Origin: an uncultured Bacteroidota bacterium
Lineage (GTDB): Bacteria > Bacteroidota > Bacteroidia > Flavobacteriales > Flavobacteriaceae
NCBI GenBank assembly: GCA_902598525.1
Contig: CACKBZ010000002.1
Location: 62,001-126,000, forward strand
DNA: 64,000 bases
Direction: 5' to 3'
Below are positions 1-64,000 of this stretch, piece by piece. Both the position numbers and the translations under genes were made by a program. Each line of letters starts with the position of its first letter. Position 1 is the stretch's first letter. Under the pieces are notes generated by a model. That model made no database searches and was not told the origin of the DNA. It saw only the letters and a program-made list of their open reading frames with translations.

Positions 1-799
1 TAATTAAGGTTTCAAACATTTTTTCACCGTGCCTAACTCCTATATTTTTAATTTTTGATTTTGAATTATAAATACTTATTAACGCTTCGGCTAAAGTTTT
101 TATTTTAACTGCAGGGGCTTTTTGAACAAAAATTTCTCCAGAATTGCCTTTTTTAAATGCATGATTAACTAGTTCAACAGCATCCTCAAGAGTCATTATA
201 AATCTTGTCATATCTGGATTTGTTATTGTTAGGTCTTTATTAGCCTTAATCTGAGTTATAAAAAGAGGTACTACAGATCCTCTTGATCCTATAACATTAC
301 CATATCGAGTACCACAAAAAATAGTTGAATCATCTTCAAAATTTCTTGATTTAGCAATCATGACTCTTTCCATCAAAGCTTTTGTCATTCCCATAACATT
401 TACTGGATATGCTGCCTTATCAGTACTTAATACAACTACTTTTTTTACTTTATTTTTTTTTGCGGCCTTTAGTACGTTTTCTGTACCTAAAATATTTGTT
501 TTTACAGCTTGGATAGGGAAAAATTCACATGAGGGAACTTGTTTTAGAGCTGCAGCATGAAATATATAGTCTACATCAACTGATGCTTCGTCAACAGATT
601 GATTATCTCTAACATCACCAATGTAAAATTTAACTTTTGTATTATTTAATTTTTTTCTGAGATCTTCTTGTTTTTTTTCATCTCTACTAAAAATTCTTAT
701 TTCATCAAAATCATAGTTATTAATTGCTTTAATTAAAAAGGACTCTCCAAAAGAGCCTGTCCCACCAGTAATTAATAAAGTTCCGTAGTTAATTTTCAT
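1..799 (-). CDS. UDP-N-acetylglucosamine 4,6-dehydratase / CapD-like polysaccharide biosynthesis SDR protein (C-terminus cut by window edge)
   Basis: Reverse-strand reading from ATG at 799 gives MKINYGTLLITGGTGSFGESFLIKAINNYDFDEIRIFSRDEKKQ...HAAALKQVPSCEFFP...GTRYGNVIGSRGSVVPLF, with the GGTGSFG Rossmann motif and CapD-type motifs. Not in the ORF track because it runs off the edge. Confidence 0.88.
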   Translation of the reverse strand, partial: MKINYGTLLITGGTGSFGESFLIKAINNYDFDEIRIFSRDEKKQEDLRKKLNNTKVKFYIGDVRDNQSVDEASVDVDYIFHAAALKQVPSCEFFPIQAVKTNILGTENVLKAAKKNKVKKVVVLSTDKAAYPVNVMGMTKALMERVMIAKSRNFEDDSTIFCGTRYGNVIGSRGSVVPLFITQIKANKDLTITNPDMTRFIMTLEDAVELVNHAFKKGNSGEIFVQKAPAVKIKTLAEALISIYNSKSKIKNIGVRHGEKMFETLI

Positions 800-815
800 A
801 TTTATAAATTTACAA

Positions 816-1823
816 CTATTTACTTAATAAGTAATTAATTAGATTATTTGAGGTAGATACAAGAGTAGATTTAGATCTTATTAATTTGTCCTCATTTACA
901 ATTTTTAAACATTCAATAAACTCTTGCATTTTATTTAAAGTATATGTATAACTTGGAGAGCATACGTCAAAAACATATTTAAGTTTTGGTGCAATAATAA
1001 CATTGTTTAACTGACTAGATTCTAAGAGTACTAGACCAAAGCTTTCAATTGAAGAAGTATGAACTATAATTGGCCCCTTTTTCATAAAATCAATAGTTTC
1101 ATTATGACTAATAGTTCCTTTATTAAAGATTATCTTTCTTTTTTCGTTTATAGTATCTATTAGCCTATTTAAGCTTTTATATTTTTTATCAATTGTTAAA
1201 TATAGCTTTGAGTCAGGAAAGTTTTCATTATATAATTTAAATGCATTAATAAGGAAGTCCACTTTTTTATATTTTTCCCCACTTGATGGATAGAAGAATA
1301 TGTTAGTGTTTATTTTTACAGGATAAGAATTAATCCTCTTAAAAATTGGATATATGAACACTTTTTCTCTATTGATTTTAAATTTTTCAATAAATAAATC
1401 CTTCATGGATTCTGTTTGGGCTGCAACATCTGAATTTGAAATTTTAAAAAAAAGTTTAATCAACTGAGATTTTATATTCCATTTTAAAGCATTTGAATTG
1501 CTCAATTCTTTTTGAGAGAATAAAAAATACTGCATATTATAGGTCAACTGATATCTTTTTCTGAGCATTATTAACGGAACGTTTCCCAAACTGAATACTA
1601 CTTTTACTCTTTGGCGAATTTTAAAAAATTTAACTTGTCTGTCGACTAATCCTCTTGTGAAATAACATTCATAAGTATTAGCCTTGCTAAAACTTTCTTT
1701 TTGTCTATAATCAATAAACAAAACAAATTTTTTTTTAGACTTTACAGGTATTGAATTTAAAATCTCATAAAGAATATTTATCCCTCCTAAACTATTTACA
1801 AATGTTGAATCAATTAAAATCAT
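816..1823 (-). CDS. Glycosyltransferase (GT4-like)
   Basis: 335 aa ORF with a GT4-like C-terminal part (FFYPSSGEKYKKVDFLINAF...VHTSSIESFGLVLLESSQLNNVIIAPKLKYVFDV), inside a polysaccharide locus. Confidence 0.75.
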   Translation of the reverse strand: MILIDSTFVNSLGGINILYEILNSIPVKSKKKFVLFIDYRQKESFSKANTYECYFTRGLVDRQVKFFKIRQRVKVVFSLGNVPLIMLRKRYQLTYNMQYFLFSQKELSNSNALKWNIKSQLIKLFFKISNSDVAAQTESMKDLFIEKFKINREKVFIYPIFKRINSYPVKINTNIFFYPSSGEKYKKVDFLINAFKLYNENFPDSKLYLTIDKKYKSLNRLIDTINEKRKIIFNKGTISHNETIDFMKKGPIIVHTSSIESFGLVLLESSQLNNVIIAPKLKYVFDVCSPSYTYTLNKMQEFIECLKIVNEDKLIRSKSTLVSTSNNLINYLLSK

Positions 1824-1834
1824 TTACGGATAAA

Positions 1835-3175
1835 TTATAATTTAAAATACACCTCATTTTCAACTATGTTCCTAGTATCGATAATTTTCTTTTTTGTCTT
1901 AATTTTAGCAAATTCCTCCCACTCTGTAAGAACCAATATTAAATCAGAATTTTTTATACATTCATCTATTGATCTACATACTACAAATTTGTTTTCAAGA
2001 TTATGCTTTGCTTTTATTAGATGTTCATTATCCTTTAAATCGGTTGTGATTTTTTTATCTGAAACTTTGGGATCATAAATGTATAATTTATAACCTTTAG
2101 AGATTAAATTGAGACTAATATAAATTGATGAAGACTCTCTTGAGTCATTTGTATTCTTTTTAAAAGCCCATCCAAGAACTCCTATTTTTTTGTTAGATTG
2201 TCTGTTGAGAGTTTTGTCAACAAGATTTGCAATTCTAGTTCTTTGATAGTTATTTATTTTTACAACCTGATGCCAATACTCTGCCACCTCATCAAGGCCA
2301 TAAAATTTACATAAATAAACTAGATTCAATATGTCTTTTTGAAAACAACTTCCACCGAAACCTGGAGAGGGCTTTAAAAATTGTGTACCAATACGTTTAT
2401 CCATTCCAATTGCCTTTGATAATTCCTCAGTTTTTGCTCCAGTTAATTCACAAAGAGCAGATAAACTATTTATTGAAGAAATTCTTTGAGCAAGCATTGC
2501 GTTAGATGCCAATTTTGCTAATTCAGAAGACCATACATTTGTTGTTAAGATTTTAGATTTAGGGATCCACCTATTATAAATATTAACTAATTCATTTACT
2601 GCATTTTTACCTGTTACTGTTTCATCTCCTCCAATTAAAACTCTATCTGATTTATATAAATCCTGAATTGCTGTTCCCTCGGCAAGAAACTCAGGATTTG
2701 AAAGGATTTCAAAATTAACTCCTTCTTGACCATCATTATAAAGTATTTCTTTAATTTTTTCAGCAGTCCTTACTGGTAGAGTTGATTTTTCAATAACAAT
2801 CTTATCTGAATTTGATGACTTTGCTATTTGTTTTGCACATGATATGACATATTTCAAATCTGCAGCCATACCAGCTCCCTCTCCTTTAGTTTTAGTTGGA
2901 GTATTTACAGCAATAAAAATCATTTCTGACTCATTAATGTGCTTTTCTATTTCATTGGAAAAAAATAAATTTTTACCTCTAACTTTTTCAACTATTTCCT
3001 TAAGACCTGGCTCATAAACAGGTAAATTGTCTAGATCTCCATTCCATGCAGAAATTTTATCAGGATTACTATCTACTAATGTTATATTAATATCTGGACA
3101 CTTTTCAGCAATGACTGCCATTGTAGGTCCCCCAACATATCCTGCACCAATACAACAAATATTATTTATTTTCAT
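1835..3175 (-). CDS. ugd: UDP-glucose 6-dehydrogenase
   Basis: 446 aa; GAGYVGGPTMAVIA N-terminus, NPEFLAEGTAI, and GFGGSCFQKDILNL catalytic-Cys motif. Confidence 0.93.
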   Translation of the reverse strand: MKINNICCIGAGYVGGPTMAVIAEKCPDINITLVDSNPDKISAWNGDLDNLPVYEPGLKEIVEKVRGKNLFFSNEIEKHINESEMIFIAVNTPTKTKGEGAGMAADLKYVISCAKQIAKSSNSDKIVIEKSTLPVRTAEKIKEILYNDGQEGVNFEILSNPEFLAEGTAIQDLYKSDRVLIGGDETVTGKNAVNELVNIYNRWIPKSKILTTNVWSSELAKLASNAMLAQRISSINSLSALCELTGAKTEELSKAIGMDKRIGTQFLKPSPGFGGSCFQKDILNLVYLCKFYGLDEVAEYWHQVVKINNYQRTRIANLVDKTLNRQSNKKIGVLGWAFKKNTNDSRESSSIYISLNLISKGYKLYIYDPKVSDKKITTDLKDNEHLIKAKHNLENKFVVCRSIDECIKNSDLILVLTEWEEFAKIKTKKKIIDTRNIVENEVYFKL

Positions 3176-3609
3176 TATTTATTAATTAGCCAAGAGGAGG
3201 ATTGAATCTTTTTACCAAGTCCGTCAATTAATTTAATACCCAATTCGTTACAGATATTGGATTCTGGTATCATATCATTTTTCTGGTCTCCACCATTTGC
3301 AAAAATTAGATCATATTTATGACTAAATTCTTTATAAATAAAATTTAATGTTCTCCTTACAGTCTTATCATTATCAATTGATAAAATTACATTATCGACT
3401 ATCTTAAGTTCATTAATAATTAGTAGTCTCTCATCCTCGCGCATAAATTCTTTAGATCCCTTTAAATCTCTTTGATGATCGTTATTTACAATAACAAATA
3501 ATTTATCACCATTTTTCTTAGCAAGTTTAAAATATTCTATATGGCCCTTATGAAGGGGGTTGAAATATCCTGAAACAATTACAACTTTTTTCTTCATTTT
3601 ATCTTCCAT
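3175..3609 (-). CDS. Adenylyl/cytidylyltransferase-like nucleotidyltransferase
   Basis: SGYFNPLHKGHIEYFKLAKKNGDKLFVIVNND matches the HxGH nucleotidyltransferase signature. Confidence 0.83.
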   Translation of the reverse strand: MEDKMKKKVVIVSGYFNPLHKGHIEYFKLAKKNGDKLFVIVNNDHQRDLKGSKEFMREDERLLIINELKIVDNVILSIDNDKTVRRTLNFIYKEFSHKYDLIFANGGDQKNDMIPESNICNELGIKLIDGLGKKIQSSSWLINK

Positions 3610-3952
3610 AATCGTCTTGAACTCTTACAATATCTGATTCCTCAAACGAGTCCCCTGTTTGAACCTCGATAAAAATTAAATCATCTTTTTTATCGTTAAA
3701 AACCCTGTGTCTTGATAATTTTGGTATTGTAATTGTGTCTCCATATTTCAATCTTATGTCTTTATCATCTAGTGTGACAAGCCCTGATCCTTTTACCACG
3801 ACCCATGTCTCTGACCTTAAGTTATGGTATTGATAACTTAGCCTCTCACCTGGTTTAACATGTATTTTTTTTAGCTTATAATTTTTTTCATCATGGATTA
3901 CATAGTATGCTCCCCAGGGTCTATCTGATTTATTTATAAATTTCATACACAT
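3599..3952 (-). CDS. Cupin-fold mannose-6-phosphate isomerase-like protein
   Basis: RPWGAYYVI...VKPGERLSYQYHNLRSETWVVVKGSGLVTLDD...IPKLSRHRV matches type II PMI C-terminal cupin motifs. Confidence 0.85.
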   Translation of the reverse strand: MCMKFINKSDRPWGAYYVIHDEKNYKLKKIHVKPGERLSYQYHNLRSETWVVVKGSGLVTLDDKDIRLKYGDTITIPKLSRHRVFNDKKDDLIFIEVQTGDSFEESDIVRVQDDYGR

Positions 3953-3995
3953 GTTTATAATAATTACAAATTTAATTTTTTTAATTTAGTCAGAT

Positions 3996-4934
3996 ATGGG
4001 AGAGTATTTACCAATAATCTTAATTTGTTTAGCTACATCCTTCATTAGTAATATTTTTTTTCAAAAAATATTCATTCAAAAGAATATAATAGACAATATA
4101 AACGACAGATCTTCACACACTGTAAAAGCAACAAGGTCAGGTGGAATAGCAATATTCTCCTCTCTTTTTATTATATCGGCTTTCAATTATTTTTATTCAG
4201 TTGAAATTTTTGATTACTCATTAATTGTTCCTATTTCACTTATGCTGATAGTTGGACTTTATGATGACATTTATAAGCTTGATTTTAAGCTTAAGTTTAT
4301 TTTTCAAATTATAGCAGCCAAGATTATCATTGATAACGGTTTAATTATCGATAACCTTCACGGTATATTTGGAGTCTTTGAACTAGATAGAATTACTGCC
4401 CAGCTAATTACTATATTTTTTACTGTAGCAATTATAAACTCTATAAATTTTATTGATGGAATAGATGGTTTAGCTATTACAATTGTGAGTTTTTTTATAA
4501 TTGCTTTCGAATTTTTCTCATCTTCAAATACAGAATTTAGTTATTTATCAATTATAATAATCTCCTCAATAACACCTCTTTTTTATTTTAATTTTCAAAG
4601 AGATAATAAAGTTTTTTTAGGAGATTCCGGTTCTCTTTTTTTAGGTGTTTTAATTAGTATTTATGTTTTGAAAGTATTGTCACAAGAGTATATTATAATT
4701 GAGAAATACGATTTAAACAAGATTATATTTGTAATATCTATCCTATTTTATCCAATTATTGATATTGTCAGAATTGTGTTTAAAAGATTATCTGAGGGGA
4801 AATCACCATTTGAAGCAGATAAAGAGCATATTCATCATTTAATCTTGAGAGGAGTTAAAAGCCACTTTTTTACAACATTAATAATTACTATATCTAGTAT
4901 TTTGCTTATGATCCTTTTACAATTAATTTTTTAG
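3996..4934 (+). CDS. WecA/MraY-type polyprenyl-phosphate glycosyl-1-phosphate transferase (glycosyltransferase family 4)
   Basis: Multi-TM; DDIYKLDFKLKF, NSINFIDGIDGLA, FLGDSGSLFLG, HIHHLILRG motifs. Confidence 0.9.
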   Translation: MGEYLPIILICLATSFISNIFFQKIFIQKNIIDNINDRSSHTVKATRSGGIAIFSSLFIISAFNYFYSVEIFDYSLIVPISLMLIVGLYDDIYKLDFKLKFIFQIIAAKIIIDNGLIIDNLHGIFGVFELDRITAQLITIFFTVAIINSINFIDGIDGLAITIVSFFIIAFEFFSSSNTEFSYLSIIIISSITPLFYFNFQRDNKVFLGDSGSLFLGVLISIYVLKVLSQEYIIIEKYDLNKIIFVISILFYPIIDIVRIVFKRLSEGKSPFEADKEHIHHLILRGVKSHFFTTLIITISSILLMILLQLIF

Positions 4935-5950
4935 GGAGAGTTAGTACAAAATCTATTATACACAACTAAAGAACCCTCTCCTGAAAAACCAGCCTGTACT
5001 GCTTTATTTAAATAGTCACAACCTTTAGTATCTTGATCTATTGCTAAGTATAGCATCCCCTTATAAAACATCGCTTTTCCATCTTCAATTTTAAAATCAT
5101 AAATCACTTTATCCAAGTACTCTTCAGCTTTCGTATAGTTCTTTAAATTTAAATGTGCTAAGGCCGCATTTTGATAATATGTGTAATCATACTGATCAAT
5201 GCTAAAAGCAAGTTCATAAAGATTTGATGCTTCATTATACCTTTGTTCGTTGTAAAGCTCATTTGCTTGATTGCTTATATCAACAGCTGTAGAAATTTTC
5301 GAATCACCATTAGCTAGATAAGATTTAAATTGTAAAGCCTTTGTATCTCCCTCCAAATTAAATTTTTCGACATATAATCCTAATAAAGAATCCACTTGAT
5401 TAGTGTATTTTTTTGAAATAGACCTTTTAGATAACAGGTATTCTATCCAATGACTTTCATTTTGTTTATTTCGTATTAACTCAAAAGATTTGTCAAGTTC
5501 TGTAGAATCTCTTTTATTAACCAAAGACTGAAAATATGCATGTCTGTGGATATTGTTGTCAGGGTAAAATAAAAATGCATCTTTTCCATAATGGTATGCA
5601 CTATCATATTCTTCAATATCAAAATATAATAAAGATAGTTGTGATTCTACTATTTTTAAATATGGATTTATTTTTAGAGACTGGTGATAATAATCTAATG
5701 CTTTATCAATTGAATCCATATTTTTATAGTATCTACCTTTTAATAATTTTAAAGGAATTGTTGTTGGTGAGATATTTGGAAAATCTAAGTCTACTTGTTC
5801 AATTAAATCAAGAGGTAATCTATACGATTGCTTGTTCCAGTCTTCTAATAAAGCTGCCTGATAAGGTGAGGAAATAAATGATTTATAATTCACATAAGTT
5901 ACCCCTAATAATAAAGTTAAAATTATGACACTATTTAACTTGTTAATCAT
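4931..5950 (-). CDS. TPR-repeat protein
   Basis: Several TPR-like units (KALDYYHQSLKINPYLKIVESQLSLLYFD; YNEASNLYELAFSIDQYDYTYYQNAALAHLNLKNYTKAEEYLDKV). Confidence 0.8.
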   Translation of the reverse strand: MINKLNSVIILTLLLGVTYVNYKSFISSPYQAALLEDWNKQSYRLPLDLIEQVDLDFPNISPTTIPLKLLKGRYYKNMDSIDKALDYYHQSLKINPYLKIVESQLSLLYFDIEEYDSAYHYGKDAFLFYPDNNIHRHAYFQSLVNKRDSTELDKSFELIRNKQNESHWIEYLLSKRSISKKYTNQVDSLLGLYVEKFNLEGDTKALQFKSYLANGDSKISTAVDISNQANELYNEQRYNEASNLYELAFSIDQYDYTYYQNAALAHLNLKNYTKAEEYLDKVIYDFKIEDGKAMFYKGMLYLAIDQDTKGCDYLNKAVQAGFSGEGSLVVYNRFCTNSP

Positions 5951-7196
5951 AAGCTTCTTTTAATTTCATAAAAACTATTAACACAAAAACCAGAAAGATA
6001 TGTGATACTGGTCTTGATATTGGAAAGTTAAGCATCGAATCGATTATATAAACACTCATCATTATTAATACGAGATAAAGTATGTGATTAGATTCTTTAT
6101 ATAGCTTATTTTTTAAATAAAATATGAAGGGGTATAGAATAAATCCTATAAAAAACAGTAGTGCTATGAGACCTGATTCAGCAGCAACCTGAAGAAAATC
6201 GTTATGTGCGTGATTGGGAACTCTGTATCCGACAAGGTTTTTAGCGTCATATCTTATTGTTTCAATTTTCCAATTTCCTATTCCTATCCCAATAACAGGA
6301 TTTTTTGATATACTTTTCACTGCAGCCGAATAAAACCTTAGTCTTTCATCAATTGATTCGTCTGCTCTGTCAATATTAATGGATGATACCCTTTCATTAA
6401 TTATGTTTGTACCCTCAGAATTTATCAAATTTGATGATATAAAATACCCTAGTAAAATTGTCACTAAGTATATTGTTGGTATAGTAAACTTTCTAATGTT
6501 TGATTTTATAAAAAAGTAAGTAATTAATAAAAATGTTGATATAGCAAACGCAATAAACGCTCCTCTACTTAACAGTATGAAAATGGAGGTAACAACCATT
6601 AGTAAGACCAGTGCTAGCAACAATACCTTGAATTTATTTTTTTGATTTTTGAACAAAAAATAAATAATTACTGGTGATTTCATAGTTAACATAAATGCAG
6701 AAATATTAATGTTGGCTGTAAACCCTCTGTATAAGTTAGACCTCGAAAAAGCGTTTCCATCGACAATTATATCTTCATATAATAAGGATAAAATATATAA
6801 AGAATCAATAATAAGTGAGACAAGACAGAAAACTAAAAAAATATTTATCATATCAAGTTTTTCTTTTTTCATTATCAGAAATATTGAAATCAGTGAGAAA
6901 AAAAAGGTCAAATAAGTAGAAAAAGTTATGAATGACTCTGCCTTGTTATTAGCTACTATTATTGATATACCTGATACAATGATAAAACCTAAATATAATA
7001 GAATAGTATTTTTTTTCCTCAATAAATTGTATAAATCAGAAATTGAATATTTTAAAATTAAATATGAAAATGATATTAAATTTAAAGACGATAAAACTAA
7101 TATTTGTGGTACAATTCTATCGTATGAGCTATTGAAGTTATACAGAGTATAAATAAAAAAATAAGCCCCTACTAATAGAATAAATGGTAGTTTCAT
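5943..7196 (-). CDS. O-antigen ligase/polymerase family (Wzy_C) membrane protein
   Basis: Polytopic; SRGAFIAFAI...ERLRFYSAAVKSISKNPVIGIGIGNW...NHAHNDFLQVAAESGLIALLFF signature of Wzy_C. Confidence 0.87.
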   Translation of the reverse strand: MKLPFILLVGAYFFIYTLYNFNSSYDRIVPQILVLSSLNLISFSYLILKYSISDLYNLLRKKNTILLYLGFIIVSGISIIVANNKAESFITFSTYLTFFFSLISIFLIMKKEKLDMINIFLVFCLVSLIIDSLYILSLLYEDIIVDGNAFSRSNLYRGFTANINISAFMLTMKSPVIIYFLFKNQKNKFKVLLLALVLLMVVTSIFILLSRGAFIAFAISTFLLITYFFIKSNIRKFTIPTIYLVTILLGYFISSNLINSEGTNIINERVSSINIDRADESIDERLRFYSAAVKSISKNPVIGIGIGNWKIETIRYDAKNLVGYRVPNHAHNDFLQVAAESGLIALLFFIGFILYPFIFYLKNKLYKESNHILYLVLIMMSVYIIDSMLNFPISRPVSHIFLVFVLIVFMKLKEAYD

Positions 7197-7212
7197 TTAT
7201 AATATCAAATAT

Positions 7213-7239
7213 AAAAAAAACCCTCCATAAGGAGGGTTT
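7213..7239 (-). terminator. Intrinsic terminator downstream of the surface lipoprotein gene
   Basis: Perfect stem aaaccctcc(7218-7226)-ataa-ggagggttt(7231-7239) with a T-run on the minus strand; it lies after the stop at 7269. Confidence 0.85.
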
Positions 7240-7268
7240 AATTTTTTTAAGTTATTTCTAAATAACTA

Positions 7269-10076
7269 TTATAGCCATCCTGAAAGGTCAGCTGTAACAC
7301 CACTACTAGCAGCAGTAGTTGTACCATCAACACCAGCAAAAACTGTGTCAGGGGCAGAAGTAGCAGTTAATGCAGTTTCAGTAGCACTACCATTACCATT
7401 TGCAAGAGAAACAATAGTATTGTCTGTTGCACCTGTAGCTAGAGATGTGAAAGTTACTATAAATCCTGCATCTGTAGTATTGTTATCATTTGTTGCTCTA
7501 GTAGAACCAATGATATAATCTAAAGCAGCTGAAGTCTCAGTTGTAGCTGTAGACTGAGCTGTTAGCGCAAGAGTAACTGCCTGATCATATGTCTCAGCAC
7601 CTTGTGCAGTATTACTTGAAGCAATTGAAATTGTAGCATTTGCATCACCTTTTGATAATGCATAGTTAGATGTAGCAACAGGCCAATTATCAACAAATGC
7701 TTTAGCAAGATCACTTGCTAGAACACTATCCGCAGATAAAGAAACTGTTAAACTCTCAGATCCAATTGATAAAGTCCACTCATCACCTTGACCAATACCA
7801 TAAACTCCTCCAGTGTTTGTTGAAGCAGCAGCTAATGCAGCTTGAGTTGTATATCTCTCACCGTAAAGTGCAGTAGAATATCCAGCTGTAATTACTGACA
7901 TTGTTATTGAACCAGAGTTGTTGAATCCTCTTGTAGCGTTAACAGTAGCACCTGCAGCAGCAGCAGTATCTGCACCTGCAGAAGCAAGAATAGCAGCTAT
8001 ATCAGCATCTTTATCCCCTGTCATTGTAGGGAAAGTAATAGTTACTCCATTTAAAGTAAAGTTAAGAGTCTGAGTATTAGCAGCTACAACACCAAACGCA
8101 CTTACCGCAGTTACTGCAGTAGTTGTAGCAGAAGCTGAACCAGCTGCCTTAGTATAAACGTTTAGTAAAGTATCTAATCCATTATCTCCTAGACTCACGT
8201 CATTTCCGTTGTTAACTTCACCAGCCTCAGCTGTAATAGTTTGAGCACTATCAAAGTCAATGTTTGCTACAGCAGCAGTTTGCGCTGTAAGAGCAGCCAT
8301 TAGACCTGTAAGTGTACTCATACCTGAAGAACCATCGTCAATTGAACCTGTGTTTGCACTATTATCTGTTTCTGTAATAGAAGCAGCATCAAGATCGTTA
8401 CCAGTAATAGATACGTTTGCACCTGCACCAATAGCTGTTACACCTGAAAAATCAAGCGTAGCTAGAGCAGCGTTAACATCAACATCTAAATCATCCATAG
8501 AATTAAGACTTACTGTTAAACTTGCAACATCAGCGTTATTTGTAACGTCTAATGCAGACCCAGTATCAGCAGTAGCAGTACCAGTATATGCAAGGTTAGT
8601 AGCGTTATCGAATGTTAATGATTCAATATCATCGTTGTTATCAAATGCAATATCATGAATAGTAGCGTCAGAAACATCAAGACTAGTTAAGTCTACGTTA
8701 CCTGTAACACTCAAGTCATCCATAGTAGCTGAAATTGTTATTGAAGCTAATGCAGGAGCTGCAGTAACAGTCACGTCAAGTACATGACCTGCAACTGTTA
8801 AGTCAGTTAAGGCAGCATTCGCAGCAACAACAGCTACACTACCTAAACCTTCTCCTTGAGCAGTTACGTCAGTAGCATCGTAGTCATTGTGAGATGCAGT
8901 CTCAGCCTGTCCTGTAATATTAGCCGTGATTAAGTCATCAGCACCAGCTAAATCAACAGCAGTTGCTGAAGCAACTAGAGCTGTAACACCAGTGTTAACA
9001 TCTACAGTTCCTTGGAAACCATTAACTGTTAATGAAGGAACTTCAGAAACAGCTAAAGTACCACCTATTACACCAGCAGGGACAGTAACGCTTGCCATAC
9101 CTTTAAGAGTAAGAGCAAATGTTAAATCAGAGTCACCATCAAGTGGAGATGTTAAAGCAGCAGCAGTTAAAGTACCGCCAGTTGCAGTATGAATTGTTAA
9201 TGCGTTTGCAGTACCAAATGCATCCATTGAGTTAATGTTAACAGATGTACCTGAATCCTCTAAGTTAATCGTATTAGCACCACCTAAATCAATTGAAGTA
9301 GCTGAAGCTAATAAAGGCATAGATAGAGATGTCATCATACCCGCGTTAGCAGTATCAGCATCACTATCGTGATCACCTTCAGATTCATCAATATCAATTA
9401 CTTCTGCAGTAGTAAGTGCAGCAAAGCTTACTGCGCCATCTACGTTATCCATAGTAATATTTTGAACTGAAGTTAAGTTATCAAATGAGTTAGTAGCAGT
9501 ACCAGCAACATCAGTAACAACAAGGTTACCATTAATTGTGAATATGTTATCAATTACAGCCTGAAGTGTAGTAGTATTCATAGCAGCACTTCTAGTAATT
9601 GTAACATTACCATTAACAATATTTATGTTAGAACCTAAATCCTCAAAAGTATCTAAGTCGTTAACACTAGCGATCGCAACATTGTCTTGGTAAATATTCG
9701 CTGAAGCTAAAATCTCATCAAGGTCGGCTTGAACAGCGGCAAGATCAGCTTGAAGAGCTGTAACATCTGCAGCAGTAGCAGCCGTCGCTAAATCAGCCTG
9801 AATAGCATCTACCTCTGTAGATAAAGAAGCAAGACTTGCTTCAAGTCCAGAAAGGTCGATTGCTGAAGCAGCATTTTGAGCAGCAGTTACACCAGCTTGA
9901 AGACCACTAATGGTCGAAGATAATGAAGCAACCTGCCCTGATAAAGCGGCTAAACCATCAACTTGAGACTTTAATGCACTAATTTGAGCATTCAAATCAT
10001 CAAATTGATCATCGTAATTTTGACAGCCCACAAATACAAGTGAAGCAGCCAAAAGGGTTAATAATCCTTTTTTCAT
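7269..10076 (-). CDS. Large Ala/Thr/Asp-rich putative surface lipoprotein with N-terminal coiled-coil
   Basis: The track ORF begins at 10151, but the lipoprotein signal starts at ATG 10076: MKKGLLTLLAASLVFVGC|QNYDDQFDDLNAQISALKSQ. Then heptad-like repeats and a long acidic, beta-rich body. Visibly richer in GC codons than its neighbours. Confidence 0.85.
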   Translation of the reverse strand: MKKGLLTLLAASLVFVGCQNYDDQFDDLNAQISALKSQVDGLAALSGQVASLSSTISGLQAGVTAAQNAASAIDLSGLEASLASLSTEVDAIQADLATAATAADVTALQADLAAVQADLDEILASANIYQDNVAIASVNDLDTFEDLGSNINIVNGNVTITRSAAMNTTTLQAVIDNIFTINGNLVVTDVAGTATNSFDNLTSVQNITMDNVDGAVSFAALTTAEVIDIDESEGDHDSDADTANAGMMTSLSMPLLASATSIDLGGANTINLEDSGTSVNINSMDAFGTANALTIHTATGGTLTAAALTSPLDGDSDLTFALTLKGMASVTVPAGVIGGTLAVSEVPSLTVNGFQGTVDVNTGVTALVASATAVDLAGADDLITANITGQAETASHNDYDATDVTAQGEGLGSVAVVAANAALTDLTVAGHVLDVTVTAAPALASITISATMDDLSVTGNVDLTSLDVSDATIHDIAFDNNDDIESLTFDNATNLAYTGTATADTGSALDVTNNADVASLTVSLNSMDDLDVDVNAALATLDFSGVTAIGAGANVSITGNDLDAASITETDNSANTGSIDDGSSGMSTLTGLMAALTAQTAAVANIDFDSAQTITAEAGEVNNGNDVSLGDNGLDTLLNVYTKAAGSASATTTAVTAVSAFGVVAANTQTLNFTLNGVTITFPTMTGDKDADIAAILASAGADTAAAAGATVNATRGFNNSGSITMSVITAGYSTALYGERYTTQAALAAASTNTGGVYGIGQGDEWTLSIGSESLTVSLSADSVLASDLAKAFVDNWPVATSNYALSKGDANATISIASSNTAQGAETYDQAVTLALTAQSTATTETSAALDYIIGSTRATNDNNTTDAGFIVTFTSLATGATDNTIVSLANGNGSATETALTATSAPDTVFAGVDGTTTAASSGVTADLSGWL

Positions 10077-10237
10077 TGTTTTAATATTTAATTTATATTT
10101 ATTTGTATTTTTCATATGAACGTTCATGTTACATATTAAATGTACATACACATGTAAGCAAATACCATGCCAAAAACAGAATATTTAACCTAACTATCTA
10201 TTAATCAATAACTTAAAAAGTTAACAAAATCTTAAAA

Positions 10238-11314
10238 ATGAAAAAAATTACTATTATTTCTCTTTTAGCATCAATTTTACTCGTATCGTGCGTAAATACT
10301 GACTCTTCAGAGATAATTACAATCGATACACACATTGATATTAACGTTGAAAATTTCACCGATACACTCAATTATACAAGCAATACAGATACAAAATTTA
10401 ATATTCCAAATATGATGGAGGGAGGGTTAGATGTAGCTTGGCTTGTGGTATATACAGCACAAGGAGAGTTAAATGAAGAAGGTTACAATAGTGCAATGGA
10501 TAATGCTATTGCAAAGTTTGATGCTATTGATAGGCTTGTGTATGAATATGCACCTGATAAGCTGGAAATAGCTCTTAACTCAGATGATGTTAGAAGAATT
10601 CTATCAAATGATAAAAAAGTAATCATGATTGGAGTTGAAAATGCCTACCCAATTGGACTTGATGCTTCAAATATTGAAAAATTCTGGGAAAGAGGCGCAC
10701 GATATGTATCGCTATCACATAATGGCCACAGTCAGCTTTCCGACTCTAATACTGGTGAATTTGACGATACAGCATTACATAATGGTCTTAGTTCTTTTGG
10801 GAAAGAAGTGGTCGAGCTTTTAAATTATTATGGAATAATGATAGATATATCGCATCCTTCAAAGGATGCAATAAAGCAAATGATTGAACTTAGTAAAGCT
10901 CCTGTTATGGCATCACATTCATCAGCAAGAGCACTTAGAGATCATCCTAGAAATCTTGATGATGAGCTGCTTGAATTAATTAAAACCAATGGTGGAGTTG
11001 TTCAAACTACAGCACTCGGAGCTTTTTTAACAGATCGTGAAGATCCACCACCGAATATGGACGATTTTATGGATCATATTGACTATATGGTCAACAAGAT
11101 TGGTATTGATCATGTTGGAATAAGCTCTGATTTTGATGGTGGAGGAGGAATAGTAGGTTGGAATGATGCATCAGAAACAATGAACGTAACTACTGCTCTT
11201 AGAGAAAGAGGTTACAGCGAATCAGAGATAGAACAACTATGGGGCGGGAACCTTCTTAGGGTTCTTGATGAGGTGCAAGATATCGCAGAGAAGCTTCAAA
11301 CTGCAAGTTTATAG
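10238..11314 (+). CDS. Membrane dipeptidase (peptidase M19), lipoprotein
   Basis: LLASILLVSC lipobox; DTHIDINVE, GVENAYPIG, ISHPSKDAIKQMIELSKAPVMASHSSARALRDHPRNLDDELL, GISSDFDGGGGI. Confidence 0.92.
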   Translation: MKKITIISLLASILLVSCVNTDSSEIITIDTHIDINVENFTDTLNYTSNTDTKFNIPNMMEGGLDVAWLVVYTAQGELNEEGYNSAMDNAIAKFDAIDRLVYEYAPDKLEIALNSDDVRRILSNDKKVIMIGVENAYPIGLDASNIEKFWERGARYVSLSHNGHSQLSDSNTGEFDDTALHNGLSSFGKEVVELLNYYGIMIDISHPSKDAIKQMIELSKAPVMASHSSARALRDHPRNLDDELLELIKTNGGVVQTTALGAFLTDREDPPPNMDDFMDHIDYMVNKIGIDHVGISSDFDGGGGIVGWNDASETMNVTTALRERGYSESEIEQLWGGNLLRVLDEVQDIAEKLQTASL

Positions 11315-12223
11315 GGAAAGTTTTAATCCAAGTCTTGTAATATTAAAACCTTTATCAACAACTAGTTTTGTTAGCTCACTACTGGGATCTAACATCAAGT
11401 TAGTATGATTCATGTGTATAAAGTAGACTTTATTCTTATGCTCTGGACTTAAATCATCTAATAAATTAATAGTCTCTGTTACCAATGGATGCGGTATTTC
11501 ACTAATATCCCTGTTTATCTCTTTAGAGTCATAAAAAGTAGCATCTAATAATAGATAGTCAAACTCGTAAACAAGTTGTTTTAAATTTTTATCCCATTTT
11601 TCCCATTTATCAATATCTGGAATAAAAAGAGCTTTTTTATTCCTCCCCTCTATAATAAAACCTGCAGTTTCAGAGTATTCATCTCGATGTGGAACCTGGA
11701 TTGGTGTTACAGTTATGTTTCTTAATTCATTTGTTTTTGAACCAAAGCTTAAGTTCTGGATCTTTATGTTGTTAATATCAACCAATTGACTCCAAGGTCC
11801 ATTTGTCTTCAAAAAATTGCTCATTTTAGGAAGAACTTTAATTATAAGATTTTTTGCTCCCAAAGCCTCTCTTCCAAAATACATTAACCCTGTATAGTGA
11901 CCAATATGTGCATGAGTTATAAAAATTGACTCAGGGAGTAAAAATTCATTAAATATTTCTTTTTCTAAGTAATTTAATTGATAAGGTATATCTGGAGAAG
12001 CCTCAAAAAGAATATATTTTTTTTCTACTGGATCAACTACAGCGATAGATGTTGTGAAATACTCTTCAAATTCACTAAACTTTTCTTTACAGAATTTATG
12101 TTGACAGCCAATATGGGGAAGCCCAGCATCTTGAACATTACCAAGAACATATATATACTCGGTTTGAGCAAAAATTAGATTAAAAAAGGTTAAAAAAAAT
12201 GTAATTTGACAAATTCTGATCAA
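11309..12223 (-). CDS. PqqB-like metallo-beta-lactamase-fold hydrolase, secreted
   Basis: Signal peptide; LGNVQDAGLPHIGCQHKFCKE, ASPDIPYQLN, ITHAHIGHYTGLMYFGREALG. Confidence 0.8.
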   Translation of the reverse strand: MIRICQITFFLTFFNLIFAQTEYIYVLGNVQDAGLPHIGCQHKFCKEKFSEFEEYFTTSIAVVDPVEKKYILFEASPDIPYQLNYLEKEIFNEFLLPESIFITHAHIGHYTGLMYFGREALGAKNLIIKVLPKMSNFLKTNGPWSQLVDINNIKIQNLSFGSKTNELRNITVTPIQVPHRDEYSETAGFIIEGRNKKALFIPDIDKWEKWDKNLKQLVYEFDYLLLDATFYDSKEINRDISEIPHPLVTETINLLDDLSPEHKNKVYFIHMNHTNLMLDPSSELTKLVVDKGFNITRLGLKLSL

Positions 12224-14238
12224 AATGAAAAGTTTATTCCAAAATGGAAATTTCTTTTTGGAGCAGGCTCAAAGTATCGTTTTCCAAAAGCATTTATTCT
12301 AATATTATCATAGTAATTTACATCTAATAGGTTATTTACTCCAAGATATACCTGGCTATTTTTGAATATTTGCTTTGAATAAGTTAGAGTTAGAAGATTA
12401 TATGAGCTTGTCTTAGTCTCATTTAAATTATCAGCATAAAGCTCACCAATTAATCTATTGCTTATTGATAGTGATTGCCCTTTAGATAAGTCAAAAATTA
12501 ATTCAATATCTAATATTTGATCGGGTATACCAGGTAAAGAGAGATCTTTTAAATCTTTACCATTGAGATTAAAGTCTTTGAATAGATTTTTACTATTTGT
12601 ATAGGATAAATTTAACTTTCCACTTGAGAACAAGAATTGTGAACTAAGTTCAATTCCATATCTTTTTGTAGATCCAACATTTCTATAAAAATTTTTACCA
12701 GGGAATTCCTCTATTTCATATGGTAAAATTTCATTATCAGTATTTATAAGGTATGCTGTTGCTTGTAATAATAAATTAGAGGCTGATTTACGCCAGCCTA
12801 TTTCATAATTAACTGAAGAGCTGGGATCTAAATTTTTATTTAAACCGTTACCATTTGGATTATTTGAAAGCTCGTTTAAAGTTGGCGTCTCAAAACTAGT
12901 ACCAGCAGAAAAGTATACATTATTAGAATCATTAATCGAATATGATAACCCCAGTGAAGGGTTAAGCTTATTCAAGGATATAAATTCTTCAGAGTCTGTA
13001 CCTATTTTGTTGTCGTCAAATCTTATACCATAGCGAAAGAGAAGGCCTGATTCATATTCTGTTTGATTAATTAGATAAACACCTGTGTTTTTAAATTTTT
13101 CAATTTGATCAAATGTTTTTTCTCCTTGTTCCCCCAGGTTATTTTTAAATCTCCTACGATCATCATGCTGATTTGTATGATCTATTCCTAGAGTAACGGT
13201 CCTTTTTTTACTAGCTGAAACAAATGTCTTGGAATATTTAGTCCCTATACCATAATAATCTCTTTCAAGAAATATTATTCCCCCATAATTAAAGGGAAGT
13301 TTTGAATTAAAATCTCTTTTTTGATAGAAAAAGTAACTATCAATAAATGAATTATTATCATTTATATGTTTCCATGAGAATCCAGTTTTTACATGCCTGA
13401 CTTTTTCATAAGTGTCATAATCAAAGTTATTTTTTCTTGATTGTCTTCTATCTTCTTCTACTTCACTAATTTTAAGACCGCCCGAATCATATGCATATGG
13501 GCTATCGGTATAATTAACCTGTAATACAATTTTATTATTTTCATCAAGATCTCTCAAATATTTAAGATTTAAAAGACTAGACTTGTAACGACTAAAGTCT
13601 CTGTACCCATCAGATCTTCTTCTATCAAAGTGAACTACCAAACTAGAGTTTTTCCAATCAAAAACTCTTGTTCTCTGTATTGATTGATATTGATATGCTC
13701 CAAATATTGCAGAAGTTTTATAATAAGGCTCAGAGCTATTTGATAATGTATTTATGCTTATCACACCTCCTGAAGAGTTTCCATATAGTATCGAGCTAGG
13801 GCCTCTTATCACCTCAATATTTGAAATTAGACCAAGAGGTAAATTATCAAGTTGGCTTTGACCATCAGGTGTTGTCTCTGGAATTCCATCAACAATTAAT
13901 TTAATACCTCTAATACCAAACGCGGACCTAGCTCCAAAACCACGAATTGATATTCTTAAATCTTGAGAGAAATTATTTGATGCAGACGCATAAAGACCAG
14001 GAATAGAATTTGTAAAATCAATTAATGAAGACTTAGGACTATAATTTTTATTCTCATTAAAATTCTTAAGAGAAACTGAGAATGGTACTTGCTTACTATT
14101 AACATTAATTCGAGCAGACTTTACAATTACATCTTCAAGATTTATTGCTTGTATACTGTCCTGATTCTGGGCTCTAACAGGCGCAAGAACACAAGATAAA
14201 ATAAGGAGAAAGGAAAGCCTATTGATAAACCCTAACAT
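12220..14238 (-). CDS. TonB-dependent outer-membrane receptor
   Basis: 672 aa; plug motif SIRGFGARSAFGIRGIKLIVDGIPETTPDGQSQLDNLPLGLISNIEVIRGPSSILYGNSSGGVISI and a C-terminal beta strand ending FHFGINFSF. Confidence 0.92.
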   Translation of the reverse strand: MLGFINRLSFLLILSCVLAPVRAQNQDSIQAINLEDVIVKSARINVNSKQVPFSVSLKNFNENKNYSPKSSLIDFTNSIPGLYASASNNFSQDLRISIRGFGARSAFGIRGIKLIVDGIPETTPDGQSQLDNLPLGLISNIEVIRGPSSILYGNSSGGVISINTLSNSSEPYYKTSAIFGAYQYQSIQRTRVFDWKNSSLVVHFDRRRSDGYRDFSRYKSSLLNLKYLRDLDENNKIVLQVNYTDSPYAYDSGGLKISEVEEDRRQSRKNNFDYDTYEKVRHVKTGFSWKHINDNNSFIDSYFFYQKRDFNSKLPFNYGGIIFLERDYYGIGTKYSKTFVSASKKRTVTLGIDHTNQHDDRRRFKNNLGEQGEKTFDQIEKFKNTGVYLINQTEYESGLLFRYGIRFDDNKIGTDSEEFISLNKLNPSLGLSYSINDSNNVYFSAGTSFETPTLNELSNNPNGNGLNKNLDPSSSVNYEIGWRKSASNLLLQATAYLINTDNEILPYEIEEFPGKNFYRNVGSTKRYGIELSSQFLFSSGKLNLSYTNSKNLFKDFNLNGKDLKDLSLPGIPDQILDIELIFDLSKGQSLSISNRLIGELYADNLNETKTSSYNLLTLTYSKQIFKNSQVYLGVNNLLDVNYYDNIRINAFGKRYFEPAPKRNFHFGINFSF

Positions 14239-15181
14239 AATCTATTTCGTAGGTTGCTTGAGTGAATCCAGGAGCGACATATCCATCCGTCCAATGTCCT
14301 CCAACAGCTAAATTTAATAACAAGAAAAATGGTTTATCAAATGGGGGGTGTTGACTTTGCATGGGAAATTCAAAATACATTTCTTCATCGATAAAAAATT
14401 GTATTTTATCAGGAGCCCATTGCATTGCATAAGTGTGAAAATCCTCAAAGGGTTTTTCAATAATTTTTTCTGCTCTTACAAACATTTCTTGACCAGTATT
14501 ATAATAAAATGTTCCAGGTATATTCTGGTACTGAGATCTGTGATCGCCCGGCCCATAGTGAACAGCGGAAGATATTAGACCAGGATCATCAGAGGTAGAA
14601 TCTTTAACATAATCACCATGTTCAAGTATATCTAACTCACCCGAATAAGGCCATCCAACATCATCAATATTAGCACCTAGCATCCAAAAAGCTGGCCACA
14701 TTCCTTCCCAATTAGGAAGCTTTGCACGCATTTCGACTTTTCCGTAGGTAAACTCAAATTTATCTTGAGTAGTTATTCTGGCAGATGTATACAACTTTCC
14801 CTCATAGTCTTCTCTTTTAGCAGTTATTTTTAACAAGCCATCCTCAACTTTTACATTGTCTTCTTTATCAGTGTAATATTGAAGCTCTCCATTCCACCAG
14901 CTTCCATTGTTTGGTGGAACAGTTTCAATATTCCAGTTATCTGTTGAGAAAGATGCCTGATCAAATTCATCACTCCAAACCAAGTCATTGTTAAAAGTAT
15001 ATGACTGTGTTGCAGATGTACTTGATGTATTAGTGTTTGTGGTAGTTGTTGTAGATGTATTATTAGTATTATTTAAATTTCCTGAATTAGATAAGATTGG
15101 ATCATTAACATCTGATTTTGACCCTCCGCAGGAAACTAAAAGAAACAGCACTAAATATATTGAACGAAAGTTGGAGCTCAT
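14219..15181 (-). CDS. Glycoside hydrolase family 16 (laminarinase-like beta-glucanase) lipoprotein
   Basis: LVLFLLVSC lipobox; LVWSDEFD...WWNGELQYYTD...GKVEMRAKLP...GMWPAFWMLG...GELDILEH...NLAVGGHWTDG. Confidence 0.92.
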   Translation of the reverse strand: MSSNFRSIYLVLFLLVSCGGSKSDVNDPILSNSGNLNNTNNTSTTTTTNTNTSSTSATQSYTFNNDLVWSDEFDQASFSTDNWNIETVPPNNGSWWNGELQYYTDKEDNVKVEDGLLKITAKREDYEGKLYTSARITTQDKFEFTYGKVEMRAKLPNWEGMWPAFWMLGANIDDVGWPYSGELDILEHGDYVKDSTSDDPGLISSAVHYGPGDHRSQYQNIPGTFYYNTGQEMFVRAEKIIEKPFEDFHTYAMQWAPDKIQFFIDEEMYFEFPMQSQHPPFDKPFFLLLNLAVGGHWTDGYVAPGFTQATYEIDYVRVYQ

Positions 15182-15238
15182 ATAATTTTATTTAGGTCAA
15201 AGCTAATAATATTTATTAATTTTATTAAAATTATTTAC

Positions 15239-16558
15239 ATGGAACTAATTCCAAATGAAGGAATTTCTATAACATCCATATACAGGGGTCTTATTGGTAT
15301 AACATCTATAATTACCATAGCTTATATACTTAGCAGTAATAGAAAAAGAATTGATTGGAAGACAATTATAATTGGTCTCTCAAGTCAATTTATAATAGCA
15401 ATCGGTGTAATTAAAGTAGACTTTGTTAGAAAGTTTTTTGAAATAATAGGCCAAGGATTTCTTGCAATTGTTACTTTTTCAAGCGAAGGATCTACCTTCT
15501 TGTTTGGTGAGCTGGCAAACTCCGATTCATTTGGTGTAATATTTGTTTTTCAAGTACTACCTGTAATTATTTTCTTCTCTGCTCTTACCTCTATACTTTA
15601 CTACTATAAAATAATCCAAAGAATAGTCAGAGTTTTTGCCTGGTTATTGACAAAACTTTTAAATATTTCAGGCCAAGAGAGTCTGGCAGTAACTGGAAAT
15701 ATATTCTTAGGTCAGACAGAGGCTCCTCTTCTTGTAAAAGGTTATTTAGATAAAATGAACAGATCTGAATATTTTGTATTAATGACAGGTGGAATGGCTA
15801 CAGTTGCTGGAAGTGTTTTAGCAGCCTTTATTGGATTTTTAGGAGGAGACGATCCAATTCAAAGAATAGAAGTGGCAAAAAATTTAATTGTTGCCTCCGT
15901 AATGGCTGCTCCTGGTGCTATAGTTATTTCAAAAATTATGTTTCCTCAAACTGAAGAAATAAATAAAAGTGTAGATGTGAGCTCTAGTGTTATTGGTGAA
16001 AATCTCTTGACTTCAATTACCAATGGTACTCGAGATGGAATAAAAATGGCTGTAAATGTTGCCGCTATGATACTTGTTTTTGTTGCTCTTATAGCTTTGT
16101 TAAATGGGATTTTGTTTCAAATTGCAGAGATATTTGGTCTAAATACATGGGTAGAAAGTAATACTATATATAAATCTTTTTCTATAGAGCTAATATTGGG
16201 TTATTTATTTGCTCCCTTAATGTGGCTTATAGGAGTAGCAGCTGAAGATACAGCTTTAATGGGACAGCTCCTAGGAATCAAAATGGCTGCCAACGAATTT
16301 GTTGCTTATATAGAGTTAGCAAGTCTTAAAGAAGTTGGAAGCGTTATAGCATTAAACTATGAAAAGTCAGTAATAATGGCAACAATAATGTTATGTGGAT
16401 TTGCTAATTTTTCATCAATTGGAATACAAATAGGTGGTATTGGAATTCTTGCTCCAAATAAAACAAAACTTTTAACTGAACTTGGCTTTAAAGCTATGAT
16501 TGCGGGAACATTAGTATCACTATTGTCAGCTACTTTTGTAGGAATGCTTTTAGGCTAA
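15239..16558 (+). CDS. CNT-family nucleoside transporter
   Basis: VIFVFQVLPVIIFFSALTSILYYY, SGQESLAVTGNIFLGQTEAPLLV, GFANFSSIGIQIGGIGILAP. Confidence 0.93.
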   Translation: MELIPNEGISITSIYRGLIGITSIITIAYILSSNRKRIDWKTIIIGLSSQFIIAIGVIKVDFVRKFFEIIGQGFLAIVTFSSEGSTFLFGELANSDSFGVIFVFQVLPVIIFFSALTSILYYYKIIQRIVRVFAWLLTKLLNISGQESLAVTGNIFLGQTEAPLLVKGYLDKMNRSEYFVLMTGGMATVAGSVLAAFIGFLGGDDPIQRIEVAKNLIVASVMAAPGAIVISKIMFPQTEEINKSVDVSSSVIGENLLTSITNGTRDGIKMAVNVAAMILVFVALIALLNGILFQIAEIFGLNTWVESNTIYKSFSIELILGYLFAPLMWLIGVAAEDTALMGQLLGIKMAANEFVAYIELASLKEVGSVIALNYEKSVIMATIMLCGFANFSSIGIQIGGIGILAPNKTKLLTELGFKAMIAGTLVSLLSATFVGMLLG

Positions 16559-16564
16559 ACTATA

Positions 16565-18331
16565 CTAGGCAGATAGTCTTCTCCAAAATCTCATAAGAAT
16601 AAATATTGAGACAATAGATATTAGAATAAATATTAATCCGGTACTTGTTTGAGAGTATAAAATATATCCAATTCCAAAAAGAATACTGTAAACTGAGATA
16701 CTTCCAAATAACATGCATAAAATTCCTGTTGGCACATCCCACTTTTCCTTTTTGCCAACAATATTAACTCCACTAGACTCAGAAATATCTATAATTTTTT
16801 TCCATCCTGGTCCTCCTGGTTGTATTTTTTTATAAAAATTTTGAAGCGTTTCAAGATTTGATGGAGGAGTAATTAATGTAATTAGTAGCCAACAAATTGT
16901 TGTTACAGTAACACCTATTATTAATTTCTCTTCTACAGAAAAATTATTTGGAAAAATAAACTCAAACCCCAAAGCAACAATAAATGAAACAATCATTGCG
17001 GTTAATTCGCTATAAACATTTATTCTATACCAAAACCACCTAAGGATAAAGATTAATCCAGTACCAGCTCCAATTTGAAGTATAATGCCAAATGCTTGAA
17101 GTGAATTATTTAGATAAAGTGCAAAAAAGGCTGAAATAATCATGAGTAACACAGTGAATACTCTTCCCACAAGCACATAGTGTTTTTCAGATTTATCTTT
17201 TACATAAAATCTTCTATAAAAATCATGAACAAGATATGAAGAACCCCAATTTAGATGAGTTGAAATTGTTGACATAAAAGCAGCGATTAAAGATGCTACA
17301 AGAAGTCCTAGAAGACCAGATGGTAGAAAAGAAATCATTGCTGGATATGCAAGATCGTTCCCAACTATTGTATTTGGAAAAGCTTGTTGTAATGATTCAA
17401 TATTTGGATATACAACGATTGAAGCTAAAGCTATTAGAATCCATGGCCATGGTCTTACAGCATAATGCATAAAATTGAAAAGAAGTGTAGCCCATATTGC
17501 ATTTTTCTCATCTTTTGCAGATAACATTCTCTGAGCAATATATCCTCCTCCTCCAGGTTCAGCACCAGGATACCATACTGCCCACCATTGAACAGCAAGA
17601 GGAATTATAAATACTGCAATAAATAAATCTCGATCAGCGATATCCGGAATTAAACTTAATTTTGGAATTACATCCGGATGATTTAGAAGATTAGTTAAAC
17701 CTTGGATTTGAGGAAGTGATACAATTTCATAAGCCGCCCAAAATGTTGCAAGCATTGCTAGAATAAATTGAAAAAAGTCAGTAATAATAATACCCCTTAA
17801 TCCTCCTATAGAGCTGTAAATTACTGTAATACCACATGAAATAAACAGCGTTTCAACAGGTGTGAGACCTAATAAGGCTCCTCCAATTTTAATTCCAGCA
17901 AGACAAACACTTGCCATTATAAGAACGTTAAAAACTGCACCTAAATAAAAAGCTCTAAAACCTCTTAGAAAAGCAGCACCTTTTCCACTATACCTCAATT
18001 CATAAAATTCCAGATCTGTTAATACTTTAGATCTTCGCCAAAGCTTTGCGTATATAAATACTGTAAGCATTCCAGTGAGTAAAAATGCCCACCAAACCCA
18101 ATTACCAGCAACACCATTTGTTCTTACAATATCCGTTACAAGATTTGGAGTATCAGCAGAAAAAGTTGTAGCAACCATAGAAATCCCTAGTAGCCACCAT
18201 GGCATTTTTCTTCCTGATAAGAAAAACTCGGTCACATCCTTACCTGACTTTTTTGAAACCAAAACTCCAATCAAAAGTGATATGACAAAAAAGCCGGAAA
18301 TTATTACCCAATCAATGTTTTCTAGTTGCAT
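16565..18331 (-). CDS. Sodium:solute symporter (SSS family)
   Basis: 588 aa; FFLSGRKMPWWLLGISMVATTFSADTPN, GLRGIIITDFFQFI, AAFMSTISTHLNWGSSYLVHDFYRRF. Confidence 0.92.
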   Translation of the reverse strand: MQLENIDWVIISGFFVISLLIGVLVSKKSGKDVTEFFLSGRKMPWWLLGISMVATTFSADTPNLVTDIVRTNGVAGNWVWWAFLLTGMLTVFIYAKLWRRSKVLTDLEFYELRYSGKGAAFLRGFRAFYLGAVFNVLIMASVCLAGIKIGGALLGLTPVETLFISCGITVIYSSIGGLRGIIITDFFQFILAMLATFWAAYEIVSLPQIQGLTNLLNHPDVIPKLSLIPDIADRDLFIAVFIIPLAVQWWAVWYPGAEPGGGGYIAQRMLSAKDEKNAIWATLLFNFMHYAVRPWPWILIALASIVVYPNIESLQQAFPNTIVGNDLAYPAMISFLPSGLLGLLVASLIAAFMSTISTHLNWGSSYLVHDFYRRFYVKDKSEKHYVLVGRVFTVLLMIISAFFALYLNNSLQAFGIILQIGAGTGLIFILRWFWYRINVYSELTAMIVSFIVALGFEFIFPNNFSVEEKLIIGVTVTTICWLLITLITPPSNLETLQNFYKKIQPGGPGWKKIIDISESSGVNIVGKKEKWDVPTGILCMLFGSISVYSILFGIGYILYSQTSTGLIFILISIVSIFILMRFWRRLSA

Positions 18332-19022
18332 GTTAAAGGTTTATCTTAGTGTAAAATTTGTAAGATTGATTCGCTCAAGTAAATATATAATTATTTTATT
18401 CTTTTCAATAATTTTTATTGGAATTGGAAATGCTCAAGACAATTCAACAGGCAATATGGACATTCCATTTACTCCTATTAAAACTGAGTCAAATAGATCC
18501 CTACTAAATCAAGAGAATAACGAAAATCCATATTTAAAAAAGTTCCAAGAAAATGAAAAGAAAGACTTTTTTCCAGATGCGAATGTTGAAGAAAAAAATC
18601 CAGAAAGGTTCATAAACTCAAATGAATTTTATCTATCAAGACTAAATAAAAAAGAGGCTGAGTCAAATAAAAATATAAATAGATTTAAAGTGGATCAATT
18701 TCTTGGAGAAATTAGAAATGATGGCGAATATGTCAATATCATTTTACGAGATCACGAATATCCTGACGGAGATCTTATCAAAGTTGAAGTTAACGAGCAA
18801 ATAGTAATGGCTGCTATTTTATTGACAGAAAAAGCTAAAGGTTTTAAGCTTGACCTTAAAAGTGGATTTAATGTTGTTGATTTTGTTGCTCTTAATCAAG
18901 GCTCGTCAGGTCCAAATACTGCAGAAATTATTGTATACGATGATCAAGGTAAACTAGTTGGAACTAATAGATGGAACCTTGCAACAGGTGTTAAAGCTAC
19001 ATATATTATTTATAAAAACTAA
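18330..19022 (+). CDS. Exported protein of unknown function
   Basis: The 18075 ORF start is unlikely; from ATG 18330 (or TTG 18366) there is a signal peptide (IIILFFSIIFIGIGNAQ), followed by a predicted beta-rich C-terminal domain (GEIRNDGEYVNIILRDHEYPDGDLIKVEVNEQIVM...LKSGFNVVDFVALNQGSSGPNTAEIIVYD). Confidence 0.7.
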   Translation: MLKVYLSVKFVRLIRSSKYIIILFFSIIFIGIGNAQDNSTGNMDIPFTPIKTESNRSLLNQENNENPYLKKFQENEKKDFFPDANVEEKNPERFINSNEFYLSRLNKKEAESNKNINRFKVDQFLGEIRNDGEYVNIILRDHEYPDGDLIKVEVNEQIVMAAILLTEKAKGFKLDLKSGFNVVDFVALNQGSSGPNTAEIIVYDDQGKLVGTNRWNLATGVKATYIIYKN

Positions 19023-20149
19023 GAATAAACCTCAAGCATAGATTCTATAAACCTATCAACCTCTTCACTGGTTCCAGTACTAATTCTGCACCAATCATAA
19101 AAAGGTGGGAAAGGACGACCAACTCTTACCCCTTTTTCAAGCATTTCAGCAGAAAGCTTATTAATATGTTTTTTTGATTCAAAGAAAACAAAATTTGTAC
19201 TAGACTTTATATATTTTAAATCTAAGTAATCTAGAAGTTTATATATTTTATCTTTCTCCTCATTCGCTTTTTTAAGAGAAAACTTATAAAAATCCGTATC
19301 TTTTAATGCCTCAGAAGCAGCAGCAACTGCAAGCACATTAGTTTGTGCCATAATATTTGGTCTTCCGTAAGGTGAATATTTACCAAATAAGTCATCTGCA
19401 AGTTCAGGTTTCAACACTAAATAACCAATCCTTAGCCCTGCCATACCATATACCTTGGAGAAGGTTCTAGAAATTACCACGTTCTCGCCTTTTCTTACTA
19501 AGTAGTCCATAGAAGGATAATCTTTTTCATTTATATAATCATAATAAGCCTCATCACAAAAGACTAGCGTTTGTTTTGATATATCTTCACAAAAATCAGC
19601 TAATGAATTTGCATTTAGTAGTGTACCTGTAGGGTTATTTGGATTTGCAATAAATACCATGTTAGTATCTTGATCTATAGTTTCTCTTATTTTTTTTAAA
19701 TCGTATCCTTTATCTGAATCTACTGGAACCCACTTAATTTCAGCTCCCCAGGCTTCAGCATAATTCATTAAAGCTAAATATGTTGGTTGGCCTGCTACAA
19801 TATTTCCACCTTTATTAGAAATTGCTAATCCCGTAATTCTTAGAGCCTCATTAGACCCTCCAGTAATTACAATGCTTTCAATTGGGACATCATGCTTTTT
19901 TGCAAGTGTTTTTTGAAGCTCCTGAATAAATTCATAAGGATATCTACAAGCATCATTAAAGGAGTTTTTTATCGCGTTTAAAACTTTTTCCGATGGCCCA
20001 TAAGGATTTTCATTTGAACTCAACTTAACAATTGAAGATATAGATCTCGGATTATATTTCTTAATCTCTTCCGCCGTTAAAATAGAAGGGGTCAACATTA
20101 AACCACCTATTCCAATAGAAGATTTAAACCAGTCACGTCTTGATTGCAT
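19019..20149 (-). CDS. Histidinol-phosphate aminotransferase-like PLP aminotransferase with Tat-type signal
   Basis: MQSRRDWFKSSIGIGGLMLTPS Tat-like leader; SSNENPYGPSEKV, NPNNPTGTLL, SRTFSKVYGMAGLRIGY. Confidence 0.88.
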   Translation of the reverse strand: MQSRRDWFKSSIGIGGLMLTPSILTAEEIKKYNPRSISSIVKLSSNENPYGPSEKVLNAIKNSFNDACRYPYEFIQELQKTLAKKHDVPIESIVITGGSNEALRITGLAISNKGGNIVAGQPTYLALMNYAEAWGAEIKWVPVDSDKGYDLKKIRETIDQDTNMVFIANPNNPTGTLLNANSLADFCEDISKQTLVFCDEAYYDYINEKDYPSMDYLVRKGENVVISRTFSKVYGMAGLRIGYLVLKPELADDLFGKYSPYGRPNIMAQTNVLAVAAASEALKDTDFYKFSLKKANEEKDKIYKLLDYLDLKYIKSSTNFVFFESKKHINKLSAEMLEKGVRVGRPFPPFYDWCRISTGTSEEVDRFIESMLEVYS

Positions 20150-20217
20150 AAATATGTATTTTTTAATAAATTAAAAAAGATAGTATTCTTTTCAAAATTT
20201 AATCGTTAATTTTCAAT

Positions 20218-21567
20218 ATGATTGACCTCTTTAATGCTATTGAATCCATAATTAACCAAATTATATCTCCCCTTAACTGGGCAATGCTGTTTTTAATAAT
20301 TGGTGGGGGAATTTATCTAACAATTATTTCAAAAGTAAATCCATTAATGAGAATAGTTGATGGATTTAAATTAATGATAAGGAAAGACCCAAATAGTATA
20401 GGGATCTCTAGATTTCAGGCTTTATCAGCTGTACTTGCTGCAACGGTTGGTCTTGGAAATATTTCAGGTGTATCAATTGCAATAAATCAAGGAGGACCTG
20501 GTGTTCTAGTTTGGATGTGGGTAACAGCACTAATTGGTGCTACAATAAAGTTTTTTTCAGCATCACTAGCTGTAAGTATCAGGGAGAAAGATGAGAATGG
20601 AGATTATCTAGCAGGTCCAATGTATTACATGAGTTTAGGTATAAAAAAATGGGGGCGTCCCTTAGCGATATGGTTCTCTGTAGCCGGACTAGTTGGCGTA
20701 CTTCCAGCTTTTACTGCTAATCAATTAACACAATCATATATAGATGTATTAAATCCGAATGAAATTCTCAATATAGGTAATCTTGGTTGGAAACTTCTCA
20801 TTGGAGTAATTTTTACAATCTTAACATCTTTTGTAATTTTTGGTGGTTTAAAATCTATCGTTAAAGTGACGTCAGGATTAGTTCCAATTATGGTAGTTCT
20901 GTATTTTATTCTTGGGATCTATATATTAATTTCTAATATAGGCGAAGTACCATCCACTTTTTATTTAATTTTTAGTGAAGCTTTCAATTTTAATACAATA
21001 GTTCAAGGAGGTTTTTGGGGATTAGTTCTAATAGGCATAAGAAGAGCTGTTTTCTCAAGTGAAAGTGGTGTTGGACTTGCACCAATATATCATGGACAAT
21101 CTTCAACAAAGAAAGGAACAGATGAAGGTCTTGTAGGAATGTTAGGCCCTATTTTAGATACAATATTAGTGTGTACTATAACTGGTTTAATTATCATAAT
21201 AAGTGGGGCATATCTTGAGAGCGATTTAAATGGGATTGTTTTATCTCTAGAAGCTTTTAGGAGATTGTTTTTTGGGTTCGGGGATTATATATTAATAATT
21301 ATGATATCGATTTTTGGAATTTCAACGTTATTTACATACTCTTATTACGGAGTTAAGTGTTATGGATTTTTAACAACACCCAAAAAAGGCAAATATTACA
21401 ATATAATCTATGTTATTGCTATAATTATATCTTCTATTTTAACTGTTGAAATTGTAATCGGACTTATTGATATCGCATTTGCACTTATGGCAATTCCAAA
21501 TATGATTGCAATAATTTATTTATCTAAGATTGTTACTAGAGAAATGAAATCTAGATCTTGGATTTAG
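20218..21567 (+). CDS. Alanine/glycine:cation symporter (AGCS family)
   Basis: FQALSAVLAATVGLGNISGVSIAINQGGPGVLVWMWVTALIGATIKF, GIRRAVFSSESGVGLAPI. Confidence 0.94.
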   Translation: MIDLFNAIESIINQIISPLNWAMLFLIIGGGIYLTIISKVNPLMRIVDGFKLMIRKDPNSIGISRFQALSAVLAATVGLGNISGVSIAINQGGPGVLVWMWVTALIGATIKFFSASLAVSIREKDENGDYLAGPMYYMSLGIKKWGRPLAIWFSVAGLVGVLPAFTANQLTQSYIDVLNPNEILNIGNLGWKLLIGVIFTILTSFVIFGGLKSIVKVTSGLVPIMVVLYFILGIYILISNIGEVPSTFYLIFSEAFNFNTIVQGGFWGLVLIGIRRAVFSSESGVGLAPIYHGQSSTKKGTDEGLVGMLGPILDTILVCTITGLIIIISGAYLESDLNGIVLSLEAFRRLFFGFGDYILIIMISIFGISTLFTYSYYGVKCYGFLTTPKKGKYYNIIYVIAIIISSILTVEIVIGLIDIAFALMAIPNMIAIIYLSKIVTREMKSRSWI

Positions 21568-22997
21568 TCTACATAATTTATAGGTGGAGGTCCTGGATCT
21601 AGAAATGGATCATACTCATACTCACCAATTCTCTCATCGAACTCTCTCTTTATATCATCTCTTAGTCTGCTATCTTTAAATATGTCAACCATAGTCATCC
21701 CAAGAGCTTTTGCAGCGTAAAGCATCCCTTTATGTCCAATTGACATTCCAGAGCTTGCAACAACAGACCATGAATGCCAAGGTACACCTTTAGGTGCAGT
21801 TGTAACATTTAAGCTAACTACTGGAACATTATAGCTTACATCTCCAACATCTGTTGAACCACCTCCAGGACTTTTAAGAGTCTCTCTTAATGATCTTATC
21901 TTACCGTCAATGCCAATTTTAGGTTTCCCATTATTTCTTTGCATTTCAAGAGCAAAATCAATTTCTTCTTGAGTATATTGTATATCTCCTAGGGCTTCGA
22001 GGTTTTTTTGCATAGCAGCCCCTCCTGTTCTATTTGGAAGAAGATCATGAATTCCTGATATTAAGGAAACTTTATGTTCAACGTTAGCCATTATAGCTGC
22101 TCCTCCAGCCATTTTTCTGACATGATCATAAACAGGTTGTAAACCTTCTTTTGTAATATCTCTTACTCTAACCCAAATCCTAGAATAATCTGGAACAACA
22201 TTAACGACTTGACCAGCATCCTGAATATGATAGTGCATCCTTACAGAAGGCTGAACGTGCTCTCTATATGCATTGATTCCAGAAGTATAAAGTTCTAATG
22301 CATCGTTTGCTGCTCTTGCATTCCATGGATCCATTGAGGCATGTGCAGACTGTCCAGTAAATTCAACCATAAAGTCAACAAGTGCAAGTGAAGGCTGAAC
22401 ATTTGCCTCTGTTTTATCAGCTGGATGCCAATCCATACATATATCAACATCATCAAAAACCCCTTCTCTAATCATCCATAGTTTGCCAAAAAACTTTTCT
22501 TCAGCGGGTGTCCCAAAAAATTTTACAGTTCCTTCAATAGAGCCTTTTTCAATTAATTCTTTTATGGCGATAGCAGCACCTAAACTGGCAGTTCCAAATA
22601 AATTATGTCCACAGCCATGACCAGCTCCTCCCTCAATTAATTCATCTCTGTAGGGAGCAGTTGTTTGTGAAAGGCCTGGCAGGGCATCAAATTCTCCAAT
22701 AATACCAATTACTGGTTTTCCTTTACCATACGAGGCTGTAAATGCTGTTGGCATACCTGCAAGTCCTCTTTCAATTGTTAAACCGTTTGCCTCTGCATAC
22801 TCAATCAAATATTCAGCAGATTTATCTTCTCTAAACGCTACTTCAGCAGCTTCCCAAATTTTATTACTTAATGAGGTTAGTTCTAGTGTTTTTTCCTCTA
22901 TTGAATTTAATAAGTCTTTCTTTAATTTATTTACACTCTGAGAGTTCAACAAAAAAGTTGAACCAATAACAAATACTATAGATAGGAGGTTTTTCAT
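21564..22997 (-). CDS. M20-family amidohydrolase (AbgB-like), exported
   Basis: Signal peptide; GIIGEFDALPGLSQ, GAGHGCGHNLFGTASLGAA, SPGGGSTDVGDVSYNVPVV. Confidence 0.9.
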   Translation of the reverse strand: MKNLLSIVFVIGSTFLLNSQSVNKLKKDLLNSIEEKTLELTSLSNKIWEAAEVAFREDKSAEYLIEYAEANGLTIERGLAGMPTAFTASYGKGKPVIGIIGEFDALPGLSQTTAPYRDELIEGGAGHGCGHNLFGTASLGAAIAIKELIEKGSIEGTVKFFGTPAEEKFFGKLWMIREGVFDDVDICMDWHPADKTEANVQPSLALVDFMVEFTGQSAHASMDPWNARAANDALELYTSGINAYREHVQPSVRMHYHIQDAGQVVNVVPDYSRIWVRVRDITKEGLQPVYDHVRKMAGGAAIMANVEHKVSLISGIHDLLPNRTGGAAMQKNLEALGDIQYTQEEIDFALEMQRNNGKPKIGIDGKIRSLRETLKSPGGGSTDVGDVSYNVPVVSLNVTTAPKGVPWHSWSVVASSGMSIGHKGMLYAAKALGMTMVDIFKDSRLRDDIKREFDERIGEYEYDPFLDPGPPPINYVD

Positions 22998-23057
22998 TAG
23001 TTAAAAATTTAGAGTTTTATTATGATAGTAATTTACAAATAATATTTATTTTAGAAT

Positions 23058-23507
23058 ATGAGATTATTTAAGGATGTAAAAGGGAATAATATAGACCCAG
23101 TAAACCATACTTTGTCAATATTAAAAAACTATCCTCATGCTAAAATTCATATTGGATCTGATTCTCAAAATATAGGGAAAAAAACTAATTATACCAGTGT
23201 TATTGCTTATAGGCTAGGTACGAGAGGAGTCCATTATATTCTTAGCAAATCATCCTGCGATGTTATAAACGACATGTGGAAAAGACTTTGGCTAGAAGCT
23301 GAATATAGTATTAAGGTTGCAGAGTGGTTAACAAAGCAAGTCAGTGTTCAAGTAGAAATTGATATGGATTATAACTCTGATGAAAATCACAGATCAAATA
23401 AATTAATATCTGCAACTAAAGGTTGGGCAAACTCACTAGGATATAAAGTAAATGTAAAACCAAATAATCAAATTGCCACAAGAGCAGCCGATCACCATTG
23501 TAAATAA
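23058..23507 (+). CDS. RNase H-like YkuK/DUF458 family protein
   Basis: HIGSDSQNIGKKTNYTSVIAYR...VQVEIDMDYNSDENHRSNKLISATKGWANSLGYKVNVKP. Confidence 0.78.
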   Translation: MRLFKDVKGNNIDPVNHTLSILKNYPHAKIHIGSDSQNIGKKTNYTSVIAYRLGTRGVHYILSKSSCDVINDMWKRLWLEAEYSIKVAEWLTKQVSVQVEIDMDYNSDENHRSNKLISATKGWANSLGYKVNVKPNNQIATRAADHHCK

Positions 23508-23508
23508 A

Positions 23509-24543
23509 TTATTTCAATAGTTGATTAAAGATTTTATCTCCACCATATCTAATAACATCCGTTGACGGAAGTCCAGTATTTGCCTCCACTTTCTTTATAA
23601 TTTCAAGAGCATCGTCATTCTCCATTTGAACAGTATTTAATGCAACTCCAATTACTTTGGCATTAGGATAGGTGTCAATTACTGATGAAAGCTGCTCATT
23701 TAATTCAATAAACTTTTTCAAATCTGGTATTAAAATATTATTTAATGATCTAAGAGAGTTATTCCTAGCAATATGGCATAATATCATGTGAGTAGGGCAT
23801 GTTCCCCTCATCAAGGGCAAAGTAGCTGAGCTACCTGGATGAAGAATTGACCCTTGACCCTCAACTATCACAACATCTTTATCTTTTTGATCTAAAACTG
23901 CAGACTCAACTGCACCACATGCATGGTCCAATTTATAAGCATCAAGTGGAATTCCTGAGCCTGTAATTGTTATTCCAACTTGACCTGTTGCAACAAATCC
24001 AACATTTACACCCTTGTTTATTAAATATGAATAAAGTTCAAGTCCAACAGTCATTTTTCCTGCAGCCATATCAGTTCCAATCATTAACACCCTTTTATTT
24101 GATAAATTGGACGCCTTAGATGAACCGATTTTGGGAGTAAACTGAGGAACTCTTGTATCCCATATCCATTGTTCTTTGTTCACTATATATTTTGAAAAAT
24201 CTGGATTAATTTGATCATGTAGCCCGTTTATTATGCACATTCCCATTTCTAAAGATTCTTTAATGAATGGATCCCAAGATTTTGGTCTAATTCCACCAGA
24301 AGTCAAAACACCAAGAAGAATAACATTAGCACCTAATTCACTAGCATCTTTTAAACTATTAACAATTGGAATATCTTTTTTAATAATTGATACATCAGAA
24401 ATTTTTTTTCCTTTATAAACCGAGTCAATAACACAAACAATGTCATTATTTAAATATCTTAATGCACTGATACCCATTTTACCAAAATCATCATCAATAG
24501 AGGCCTCCATCCAAATCGCAATTTTATCATTGGGCTTAAGCAT
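23509..24543 (-). CDS. dgcN: DUF1611 family protein, DgcN-like (D-glutamate N-acetyltransferase family)
   Basis: RVLMIGTDMAAGKMTVGLELYSYL (P-loop-like), GFVATGQVGITITGSGIPLDA, VIVEGQGSILHPG; overlaps the adjacent enolase-superfamily racemase by 8 nt. Confidence 0.72.
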   Translation of the reverse strand: MLKPNDKIAIWMEASIDDDFGKMGISALRYLNNDIVCVIDSVYKGKKISDVSIIKKDIPIVNSLKDASELGANVILLGVLTSGGIRPKSWDPFIKESLEMGMCIINGLHDQINPDFSKYIVNKEQWIWDTRVPQFTPKIGSSKASNLSNKRVLMIGTDMAAGKMTVGLELYSYLINKGVNVGFVATGQVGITITGSGIPLDAYKLDHACGAVESAVLDQKDKDVVIVEGQGSILHPGSSATLPLMRGTCPTHMILCHIARNNSLRSLNNILIPDLKKFIELNEQLSSVIDTYPNAKVIGVALNTVQMENDDALEIIKKVEANTGLPSTDVIRYGGDKIFNQLLK

Positions 24544-25585
24544 AATTTTCAGTTTTTAACTTTGAACCATGTCCTGGTTTATTATTAATCATTGTAACTC
24601 CATTAACCATTGAGCATCCCTCACTTGGGTCTGGATCTAAATTATAATGAGAATCTAGATCAACATAATCTATAATTCCTGAAATTGATGCACCAGCTGA
24701 AATACTAACTGAAGATTCACTCATACACCCTATCATTGTTTTTAAATTATGTGATTTTGCAACATTTAATATTTTAATAGCTTCAGTTATTCCACCACAT
24801 TTCATAAGCTTTAAATTAACACCGTCAACATAATGATAATGTCTAGAAACATCCTCTGAAAATCTACATGATTCATCTATGAATATAGGAAGAGGCCTCC
24901 CTTCAAATAGGTATTTAAGTTTATCCTCATCACCCTCAACTAAGGGCTGCTCTATATACTCTGCTTTTCTCTCTGATAACCATTTCATCATAATTTTTGC
25001 TTCTTCTAAACTCCACCCACCATTTGCATCAACTCTTATAGAAATGTCTGAATTTTTTGTTGAGTCCAATACTTGAGAATAAATTAATTTATCATATTCT
25101 ATACCATCTGGGGAACCTAATTTAATTTTTAAAGCCTTCACTTCGGGATTAGAAATAATAATTTCAACTCTTTCTTTGATAAGTTCCGGTGGATTAATAC
25201 CAATTGTTAATGAAGTAGGTGTCTTTGGACATGGAAGTCCAAGAAATTGGTATAATGGCATTTGTGCTTTTTGCGCGTGCCAATCCCACAAAGCAATATC
25301 AAGGGCGGCATAAGCACATGGTGGAATATTTAAATCTTTACTCCTTTTATGTATCTCATAAATAGATAAATTATCTAAATCTGAGTCAATTAACTTTTTT
25401 AATGCATCTTCAACTTCAAATGAACTAGCTGCTCCTTCATTTAGGCCTGGTGCTGACTCTCCCCAAGAAGTAATGCCATCTTTAGTTAGCTCAACAAAAA
25501 TGTTTTGAGAATTCGAATGAATCCCTCTACTAATTTGAAGTGGGTATTTTTTTTTGAGATTAACCTTATGAAGATTTATTATCAT
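24536..25585 (-). CDS. dgcA: Enolase-superfamily epimerase/racemase, DgcA-like (dipeptide epimerase fold)
   Basis: GESAPG, ALDIALWDWHAQ, LKIKLGSPDG, RVDANGGWSLEEA, YIEQPLVEGDEDKL, FIDESCR, VNLKLMKCGGITEA, GCMSESSVSISA. Confidence 0.8.
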   Translation of the reverse strand: MIINLHKVNLKKKYPLQISRGIHSNSQNIFVELTKDGITSWGESAPGLNEGAASSFEVEDALKKLIDSDLDNLSIYEIHKRSKDLNIPPCAYAALDIALWDWHAQKAQMPLYQFLGLPCPKTPTSLTIGINPPELIKERVEIIISNPEVKALKIKLGSPDGIEYDKLIYSQVLDSTKNSDISIRVDANGGWSLEEAKIMMKWLSERKAEYIEQPLVEGDEDKLKYLFEGRPLPIFIDESCRFSEDVSRHYHYVDGVNLKLMKCGGITEAIKILNVAKSHNLKTMIGCMSESSVSISAGASISGIIDYVDLDSHYNLDPDPSEGCSMVNGVTMINNKPGHGSKLKTENYA

Positions 25586-25603
25586 CTTGAATAGAATGAT
25601 AAT

Positions 25604-25948
25604 CTAAGATAATAGTTTTCCCTTATTTTTTTCCTTAAAGGCATCAAGAGTTTCCCTCTTATAAATGGGAGTTCTATTTCTTCTGGTAATCCATTTTAAC
25701 TTACCATTTAAGTGATATCTTGTTAAAGTGCTTTCGCTTATACCAATATATTTAGCAGCCTGTTTTCTAGGAAGATAATTTATATGCTCTGGAATTTTGG
25801 AAATATCATATGAAGAGGAGGAAATCTCAAGGTAACTTCTTTCAATTTCTACATCTTCTTTTTTGACTCTTCTACCATTAACATAAACAGATCTCACCCC
25901 GCTTGGGAAGTTATCAATTTGATCTTGTTCTATCCAACTTTTGTACAT
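25604..25948 (-). CDS. Helix-turn-helix (excisionase/MerR-like) DNA-binding protein
   Basis: LPRKQAAKYIGISESTLTRYHLNGKLKWITRRNRTPIYKRETLDAFKEKNKG is an HTH_17-like domain. Confidence 0.75.
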   Translation of the reverse strand: MYKSWIEQDQIDNFPSGVRSVYVNGRRVKKEDVEIERSYLEISSSSYDISKIPEHINYLPRKQAAKYIGISESTLTRYHLNGKLKWITRRNRTPIYKRETLDAFKEKNKGKLLS

Positions 25949-26257
25949 GTGATTTTAAATTGGCTTACTACTTAAATTTTAGATAGCCAGTAAAGATATA
26001 AAAAAATATTATTTTTTGTATTTATCTATAAATTAATCGTTTACGAAAAACCAAATTATTGTTTTTTCAACTTCTTTTAGAAATAAGTTTACTCAATATT
26101 CATACTTAATAAATTTATTATTACTGAAATTGTTTTCTCTGAAAAAACTATTTCTATAAATAAATATTAAACATACAGTAATTAAAAAATTCGAATAAAC
26201 AAGTTGTGATTTATGCTTTAGAAATTCTGATTTTTGTAAATTTAAATATATAATCAG

Positions 26258-26749
26258 ATGAGAAAAATATTTGTTTTAACGTTATTTAATTTTTTATTAG
26301 TTAGTTGTAACTCAAATAAATCAATTAAAGAAGATTTATCTGATTTAGAATCGTTACAGACTAAATCCACATTTGTAGATTTATATGAAAATAATTTAGA
26401 TTTATCAGAATTTAAACAAGGTAAAATTGTAATTAGCTATTGGGCTACATGGTGTGCCCCATGTATAAAAGAAATGCCCAGTCTAAAAAGAGCTGAAAAA
26501 ATATTAAAGGAGTATGGGTACACTTTTTTATTAGTTTCTGATGAAACAATTTCAAAAATTTCTAGATTTAAAGAAGAAATGAATTTTGACTTCAATTTTT
26601 TGAAATCCAGCAAATCATTTGAAACACTTGGGATATATTCTATGCCCACATCTTACATTTTTGATGAAACAGGAAAAATAGTTGAAACTATTGTTGGTGC
26701 AATTGAATGGGATTCTGTAGAAATGATAAATAAACTAAAAATGCTCTAA
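26258..26749 (+). CDS. TlpA/ResA-like thioredoxin-fold lipoprotein
   Basis: LFNFLLVSC lipobox; GKIVISYWATWCAPCIKEMPSLKRAEKIL with a CxxC active site; MPTSYIFDETGKI. Confidence 0.9.
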   Translation: MRKIFVLTLFNFLLVSCNSNKSIKEDLSDLESLQTKSTFVDLYENNLDLSEFKQGKIVISYWATWCAPCIKEMPSLKRAEKILKEYGYTFLLVSDETISKISRFKEEMNFDFNFLKSSKSFETLGIYSMPTSYIFDETGKIVETIVGAIEWDSVEMINKLKML

Positions 26750-26750
26750 T

Positions 26751-27950
26751 ATGAAAAAGTGGACACCATACCTACTCTTATTATTTATTTTCTCTTGTTC
26801 ATCAAAAGATGTTGTAATAGAAGAAGTCTCTTTCTTATATGATAAAAGTAATGCTCAACCTAGTTTAGTTTCTAATAATGGTAACTTATCATTAACATGG
26901 ATTTCCAGTGATCAGGATATGAATGCAAATTTAAATTTTCGACAATTTATAGATGACAAATGGACTGATTCAAAAACATTTGCCAATGGTTCTGACTGGT
27001 TTGTTAATTGGGCAGATTTTCCAACTCATGCTATTAGTGGAGATCGAATTCTAACCAGCTACCTTAAAAAATCTGCTTCCGGCACATATACTTATGATGT
27101 TTTTTTAAACCTTCGGGATTTATCAGGAGATAAAATTAAGGAGGATTTTATATTAAATACAGACGGTTTCAAAGCTGAACATGGTTTTGTAAGTATAGTT
27201 GCTAAAGATAAAGCAGGATTTTTTGTTACTTGGTTAGACGGAAGAAATACTGTAGAAAAAAATTTAGAGGGAAACCCAAAGCCAATGACCATTAGATTTG
27301 CAGAAATTACAAATGCTGGGGATATAATAAATGAAACCGAACTAGATTCAAATGTTTGTGACTGTTGCCAAACGTCAATAACACATACTGATAAGGGCCC
27401 ATTAGTTGTCTATCGAGATAGAAGCGAGAAAGAAGTTAGAGATATATATATGACCCGAAATATAGATGATGTTTGGGAGGCTCCAACTCCAGTTCACAAC
27501 GACGGATGGGTAATATATGGGTGTCCAGTAAATGGTCCAAAGGTTGTCTCCTATGAAAACAATATAGCTGTAAGTTGGTTTACTGTTTCTGATGCAAAAC
27601 CAACTGTTAATCTTTCATTTTCTAGATTTTATGGAGCATCTTTTGATGAACCAATAAAAATAAATGATCATAATGCGATAGGAAGAGTTGATGTAGCTTT
27701 TTTAAATGAAAAAGAAGTGATAGTAAGTTATATGGAAGGTGACGATGATGGGACATATTTAAGAATAAAAAAAGTTTCCCTAGATGGGAAAGTTTCAGAG
27801 CCAATAACCATTTCAAGAATTGATGGTGGAAGAAGTACAGGAGTACCTCAACTAGAGATACTAAATGATGAAATATTTATTGTTTGGACTGTCTCTGAAG
27901 ATGAAATTAATCAATTAAAAACTGTAAAGCTTAGCTCTGCAAACATATAA
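26751..27950 (+). CDS. Lipoprotein, predicted beta-propeller (BNR/sialidase-like), with CDCC motif
   Basis: LLLFIFSC lipobox; repeated beta-blade-like segments; NVCDCCQTSITH (CDCC codons at 27357-27368) and VIYGCPVNGP. Confidence 0.72.
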   Translation: MKKWTPYLLLLFIFSCSSKDVVIEEVSFLYDKSNAQPSLVSNNGNLSLTWISSDQDMNANLNFRQFIDDKWTDSKTFANGSDWFVNWADFPTHAISGDRILTSYLKKSASGTYTYDVFLNLRDLSGDKIKEDFILNTDGFKAEHGFVSIVAKDKAGFFVTWLDGRNTVEKNLEGNPKPMTIRFAEITNAGDIINETELDSNVCDCCQTSITHTDKGPLVVYRDRSEKEVRDIYMTRNIDDVWEAPTPVHNDGWVIYGCPVNGPKVVSYENNIAVSWFTVSDAKPTVNLSFSRFYGASFDEPIKINDHNAIGRVDVAFLNEKEVIVSYMEGDDDGTYLRIKKVSLDGKVSEPITISRIDGGRSTGVPQLEILNDEIFIVWTVSEDEINQLKTVKLSSANI

Positions 27951-27953
27951 AAT

Positions 27954-28841
27954 TTGAAAAATTATCTCTTTTTAACACTACTGATAATAAATGGCTGTAC
28001 AGAGATTGAAAAAGATCAAAATTTTGATTCAGTAAAAATCATTGAGACAATTGTTTTACCAAAAATTATAAATGAAACATCTGGATTAGAAATTTTTAAT
28101 GATGTCTTTATCACTCATAATGATTCTGGAGGAGAGCCTAGTTTATATTTTTTTAATCTTAGTGGTGAGATCATAAATTCAATCAAAGTAGAGAAAGAAA
28201 ATTTCTGGGAAATTTATAACAATGACTGGGAGGATATAACAGCTGACGAAGATTATATATACATTGCGGACACAGGAAATAATTTCGGTACTAGAGACAA
28301 TCTAAATATCTTAAAACTAAAAATAAATGATTTTAGCATTGATGATAAAATTGATATTTTTTATTCTGATCAAAAGTCCTTTTTTCCTTCTTTTAAACAT
28401 AAATATGATGCAGAGGCCTTGTTGATCATTCAAGATAAAATAGCTCTGTTTTCAAAAGATAGAGACTCTTTATACACTGATCTTTATTTAATTGATGAAA
28501 AAGTAAAAGGGCAACAAGGCTTATCTAGTTTTGCAAAATATAATGTTAATACATTGATAACTGGTGGAGACTATGATAACGATACTGGTATTTTAGCTTT
28601 GGTAGGTTACTCGTCTAAAAGAAACTTTTTTTTAAATTTCCTTAGAGATGATCAATATTTAATCTTATTCAAAGATTTTAATATTAATAACCCAAGAAAT
28701 AACTCATTTAAAAAGTACAAAATACCAATTGAAAGAGCTCAAATAGAATCTATAAAAATTATAAACGAAAATATGTTTTGGGTAACTTCGGAAGATGAGG
28801 GAATTGGAAACCCATATATGTACAAAATAGAGCTAAATTAA
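27954..28841 (+). CDS. Lipoprotein of unknown function, predicted beta-propeller
   Basis: TTG start; MKNYLFLTLLIINGC lipobox; SGLEIFNDVFITHNDSGGEPSLYFFNLSGEI...NDWEDITADEDYIYIADTGNNFGTRDNLNI. Confidence 0.68.
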   Translation: MKNYLFLTLLIINGCTEIEKDQNFDSVKIIETIVLPKIINETSGLEIFNDVFITHNDSGGEPSLYFFNLSGEIINSIKVEKENFWEIYNNDWEDITADEDYIYIADTGNNFGTRDNLNILKLKINDFSIDDKIDIFYSDQKSFFPSFKHKYDAEALLIIQDKIALFSKDRDSLYTDLYLIDEKVKGQQGLSSFAKYNVNTLITGGDYDNDTGILALVGYSSKRNFFLNFLRDDQYLILFKDFNINNPRNNSFKKYKIPIERAQIESIKIINENMFWVTSEDEGIGNPYMYKIELN

Positions 28842-28844
28842 AAA

Positions 28845-28925
28845 AAACGCTCCTAACAAAACCAATTAACAAAAATTCAAAATTAACCTAGCTAAAAAAG
28901 GACTAAAAATGACCTAGGAGCGTTT
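28845..28925. other. Long-range perfect inverted repeat in a convergent intergenic region (possible RNA stem / bidirectional 3' end signal)
   Basis: aaacgctccta (28845-28855) and taggagcgttt (28915-28925) are exact reverse complements, 59-nt spacer. Confidence 0.7.
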
Positions 28926-28987
28926 GTGAATCAACATCATAAATTTAAGTTTAAAAATTGTAGTATTTTTTTAAAGAAAAGTTAAAA

Positions 28988-29881
28988 TTAGTTAAGTATG
29001 TAGGTAATACTAATTTTTAAAAATGGATGTCTTTTTGTTCTCTGATTTTTAGTGTCTTTTGAAGTAGAATTATATGAGGTTAACACCTGTATATTGTTAA
29101 ATCTTTTTTTTAGGCCCACTGAAAAAATATCTCTAAAATCATTTGATTCCATTACTAATTCTGCTTTATCGTTTAACTGACTACCTTCAAGCTTAAAATC
29201 ATGTATAAAATACTCAAGCTTTGTTCCTATGAAAAAAGAAAACTCAGAATCAGTATTTAATATATAATTATCAGAGAATCCTAACCAAGATAAGTCACCA
29301 ATATATAGACCCATCTCTAATCCTGACATAATTTGATACGTCCCTAGTTTTGAATATAATTCTGATGTTAAATTAAGGTTGTCTTTAATTTTAAAACCCT
29401 TAAAATAACTAGCTAACAAATTAAACTGAAGTTCTTGCGGCATTTGTGATTCCCACTTAAGATTTGGTAGATTTAAAACTAGATCATGATATAAATTTTG
29501 CATACCCTTTGCCAAAGATGCATTTCCAGTAATACCAATTTGACCTCCAAGAGAATAACTAGAATGTGAAGACATTTTTTTTCTTTTTTGATATTCTAAA
29601 AATAAATACCCACTATATGGATAATCATATTTTTCAGGGTTAGACTCATATCTCATTGATGGAGTATAAATTAGTTGTCCAAGAGTAAGTCTATTGTGAT
29701 CTTCTACATTGTCTTTAACTGGTTTAAAATATGACAAAAAGATTCCACTTGAGTAATAAAAATCTCGATTAAAATAAAGATCATTATCAACATCCAAGTT
29801 TATTTGTTTTTGTGAATTGACTTTTGTTGTTATTAAAAAAAATAAAACAGATAGAAACGATAATAAAAGTTTTTTAGCCAA
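28988..29881 (-). CDS. LpxR-like lipid A 3'-O-deacylase / DUF2219 outer-membrane protein
   Basis: LDVDNDLYFNRDFYYSSGIFLSYF...LGQLIYTPS...YDYPYSGYLFLEYQ. Confidence 0.78.
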   Translation of the reverse strand: MAKKLLLSFLSVLFFLITTKVNSQKQINLDVDNDLYFNRDFYYSSGIFLSYFKPVKDNVEDHNRLTLGQLIYTPSMRYESNPEKYDYPYSGYLFLEYQKRKKMSSHSSYSLGGQIGITGNASLAKGMQNLYHDLVLNLPNLKWESQMPQELQFNLLASYFKGFKIKDNLNLTSELYSKLGTYQIMSGLEMGLYIGDLSWLGFSDNYILNTDSEFSFFIGTKLEYFIHDFKLEGSQLNDKAELVMESNDFRDIFSVGLKKRFNNIQVLTSYNSTSKDTKNQRTKRHPFLKISITYILN

Positions 29882-29921
29882 TTGAATTAATTTTACTCAA
29901 ATTTAATATATTAAATTTTGT

Positions 29922-30431
29922 ATGGTTAAAATCAAACTTGCAAGGCTCAGTGATCTAGACAGAGTAAAAGAAATTGCAGAGGCTTGCGCAGAAAAAATGA
30001 TAGAGGACAATATTTTTCAATGGAATGAAAAATATCCAAGTAAAGAGATATTTAGAGAGGATATTAAGAATAATGATTTGTTTGTGGCATGGATTAATTC
30101 AGAGATTGTTGGTTGCATTATGCTTTCATCATATAAAGATGATGTTTACAAGAATGTAAAATGGATTTCAGAAGATAGTAATAACTTATATATTCATAGA
30201 TTGGCAGTTCATCCTAGTTTTCAAAAAAAAGGCATTGCTAGAAAAATGATGGACTATGCTGAAGCATATGCAAAATCAAAAAACCATAAATCCGTTAGGT
30301 TAGATACTTTTAGCAAAAATCATAGAAATAATAAGTTTTATAAACTAAGAGGATATATAAAACTAGATGATGTATTTTTTCCAAATCAGAGTGAATTTCC
30401 TTTTCACTGTTATGAAAAACTAATAAATTAA
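29922..30431 (+). CDS. GNAT-family N-acetyltransferase
   Basis: LYIHRLAVHPSFQKKGIARKMMDYAEAYAKSKNHKSVRLDTFSKNHRNNKFYKLRGY. Confidence 0.92.
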   Translation: MVKIKLARLSDLDRVKEIAEACAEKMIEDNIFQWNEKYPSKEIFREDIKNNDLFVAWINSEIVGCIMLSSYKDDVYKNVKWISEDSNNLYIHRLAVHPSFQKKGIARKMMDYAEAYAKSKNHKSVRLDTFSKNHRNNKFYKLRGYIKLDDVFFPNQSEFPFHCYEKLIN

Positions 30432-32713
30432 AACCCTAGATCTTCAAGATCTTTTTTCGTTTTTTCACTCTCGATATTAATATTTTCACAGTTTAATGGA
30501 ATTGTTAATACTCTTGGAGATTGGAATTTTTCATCTGATATTCCTAAATCTGGATTTGAATATGCATTTTTCATAAACTGAGCCCAAATAGGTAAAGCCA
30601 TAGTAGCACCCTGTCCGAAAGCAATATCCTCAAAATGCACTGATCTATCCTCCCCACCAACCCATACTCCAGTAACTAGATTTGGCACCATCCCCATAAA
30701 CCATCCATCACTTTGATTTTGAGTTGTTCCAGTTTTACCAGCAATAGCATTTTTAAATTCATATGGATAACCTGTAATCAAGTTTTTATATATATAGCTA
30801 GTTTTCTCAAGACCTGAATGTCTTAATCTTCCACCAGATCCATAATTGGTTACACCTTCCATTAGATTTAGAGTAACATAAGCAGCTTCTTCACTTAATA
30901 CATCCGAAGTTTTAGGAATTACTTCAAAAATTGGAACTCCATTTTTATCTTCAATTCTAGTAATAAATATTGGCTCTATATAAATACCTTTGTTAGCAAA
31001 TGTACTATAAGCACCTACAACCTCGTACAGGCTTATATCTGGAGTCCCCAATGCTATTGAGGGGACCTCTGGCAGATAAGATGTGATCCCCATCTTTTTC
31101 ATCAGAGTTACTACTGCTTTAGGTCCAACTTGATCCATTAGTCTTGCACTAATTGTATTTATTGAATTAGCCAATGCATTTTTTAAATTTCTTGTTTGAC
31201 CATATTTATCATTTGAATTGTTTGGACACCAAGCATTCATGTTACCATGTTTCATTGGTTCAATACAATAAAGTGCATCTGGAACAGTATAACATGGTGA
31301 TAGTTTTAGCTGGTCAATAGCAGTTGCATATAAAAAAGGTTTAAAAGTAGAGCCAATTTGTCTTCTTCCCTGCTTTACTTGATCATATTGAAAGTGCTTG
31401 TAATTAAAACCTCCTACCCAAGCTTTTATATGACCTGTTTGAGGTTCCATAGACATCATAGATGCTCTAAGAAAATATTTATAGTATCGTATTGAATCTA
31501 TAGGCTTCATTATGGTATCTATTTCCCCATTCCATGAAAAGACTTTCATTGGAGTTTCTATTTGAAATGATTTCCAAATTTCATCTTCGCCTTTTCCAGC
31601 TAATTTCATTTTTCTCCATCTCTCAGATCTCATAGCTGAAACCTTAAGCAGAGTGTCTATCTGTCCTCTCCTTAGATCCCTAAATGGTGGTGTTGGATTT
31701 TTTCTAGTTCTTCTATTTTGAGAAAAAAATTCTGACTGAAGATTTTTCATATGATTGTTGACTGACTCTTCAGCAATTGATTGCAGTCTAGAATCAATAG
31801 TGGTATAAATTCTCAATCCATCTCTGTATAGATTATATCTTGACCCATCTTCCTTAGGATTCTCTCTTAACCAACTACTCATAAACTCTTGCAAATATGC
31901 TCTAAAATATGTAGCTAATCCTTCTCTATGAGATTCCGGAGTATAATCAATATTTAGTGGTAAATTTGATAAAGAGTCTCTTTCTTTGCTTGTTATCATT
32001 TGGTTTCTTTCCATCTGCTGAAATACTACATTTCTTCTCTCAATGACAAGTTCAGGTCTTCTTAACGGATTATATAATGATGAATTTTTTAGCATTCCAA
32101 CTAACATTGCAGCATCCTCAATTAAAAGACTATCTGGAGTTTTATTAAAATAGATTTTTGCTGCTGATCTTACTCCATCAGCTGCGTAGTTAAAGTCATA
32201 TATATTTAAATACATTGCAATTATCTCATTTTTTGTATATCTCTTTTCTATCTGAATTGCCAATACCCACTCCTTAGCCTTTTGAAGAATAGCTTGAAAA
32301 ATATTTCTTGATCTAACTCCTACAAAAAGTTGTCTTGCTAATTGCTGTGAAATTGTACTTGCACCTCCTCTAGTATTTAAAAATGCCAAAGCCCTTAATG
32401 TTGATCGAACATCTATACCAGGATGATCATAAAACCTTTCATCCTCTGTGGCAATCAGAGCATTAACTAAATTTTTTGGAAGCTCATCAAATGTTATAGG
32501 TGTTCTATTATCGTTAAAATAAAACTTACCTAATATCTCTCCATCCGATGATAATATCTGAGTGGCTAAGTTTGTATTTGGGTTTTCTAGTTGCTCAAAT
32601 TCCGGCATTTCACCAAATACTCCATTTGCAGCAAGAATAAATAATCCAAAAAAAGAGATCATCCCTGTTGTTATTATAAACCACGTTAACCTTATAATAA
32701 GTTTTTTTCTCAT
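30428..32713 (-). CDS. Penicillin-binding protein 1A (bifunctional transglycosylase/transpeptidase)
   Basis: ATEDERFYDHPGID, GGASTISQQLARQLF, YLNIYDFNYAADGVRSAAKIYF, RRQIGSTFKPFLYATA, SINTISARL, AGKTGTTQNQSDGWFMG. Confidence 0.95.
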   Translation of the reverse strand: MRKKLIIRLTWFIITTGMISFFGLFILAANGVFGEMPEFEQLENPNTNLATQILSSDGEILGKFYFNDNRTPITFDELPKNLVNALIATEDERFYDHPGIDVRSTLRALAFLNTRGGASTISQQLARQLFVGVRSRNIFQAILQKAKEWVLAIQIEKRYTKNEIIAMYLNIYDFNYAADGVRSAAKIYFNKTPDSLLIEDAAMLVGMLKNSSLYNPLRRPELVIERRNVVFQQMERNQMITSKERDSLSNLPLNIDYTPESHREGLATYFRAYLQEFMSSWLRENPKEDGSRYNLYRDGLRIYTTIDSRLQSIAEESVNNHMKNLQSEFFSQNRRTRKNPTPPFRDLRRGQIDTLLKVSAMRSERWRKMKLAGKGEDEIWKSFQIETPMKVFSWNGEIDTIMKPIDSIRYYKYFLRASMMSMEPQTGHIKAWVGGFNYKHFQYDQVKQGRRQIGSTFKPFLYATAIDQLKLSPCYTVPDALYCIEPMKHGNMNAWCPNNSNDKYGQTRNLKNALANSINTISARLMDQVGPKAVVTLMKKMGITSYLPEVPSIALGTPDISLYEVVGAYSTFANKGIYIEPIFITRIEDKNGVPIFEVIPKTSDVLSEEAAYVTLNLMEGVTNYGSGGRLRHSGLEKTSYIYKNLITGYPYEFKNAIAGKTGTTQNQSDGWFMGMVPNLVTGVWVGGEDRSVHFEDIAFGQGATMALPIWAQFMKNAYSNPDLGISDEKFQSPRVLTIPLNCENINIESEKTKKDLEDLGF

Positions 32714-32714
32714 T

Positions 32715-33749
32715 TTAACTTAACTTATACCTTAATTTACTAGACCTTCCTTTTTTGAAAATTTTATTACTATTATGCTTTCCTTTTCTTATTTTTTTTT
32801 GTTCTTCATATGAAAGTTCAATCATACTCATACACTGATCTGAACAACAATGATTCATTTTTTTTCTACATTTCTCACATTGGATAAATAATAAATGACA
32901 TGATTCGTTTGCACAATTCACATGTGAGTCACATGGTTCTCCGCATTGATGACAATTAGAGACAATATCTTCAGATACTCTCTCAGCTCTTCTTTCATCA
33001 AATACAAAATTTTTGCCAAGGAAATTATTTTTAAGTTTTTTGTCTCTTACCTGTCTAGTATATTCAATAATACCCCCCTGGAGTTGATAAACATTTTTTA
33101 AACCTTTAGATTTTAAATAAGCACTCGCTTTTTCACATCTAATTCCACCAGTACAATACATTAAGTAATTTTTTTTAGGACCATTTTTCTCTATTTCATT
33201 ATCAATTATTTTGAGTGATTGACGAAATGTGTCAACATCTGGCTTTATTGCGCCTCTAAAAAAACCTATTTCACTTTCATAATGATTCCTCATGTCTATA
33301 CATACCGTATTTTCATCGTCAAGCATTTTGTTAAAGTTCTCTGCATTCAAATGTTCTCCAATATTTGTAACATCGAAAGTATAGTCATCTAGACCATCCG
33401 CAACTATTTTTTTTCTTATTTTAATTGTTAGTTTAAGAAAGGATTTACTACAATTTTCTAGTGCAAAATTTAGCCCTACACTACCAAGTGGTAAAATATC
33501 CTTGAGAGTAACCTTGAAATCATTAATCATTTCTTTTGGAACAGATAGCTGAGCATTAATTCCTTCTTCAGCAATATAGATTCTGCCCAAAACATCTAGT
33601 TTTGACCATATTATGTATAAATGATCTCGGAATAGTTTTGTATTACCAATTTTAAAATATTTATAAAAAGAAAGTGTAATTCTTTCTTGAGAACTTTTAT
33701 CGATAATTCTGGCGCGCTCTTCAGCACTAATTTTATTGTACAGTTGCAT
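32715..33749 (-). CDS. trhO: tRNA uridine(34) hydroxylase / rhodanese-like protein
   Basis: GRIYIAEEGINAQLSVP, IDMRNHYESEIGFFRGAIKPDVDTFR, MYCTGGIRCEKASAYLKSKG and a Cys-rich C-terminus. Confidence 0.9.
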   Translation of the reverse strand: MQLYNKISAEERARIIDKSSQERITLSFYKYFKIGNTKLFRDHLYIIWSKLDVLGRIYIAEEGINAQLSVPKEMINDFKVTLKDILPLGSVGLNFALENCSKSFLKLTIKIRKKIVADGLDDYTFDVTNIGEHLNAENFNKMLDDENTVCIDMRNHYESEIGFFRGAIKPDVDTFRQSLKIIDNEIEKNGPKKNYLMYCTGGIRCEKASAYLKSKGLKNVYQLQGGIIEYTRQVRDKKLKNNFLGKNFVFDERRAERVSEDIVSNCHQCGEPCDSHVNCANESCHLLFIQCEKCRKKMNHCCSDQCMSMIELSYEEQKKIRKGKHNSNKIFKKGRSSKLRYKLS

Positions 33750-33773
33750 GCTATACTAATATAGAATACAAAA

Positions 33774-34337
33774 TTACAACTTTTTAATAACCTTACATGG
33801 ATTTCCGTAAGCTAAGACTCCAGCAGGTATATCACTCAAAACAAGACTATTTGCACCAATTGTAGTATTACTACCAATTTTTACTCCTTGGCAGATTGAG
33901 GAGTTGCCACCTATCCAAACGTTATTTCCAACTTTTATAGGTAGTGCATTAGTTATGTACTTACCATCAGATTTAACTCTCTCTTTAGATTTAACCGGAT
34001 GTGAAGGAGTGTAAAAATGTACCCCTGGACCTATTAGAACATTTGAGCCAATTTCTATTTTATTATTGTCAATAAAAACACAATTAAAATTAATAAATGT
34101 GTTTTTTCCAATTGAAATATTAATACCATAGTCACAATAAAAAGGAGACTCAATCCAAACTCCATCTTCAACTTTTTCAAAAAGATTATTTAAAAGGCTA
34201 ATTCTACTTTCAACATTATCTGATGTAATTGAGTTAAATTCAGAAAGAATTTTTCTGCAATTTTTATGTAGAAGAATAAGTTCCGGATCTCTAGCTAAAT
34301 AGTTTTGGCCTGAAAGCATTTTTTCTTTCTCAGTCAT
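33774..34337 (-). CDS. Sugar O-acetyltransferase (maltose acetyltransferase-like, left-handed beta-helix)
   Basis: FYCDYGINISIGKNTFINFNCVFID...VLIGPGVHFYTPSHP...GNNVWIGGNSSICQGVKIGSNTTIGANSLVLSDIPAG. Confidence 0.92.
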   Translation of the reverse strand: MTEKEKMLSGQNYLARDPELILLHKNCRKILSEFNSITSDNVESRISLLNNLFEKVEDGVWIESPFYCDYGINISIGKNTFINFNCVFIDNNKIEIGSNVLIGPGVHFYTPSHPVKSKERVKSDGKYITNALPIKVGNNVWIGGNSSICQGVKIGSNTTIGANSLVLSDIPAGVLAYGNPCKVIKKL

Positions 34338-35661
34338 CTAACGCATCCTGATTAGATCCAATAAGCAACAATTCTGTTTGCCTACCCTTTATATACCTAA
34401 ATCCGTCTTCACCAAAAAAACCAGGAACTTCTAGCATTATCCTGATATCTTTTTTCCATTCTGGTATATATACTGTTGTGTTTAGCTCAATTGCGTAAGC
34501 AGTATTATATTGAAGGGGATAGTCCCCAGTAAAAGGAACACCACCTTGAGAGTCCCACATACCAACTGTTGTTCCAGCAGAGTGTCCATATGTTCCAAGA
34601 GGGTGAGTGTATATTGAAGGTCTTAATCCTTCAGCTTTTCCCTGTTCCAAGGATTTTTTTAAAATTTCATTTCCAGTAGCTCCATACCGAAAATTATTTG
34701 TAAGAATATCCTGGACTCTATTTCCTTGACTCATTGCATCAATAAGAAAATCTGGTGCATTTTTCTCACCTGGTTTAAGAATATATCCCAATTCCTGAGT
34801 GTCTGTATTTAATGTTAGATAAGATATTCCAAAATCACAATGGATAAGATCTCCTGGCTGAATTATATCCAATTTTGATTTATTATCAAATGCGTATAAG
34901 TCACTATCATCTTTTCTTTGTACATCTACGGTTGGATGAAACCATGTTTGTAATCCTAATTCTAAAACCTTTTCTCTCATCCACCAAACTACATCATCAG
35001 TTGATGTTATACCTGGTGTTATAACTTTAGTTGAAAATGCTTCCCTAATAATTGAACTGCTTATCTCTACAAGTTGGGAGTATACAGTCATCTCAAGTTC
35101 CGTTCTTGTCTCTATCCACGAAATTGCAAGATCCTCTGCCGATACAATTCTTTTCTTAAACTTTTGAGGTAGTATCTTATGGAGTTGATCAAAATGATAT
35201 TTGCTTAATCCATCTGCAAGTGGTTCAAAACTTGATATATTAATTCCCAGTTTTTTTGGATTTTTATTAACTATGTAATCCTTTAGAGCCTCCCATTGAT
35301 TTGGCTGCTGCTCTTTATTCCATATTGAAGGAATATTTTCTCCAAATGCATATCTAGCTATAGCAACGGATTCAAATTCTTTAGTTTGTGAGTCCAAAGA
35401 AAAAACAAGAATTGTCGTCCTCCTTGCATTAAGCCATGTTGGCGGTAACATTGTTTTAATTATTGGATCCTCATTGTACTCTCTTGCAATTAAAACCCAC
35501 ATATCGATTCCAGTTTTTTCCATAAGCTCTGGAAGAAGATTATTTAATCTATCTTTTTGAAGCTTATTTATAAAAGTTGCTCTTTCTTTTAGAGGAAGAA
35601 TATCTTGAGAGTGTGAATTTATTATAAAAAGGGTCGATATGATTATTAATATTTTTCTCAT
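34330..35661 (-). CDS. M24-family Xaa-Pro aminopeptidase-like metallopeptidase, exported
   Basis: Signal peptide; [60 protein letters not shown]. Confidence 0.85.
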
Positions 35662-35715
35662 GGTTTGGTAAAATATAAATATAAAAAATATTACTTTAGT
35701 GATAAATGTCTCAAT

Positions 35716-36717
35716 ATGTCAGATCAAAAAGATTCCAAACTAAAAGCGCTTAAATTAACATTAGATAAACTTGACAAAACATACGGAAAAGGTTCTGTAA
35801 TGAGATTAGGAGATCAAACTGTTGAGAAAATAGAATCTGTTTCTTCTGGATCAATTGGTTTAGATATTGCACTTGGAATTGGAGGCTATCCCAAAGGTAG
35901 GGTTATTGAAATATACGGACCTGAATCATCAGGAAAGACGACTCTTACTCTACATGCAATTGCTGAATGTCAAAAAGCAGGAGGTATTGCTGCTTTTATT
36001 GATGCTGAACATGCATTTGATAGATTTTATGCTGAAAAGCTAGGGGTTGATTTAGGAGAGCTAGTTATATCTCAACCAGATAATGGAGAGCAGGCACTTG
36101 AAATAGCTGATAATTTAATTAGATCTGGAGCTGTTGATGCCTTAGTTATTGACTCTGTTGCAGCATTAACTCCAAAAAGTGAAATTGAAGGTGAAATGGG
36201 AGACTCTAAGATGGGTTTACATGCTAGATTGATGTCACAAGCATTAAGAAAACTTACATCCTCTATTAGCAAAACTAATTGCACTGTTTTCTTTATTAAT
36301 CAGTTAAGAGAGAAGATTGGAGTAATGTTTGGTAACCCTGAAACAACTACTGGGGGAAATGCTTTAAAATTTTACGCGTCTGTAAGAATTGACATTAGAA
36401 AATCTACTCAATTAAAAGATACTGAAGGTGGGGTCCTAGGTAATAAAACTAGAGTAAAAATCGTAAAGAATAAAGTTGCTCCACCATTTAAGACTGCAGA
36501 ATTCGATATAATGTATGGTGAGGGAATTTCTAAAACCGGTGAAATATTAGATTTAGGTGTAGACTTGGATATTATAGAAAAAAGTGGTTCATGGTTCAGT
36601 TACGGTGGTAGCAAGCTCGGACAGGGAAGAGACTCAGTTAAATCTATACTCAAGGATAATCCTGAACTATCTGAAGAATTAGAACAAAAGATTTTTGAGC
36701 TAATAAATGCTGACTAA
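35716..36717 (+). CDS. recA: Recombinase RecA
   Basis: [78 protein letters not shown]. The 35665 start is probably an extension. Confidence 0.98.
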
Positions 36718-37493
36718 TATAATATTTCTTTCCACTTGTTGATCGCTTCAAGAGCTGAACCCTCGGGATCATTTTCAATTTCCTGCCTAATTATCGAATA
36801 CGCTTTTTCAGTTAGCATGGGTATATCATCTTGTGTAAGATTATTTACCTGAATTTTATCTAACACTTTTGCTCTAAGTTTTCCCGTTTTTCCAAATCTT
36901 GGATACCAAGGATGTTTTAGTTTACAATCATAGAAAACTATTGGAATTATTGGCAGATTGTTTTCTATTGCAATTTTAAAAGCGCCCCTTTTAAAATCAC
37001 CTAAAAGGATAGTGTCGTCCAAATAATGAGTTTCAGGAAAAATACAAACATTGTAGCCGTTTTTTAAAACTTCATTAGCTTCTTTGTAAACGTTATACCT
37101 ACTTTTAGAGTCAGATCGGTCTACTAAAATTGCAGCCCTTCTGTAAATATATCCAAATATTGGTATCTCTGAAAGCTCTTTCTTTCCAACAAACACAAAA
37201 GGTTTCTTTGATAATATAAGCATCAAAAAAATATCCATATAACTTGCATGATTAGCAATTATCATTGAGCTTTCCTCTGAATTTAACTTATCTATATTTT
37301 TAACTTTGACATAATACCCACATCCATGAAGAATAATTCTAGCCCATAGATTTCTTGCAATCCAAAATAAAATTGTATAACCCTTTGGAAGAAGTAATAT
37401 AACAACAAGAAAAGGAAAATAAACAACAACTTGTATACCGGCTAAAAAATAGAACCAAACCCTTCCAAGCTTAAGCAAGATATTATTTAACAT
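36714..37493 (-). CDS. 1-acyl-sn-glycerol-3-phosphate acyltransferase (PlsC-like)
   Basis: [63 protein letters not shown]. Confidence 0.9.
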
Positions 37494-37531
37494 AAGTTGA
37501 GCATATTGTTATTTCTCAAAGTTAATAGTAT

Positions 37532-37562
37532 TTTGTTTCAACATAGAAAAAAAATATCTTTG
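37532..37562 (+). promoter_or_regulatory. Bacteroidota-type promoter for trpS
   Basis: TTTG (37532-37535), 19-nt spacer, TATCTTTG (37555-37562); ATG at 37580. Confidence 0.7.
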
Positions 37563-37579
37563 TTTAGAAAAATTAATTC

Positions 37580-38548
37580 ATGGCCAAAATTTTAACTGGC
37601 ATTCAATCAACTGGAACTCCTCACTTAGGAAATATTCTTGGAGCTATTATCCCAGCTATAAAAATGGCAAATCAATCACATGAAGAGTCTTATCTGTTTA
37701 TTGCAAATATGCACTCACTAACTCAAATTAAAAATAAAGAGATTCTAAAGAATAATACATTTACAACTGCGGCTGCCTGGCTAGCATTTGACTTAGATCC
37801 AAATAAAAGTTGTTTTTACAGACAAAGTGATATTCCAGAAGTTACAGAATTAGCATGGTATTTAAGTTGTTTTTTTCCATACCAAAGATTAAAGCTGGCG
37901 CATTCATTTAAAGACAAATCAGAAAACTTAAAAGATGTAAATTCTGGACTATTCTCATATCCAATGCTTATGTCTGCTGACATATTAATTTATGATGCAA
38001 ATATAGTCCCTGTTGGTAAGGATCAACTTCAACATCTTGAAATGACAAGAGATGTTGCAGCAAGATTCAATAACCTTATGGGAGATACATTTATAATACC
38101 GGAAGCAAAAATCCAAGGTAATAGTAATTATGTTACGGGGACAGATGGTCAAAAAATGAGTAAATCCAAGAATAATATAATTGACATTTTTTTAGATGAC
38201 AAATCTCTAAAAAAACAGATAATGAAAATTCAGACCAAATCATTATCAGTTGATGAAGAAAAAGATCCAGATGACTGTAATGTTTTCAAATTATATAAAT
38301 TAATTGGAGAAGAAGAAAATATTAAAAATCTGGCCTCAAGATATAGGAAAGGTGGAATTGGATATGGGGAATCAAAAGAAATATTATATAATGAGATCCT
38401 AAATAAGTTTGCTAAGAATAGGGAGAAGTTTTTTAAACTTATGGATGATAAAGAGATAGTAGAAAGGTTGCTAACAGATGGTGCGACAAAAGCTAGAGTT
38501 CAAGCTCAAAAAGTTCTTAAAAGAGTTAGGGCTAGTATTGGTTATTAA
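37580..38548 (+). CDS. trpS: Tryptophanyl-tRNA synthetase
   Basis: GIQSTGTPHLGNILGAI, LMSADILIYDANIVPVGKDQLQHLEMTRDVAARFN, KMSKSKNN. Confidence 0.96.
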   Translation: MAKILTGIQSTGTPHLGNILGAIIPAIKMANQSHEESYLFIANMHSLTQIKNKEILKNNTFTTAAAWLAFDLDPNKSCFYRQSDIPEVTELAWYLSCFFPYQRLKLAHSFKDKSENLKDVNSGLFSYPMLMSADILIYDANIVPVGKDQLQHLEMTRDVAARFNNLMGDTFIIPEAKIQGNSNYVTGTDGQKMSKSKNNIIDIFLDDKSLKKQIMKIQTKSLSVDEEKDPDDCNVFKLYKLIGEEENIKNLASRYRKGGIGYGESKEILYNEILNKFAKNREKFFKLMDDKEIVERLLTDGATKARVQAQKVLKRVRASIGY

Positions 38549-38571
38549 GTGTTTTTTTTTAAATTTACTTA

Positions 38572-39468
38572 ATGACTATTTTCAAAGAAATTCAAGACTT
38601 ACTTTTTAATAATGATTGTGTTATTATACCTGAGTTTGGTGCATTCATCCTTAAAAGTCATTCTGCATATATTCAAAACAATAACTTTTATCCACCTAAA
38701 AAAAGTATTTCATTTAATTCAATGCTAAATGAAAATGATGGTCTATTAGTGAAATATATAAGTACTAATAGAAATATCTCTTACAAGAAGGCTTTAAAGA
38801 TTATAACTGATGAAGCACAGTCTTTAAATAAAAATTTGTCTAGATTCAGAAAAATTGATATTGAACTTTTAGGTAGTTTAGAATTAAATGAAGAAAATAA
38901 TTTAGTTTTTTACCCAAATGAATCTATAAATTTTGACTCTAATTCATTTGGACTTGAGTCATTTTCAAGAGAACCAATTCGAAAATCTATAAATATTGTT
39001 ACACCAGAACCTAAAATAAATACTATTCCTGTTTTTAGATATGCTGCTGTTCTTGTTGCTCTAATTGGATTGAGCTATTTTGGATATCTAAACTACACAA
39101 ACTATATAGATAATGAAAAGCTCAGAAATATTGCAGTTGCTCAGGATCAAGTTCTTAAAAATATACAATCTGCAACTTTTAATTTAGGAGATCTCCCTTC
39201 AATAAATCTTAGAGTTACCAGTCCAGTTAAAAATTCAAATAAGATATATTACAGTGTTATTGCTGGTTCATTTAGATCAAAAATTAATGCAGAAAAACAT
39301 TTAAATTACTTGATAAGTAGGGGATTCAGTGCATCTTATACTTCGATAAACCCTAAAGGATTATATAGAGTTGCTTATGCTAGACTCGACTCAAGAAACA
39401 AAGCTGCAAGACTAATTTCTGAAATAAGAAGTACTGGGGTTGATACATGGTTGTTAATAGAAAAATAG
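38572..39468 (+). CDS. HU/CCDC81-like domain, TM segment and SPOR domain protein
   Basis: N-terminal LLFNNDCVIIPEFGAFILKSHSAYI...PPKKSISFNSMLNENDGLL; TM FRYAAVLVALIGLSYFGYL; C-terminal YYSVIAGSFRSKINAEKHLNYLISRGFSASY (SPOR). Confidence 0.85.
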   Translation: MTIFKEIQDLLFNNDCVIIPEFGAFILKSHSAYIQNNNFYPPKKSISFNSMLNENDGLLVKYISTNRNISYKKALKIITDEAQSLNKNLSRFRKIDIELLGSLELNEENNLVFYPNESINFDSNSFGLESFSREPIRKSINIVTPEPKINTIPVFRYAAVLVALIGLSYFGYLNYTNYIDNEKLRNIAVAQDQVLKNIQSATFNLGDLPSINLRVTSPVKNSNKIYYSVIAGSFRSKINAEKHLNYLISRGFSASYTSINPKGLYRVAYARLDSRNKAARLISEIRSTGVDTWLLIEK

Positions 39469-39470
39469 TA

Positions 39471-40682
39471 TTAACGGGCTAGCCAAGTTGCTGGATTTTC
39501 TGGTTTTAATTCATTAAAAATATTAAATTTCAGTATTGTCTTACCTGTAGATTCATTTGTGAATACAATTCCAATTTCATCATTAGCTTCAACTTTATCT
39601 CCTTTTTTAACAAAAATACTAGATAGATTTTGATAGTTTGATATATATTTTCCATGTCGTATTAATACTCCTGGGTTACCCCCAGAAAATCCGTAAACAG
39701 ATAAAACCTCTCCTTCAAAAACTGAATAGGCAACTGAATTAGCTGATGTAGCAATTGTAATACCATTACTATTTATAGTAGTAGTTCTAACAACTGGGTG
39801 TGGTTGTGTACCAAATCTTCTTATTATTACACCCTCTCTAACAGGCCAGGGAAGCCTACCTTTATTTGACTGAAAATTATTTGAAATTATTCTGCCCTCC
39901 GGCGTAAGTGAAAATGTTGAAGAGTTATTATCATTATTAGACTCTGAAATAGCAAGTCTAATTAATTTTTCAATTTCATTATCAATAAGCCTAGCTTGTT
40001 TTTCTTTTTCTTGAATCTCAGCAGAGTAATTTTTTTGAACCTTAAGTAAATTATCAAATAATCTGTCTTGTTGATCTTTCTCTTCATTAAGAGCTTCACG
40101 CTCTAATAGATTCTCTTTAACAATATTTTGTTTTTCAATTTTTCTTTTATCAAGGCTATCAATATTTTTAGATATCTCTTTTTGAATTAACACAATTTTA
40201 TTTGCCTGCTCTTTTCTATATTTTGAGTATTGTTTAAAATATTGAAATCTTTTAAATGCTTGGTTAATATTATCAGAGGCAAATAAAAACATCATTTTCA
40301 TTTCTGAGGACCTTTTCTTATATGAGGTATAAACAATTTTGGAATATTCGTCCTTAAGCTTTTTTAAATCAACCTCAAGATCAGCAATTCTCTCATTTTG
40401 ATTAAAAATTATATTATTTAGATTATTAACCTGGGAGTTATTTATCTTAATAAGCCTATCTCTAACTGATATTTTAAGGTGAATATCTTCTAATTCATCA
40501 GCAATATTTTTAGATTTATTTCTTGAGTCATTAATTAAGGCGTTTATCTGCTGAATTTCTTTTTTAATAGATAATTTTTGTGCTTCGAGTTTTTTTTGTC
40601 TTTCCTTATAGTTTTGAGCATTTAGTCCAAAGGATAATAATAGAAATAATAAGAGATATATTTTAATTAAAAATCTCATCAA
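39471..40682 (-). CDS. EnvC-like murein hydrolase activator (coiled-coil + M23 domain)
   Basis: Long N-terminal coiled coil; GRLPWPVREGVIIRRFGTQPHPV...VYSVFEGEVLSVYGFSGGNPGVLIRHG. Confidence 0.88.
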   Translation of the reverse strand: MMRFLIKIYLLLFLLLSFGLNAQNYKERQKKLEAQKLSIKKEIQQINALINDSRNKSKNIADELEDIHLKISVRDRLIKINNSQVNNLNNIIFNQNERIADLEVDLKKLKDEYSKIVYTSYKKRSSEMKMMFLFASDNINQAFKRFQYFKQYSKYRKEQANKIVLIQKEISKNIDSLDKRKIEKQNIVKENLLEREALNEEKDQQDRLFDNLLKVQKNYSAEIQEKEKQARLIDNEIEKLIRLAISESNNDNNSSTFSLTPEGRIISNNFQSNKGRLPWPVREGVIIRRFGTQPHPVVRTTTINSNGITIATSANSVAYSVFEGEVLSVYGFSGGNPGVLIRHGKYISNYQNLSSIFVKKGDKVEANDEIGIVFTNESTGKTILKFNIFNELKPENPATWLAR

Positions 40683-41445
40683 GAGTTTTGAGTTTATATC
40701 CCTCTGGAATATCCATTGGGAAAGTTAGGGCATCTGGAAAGTCGTATTGAGAATACTCAAGATTAATTGAAATAATACTGCTTCCCTGCATAGAAGAAAT
40801 TCTTACAGATGTAGGGAGAAGGTTATCATTAATACGCTTGAAGTTTCCATAGTCAATTGTTAATAAAGATGATATAAAAGGTAGGTATAACCTTTGTTGT
40901 TCTAGTTGAAAGGTTTCTGGATTAATAAAAACTGTATTTTGAAGTCCTGCTGATGACTGCAACACATAAAAATTAGAATTTTTTATTCTCTCCCATCCCG
41001 CCTTGTTGATTTCAATCAATGGTTTACCAAAAAGTAAATTTTGTATTAATTTAACTGGCTTTTTTATACCTGCTAATCTCATTAATTGAGTAATATCTTG
41101 GTCTACATAAGTTTTTTGAAATTTTTCATAAAAGATTATTCTTTCATTATCTAAAAAGATTTTTGCAATAGGAACGATCATTGATGCGCTAATCCAAAGA
41201 CTCTCATCTTCTGTCGCCCTTAAACTTAGAATTATTGACTGAATAGATTTCCCATCATTAAATTCAACCTTTGCTCTATTTCGCAAATTTTTAAAATTAA
41301 CTTCTGCCCTTTTTGCATTTTTAATTATTTCACTGGTGTCAACGATATCTAGGGGAACGCTACTTACAATTTGTTTATTAGTTGAACAGGATTGGACTAT
41401 AAACAAAATGACTATTATAAATAACTTTATTTTTTTAAACTTCAT
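40663..41445 (-). CDS. DUF4292 family lipoprotein
   Basis: FIVQSC lipobox; NFKNLRNRAKVEFNDGKSIQSIILSLRATEDESLWISASMIVPIAKIFL; position beside an envC-like gene as in Bacteroidota. Confidence 0.75.
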   Translation of the reverse strand: MKFKKIKLFIIVILFIVQSCSTNKQIVSSVPLDIVDTSEIIKNAKRAEVNFKNLRNRAKVEFNDGKSIQSIILSLRATEDESLWISASMIVPIAKIFLDNERIIFYEKFQKTYVDQDITQLMRLAGIKKPVKLIQNLLFGKPLIEINKAGWERIKNSNFYVLQSSAGLQNTVFINPETFQLEQQRLYLPFISSLLTIDYGNFKRINDNLLPTSVRISSMQGSSIISINLEYSQYDFPDALTFPMDIPEGYKLKTLDEIFN

Positions 41446-42454
41446 TATTTATTGATTTTGAATTGTCACCCAAAAAAATTTCTGAACTAGATCCTTCGAA
41501 TATACAGTTAGATCCTATGATAGAATTAACTAGGTTAGAATTACTAATTTCCACACTGTTAAAAATAATAGAATTATTGATTCTAGTATTTTTAATTTTA
41601 CTATTATCCCCAATACTTACATAAGGTCCAATAGTTGAATTTTTAATTTTCACATTTTTACCAATAAATGCAGGAGGCTTGATTATTACCTCTTTATCAA
41701 ATACTCTATTATGTCCAAAATTATTATGGTATGTATCCATGATTATCTTAGTTGAATTAAGCAATAGTTCAGGAGTTCCACAGTCCATCCAAATATCAAT
41801 CTCTTTAGGAACGAGACTATCCCCATTTTTTATCATTTTTTCAATTCCATAATTTAGGAGGTACTCTTCTCCTGGGCTTAACTTTTCTGATAAATGTTTT
41901 CTTAAATATCCCCTTAGATTTGCAGCTTCCTTAAAATAATAAATCCCTACTACTGCTAAATCTGAAATAAATTCAGCTGGTTTTTCAATCAGCTCTATAA
42001 TTTTATTTTCATTGTCAAGATTGACAACGCCATATGCTGAGGGATTATCAACTTTCTTCACCCATATTATTCCATCAACCTTGGTATCAATTTCTATATT
42101 ACCTTGAATCATAGTATCAGCATATGCAATTATTGATGGACCTGATAAAGATTCTTCTGCACACATTATTGCATGGCCGGTTCCTAGCTGTTCAAGTTGC
42201 CTATAAATTTTGGTTTTTGCTTTATATTTCTCTGAAATTATATTGAGGGAACTTACAACTTCATCATTGAAATATGATTCATCTCCGAGTATATATACTA
42301 TCTCGTCAATATTACTTTTAACCTTAGAAGTAATCTGATCAATTAAGTGTTCAACAATAGGTTTATCTAAAACATTTATAAGAGGTTTAGGACATGTTAG
42401 AGTAAAAGGTCTTAGCCTTGTCCCCTTACCAGCCATAGGAATAAATATTTTCAT
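41435..42454 (-). CDS. Sugar-phosphate nucleotidyltransferase
   Basis: MKIFIPMAGKGTRLRPFTLTCPKPLINVLDKPIVEHLI and a C-terminal left-handed beta-helix. Confidence 0.92.
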   Translation of the reverse strand: MKIFIPMAGKGTRLRPFTLTCPKPLINVLDKPIVEHLIDQITSKVKSNIDEIVYILGDESYFNDEVVSSLNIISEKYKAKTKIYRQLEQLGTGHAIMCAEESLSGPSIIAYADTMIQGNIEIDTKVDGIIWVKKVDNPSAYGVVNLDNENKIIELIEKPAEFISDLAVVGIYYFKEAANLRGYLRKHLSEKLSPGEEYLLNYGIEKMIKNGDSLVPKEIDIWMDCGTPELLLNSTKIIMDTYHNNFGHNRVFDKEVIIKPPAFIGKNVKIKNSTIGPYVSIGDNSKIKNTRINNSIIFNSVEISNSNLVNSIIGSNCIFEGSSSEIFLGDNSKSINNEV

Positions 42455-42503
42455 TTACTTAATTTATTCTCAAAAATACAAAAGTTTATACTGTTGGATT
42501 AAC

Positions 42504-43364
42504 TTAAGAGTTTAGCGCTTCTGCACCTCCTACAATTTCTAGGATTTCGTTTGTAATTGCTGTCTGCCTTGCTTTATTATAAGTTAGCTTAAGCTGATCT
42601 CTTAACTCTGACGCATTATCAGTAGCTTTATGCATCGCTGTCATTCTTGCTCCATGTTCTCCTGCAATAGAATCTGAGATTGCCTTAAAGAGCTGTATAG
42701 ATAACGATTTTGGAATTAATTCATTTAAAATTTTAGGCCTATTTGGTTCAAATATATAATCTCCAGATACAGATTTATTTTCATCAACACTCTCTTCAAT
42801 TGGAAGATACTGTTCTTTAGTCACTATTTGAGTTGCTGCATTTTTAAAATGATTGTAAACAAGTGTAACTTCATCATATTCGTTATCAGAAAATTTCTGC
42901 ATTACTGTTTCAGCAATTTCCTTAATGTTATTATAATTAAAATTATCATAAACATCATTATGTGAGCTTATAACCTCAAACTTCTTAGAAAGAATGTCAT
43001 CGCCTTTTTTTCCAATAGTTAATAAATCGACTGTTTTGAATGCACTGGTTGTTTTAATATTATTTACTTCTTTTATAATATTAGAATTAAATCCACCGCA
43101 TAAACCTTTATTAGATGTTATGGCAATGATTAGTAAATTCTTTAACTCTCTTTTCTCAAATAAGGGATTTGTGTCATCGGAGTCTGTTGAGGCAGAGATA
43201 TTTTTTATAAGCTCAGAGAGCTTATTAGAATATGGTAGGGTAGCAGAAATTGAGTCTTGAGCCTTCTTCAATTTAGCTGCAGAAACCATTTTCATAGCGT
43301 TGGTAATCTGCATCGTTGAAGACACAGAGCTAATTCTATTTCTTATCTCTTTTAATCCAGACAT
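42504..43364 (-). CDS. atpG: F0F1 ATP synthase subunit gamma
   Basis: LKEIRNRISSVSSTMQITNAMKMVSAAKLKKAQ; SNKGLCGGFNSNI; EHGARMTAMHKATDNA. Confidence 0.97.
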   Translation of the reverse strand: MSGLKEIRNRISSVSSTMQITNAMKMVSAAKLKKAQDSISATLPYSNKLSELIKNISASTDSDDTNPLFEKRELKNLLIIAITSNKGLCGGFNSNIIKEVNNIKTTSAFKTVDLLTIGKKGDDILSKKFEVISSHNDVYDNFNYNNIKEIAETVMQKFSDNEYDEVTLVYNHFKNAATQIVTKEQYLPIEESVDENKSVSGDYIFEPNRPKILNELIPKSLSIQLFKAISDSIAGEHGARMTAMHKATDNASELRDQLKLTYNKARQTAITNEILEIVGGAEALNS

Positions 43365-43367
43365 TAC

Positions 43368-44942
43368 TTAAAAAGATTTTGCAATTTTTTCAGCAACTTT
43401 TTTAATCTCATGAGTTTCTTTATCAGAGATTTTTCCTGCTTTTAATTCACTCAAAAGTTTCTTATGATTCTTTCTAAGTTCCTGTAGAAATGTCTCTTCA
43501 AAAGCCTTGACTTTCTCAACAGGCACATCTTTGAGAAGGTTTTGAGATCCTGCATATATTATTGCTACTTGGTCTTCCACTTGGAATGGATCATTCTGAT
43601 TTTGTTTAAGGATTTCAACATTTCTTCTACCTTTTTCAATAACGTTTAGAGTTGCTGCATCTAGATCTGAGCCAAACTTAGAAAATGCTTCAAGTTCTCT
43701 ATATTGTGCTTGGTCTAATTTTAATGTACCTGCAACCTTTTTCATTGATTTAATTTGAGCAGAACCTCCAACTCTTGATACAGATATTCCGACATTAATT
43801 GCAGGTCTTACACCTGAGTTAAATAAGTCTGACTCCAAAAATATTTGACCATCAGTAATTGAAATTACATTTGTTGGAATGTAGGCTGATACATCTCCAG
43901 CTTGTGTTTCAATTATTGGTAATGCTGTTAAAGATCCTCCCCCTTTTACTTTTGATTTTAATGAATCCGGTAGATCGTTCATTCCACTTGCTACCTTATC
44001 ATCATTTACAACTTTGGCTGACCTCTCTAATAATCTTGAGTGGAGGTAAAATACATCTCCAGGATAAGCCTCTCTTCCAGGAGGTCTTCTAAGAAGTAAC
44101 GAAACCTCTCTATATGCAACTGCCTGTTTAGATAAATCATCGTAAATAATTAAAGCAGGCCTTCCTGTATCTCTAAAATATTCCCCTATACAAGCACCTG
44201 AAAATGGAGCAAAAACTTGCATTGGAGCAGGGTCTGATGCATTAGCTGCAACAATTACTGTGTAAGCAAGCGCTCCTTTATCTTCTAGTGTTTTAGCGAT
44301 TGCTGCAACCGTTGATGCTTTTTGCCCAATCGCAACATAGATACAAAAAACAGGCTCTCCTGCATCATAAAACTCTTTTTGATTTAAAATTGTATCAATA
44401 CAAACAGTAGTTTTACCTGTCTGTCTATCACCGATAACTAATTCTCTTTGACCTCTTCCAATTGGGATCATAGCATCAATTGATTTTATTCCCGTTTGTA
44501 ACGGCTCGTTAACTGGCTGACGATATATAACACCTGGAGCTTTTCTTTCAATAGGCATATCAAATAACTCTCCCTCAATAGGGCCTTTCCCGTCTATAGG
44601 ATTTCCAAGTGTATCAACAACTCTTCCTAATATTCCCTCTCCTACTTTAATTGATGCAATTTGATTTGTACGTTTAACATTATCCCCTTCTTTGATTTCT
44701 TTTGAAGGTCCAAATAATACAACCCCAACATGATCTTCTTCAAGATTTAACACCATACCTTGAAGACCATTTTCAAAAGCAACAAGCTCTCCATACTGGG
44801 CATTTGTCAGACCATAAACCCTAGCTATTCCATCACCTACCTCAAGAACAGTTCCTATTTCATCAAATGAGGATTGAATGTCTGCTGACTCCAATTGTTT
44901 TTTTAATAATGCTGATACCTCAGCTGGTTTAATTTTTTGCAT
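43368..44942 (-). CDS. atpA: F0F1 ATP synthase subunit alpha
   Basis: [74 protein letters not shown]. Confidence 0.98.
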
Positions 44943-44952
44943 TTTTTATTAT

Positions 44953-45489
44953 TTAATTTGTTTTAAGTTGCTTTTTCATCATATTTAATCTCTTTTTAAT
45001 ACTTGCATCTAATCTAGTATTATCTATATCAAGAGTAAAACCTGCGATCAAGCTTTCATCTTTCTTTTTTGTCAATTTAATTTCACCGGTTTTGATTGAT
45101 GAAATATATTTTTTTATTGTTGATTCAACTTTATCAGAAATTTCGATTGGAGTTGTTACTGTAACCTCAACAATATTTTTATAATCATAATAAAGCTTTA
45201 CAAAGGCAGAACAAACACTAAGAATTAAATCTATCCTATTATTCGATGACAGTATATTAAACAAAATAGAAATATTGGGCAACGAATTACCAGTGATATC
45301 GTTTAGTAAAGATTTTTTAAGGTCTTTTGAAATCGTAGGATTTGATATAAAATCTTTTAATTCCTCTGACTCTTTTAAAGTATTAGACAGGGATAATATT
45401 TCTTCAAACAACATGTCAAGATTGCCTTGATCAATTGAGTAAAGGATCAAAGCTTTAGCATATCTTTTAGATGTTGTTCCGATAGCCAT
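44953..45489 (-). CDS. atpH: F0F1 ATP synthase subunit delta
   Basis: KRYAKALI start; VTTPIEISDKVESTI; DESLIAGFTLDIDNTRLDASIKKRLNMM; operon position. Confidence 0.95.
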   Translation of the reverse strand: MAIGTTSKRYAKALILYSIDQGNLDMLFEEILSLSNTLKESEELKDFISNPTISKDLKKSLLNDITGNSLPNISILFNILSSNNRIDLILSVCSAFVKLYYDYKNIVEVTVTTPIEISDKVESTIKKYISSIKTGEIKLTKKKDESLIAGFTLDIDNTRLDASIKKRLNMMKKQLKTN

Positions 45490-45494
45490 ATTAT

Positions 45495-45995
45495 TTAATT
45501 AAACTTTTTTTCATTCAAGAGCTTATCTATATAATCTTGATGGTTCTTATCCTTGTCAAGCTCTTGCTCAAGAACTTTAGAAGCAATTTCAATTGAAAGG
45601 TCAGCAACTTGATTTTTAATTTCATTCATGGCTGCTCTTTTCTCATTTTCGATCGAAGATCTTGCCTGTGTTAAAATTTTTTCTGCCTCAGACCTAGCCT
45701 CAGATTTTGCTTTTTCAATAAGTTCTTTACCTGACTGTTTTGCCTGATTCACCATGGCATCACTTTCAGCCCTTGCTTCTTGCAGAATTTTTTTATTCTC
45801 TGCTTGCATATTCTCCATTTCTTTTTTTGCCTCTTTAGCAGAGTTTAAAGAGTCTCTTATAGATTTCTCTCTTTCATTAACAGTATCCAATATAGGCTTC
45901 CACGCATATTTTCTTAGTAAGAAAATTAGTGTTACAAATATTATAGTCTGCCAGAAAAAAAGACCAGAAGAAAATTCGCTTATTAACTTTTCCAT
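45495..45995 (-). CDS. atpF: F0F1 ATP synthase subunit b
   Basis: One N-terminal TM then a long helix: LLRKYAWKPILDTVNEREKSIRDSLNSAKEAKKEM. Confidence 0.96.
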   Translation of the reverse strand: MEKLISEFSSGLFFWQTIIFVTLIFLLRKYAWKPILDTVNEREKSIRDSLNSAKEAKKEMENMQAENKKILQEARAESDAMVNQAKQSGKELIEKAKSEARSEAEKILTQARSSIENEKRAAMNEIKNQVADLSIEIASKVLEQELDKDKNHQDYIDKLLNEKKFN

Positions 45996-46007
45996 AAGTT
46001 GGTTTTA

Positions 46008-46202
46008 TTAATTAACAGCAAACAATGCAGCAAAAGCAATTCCCTCAACAAGAGCTGCAATAACAATAGCAGCTACAAGAATTTTGTTTGATGCATCAGG
46101 CTGTCTACCTATTGCATCCATTGCTCCACGACCAATAAGACCGATCCCGATTCCTGTTCCGATAATTACTAGTCCTGCTCCGACTATTTTTGGTATTTCC
46201 AT
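46008..46202 (-). CDS. atpE: F0F1 ATP synthase subunit c
   Basis: GAGLVIIGTGIGIGLIGRGAMDAIGRQPDASNKI...ALVEGIAFAALF. Confidence 0.97.
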   Translation of the reverse strand: MEIPKIVGAGLVIIGTGIGIGLIGRGAMDAIGRQPDASNKILVAAIVIAALVEGIAFAALFAVN

Positions 46203-46234
46203 TTTTATAAATTTAAGTTATACATTTAGTTTAA

Positions 46235-47305
46235 TTAATGATCGTCCTCTTGAACTGCAAAACCAAAATACAAGGCAGATAGAAGAGTAAAAATATACGC
46301 CTGCAATAATGCAACAAGTACTTCGATAATTGAAATGAAGAACACAAGGACAAGTGATAGGCTTGATCCAACTAGATTTTTAAAAATAAATATTAGTCCG
46401 ATTAAGCTATATAATACAATATGACCTGCAAGTATATTTGCATATAACCTTATCATTAGAGAAAAAGGTTTTATGAATACACCTAAAAGTTCGATAGGAG
46501 CCAAAAGGGGTTTTAACCATACCGGAACACCTGGCATCCAAAAAATATGTTTCCAATAAGTTTTATTTGCAGTAAGATTTGTAATTAGAAATGTAACAAG
46601 AGCCAATCCAAATGTTACTGCTATATTTCCAGTGGCATTAACTCCGAGAGGACTTAATCCTAAGAGATTTAAAAACCAGATAAAAAAGAATAGGGTCAGT
46701 AAAAAAGACATATACTTTTTATGCTTCTCTTCTCCTATACTAGGTATTGCAATTTCATCTCTAATATATATAACAATTGGCTCAAAAAATCTTCCAACAC
46801 CTTTAGCAATTTGATTGTTATCATTATATGACCTTGCTAGTGATCTAAATAGATAGAACATGAGTATCGATACTAATAGTATTGAAAAAACACTTTTAGT
46901 AATTGAAAGGTCTAGAGGTCTTGCATTTGTTACCTTGCCTTTTTCATCGTAAGAAATATACCCCTCTGAGTTAGTTTCATATATCTTTCCATGATACAGT
47001 TTATAATATTTTCCTGAAGACTCAACAACTTTTTTACCATGATCAAGTTTGGATGACATAAAAAATTTAACACCATCATCTACGAGTATGACTGGCAGAG
47101 GAAATCCATAATACTTCTTTTCTCCAGTTTTTTTATCTTTTGTGGAAAAAAGAGAAAAGTCATGTGAGTCTTGAACATGATGGTAGATATACTCTGTGAT
47201 TTCTTCTTGAAGTGTTTGTTCTTTTTCTTCTTCTAAAGCGTAAGTAAAAGACGCAAAAACTAGCATTATTGGTAGAAATAAAGATCTGCTTATTTTGTAT
47301 ATCAT
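46235..47305 (-). CDS. atpB: F0F1 ATP synthase subunit a
   Basis: ELLGVFIKPFSLMIRLYANILAGHIVLYSLIGL; long periplasmic N-terminal extension. Confidence 0.96.
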   Translation of the reverse strand: MIYKISRSLFLPIMLVFASFTYALEEEKEQTLQEEITEYIYHHVQDSHDFSLFSTKDKKTGEKKYYGFPLPVILVDDGVKFFMSSKLDHGKKVVESSGKYYKLYHGKIYETNSEGYISYDEKGKVTNARPLDLSITKSVFSILLVSILMFYLFRSLARSYNDNNQIAKGVGRFFEPIVIYIRDEIAIPSIGEEKHKKYMSFLLTLFFFIWFLNLLGLSPLGVNATGNIAVTFGLALVTFLITNLTANKTYWKHIFWMPGVPVWLKPLLAPIELLGVFIKPFSLMIRLYANILAGHIVLYSLIGLIFIFKNLVGSSLSLVLVFFISIIEVLVALLQAYIFTLLSALYFGFAVQEDDH

Positions 47306-47393
47306 GCTTAAACTAAGTAGATTAAGTTTTGCGCGACAAATGTAAGATATAAATAGATATTTATAAAATCATTTGAGATCAAAATTTAAAAAG

Positions 47394-47597
47394 TTATTTT
47401 AAATTTTTTGTCTGAGATACAATTAAAAAAATTATGATAATTATACCTGTAATTGAAAGCCCTAAAGTAAAATAATTTGATTGTGTTTTAAAATAAGAAT
47501 CTGCCCATGCACCAAGTTTAATAAATAGATACATAACAGCTGCAATTTGAAAAACTAATCCGGAAAGAATTATCCAGGGTTTAGGCTGTCTTTTCAC
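47394..47597 (-). CDS. AtpZ/AtpI-like ATP synthase accessory membrane protein
   Basis: 67 aa, two TM segments; QIAAVMYLFIKLGAWADSYFKTQSNYFTLGLSITGIIIIIFLIV; located just upstream of atpB. Confidence 0.78.
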   Translation of the reverse strand: MKRQPKPWIILSGLVFQIAAVMYLFIKLGAWADSYFKTQSNYFTLGLSITGIIIIIFLIVSQTKNLK

Positions 47598-47982
47598 GGG
47601 CTTCGCCGAAGTTTGTTATCTTTTTCAACGAAGCATCCTCAGAGTTCTCTCCTTTCATTATGGATTTAGCATTAAAAACAGCACCAGACTCTACAACTAG
47701 CTTAGACATAATAACATCTCCTTTGACCTCACCAGTTGACCTAATAGACAACAAATCATCAGCTTGAACATTACCATTAATGTAACCTTCAATATCAGCA
47801 GATTTACATACAATACTACCTTCAATACGTCCGCTTTTTCCAACGACTACCTTACCATTTGTCTCAATTGTTCCTTCAAAGTTTCCGTCAACTCTAAAAT
47901 CACATTCGGATTTAAACTCTCCCTTGATCGAACTGTTTTTTTCTAGTATACAACAGCTTGCTGAATTGTTATAATTTTTCAT
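47581..47982 (-). CDS. Bactofilin
   Basis: SSIKGEFKSECDFRVDGNFEGTIETNGKVVVGKSGRIEGSIVCKSADIEGYINGNVQADDLLSIRSTGEVKGDV beta-helix repeats. Confidence 0.92.
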   Translation of the reverse strand: MKNYNNSASCCILEKNSSIKGEFKSECDFRVDGNFEGTIETNGKVVVGKSGRIEGSIVCKSADIEGYINGNVQADDLLSIRSTGEVKGDVIMSKLVVESGAVFNAKSIMKGENSEDASLKKITNFGEAREKTA

Positions 47983-48069
47983 TTTTTAAAATTGGGATGG
48001 TAAATTACAATATTTATTTTAAATAAATAGCTAATTTATTATTATTATTGCCCTACAAATAAAGGTTTT

Positions 48070-48351
48070 ATGTCGAAGAAAATTAAAATTATCTGTGATG
48101 ATATTGAATATAATCTTGAAATGCAAGATGATAAAACTATATTAGAGCTTGCTCTCGAAAATGATATTGATGCACCCTACTCATGTCAGGGTGGCATATG
48201 TAGCACTTGTTTGGCTAAGCTAACTTTAGGATCTGTAAAAATGGATAATAATCAAATTTTAACTGATGATGAAATTCAAGATGGATATATCCTTTCGTGT
48301 CAATCTCGTCCATCCTCAGATGAAGTAGAGATTAATTATGATGAGGTGTAG
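48070..48351 (+). CDS. 2Fe-2S ferredoxin
   Basis: DAPYSCQGGICSTCLAKLTLGSVKM...DGYILSCQSRP: C-x4-C-x2-C...C cluster motif. Confidence 0.95.
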   Translation: MSKKIKIICDDIEYNLEMQDDKTILELALENDIDAPYSCQGGICSTCLAKLTLGSVKMDNNQILTDDEIQDGYILSCQSRPSSDEVEINYDEV

Positions 48352-49399
48352 TTTGATATAAAATTTCCAAAACTTTTTCTATAACTATTTTAGGATCAAC
48401 TGATCTAAATGCATTTTCATATCCTTTTGGAATTTTATTACCAAAAATAGACGTTGGAACATAAGGATAATTATTCCTGTCTAATGTAATTGAATTTTCT
48501 TGAGGTTGATTAAATGGAGTAAACCCACAAAATGGATGAGTCATACCCCATAAAGTTAGAACAGGTATATCATAGTTTGCTGCAAGATGTCCATTTGCAG
48601 AGTCCATGGAAATCATAATGTCTAAATAACTAATAATATTGATTTGTTCTTGCAAGTTAAGTTTGTTAGACAGATCAATTACATTATCATATACATTTTC
48701 CCATATATTGAGTTGTTTTAAATTATCATTTCCTCCTCCAAACAAGTATATTATATGGTCCTTTTGAAGATATGCAATAACTTTTTGCATTAGATCTAAT
48801 GGATAGCTTTTTCCAACATGAGCAGCAAAAGGTGCAATCCCAATCATTTTTTTATTAGAAATATTAGATAACATTTTGTGCTCTTTGCTTTCTTGGCTTA
48901 AAAAAGGTTTAATAGGATATTCGTGATTACTCAAGTCAATAGGAAATCCTACACCTCTAAAAACATCAGAATATCTATAATGAACCTGAGTCAATGGCTT
49001 AAAAATTTTATTCTTTTTCCTAATTAATTTTTTTCTTTCTGATCTGCCTTTATTTATTGACTTAACTCGTGTAAAGGTTAGTTTAAATAATAGATTTAGA
49101 ATTTTTGTTCTTAAAACACCGTGTAGATCAACTACCGATTTTACTTTATTTTTTTTTAATTTCCTAAAAAGATTTAGCAGACCATAAAGCCCTTTATAAT
49201 TGTTATTTAAGTCTATGGGTATGAACTCAAGATTTTGAAATTCTTTAAAAAGCGGCGCAGCATAAGGTCTAGATGCAAAAACTATTTTTTGATTGGGGTA
49301 AGTTTGAAAAAATGACCTAAGAACAGGCACAGTCATGGCAATGTCACCTAGTGAAGAAAATCTATAAACCAGAATAGGCCTATTGTTTTTTTTAATCAT
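48332..49399 (-). CDS. Glycosyltransferase family 9 (heptosyltransferase-like)
   Basis: RPILVYRFSSLGDIAMTVPVLRSFFQTYP; GIAPFAAHVGKSYPLDLM; ISMDSANGHLAA. Confidence 0.9.
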   Translation of the reverse strand: MIKKNNRPILVYRFSSLGDIAMTVPVLRSFFQTYPNQKIVFASRPYAAPLFKEFQNLEFIPIDLNNNYKGLYGLLNLFRKLKKNKVKSVVDLHGVLRTKILNLLFKLTFTRVKSINKGRSERKKLIRKKNKIFKPLTQVHYRYSDVFRGVGFPIDLSNHEYPIKPFLSQESKEHKMLSNISNKKMIGIAPFAAHVGKSYPLDLMQKVIAYLQKDHIIYLFGGGNDNLKQLNIWENVYDNVIDLSNKLNLQEQINIISYLDIMISMDSANGHLAANYDIPVLTLWGMTHPFCGFTPFNQPQENSITLDRNNYPYVPTSIFGNKIPKGYENAFRSVDPKIVIEKVLEILYQTTPHHN

Positions 49400-50009
49400 C
49401 CTTTTTATAGAGAACTGGGTTCAAAGTTTCATCATTATACATCTTCATTTGTCTGTATACCCTCATTTTCTTTTCACCTTTTGATAAATCTTCTAATAAT
49501 TGATCTATAGATTCAGACAAATCTTTTCTTTGTTCAACAAGAATTTTTAATTTTTCAGTACATGAATCTTTGTGTTGATCACTTACATCGGTTCTTAGAG
49601 ACTCCTCTCTCATATGATATATTTTTAATATTAAGATCGAAAGTCTATCAAGAGCCCAAGCAGGGCTTTCTGTATTTACTTTAGCATCTTTTTTTGGAGT
49701 AATGTGTTTATATAGATTTAAAAAATATGAATCTATATATTCAACCATTTCTGTTCTATTCTGATTTGAACTATCAATTAACCTTTTTAATTTCATCCCT
49801 TCATTGGGTTCAATATCTGGGTCTCTTATAATATCTTCGTAATGCCACTGAACAGTGTCAATCCAATTCTTCTCATAAAGTAAATGTTCAAAATCTTTTT
49901 TATCAAAAGGATTGGTAGCTGAACGATTTATATCGTCATGAACATGATAGTCATCAACAGCTTTTTCAAATACTTTAATTGCCAAAGAGCTTATTGCGGT
50001 TTTTGTCAT
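49392..50009 (-). CDS. DUF4254 family protein
   Basis: WIDTVQWHYEDIIRDPDIEPNEGMKLKRLIDSSNQNRTEMVEYIDSYF; next to a GT9 gene. Confidence 0.82.
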   Translation of the reverse strand: MTKTAISSLAIKVFEKAVDDYHVHDDINRSATNPFDKKDFEHLLYEKNWIDTVQWHYEDIIRDPDIEPNEGMKLKRLIDSSNQNRTEMVEYIDSYFLNLYKHITPKKDAKVNTESPAWALDRLSILILKIYHMREESLRTDVSDQHKDSCTEKLKILVEQRKDLSESIDQLLEDLSKGEKKMRVYRQMKMYNDETLNPVLYKKDD

Positions 50010-50968
50010 ATTAAAAAATTAAATATTAATATCGATACAATTAAGATTATAAAGATAAAGTTTACATATAAACTCTTGATTTTTTTTACAAAAATTTGAG
50101 ATATAAAGTAAACAAGTGGAAGAGATAAATAATGAAACTCCGAACCACTTAACTCCTGATTAAGTGAAAAAAAGAATGAGATTAATATGATAAAAATGAT
50201 CCCCACTATATCAAGAACTCTCCTTTGTAGTCCTGTTGTCCTATATAACTTTATTGAAACAGATAATAGATATAAAAGAAAGACGATAGAAATTGAAGCA
50301 TAAGATATTGGTAAATTAAATTTGTAGTCGTTTAGCAGTGCAAAATGATTTCCTATTATATATGAACTAAAAATATAGTTTTCAAGTGATAAAAAAGAAA
50401 TGATTACATATGCTGCAGGCAATATCATAATTGGTACTATAACTAGAACTATAAAATATTTTAAGTCTCTTCTGATATTTGCTATTAGTATAACTATAAT
50501 AGGGACTAAGAAAATAAAAATATTCTCAAAAATTATTAATGATGAAAAGCTAAGAAGCAAAGATGCATCAAATAACCTTTTGATTTTTTTTCTGTTATTT
50601 GTGAGTTCTAAAAATATTCTCATGTGTCTCCAAGCAGCCCACAATAAGGCAGAGGATAATATGAATCTTAAATCAACTGACTCAATTGGATAAGATAAGA
50701 CAACCAAGGGGTATAATAATAAGTGATATCCATTTCGATTTGACCTTTCGATTGTAAGTTCCCTTGTAATGGTATCTATTGCAAAGCTTGATAGCATAAG
50801 TGCTCCAAAGATTATTACACCATTTAAAAGACTTGATTCAAAAAAAGACCATTTAATATCAAGGGTTGTATAGTAATATGCGGTAGCAAGAAGCATAAAT
50901 GATGATATGCCATATGATGTGTATGAGAATTTTTCGAATGTCTTTATAATCATTTTTGAAATATACAT
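50006..50968 (-). CDS. Polytopic membrane protein (DUF6427-like)
   Basis: 320 aa with about 9-10 hydrophobic segments, WAAWRHMRIFLELTNNRKKIKRLFDASLLLSFSSL; conserved Flavobacteriia context. Confidence 0.65.
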   Translation of the reverse strand: MYISKMIIKTFEKFSYTSYGISSFMLLATAYYYTTLDIKWSFFESSLLNGVIIFGALMLSSFAIDTITRELTIERSNRNGYHLLLYPLVVLSYPIESVDLRFILSSALLWAAWRHMRIFLELTNNRKKIKRLFDASLLLSFSSLIIFENIFIFLVPIIVILIANIRRDLKYFIVLVIVPIMILPAAYVIISFLSLENYIFSSYIIGNHFALLNDYKFNLPISYASISIVFLLYLLSVSIKLYRTTGLQRRVLDIVGIIFIILISFFFSLNQELSGSEFHYLSLPLVYFISQIFVKKIKSLYVNFIFIILIVSILIFNFLI

Positions 50969-51059
50969 ATTTGGATTCTCATATCTACAAATCTAATACT
51001 TTTAAACATGAAGCAGCTAAGCACATTCTTACTACTAAATCTAATTTTTAGTCTATTGT

Positions 51060-51090
51060 TTTGATTATGTAATGTTATGTATTAATTTTG
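51060..51090 (+). promoter_or_regulatory. Bacteroidota-type promoter for the 51107 gene
   Basis: TTTG (51060-51063), 19-nt spacer, TAATTTTG (51083-51090); ATG at 51107. Confidence 0.68.
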
Positions 51091-51106
51091 AATTGAAATT
51101 TTAATC

Positions 51107-51337
51107 ATGTTTAAAGACTTTTTTTACTCTATTGCTTGGCTTTTTGAAGAAGTACTTTTTTTGCCTTTTGACATACTAAGAAATATTCAATACGATAGCT
51201 GGTATATCGCTAATATTATGACATGGACTTTCATCATAATTGGAATTATTGGAGCAGCTTACTGGATAAAAAAACTAAAAGAGTTTGATGACAATGATGA
51301 GGAAGATAAGGATATAACTTCTCACTCCTTTTTATAA
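51107..51337 (+). CDS. Small membrane protein (DUF6341-like)
   Basis: MFKDFFYSIAWLFEEVLFLPFDILRNIQYDSWYIANIMTWTFIIIGIIGAAYWIKKLKEFD; good promoter upstream; adjacent to purD. Confidence 0.7.
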   Translation: MFKDFFYSIAWLFEEVLFLPFDILRNIQYDSWYIANIMTWTFIIIGIIGAAYWIKKLKEFDDNDEEDKDITSHSFL

Positions 51338-52603
51338 GTCAAACCCTATATCCTTTCTAAAATATGCTTTCTCAAAGCTAATTTTCTCTATTTGTTTGTA
51401 TGATAAACCAATAGCCTGTTTGTAATTTTTAGCAAGTGAGGTAATAGCGAGAACCCTTCCTCCATTTGTTAAAAATACATTATTATCTTTTTTTGTTCCA
51501 GCGTGAAATACTATTGAATCGGTAATATTTTCTAGACCTCTAATTACTTTATTTTTTTCATAATTAATTGGATATCCTCCTGAAACCATAATTACAGTTG
51601 CTGCATGTCTCTCGTCGACAATGAGATCTATATTCGCAAACTCTGTTGAACCCATTGAATTAAAAAGCTCTAATAGATCGTTTTCGATTCTAGGGAAAAC
51701 CACTTCTGTTTCTGGATCGCCCATTCTAACATTATATTCAATAACATATGGGTCTTCATTAACTTTAATTAATCCAATAAAAACTATACCCATATATTCC
51801 ATATTCTCTTTCATTATGCCATTAATTGTTGGTTTAATTATTAGTTTCTCAATTTTTTCTAAAAACACATCATCTAAAAATACTACGGGAGATATTGCAC
51901 CCATTCCTCCTGTATTAAGACCAGTGTCGGCTTCGCCAATTTTTTTATAATCTTTAGCAAATGGTAGTATTTTGTAATTATTTCCGTCAGTAAGAACAAA
52001 ACACGATAATTCTATTCCATCTAAAAACTCCTCTATGACAACTTTTGATGATGACTCTCCAAATTTTTTATCAAAAATCATACTTCTTAACTCCTGTTTT
52101 GCTTCCTCCAGGTCGTGAAGTATCAGAACTCCTTTACCTGCAGCAAGCCCATCAGCTTTTAAAACATAGGGTGAGCTCATATTATCTAAAAACATATAGG
52201 CTTGATCAATATTATCTCGAGTAAATGTACCATGTTTGGCAGTTGGAATATTGTATCTCTCCATAAATTTTTTTGCAAATTCTTTACTCCCCTCTAATCT
52301 TCCAGCAAGTTTACTTGGAGCAATAATTTTAATTTTTTTTAAAGAATTGTCTGATTTAAAAAAGTCATATATACCATTTACAATTGGGTCCTCTGGTCCG
52401 ACAAATACCAAAGAGATATTGTTACTAATTACTTCTTCTTTAATTTTTTTAAAGTCATTTACATCACCTTGAATATTTGTAGCAATTGTGCTGGTGCCTC
52501 CATTACCTGGAAGAGCATATATTTTATTTACTAGTTTGCTTTTTATAAAACTTGAGATTACTGCATGTTCTCTCCCTCCTGAGCCTAAAACTAAAACATT
52601 CAT
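51332..52603 (-). CDS. purD: Phosphoribosylamine--glycine ligase
   Basis: MNVLVLGSGGREHAVI; VVIEEFLDGIELSCFVLTDG; TGLNTGGMGAISP; EYNVRMGDPETEVVFPRI. Confidence 0.97.
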   Translation of the reverse strand: MNVLVLGSGGREHAVISSFIKSKLVNKIYALPGNGGTSTIATNIQGDVNDFKKIKEEVISNNISLVFVGPEDPIVNGIYDFFKSDNSLKKIKIIAPSKLAGRLEGSKEFAKKFMERYNIPTAKHGTFTRDNIDQAYMFLDNMSSPYVLKADGLAAGKGVLILHDLEEAKQELRSMIFDKKFGESSSKVVIEEFLDGIELSCFVLTDGNNYKILPFAKDYKKIGEADTGLNTGGMGAISPVVFLDDVFLEKIEKLIIKPTINGIMKENMEYMGIVFIGLIKVNEDPYVIEYNVRMGDPETEVVFPRIENDLLELFNSMGSTEFANIDLIVDERHAATVIMVSGGYPINYEKNKVIRGLENITDSIVFHAGTKKDNNVFLTNGGRVLAITSLAKNYKQAIGLSYKQIEKISFEKAYFRKDIGFDL

Positions 52604-53535
52604 TGATTTATAAATTTAGTTATTGTTCTTTTGATTTTCTTGGAGTATACTTTATGGTCAGTACTATTTTGTATGTTCTCTAAATTAGTCATAAAAAATT
52701 CTTTTAAACTTACAGTCATAAAAAATTTATTTACGTCTACTGTTCTTGTTTTATGATTCTTGTGACTTAATCCTTCATTAATAAAGATTACCTTTAGGCC
52801 CATAGCTAAGGCAGGTAAGGCGGCATGGATTCTGGAAGTAATTATAATCTTACTTCTAGCAATTTCTTTCAACATGTCATTGGCAAGCTTAAGTCCTTGG
52901 TTATGAGATGAAATTTTTCTTTTTGTTGTTTGATGGTATCTCTTAACTGCTATTTTTTGATTGCGTAAGTGATTTTCAAAAGATTGCTTCTTTATCAGAT
53001 ATTTAACTTTATGTATTGGGTATTTAATCAGTGATACAAGTATGCGATATATTGAGCTAAAGTCAATCGACGGGTTTAGCCTGTCGAATGCCCCTATTAC
53101 AATAACTCCTTCAGGTTTAGTTTTATTAGTTTTGTATTTATCTCTGTCAAAAGTTGTCGTTATACAGGATGAATGGTATGATTTAATTCCATTTTTTTGA
53201 AGTAGATTTTGAGTATAAGAGTCTCTACATCCAATAGGTTCATGTTGTTTTAAATAGTTTAATGATTCTGGTTTCAATAGCTCTTTCTCTGCAGAAGGAT
53301 TAATATGAAAAGAAATAAATAATGGAGATATATTATTGTTTGGTGGCCAATTTTTAGGATTTTCCATAAACCAGCCATTGATGATTGTCTTTATCTTAGA
53401 ACCTTGTAATTTATGAAGCCCCTCTCTATCAAGAACCTTGTAATTTATCGGGTGGATCATGTCAATTACGGCCTTGGTTTGAATATAATCCCCAATATTT
53501 CTTGAACCAATATATCCTAGTACACCTATCTCCAA
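52600..53535 (-). CDS. Polysaccharide pyruvyl transferase family protein
   Basis: NIGDYIQTKAVIDMI; PIGCRDSYTQNLLQKNGIKSYHSSCITTTF; SKIIITSRIHAALPALAMGLKVIFIN. Confidence 0.85.
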   Translation of the reverse strand: MEIGVLGYIGSRNIGDYIQTKAVIDMIHPINYKVLDREGLHKLQGSKIKTIINGWFMENPKNWPPNNNISPLFISFHINPSAEKELLKPESLNYLKQHEPIGCRDSYTQNLLQKNGIKSYHSSCITTTFDRDKYKTNKTKPEGVIVIGAFDRLNPSIDFSSIYRILVSLIKYPIHKVKYLIKKQSFENHLRNQKIAVKRYHQTTKRKISSHNQGLKLANDMLKEIARSKIIITSRIHAALPALAMGLKVIFINEGLSHKNHKTRTVDVNKFFMTVSLKEFFMTNLENIQNSTDHKVYSKKIKRTITKFINQ

Positions 53536-53536
53536 A

Positions 53537-54580
53537 TCAAATATTTTTTTTTATTTTTTCAATTCTTGAAGCAAGGTTGAATTTTTTCTTTATTCTTTTT
53601 CTGGCATTTTTAAACTCCTTTGTTCCAATATTAGAATTTATGAAATCTGCTACTTCCGTAAGGTCTTTTTCTATATCAAATAAAATTCCTGTTGAACCAA
53701 TAGCATCAGGTATACCAAATACTTTTGATCCTATTGGCACACAGCCACACAACATTGCTTCACATAGTGAGTTAGGTAGTCCCTCCAATCGTGATCCCTG
53801 AAAATAAAACTTCGACTTTTGATATAAACTCTTAATTTGAAGCTTATTCTGAACTCCAAGAACCTTAACGTTTGGTTCTAACTTAATATAGTCTGATATA
53901 TTTATTCCAGATTCTCCTACAATCAAAAATTCTTTGTTAGGAAGCAAAGAAGCCAACTTATTAAAGTTATTTAAGCCTTTAATATTGATAACTCTTTTAT
54001 CTGAAAAAAAAGCAACTGTTAGAATTCCAGATTTTTCAATTGATTCATCATAATTCCAATATCTTGAATCATAACCTGTATTTATCTCTTTTATTTTAAG
54101 TGACTTATTTTGAATGAAATTTTCAACTCCTGATGTAATATTAAATTTTCTGGACGCTTCATCACAACCTTTAATAAGTGACTTATGAACTACCCATATT
54201 TCTGATACTAAGCTATAGTTTAGTCTTGCTATTTTAGATCTTATGTTTTGTTTAAAAAATACACCGTGATTGTTTTCGGCATCAACAATTGCATCATAAC
54301 CGCCTACAATAATAACAGATTTTTTAAAAAAAATCTTTGATATAATAATAGGTATTAAAGTGTGATAATCGTTAAACCAAGAAATAACAATTTTGGAAGT
54401 AGGTATATACAATAAAGACTTAATCAGTTCTTTAGTTCTATTGAATATAAAATTCAATGTGCTTTTCTGTGGACTTGATAGGATTCTATAAACATTATAA
54501 CCTAGTGCCTGAAAAATATAAATATCTGATTTAACAAAACTTCTGTTTACTGAGTAACTAAGTGTAATGTTTTGTTTCAA
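53537..54580 (-). CDS. Glycosyltransferase (GT4-like)
   Basis: VKVLGVQNKLQIKSLYQKSKFYFQGSRLEGLPNSLCEAMLCGCVPIGSKVFGIPDAIGSTGILFD. Confidence 0.88.
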   Translation of the reverse strand: MKQNITLSYSVNRSFVKSDIYIFQALGYNVYRILSSPQKSTLNFIFNRTKELIKSLLYIPTSKIVISWFNDYHTLIPIIISKIFFKKSVIIVGGYDAIVDAENNHGVFFKQNIRSKIARLNYSLVSEIWVVHKSLIKGCDEASRKFNITSGVENFIQNKSLKIKEINTGYDSRYWNYDESIEKSGILTVAFFSDKRVINIKGLNNFNKLASLLPNKEFLIVGESGINISDYIKLEPNVKVLGVQNKLQIKSLYQKSKFYFQGSRLEGLPNSLCEAMLCGCVPIGSKVFGIPDAIGSTGILFDIEKDLTEVADFINSNIGTKEFKNARKRIKKKFNLASRIEKIKKNI

Positions 54581-56070
54581 GTGCTTATTGTTTTTAATTT
54601 ATCTGCAATTTTCCTATCATTAGATAACCTGGGCACTTTATTTTGACCACCTAGTCTTCCCTCGGATTTCATATATTGATTAAATCCTCCTCTTATAACA
54701 GAAATCACCTCAAGGCTTTTTATTATTTTTCCATCAATTAAATCTTTATAGTATATATTAAGCCTAGTCATCTCTTTATCTAACGCTTTGGAAAACGCTA
54801 ACATGTCTTTAGGTAAACTTTCAAACTCCACATACCACTCATGATGAGGAAGCATTTCTTTCGGATTTATGTTAGGAGCAACAGTAAACTCTCTAATTGC
54901 AACATTGTGGAGTTTTGTTGCTGTCTCCATTGCCTTCTCAACTTCTTCAGAAATAACATGTTCACCAAAGGCGGATAAAAAGTGTTTTATTCTCCCTGTT
55001 ACAATGATTCTAAATGGTTCTAATGAAGTGAATTTAATTGTATCTCCAATATTATATGACCATAACCCCGCTGATGTTGATATTATCAGAAGATAGTTTA
55101 CGTTAAGTTCAACATCTTTTAAAGATATCCTAGCTAAGTTTCCTTTTAAGAATTCTTCTACTTTTATAAACTCATAAAAAATATCATTGTTAAGTAGCAA
55201 TAGGAGGTCTGTTTGACCTTTGCCAAATTGATCTTGATAGCCAAAAAAACCCTCAGAGGCAGGGAAAGTAGCAAGGGTGTCTATCTGTTTACCGAAAAGT
55301 TTATCAAAAATTTTTCGATATGGTTCATAACTAACTCCTCCATATACGTATAATGAAAGATCTGGGAAGACCTCCGAAATTGTTTTTCCTTCACTTGATA
55401 CAATTTTTTCAAAATACATTTGTACCCAAGATGGAATCCCTGCAATAATTGTCATCTTTTCTCCTATAGTTTCTTGAATTATAATATCTACTTTTTTCTC
55501 CCAGTCCTCAATACAATTAGTTTTCCATGATGGTTTTCTATTTTTAAGGAAAAGTTTTGGGATATAGTGTGCGCTTATACCTGAAAGTCTACCATGATAA
55601 ATTCCATTTTTCTTCTCTAATTCAGGACTACCCTGAAGAAACATTTGTTTTCCCTTTAGGAGGGTAAAGTTTTTTGTTTTTACAAAGTAATTAAGTAATG
55701 CATCTCTAGCAGATTTTATATGTGTTTTTATAGACTCCTTAGTTATAGGAATATATTTTGCACCAGAGGTTGTTCCACTAGTCTTTGCAAAATATAATGG
55801 CTTTCCAGGCCAGAGAATATCTTTATATCCCTCTACAGCTTTTTCTATATAAGGTTTAAGTTGCTCATAATCCCTGACTGGGACTCTTTTTTGATATTGT
55901 TCATGAGAATAGATATTTTGAAAGTCATGCTTTTGCCCAAATTCTGTTTTCGAGGCACTCTTAATTAATTTTTTGAATGTTTTATTTTGACTTTGTATAG
56001 GTTTACTAATCCACTTTTTATTTCTTGTATTTACGAAATATGCAAAAATTATGGCAATTACTGTTTTCAT
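54577..56070 (-). CDS. GH3 auxin-responsive promoter-family acyl-adenylating enzyme
   Basis: YEQLKPYIEKAVEGYKDILWPGKPLYFAKTSGTTSGAKYIPIT; DTLATFPASEGFFGYQD; GRIKHFLSAFGEHVISEEVEKAM. Confidence 0.88.
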   Translation of the reverse strand: MKTVIAIIFAYFVNTRNKKWISKPIQSQNKTFKKLIKSASKTEFGQKHDFQNIYSHEQYQKRVPVRDYEQLKPYIEKAVEGYKDILWPGKPLYFAKTSGTTSGAKYIPITKESIKTHIKSARDALLNYFVKTKNFTLLKGKQMFLQGSPELEKKNGIYHGRLSGISAHYIPKLFLKNRKPSWKTNCIEDWEKKVDIIIQETIGEKMTIIAGIPSWVQMYFEKIVSSEGKTISEVFPDLSLYVYGGVSYEPYRKIFDKLFGKQIDTLATFPASEGFFGYQDQFGKGQTDLLLLLNNDIFYEFIKVEEFLKGNLARISLKDVELNVNYLLIISTSAGLWSYNIGDTIKFTSLEPFRIIVTGRIKHFLSAFGEHVISEEVEKAMETATKLHNVAIREFTVAPNINPKEMLPHHEWYVEFESLPKDMLAFSKALDKEMTRLNIYYKDLIDGKIIKSLEVISVIRGGFNQYMKSEGRLGGQNKVPRLSNDRKIADKLKTIST

Positions 56071-56928
56071 CTAGAATTCAATATAGCTCTCTGGATCAAC
56101 TGCTTCTCCTTGAAACCAGAGTTCGAAATGTAAATGTGGACCTGTAGTCAGTTCTCCTGTATTTCCTGTAAATGCAATTATTTCACCTGTTTCCACCATC
56201 TCTCCTTGAGACTTAACTATTGAGGCATTGTGTTTATATATTGATGTAAGGCCATTTAAATGCTCAACAATTATTACATAACCGGTTTCAGTTGTCCATT
56301 CAGAGAAAATTACAATTCCTTCACTTATAGAATGAACAGGAGAGTTTTCAGGCATTATAATATCTACTCCATAGTGTTTATTATCTATGTCAAAGCCAGC
56401 TGAAAGATTACCATTCACTGGGGGAAATAAAACTGTTGTAAATCTTTGTCCTGAAATATCGAGTGCATTGTACTTATCTTCCTCCTCTACCAAGATCCTT
56501 AAAAGAGAATCCTCAGCATTTGGTTTAATTAGGTCAAATTCAATAGAATTATTTTGGGATCTTATACTATCTTGGCTCATATCCTCAAAGGATATATTGC
56601 CTGCTAATAAATCTCTAATTGAATTTAGGTACCTTGTTTGAGTAATATAGAGCATTTCTAATGAGTCCAGTTTTAATGCATTTTCAACTGAACTTTCCCT
56701 TAACTCTACACTTGTGTAACCTCTAAAGTATTCTTTCAATGGTGTAAAGTAAATTACCAAGAAAGATGTTGCAAGCATAAGGCCAAAAACAAAAACCACG
56801 GTTATTAATATGCTTGAAGTTGATGATGAAAGGAGTTTTTTCTTCTCCAATGTTTTTTCATTGACCAGAAGAATGTGAAATCTGGTGGAAAGCTTTTCAA
56901 TTAAGGTGTTTTTTTTCTTTTTTTGCAT
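56071..56928 (-). CDS. M23-family metallopeptidase with N-terminal TM
   Basis: NKHYGVDIIMPENSPVHSISEGIVIFSEWTTETGYVIIVEHLNGLTSIYKHN...GNTGELTTGPHLHFELWFQGEAVDPE. Confidence 0.93.
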   Translation of the reverse strand: MQKKKKNTLIEKLSTRFHILLVNEKTLEKKKLLSSSTSSILITVVFVFGLMLATSFLVIYFTPLKEYFRGYTSVELRESSVENALKLDSLEMLYITQTRYLNSIRDLLAGNISFEDMSQDSIRSQNNSIEFDLIKPNAEDSLLRILVEEEDKYNALDISGQRFTTVLFPPVNGNLSAGFDIDNKHYGVDIIMPENSPVHSISEGIVIFSEWTTETGYVIIVEHLNGLTSIYKHNASIVKSQGEMVETGEIIAFTGNTGELTTGPHLHFELWFQGEAVDPESYIEF

Positions 56929-57021
56929 TAATGCAAATATATGTATAGTTAATTAGAAGTTATTATCTGGAGAATAAATTCATATTACAAAAAATAATTC
57001 TTTAAATTTGTTTCAGGAACA

Positions 57022-57195
57022 ATGTTCCTTAAAAACTTAAGTATGATAGGTGGACCTCAAATTATTCTAATAATTATTGTTGTTCTTCTACTTTTTGGTG
57101 GCAGAAAAATTCCTGAGCTTATGAGAGGACTTGGAAGCGGAATTAAGGAGTTTAAAAAAGCTACAAAAGAGGAAGAAGAAGAAACAAAAGAATAG
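57022..57195 (+). CDS. tatA: Sec-independent protein translocase TatA
   Basis: Read directly (57 aa, below the track cutoff): [57 protein letters not shown]. Confidence 0.93.
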
Positions 57196-57199
57196 AATT

Positions 57200-58186
57200 C
57201 TAATTTACTAGCTTCATAGTAGTTATTATAGTGTTTAGCTCAAACATATAATCTCTTTTGCTCTCTGAAGGTGCAAAGGAAAACCCTTCAATCACAATGT
57301 TTCTTTTATTTAAAGTGTCTTTAATGATATAGTTTACATAAGGGCCTGCCATAAAGTCGTTTTGAACCTCCCATGTTCCTTTAGTTAGTATGGCTTCAAG
57401 ATTATTTACTCTAGTTTTATAATAATAAGGTAAATATGCTCTTTCAGTTATCATATATGAGCCTGGAACTCTTCCGGGAACGTAAATTTTTCCAATTGAA
57501 TCTCTTATTGCAGGTATTCTTTCCTCAATTTTTTTAAGATCTATTTCTAAAGGTAAAGAATAAGCTATAATGTTTAAATGTCCTTTATAAACCTCCTTTT
57601 CAATCCAAATAAAATTAGTTGTGTCTTTTACAGTTTTATATGCATCTGGGAAAATCATAGATATACCAAACCTATCTGCTAATTCATTGTCTTTATTTAG
57701 AGCTTTAGACATTCTTCTGATCTTTTCTAATCTTTCATTCTCATTAATTGATCTTAAAAGAAGATCTTTATTCTCATCGAAGTAAAACTTCATAACTTCT
57801 TCATCTTCTCCTGTAATAAGACCTGCTATCTGAGGTCTTGCCCACAAATTTTTAATCAATCTAAAACCTTGATTGGATGTGTCTTTTTTGAAAAAAACTA
57901 TATTTCTTCCACTTCTAGCAAATCCTGTAAAAATAGATGGGTCAAGATGATACAAATCATATTTTGGCTCATCAAAAGGAAGACCTTCATATGGCTCCAT
58001 TAATATATTTCTTACATCCGTTCCTAATGATTTGCTCCATAAAGCTTGAGGCATAACTACGGTTAATGCATTAATATTTCCACTTGATTCTGGAACGTAA
58101 GCATTTGAACCATTAGAATTGCATCCCCCTAATAGGCCAAAAATCAAAAAAATCAATATGGTTTTATAAAAAGATTTAATTCTCAT
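57200..58186 (-). CDS. DUF4837 family lipoprotein
   Basis: Starting at ATG 58186: MRIKSFYKTILIFLIFGLLGGC lipobox; FTGFARSGRNIVFFKKDTSN...YFDENKDLLLRSINENER...YLPYYYKTRVNNLEAILTKGTWEVQNDFMAGPYVNYIIKD. Confidence 0.8.
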   Translation of the reverse strand: MRIKSFYKTILIFLIFGLLGGCNSNGSNAYVPESSGNINALTVVMPQALWSKSLGTDVRNILMEPYEGLPFDEPKYDLYHLDPSIFTGFARSGRNIVFFKKDTSNQGFRLIKNLWARPQIAGLITGEDEEVMKFYFDENKDLLLRSINENERLEKIRRMSKALNKDNELADRFGISMIFPDAYKTVKDTTNFIWIEKEVYKGHLNIIAYSLPLEIDLKKIEERIPAIRDSIGKIYVPGRVPGSYMITERAYLPYYYKTRVNNLEAILTKGTWEVQNDFMAGPYVNYIIKDTLNKRNIVIEGFSFAPSESKRDYMFELNTIITTMKLVN

Positions 58187-59369
58187 TAAGCAATGCTTTA
58201 ACTCCGGGAAGAGTTTTACCTTCCAGGCTTTCCAAAAGGGCCCCTCCTCCTGTTGAAATATAGCTAACCCAATCTTCTTTTCCAAGTTTTTTAAGTGCTG
58301 CGATTGAGTCGCCACCACCAACAATTACGTTCACCCCAAGAGTTTTGGCTTCTTTTAATGAATTACAAATTGATCTAGTCCCTTCTAAAAAAGCCTCTTT
58401 TTCAAAAACACCTACAGGTCCATTCCAAAAAATTGTTTTACTTGATAAAATTAATTGATTAAATTTCTCAATTGTTTTTGGTCCGATGTCTAAACCCATC
58501 CACCCGCTGCCAATCTTATTTGAATCAAAAATTTTAATCAAATCATTCTGGTTAAAGTCTGTTGACGCTTTTATATCATCCGGTAGAATAATTTCTTTGT
58601 TTAAAGTTTTTGCAATCTCTAGAATTTCTTTCGCATTTTCTATTAAATCATCTTCAATCAAAGACTCTCCTATTTTTCCTCCCTGTGCAGCTATAAACGT
58701 ATATGCCATTCCTCCACCAATAATTATTTTATCTACTTTTTTAATTAGATTATATAAAATGTTTAGTTTGCTTGAGACCTTAGCACCTCCTAAAATTGCA
58801 AGAACTGGTTTTTCTCCTTGATCTGCAATTTGACTAATTGCTTCAAGTTCTTTTTGTAATAATTTCCCAACATATTTATCCTTTGGAAAATACTTTGCAA
58901 TTACAGCAGTAGATGCATGCTCTCTATGACAAGTTCCAAATGCATCATTTATGTAAAGGTCTCCTAGTCTTGATAATTTTTCTGCAAACAACTTATCTCC
59001 ACCCGTCTCTTCTTTATAAAATCGTAAGTTTTCCATCAATATAATTTCTCCCTGTTGTAGTTTTTTTGTTGCTTGTTCAGCTTCTTCTCCAATACAGTCT
59101 GGAAAAAAAATAACAGGTTTATCTAAAGTCTTTGAAACAGGACCTAAAATATTTTTAAGTGACAAGTTCTCATCTTTTCCTTTAGGCCTCCCAAGATGAG
59201 AAAGTAGAATACAGGAACCTCCATTATCAATAACAAAATTGACTGTCTCCTTTATTGCCTCAATTCTGGTATAATCAGTAACCTCTTTTTTTTCATTTAA
59301 AGGAACATTTAAGTCGACTCTAATTATAGCTTTCTTATTGTTAAGTTTTTGATTTTGTAAGAGATTCAT
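58176..59369 (-). CDS. pgk: Phosphoglycerate kinase
   Basis: KKAIIRVDLNVPLNEKKEVTDYTRI; LLSHLGRPKG; AILGGAKVSSKLNIL; VGGGDSIAALKKLG; ISTGGGALLESLEGKTLPGVKAL. Confidence 0.97.
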   Translation of the reverse strand: MNLLQNQKLNNKKAIIRVDLNVPLNEKKEVTDYTRIEAIKETVNFVIDNGGSCILLSHLGRPKGKDENLSLKNILGPVSKTLDKPVIFFPDCIGEEAEQATKKLQQGEIILMENLRFYKEETGGDKLFAEKLSRLGDLYINDAFGTCHREHASTAVIAKYFPKDKYVGKLLQKELEAISQIADQGEKPVLAILGGAKVSSKLNILYNLIKKVDKIIIGGGMAYTFIAAQGGKIGESLIEDDLIENAKEILEIAKTLNKEIILPDDIKASTDFNQNDLIKIFDSNKIGSGWMGLDIGPKTIEKFNQLILSSKTIFWNGPVGVFEKEAFLEGTRSICNSLKEAKTLGVNVIVGGGDSIAALKKLGKEDWVSYISTGGGALLESLEGKTLPGVKALLNEN

Positions 59370-59388
59370 GTTAATATTATTTTGTCGA

Positions 59389-59396
59389 CAAAGATA
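59389..59396 (-). promoter_or_regulatory. -7 element (TATCTTTG) of the pgk promoter
   Basis: caaagata on the + strand (TATCTTTG on the minus strand), 19 nt before the pgk ATG. Confidence 0.55.
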
Positions 59397-59406
59397 TAAT
59401 ATGATA

Positions 59407-59414
59407 TATATTTG
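59407..59414 (+). promoter_or_regulatory. -7 element (TATATTTG) immediately before the pol III delta' gene
   Basis: TATATTTG matches the TAnnTTTG consensus, 3 nt before ATG 59418. Confidence 0.5.
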
Positions 59415-59417
59415 AGT

Positions 59418-60515
59418 ATGAATTTAGATAGAATTTTAGGCCAGCATGAGATAAAAGAAAAAATCTACAATTCTATCTTAAATGAGTCTTTTCCACAGTC
59501 AAAAATTTTAGTTGACAGAGATGGTTATGGTGGTTTGAATATGGCTGTTGAAATTGCGAAGTCTATTCTAAAAAATGACTCTTCTTTTCAAGGTGATATA
59601 TATGATCATCCTGATCTTCATTTTTCTTTTCCTTCTTTTGCTTCAATAAAAGATGATGAAAATGTTTATTCTGAATGGTTGTCGTTTTTAAAAGAAAACA
59701 CTTTTGGTGATTATCAAAAATGGTCAAGCTATATTGGAAATACCGTGTCTCAAGGCTCAATAAAAGTCTCTGAAATTGAAAAGGTGCAAAAAAAATCTTC
59801 ACTAAAATCATACTTAGGCGGGAACAAAGTTTTTATTTTTTGGGGAGCTGAAACTATGATGCCACAAACATCAAATAAGCTCTTAAAAATTCTAGAGGAA
59901 CCCCCTGTTAATACATACTTTATTTTAATTACTTCAAGCATTCAAGCTATTCTCCCAACTATAATTTCTCGTTGTCAAATTTCAAACTTAAGTCCAATAA
60001 ATAAAGTAGATCATACAAATTATATTAGAGAAAACTTTCCTGGTGTTAACCACGATTTAATTGTGAACACATCGAGAGGAAGTGTAGCAAGATCATTGAG
60101 TTATATGGATGAGGAGTCTGATTCTATATCCCATGAAAAGAACTTTGTTGAATGCTTAAGGTTCGCCTTTTTAGCTAAAAAAAGTAAAGGTGCAATTCTT
60201 GATCTTACAAAATGGTCTGAAAAAATTGCCTCTATTTCTAAAGATCAGCAAAAAGATTTTTTAAGCTATTGCTCATATCTTATTAGAGAAGCCATGTTGG
60301 TTAGCTATAGTTCCAAGAATTTGGGATCCTTTTCTTCAAATACTAATTTTAAAATTGATAAACTTTCCCCTTTTATACACAGCTCTAATCTTATTGAAAT
60401 AATATCATTAATAGAAGATTGTCATTATTCAATTTCAAGAAATGTAAATTCTAAAATAGTGTTCACCAATTTTGCTATTACCCTTACTAAACTTATAAAT
60501 AAAGAAGAGAGTTAG
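59418..60515 (+). CDS. DNA polymerase III delta' subunit-like protein
   Basis: ILGQHEIKEKIYNSILNESFPQSKILVDRDGYGGLNMAVEIAK; KVFIFWGAETMMPQTSNKLLKILEEPPVNTYFILITSSIQAILPTIISRCQ. Confidence 0.9.
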   Translation: MNLDRILGQHEIKEKIYNSILNESFPQSKILVDRDGYGGLNMAVEIAKSILKNDSSFQGDIYDHPDLHFSFPSFASIKDDENVYSEWLSFLKENTFGDYQKWSSYIGNTVSQGSIKVSEIEKVQKKSSLKSYLGGNKVFIFWGAETMMPQTSNKLLKILEEPPVNTYFILITSSIQAILPTIISRCQISNLSPINKVDHTNYIRENFPGVNHDLIVNTSRGSVARSLSYMDEESDSISHEKNFVECLRFAFLAKKSKGAILDLTKWSEKIASISKDQQKDFLSYCSYLIREAMLVSYSSKNLGSFSSNTNFKIDKLSPFIHSSNLIEIISLIEDCHYSISRNVNSKIVFTNFAITLTKLINKEES

Positions 60516-61348
60516 TCTTTCGTAAAGACGTAGAAGGATGAGGAATAGTTAGTAGAAAAAAGTGCGAAAAGGTTTGATATTAACCCTATAATCAATCCAT
60601 TCAATGTGCCAAATGGATTATTCCTGTTTTTCTCTGATAAAATAGAAACATAAAAAGAATCAAAAATTAATGGTTTCCTATAATTATAAATAAAACCTTG
60701 CTTTTCTATAAAGTTAATTAAGCTTTCATGATTAAAATGATAGAGATGACGAGGGACATCGAAGCCTGCCCAACACTCTTTGTAGTGCTTTGAGTCATAG
60801 CTATCGATATTTGGTACAGCAACTACCAAAGATCCTTTGTTTTTTATAGAATTATAAATGGCTTTAATCGATGAATCTAGATCTGGTATATGCTCAATTA
60901 CATGCCACATCATTAGCGTATCTACCTGATTTTCAAGTGTTTGATAACTATTCGGCTCTGATTCATCTAATTTCTTTACAAGGGGGTCGTAGGTCATTGT
61001 TTTGATCTGTAGTTGGTTTAAATATTCTGCAAACCTACCATCTCCTGAACCATAATCTAAAACTATCTTGTTTTTGTTAATGTGATTTTTTAGATTCTTT
61101 AATTTGTATCTAAACATGATCTTTTGAACAAATAAATATAAAAAGCCAAAAAAACCCTTTTTTTCTTTATGCGGAATATATTTTTCAGACGAGTAATAAT
61201 ACTCGTGGTTATGATTCTTATCTAAAAAGGTCCAAACTATTCCAGAATTATTGTCTTTATATAGTTGAAAAAGATCACCTGACTTTATATAGTCTTTTAC
61301 TTTAAAGTGTTTATGGTCTTTTTTAAAGATCTGTTTCACGTGGAACAA
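60512..61348 (-). CDS. Class I SAM-dependent methyltransferase
   Basis: KIVLDYGSGDGRFAEYLNQLQIKTMTYDP; TLMMWHVIEHIPDLDSSIKAIYNSIKNKGSLVVAVPN. Start is uncertain (TTG 61348 or GTG within the parS site). Confidence 0.87.
   Translation of the reverse strand: MFHVKQIFKKDHKHFKVKDYIKSGDLFQLYKDNNSGIVWTFLDKNHNHEYYYSSEKYIPHKEKKGFFGFLYLFVQKIMFRYKLKNLKNHINKNKIVLDYGSGDGRFAEYLNQLQIKTMTYDPLVKKLDESEPNSYQTLENQVDTLMMWHVIEHIPDLDSSIKAIYNSIKNKGSLVVAVPNIDSYDSKHYKECWAGFDVPRHLYHFNHESLINFIEKQGFIYNYRKPLIFDSFYVSILSEKNRNNPFGTLNGLIIGLISNLFALFSTNYSSSFYVFTKD
61332..61347. promoter_or_regulatory. parS-type ParB/Spo0J binding site
   Basis: tgtttcacgtggaaca; reverse complement TGTTCCACGTGAAACA is the classical parS consensus. 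Confidence 0.88.
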
Positions 61349-63220
61349 TTATCTACCCATCTTAACCAAAAGAACGCTAATATCACTTGGATTAATACCG
61401 CTAATTCTCGAGGCTTGGGATAAGGTGCTTGGTTTAATAGAGTTTAATTTTTCTTTTGCCTCAAAAGATAATGAAGCAAGAGAGTCATAATCAAAGTGTT
61501 TTGGGATTTTAATGTCCTCTAGTCTCTGTAGCTTGTCAGCATTATTTTTTTCTTTTTCAATGTACCCCCTATATTTTATCTGAATTTCTGCCTGCTCGAT
61601 AATTTCAACATCTAGAGAATTCTTTTCAATGTAATCTTTAACAGAAGTTAAAGAGGTCATATGATCTTTTTTGATATTAGGCCTAGCATACATTTTAGCC
61701 AGTTTGGCTTTTTGAGGAACAGCCTCGTAGCCTACAGATTCTAATATCGGATTGACTTCATCTAATTCATAGCTTGTTTTTTCAAAGAATTCTACATAGT
61801 CTTTGACTTTGTCTTGTTTATTCTGTACTCTATCAAATCTTTTTTTTGATGCAAGGCCAATATTAAAGGACTTTTCTGTTAATCTTATATCAGCATTATC
61901 TTGTCTTAAAAGAGTTCTATACTCAGCTCGTGAGGTAAACATTCTGTAAGGTTCTTCTGTTCCTTTCGTAATTAAATCATCAATTAATACTCCAATATAA
62001 GCTTCGCTCCTTGTGAGCACCAATGAGTCTTTTGAAAAAACTTTTGCTGCGGCATTAACTCCTGACATCAATCCTTGTGCTGCAGCTTCTTCATAACCTG
62101 TTGTTCCGTTAATTTGTCCAGCAAAAAATAAATTCTCTATAATTTTTGTTTCAAGTGTTAAGGTTAACTGAGTTGGGGGGAAGTAATCATACTCAATTGC
62201 ATAACCTGGTCTGAAAAATTTTACATTTTCAAAACCTGGTATTTTTTTAATTGCTGAATATTGAACATCCTCAGGCATTGATGTAGAAAAACCGTTTACA
62301 TATACCTCAACAGTATTAAGACCCTCAGGCTCAACAAAAATTTGATGACGATCTTTATCTGAAAACCTATGAATTTTATCTTCGATTGATGGACAGTATC
62401 TTGGACCTGTGCTGTTAATTTTTCCGTTAAACATTGGCGATCTATCAAAAGAATCTGCCATAATATCGTGGACATCTGAATTTGTATAGGTTATATAACA
62501 ACTCGTTTGATCTTCAAGAGGTTTAATCTCCTCAAGAAAACTAAATTTTGACGGCATTTCATCCCCTGGCTGTTCCTCCATTACGGAATAATCTAGAGAT
62601 CGTCCATCTACTCTGGGTGGGGTACCTGTTTTCATCCTTCCTGAAACAAAACCATATGACTCAAGGTCAGATGTTATTCCTGAAGAAGACTTCTCTCCAA
62701 CCCTTCCGCCTCCAAAGTTTTTTTCTCCAACATGGATTAATCCATTTAAAAAAGTACCGTTGGTTAAAATAACCGTTTTAGAAAAAATATTATTACCAAG
62801 ACCTGTTTTAACCCCCTTAATTTTATTGTTTTCAACTATCAACCCAACTACCATGTCCTGATAAAAATCTAAATTAGGAGTCCTCTCTAGCATCTCCCTC
62901 CATTTTAATGCAAATTGAGCTCTATCAGACTGAACTCTTGGGCTCCACATAGCTGGACCTTTGGATTTATTAAGCATCTTGAATTGAATCGCAGTTAAAT
63001 CAGAAACAACCCCACTATATCCTCCAAGTGCGTCAATTTCTCTCACAATCTGACCTTTGGCAATACCCCCCATAGCAGGATTACATGACATTTGGCCAAT
63101 GGTTTGAAGGTTCATTGTTACAAGAAGTGTCTTTGCTCCAAGATTTGCTGATGCGGCTGCAGCCTCTGCTCCCGCATGGCCACCCCCTACAACTATAACA
63201 TCATATTTAGATTCAAACAT
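61349..63220 (-). CDS. mnmG: tRNA uridine-5-carboxymethylaminomethyl synthesis enzyme MnmG
   Basis: YDVIVVGGGHAGAEAAAASANLGAKTLLVTMNLQTIGQMSCNPAMGGIAKGQIVREIDALGG; GQINGTTGYEEAAAQGL; FTSRAEYRTLLRQDNADIRLTEK. Confidence 0.98.
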   Translation of the reverse strand: MFESKYDVIVVGGGHAGAEAAAASANLGAKTLLVTMNLQTIGQMSCNPAMGGIAKGQIVREIDALGGYSGVVSDLTAIQFKMLNKSKGPAMWSPRVQSDRAQFALKWREMLERTPNLDFYQDMVVGLIVENNKIKGVKTGLGNNIFSKTVILTNGTFLNGLIHVGEKNFGGGRVGEKSSSGITSDLESYGFVSGRMKTGTPPRVDGRSLDYSVMEEQPGDEMPSKFSFLEEIKPLEDQTSCYITYTNSDVHDIMADSFDRSPMFNGKINSTGPRYCPSIEDKIHRFSDKDRHQIFVEPEGLNTVEVYVNGFSTSMPEDVQYSAIKKIPGFENVKFFRPGYAIEYDYFPPTQLTLTLETKIIENLFFAGQINGTTGYEEAAAQGLMSGVNAAAKVFSKDSLVLTRSEAYIGVLIDDLITKGTEEPYRMFTSRAEYRTLLRQDNADIRLTEKSFNIGLASKKRFDRVQNKQDKVKDYVEFFEKTSYELDEVNPILESVGYEAVPQKAKLAKMYARPNIKKDHMTSLTSVKDYIEKNSLDVEIIEQAEIQIKYRGYIEKEKNNADKLQRLEDIKIPKHFDYDSLASLSFEAKEKLNSIKPSTLSQASRISGINPSDISVLLVKMGR

Positions 63221-63223
63221 AAT

Positions 63224-63646
63224 TTATGTTTCACGTGAAACAGCAAAGATAAACTCTTCTTCTTTTTTTCTCATTATTGCCTTCTCCTCAAGCGTATTAT
63301 CTTTATAACCCATGCAATGTAACAAACCATGGGAAAGAAGTCTAAAAGACTCATTTTCAATGCTTTGCATGTTTTCAGAGGCATTTTTGATCATCATTTC
63401 ACTTGAAATAAAAACCTCTGCAATTATTGTTTTTGATTCAGAGTAATCAAACGTAATTATATCGGTATCGGTGTCATGATTTAAAAAATCTTTATTTAGA
63501 GAGGACATCTTCTCTGAATCGACAAAATTATACTCAAGTCTGTCAATTTTAAAGCCCTCTTCTGTTGCAAAATCAATTAGCTTTTGTGATACACGCTTAG
63601 TGTCAAAAAGCTTATTTTTTGCTCCATTTATTTTAATATCATGCAT
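63224..63646 (-). CDS. ybeY: Endoribonuclease YbeY (rRNA maturation factor)
   Basis: FLNHDTDTDIITFDY...ISSEMMIKNA...RLLSHGLLHCMGYKDNT. Likely start is ATG 63646 (MHDIKINGAK). Confidence 0.93.
   Translation of the reverse strand: MHDIKINGAKNKLFDTKRVSQKLIDFATEEGFKIDRLEYNFVDSEKMSSLNKDFLNHDTDTDIITFDYSESKTIIAEVFISSEMMIKNASENMQSIENESFRLLSHGLLHCMGYKDNTLEEKAIMRKKEEEFIFAVSRET
63227..63242. promoter_or_regulatory. parS-type ParB/Spo0J binding site
   Basis: tgtttcacgtgaaaca, a perfect 16-bp palindrome matching parS (TGTTTCACGTGAAACA). Confidence 0.9.
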
Positions 63647-63704
63647 AATTTGACAAATATAAATCAATTATAGGGTATAATTTCTAAAACGTTGAATATG
63701 GTGT

Positions 63705-63712
63705 TATATTTG
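63705..63712 (+). promoter_or_regulatory. -7 element (TATATTTG) immediately before gltX
   Basis: TATATTTG, 4 nt before ATG 63717. Confidence 0.5.
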
Positions 63713-63716
63713 AACT

Positions 63717-64000
63717 ATGAGAGAAAGAGCAAGGTTTGCGCCAAGTCCAACCGGCCCCTTACATATTGGAGGAGTAAGAACGGCTCTTTTTAATTATTTG
63801 ATAGCCAAAAAAAGCAAAGGCAAATTCATTTTAAGAATTGAAGACACTGACAGCAAGAGAACTGTCGATGGTGCTGAGAAACATATAATTGATTCTCTTG
63901 AATGGCTGGGCCTTCAGGTTGACGAAGGTCCTATTAGACAGAGTAACAGATCACAGCTTTATAAAAAACATGTAGACAAATTGTTAAAGCAAGGATATGC
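63717..64000 (+). CDS. gltX: Glutamyl-tRNA synthetase (5' part, runs off window)
   Basis: [72 protein letters not shown]. Confidence 0.97.

Follow-up and report, generated by a model that had tools for sequence, protein, structure and literature searches.

Organization of the locus

The window, i.e. the whole 64,000-nucleotide stretch of DNA analysed here, carries three genes on the + strand at 26258–28841, with intergenic gaps of 1 and 3 nt in the ORFs read from the sequence. Because they are closely spaced and share a strand, the three genes likely form an operon. The packing and coordinates agree exactly with an earlier sequence-only reading, as do the WCAPC site in gene 1 and the CDCC (27357–27368) and GCP motifs in gene 2. 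That reading had also assigned lipoboxes to all three products, and lipobox-like cysteines are indeed present at residues 17, 16, and 15, respectively, each invariant in its aligned family; the residues preceding this cysteine are unusual in two of the operon proteins, P0002 (IFSC) and P0003 (INGC). The features identified are as follows.

26258..26749, + strand: TlpA/ResA-like thioredoxin-fold lipoprotein, 163 aa (gene 1); PF08534/PF00578 matches, invariant C66, P68, C69, and P130
26751..27950, + strand: predicted CxCC/GCP beta-propeller lipoprotein, 399 aa (gene 2); AlphaFold2 model, propeller matches in the PDB, >500 relatives
27177..27185, + strand: EHG motif, His144 of gene 2, possible extra ligand; invariant in close relatives, not in distant paralogues
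27357..27368, + strand: CDCC motif, Cys203/205/206 of gene 2; invariant in 34 sequences, loop position by DSSP
27519..27527, + strand: GCP motif, residues 257–259 with Cys258 of gene 2; Cys258-Pro259 invariant in 34 sequences
27954..28841, + strand: second predicted propeller lipoprotein, 295 aa, TTG start (gene 3); predicted structure, linkage in the genus only
28848..28922, no strand: inverted repeat CGCTCCTA/TAGGAGCG, possible bidirectional terminator; read from the sequence

The inverted repeat separates the operon from a convergent gene for an LpxR-like outer membrane protein (28988–29881, − strand; PF09982, 126 bits). A small protein encoded at 25604–25948 on the − strand matches a helix-turn-helix (HTH_17) domain below the Pfam threshold.

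The product of gene 3 is a predicted beta-propeller, as proposed earlier, and structure prediction agrees. In almost every locus of the genus to which the window belongs, the gene comes after gene 2, but one genus member (G018) has its copy elsewhere, away from gene 2. No copy was found beside gene 2 in the other genera searched. A conserved three-gene system, as the sequence-only reading had it, was therefore rejected, since the relatives of gene 3 lie elsewhere in other genera and also in one genus member; gene 3, tied to the operon only in the window's genus, is most plausibly a local addition.

The TlpA-like thioredoxin and its linkage to gene 2

Gene 1 encodes a protein with a redoxin fold (PF08534, E = 9.9e-16; PF00578, 2.1e-14; Pfam), in which the redox site WCAPC occupies residues 65–69 and a conserved proline, Pro130, is likely the cis-Pro. 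All the features expected of a thioredoxin, namely the fold, the WCxPC site, and the downstream conserved proline, are thus present, and C66, P68, C69, and P130 are invariant in 10 propeller-linked relatives. Because its scores fall below the NCBIfam cut-offs for both TlpA and ResA, the protein is, on its sequence, TlpA-like rather than TlpA itself.

The proposed co-occurrence of the CDCC protein with a TlpA-type gene was borne out in part. Among 77 parsed loci, a TlpA-family ORF is located immediately upstream of gene 2 on the same strand in 42, corresponding to 20 of 47 clusters when the loci are grouped at 65% identity, and no WCxPC ORF of 120–260 aa was present in 57 control windows of ~20 kb. 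The pairing is not universal, and among the 40 more distant loci that form a second set it is rare (four cases). An adjacent TlpA gene is missing from roughly half of the close relatives sampled and from the majority of the distant ones. Gene 2 thus does not universally need a reductase gene beside it.

Conservation, distribution, and predicted structure of the propeller protein

Apart from the lipidated residue, the gene 2 product contains exactly four cysteines (C203, C205, C206, and C258). All four are invariant in an alignment of 34 diverse relatives, some sharing only ~25% identity, which spans Bacteroidota, Zixibacteria, and Alphaproteobacteria and in which distant paralogues were included on purpose; conservation of these cysteines had been named earlier as a point to check, and it holds. 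The complete set of residues invariant in all 34 sequences comprises C203, C205, C206, R222, R230, W253, C258, P259, G262, and W276. The pattern, judged from sequence comparison, is not a matter of chance, as the CDCC and GCP cysteines do not vary and pairing with TlpA turns up again in many lineages.

Among 150 related genomes searched, 18 of the 24 that belong to the same genus as the window carry gene 2, as do several Flavobacteriaceae outside the genus. A scan of species genomes yielded at least 530 confirmed relatives, Zixibacteria among them, and 107 of 393 genomes sampled across the phylum contain a match, in some cases a distant one. Most plasmid-borne relatives come from the Roseobacter group, at ~33% identity, and a scan of viral contigs detected no relatives.

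Neither gene 2 nor gene 3 has a significant Pfam or NCBIfam match, and searches of PDB sequences (single and profile) found no relative with a solved structure. The AlphaFold2 model of the gene 2 product (pLDDT 83.8, pTM 0.85) has a strand order that, by our own count, reads as approximately seven blades. Its top Foldseek matches are sialidases and other propellers, with NanA the best (E = 1.8e-10, TM ~0.5), so that at the level of the model the sialidase/BNR-like fold suggested previously is supported. Relatives are publicly annotated as ‘sialidase family protein’, and weak BNR_2 matches were obtained in 5 of 13 of them; the likeness to bacterial sialidases and BNR-repeat proteins (PF13088) lies in the predicted propeller fold and in weak sequence similarity. 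Activity as a sialidase or another glycosidase is, however, highly improbable: the FRIP motif with the catalytic arginine was found in 0 of 34 family members, and the window protein has no Asp box (0–4 in other members with a loose pattern). Unlike in sialidases, the invariant set consists of the cysteines, two arginines, two tryptophans, and a CP..G loop, and copper genes adjoin many relatives.

In the model, the CDCC loop connects the last strand of blade 3 (192–202) with the first strand of blade 4 (209–212; DSSP), and GCP is located in a predicted loop between blades 4 and 5, where model confidence is moderate (block mean, 69). Blade-to-blade loops of this type earlier in the ring carry EHG and DWFVNWAD, the EHG motif (His144) being in the one that joins predicted blades 2 and 3. 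Blade-to-blade loops of a propeller lie on one shared face. Because CxCC and GCP are in consecutive loops of this kind, they should share one face of the predicted propeller and point toward one pocket, so that the convergence which the sequence-only reading had named as a point to check is supported by loop topology rather than by measured distance.

Four cysteines would suffice for two disulfides, and thioredoxin partners often act on disulfides; the cysteines might thus form disulfides only, with the TlpA-like protein acting as an isomerase or reductase that repairs them and with no role for a metal. We consider this improbable, as two ordinary disulfides are hard to accommodate with the spacing of CxCC, and it would offer no explanation for the copper gene neighbourhoods described below.

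Copper genes near relatives of gene 2

Plasmid copies of gene 2 relatives are located near copper genes in Roseovarius, Pseudosulfitobacter, Sulfitobacter, Phaeobacter, Roseivivax, and Roseobacter. The neighbours on these Roseobacter-group plasmids include genes for a multicopper oxidase, a copper-binding protein, azurin, cytochrome c, CopC, CopD, CusA, and a heavy-metal ATPase. On a Runella plasmid, a distant relative lies between a multicopper oxidase gene and an RND efflux set. In Cyclobacteriaceae and others, several loci with both TlpA and the propeller also contain CusA, CusB, CopA, and DUF3347 genes, and examples of the adjacent Bacteroidota genes pass curated models (copper ATPase, TIGR01511; CusA/CzcA, TIGR00914). 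A shorter second family member (CECCKP; L099:9867-10904, − strand) adjoins a CopA-TlpA-CDCC cluster on the same contig.

The Bacteroidota probes for CusA, CusB, CopA, and DUF3347 were derived from the family loci noticed first, so that the counts from the first set of 80 loci are partly circular; as independent evidence of copper linkage, the second set and the plasmids alone should be considered. The 40 loci of the second set were chosen for taxonomic spread and not by their neighbours (the list of neighbour clusters leaves out L161 and L178). Copper markers were present in 7 of these 40 loci and in none of 57 control windows (Fisher p = 0.0015), the latter being random places, unmatched in position, in some of the genomes of the second set. 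When a small protein with an HCxGKC motif was counted as a marker, the numbers were 11 of 40 and 0 of 57, respectively (p = 2e-5). Linkage to copper genes was thus found for relatives in several lineages and not for the window locus; most loci, including that in the window and nearly all of those in Flavobacteriaceae, have no nearby copper gene.

Because the four cysteines never change and relatives often lie in copper-resistance clusters, the gene 2 product probably serves in copper handling and not as an enzyme that cuts sugars. The earlier suggestion of a metal- or disulfide-dependent envelope system rather than a sialidase is accordingly narrowed: a metal/thiol role remains the best reading, with copper now indicated by gene context, and the dismissal of a sialidase stands as very likely correct given the lack of FRIP in 34 sequences.

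On the Roseobacter-group plasmids, the propeller gene follows cytochrome c and azurin genes, and by topology of the model the invariant Arg222, Arg230, and Trp253 would be in loops beside the cysteines. These observations are consistent with a redox enzyme, e.g. a Cu(I)/thiol oxidase passing electrons to cytochrome c or azurin. This also appears unlikely, since the cysteines were the sole cofactor motif found and the Bacteroidota loci have no noted cytochrome c neighbours.

In 25 streamlined genomes of the window's genus, no P-type (E1-E2) ATPase scored above the Pfam cut-off, and there was one sub-threshold match; as most of these genomes are 55–95% complete, failure to find it in any one of them says little, whereas its lack in all 25 is noteworthy. 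The genus keeps a CuA oxidase, and COX2 and SCO are each present in 23 of the 25 genomes. Its members depend on copper to respire and apparently lack the usual exporter. As SCO occurs in 23 of 25 genomes, we rejected the possibility that the operon stands in for it in this genus.

Proposed function and comparison with known systems

The reading that we favour, with reasonable though limited confidence, is that the gene 2 product is an envelope Cu(I)-thiolate propeller reduced by its TlpA-like partner, the pair buffering periplasmic copper or passing it on. On one propeller face, the lipoprotein would bind Cu(I) through Cys203, Cys205, and Cys206 (CxCC) together with Cys258 (GCP), and the gene 1 reductase would keep these cysteines reduced so that copper can bind. 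Copper would then be handed to Cus/CopA-type detoxification where such genes exist and, in the window's genus, possibly to assembly of the copper site of cytochrome oxidase. We infer copper as the ligand, the reductase–substrate relation, and the direction of copper flow. This proposal draws on gene context and on two precedents: CxCC binds a tetranuclear copper cluster in CopG (PMC7558416), and TlpA of Bradyrhizobium reduces the copper-site cysteines of ScoI and CoxB (PMC6696091).

As in CopG (DUF411), the gene 2 family combines a CxCC motif with an envelope location and the same copper gene clusters, and a DUF411 gene is present in the Roseovarius plasmid locus. CopG, however, has a thioredoxin-like fold with methionine ligands (PMC7558416), whereas the gene 2 family is a predicted propeller with a fourth invariant cysteine, and no DUF411 domain was matched in gene 2 (Pfam). 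The TlpA-ScoI-CoxB system of Bradyrhizobium is similar in that the gene for a TlpA-type thioredoxin is linked to that of a putative copper protein relying on cysteines, but here the proposed substrate is a propeller rather than Sco and both partners are lipoproteins.

In the open-access literature, we found no description of the gene 2 family as sialidase-family or propeller proteins in copper resistance, and a flavobacterial copper-genome paper makes no mention of sialidase or TlpA. To our knowledge, a propeller scaffold has not been described for a Cu(I)-thiolate site. More speculatively, and with less confidence than we place in the pair itself, the family may constitute undescribed, widespread envelope copper proteins with a Cu(I)-thiolate site (CxCC and CP) on propeller loops and a dedicated TlpA-like reductase, which would do much of the copper handling in marine flavobacteria that are streamlined and lack copper P-type ATPases. 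Under a misleading sialidase label, the family is present in hundreds of genomes and on many copper-resistance plasmids. If its members bind copper, they would represent a new protein scaffold for bacterial copper handling, account for the orphan TlpA-like partner, and provide a copper route for those streamlined marine flavobacteria whose genomes yielded no P-type ATPase.

Distant paralogues of the CQCC/CPCC/CECC-RT type directly follow a TonB-dependent receptor gene in six of six loci, often together with a small membrane protein bearing the HCxGKC motif. BtuG of Bacteroidota, a seven-bladed surface propeller, is paired with BtuB for vitamin B12 (PMC6143338), and the gene 2 product is likewise a predicted propeller lipoprotein, its likeness to BtuG being one of fold and, for the distant paralogues, of gene context. 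The protein might therefore capture copper or a copper complex and hand it to a TonB-dependent receptor. We regard this as rather unlikely, if slightly less so than a redox enzyme or a disulfide-only protein: unlike BtuG, the CDCC subfamily of the window is paired with TlpA and elsewhere lies among efflux and detoxification genes, and no receptor gene accompanies the operon in the window or in close relatives, only the distant paralogues having one. Moreover, a periplasmic reductase is better suited to a periplasmic substrate. In the distant-paralogue loci L155–L160 (e.g. L155:9244-13316), a CVNRNHPELHCEGKCFL-type small membrane protein, a TonB-dependent receptor, and a CxCC propeller form a recurrent cassette, which is possibly a metal-uptake unit.
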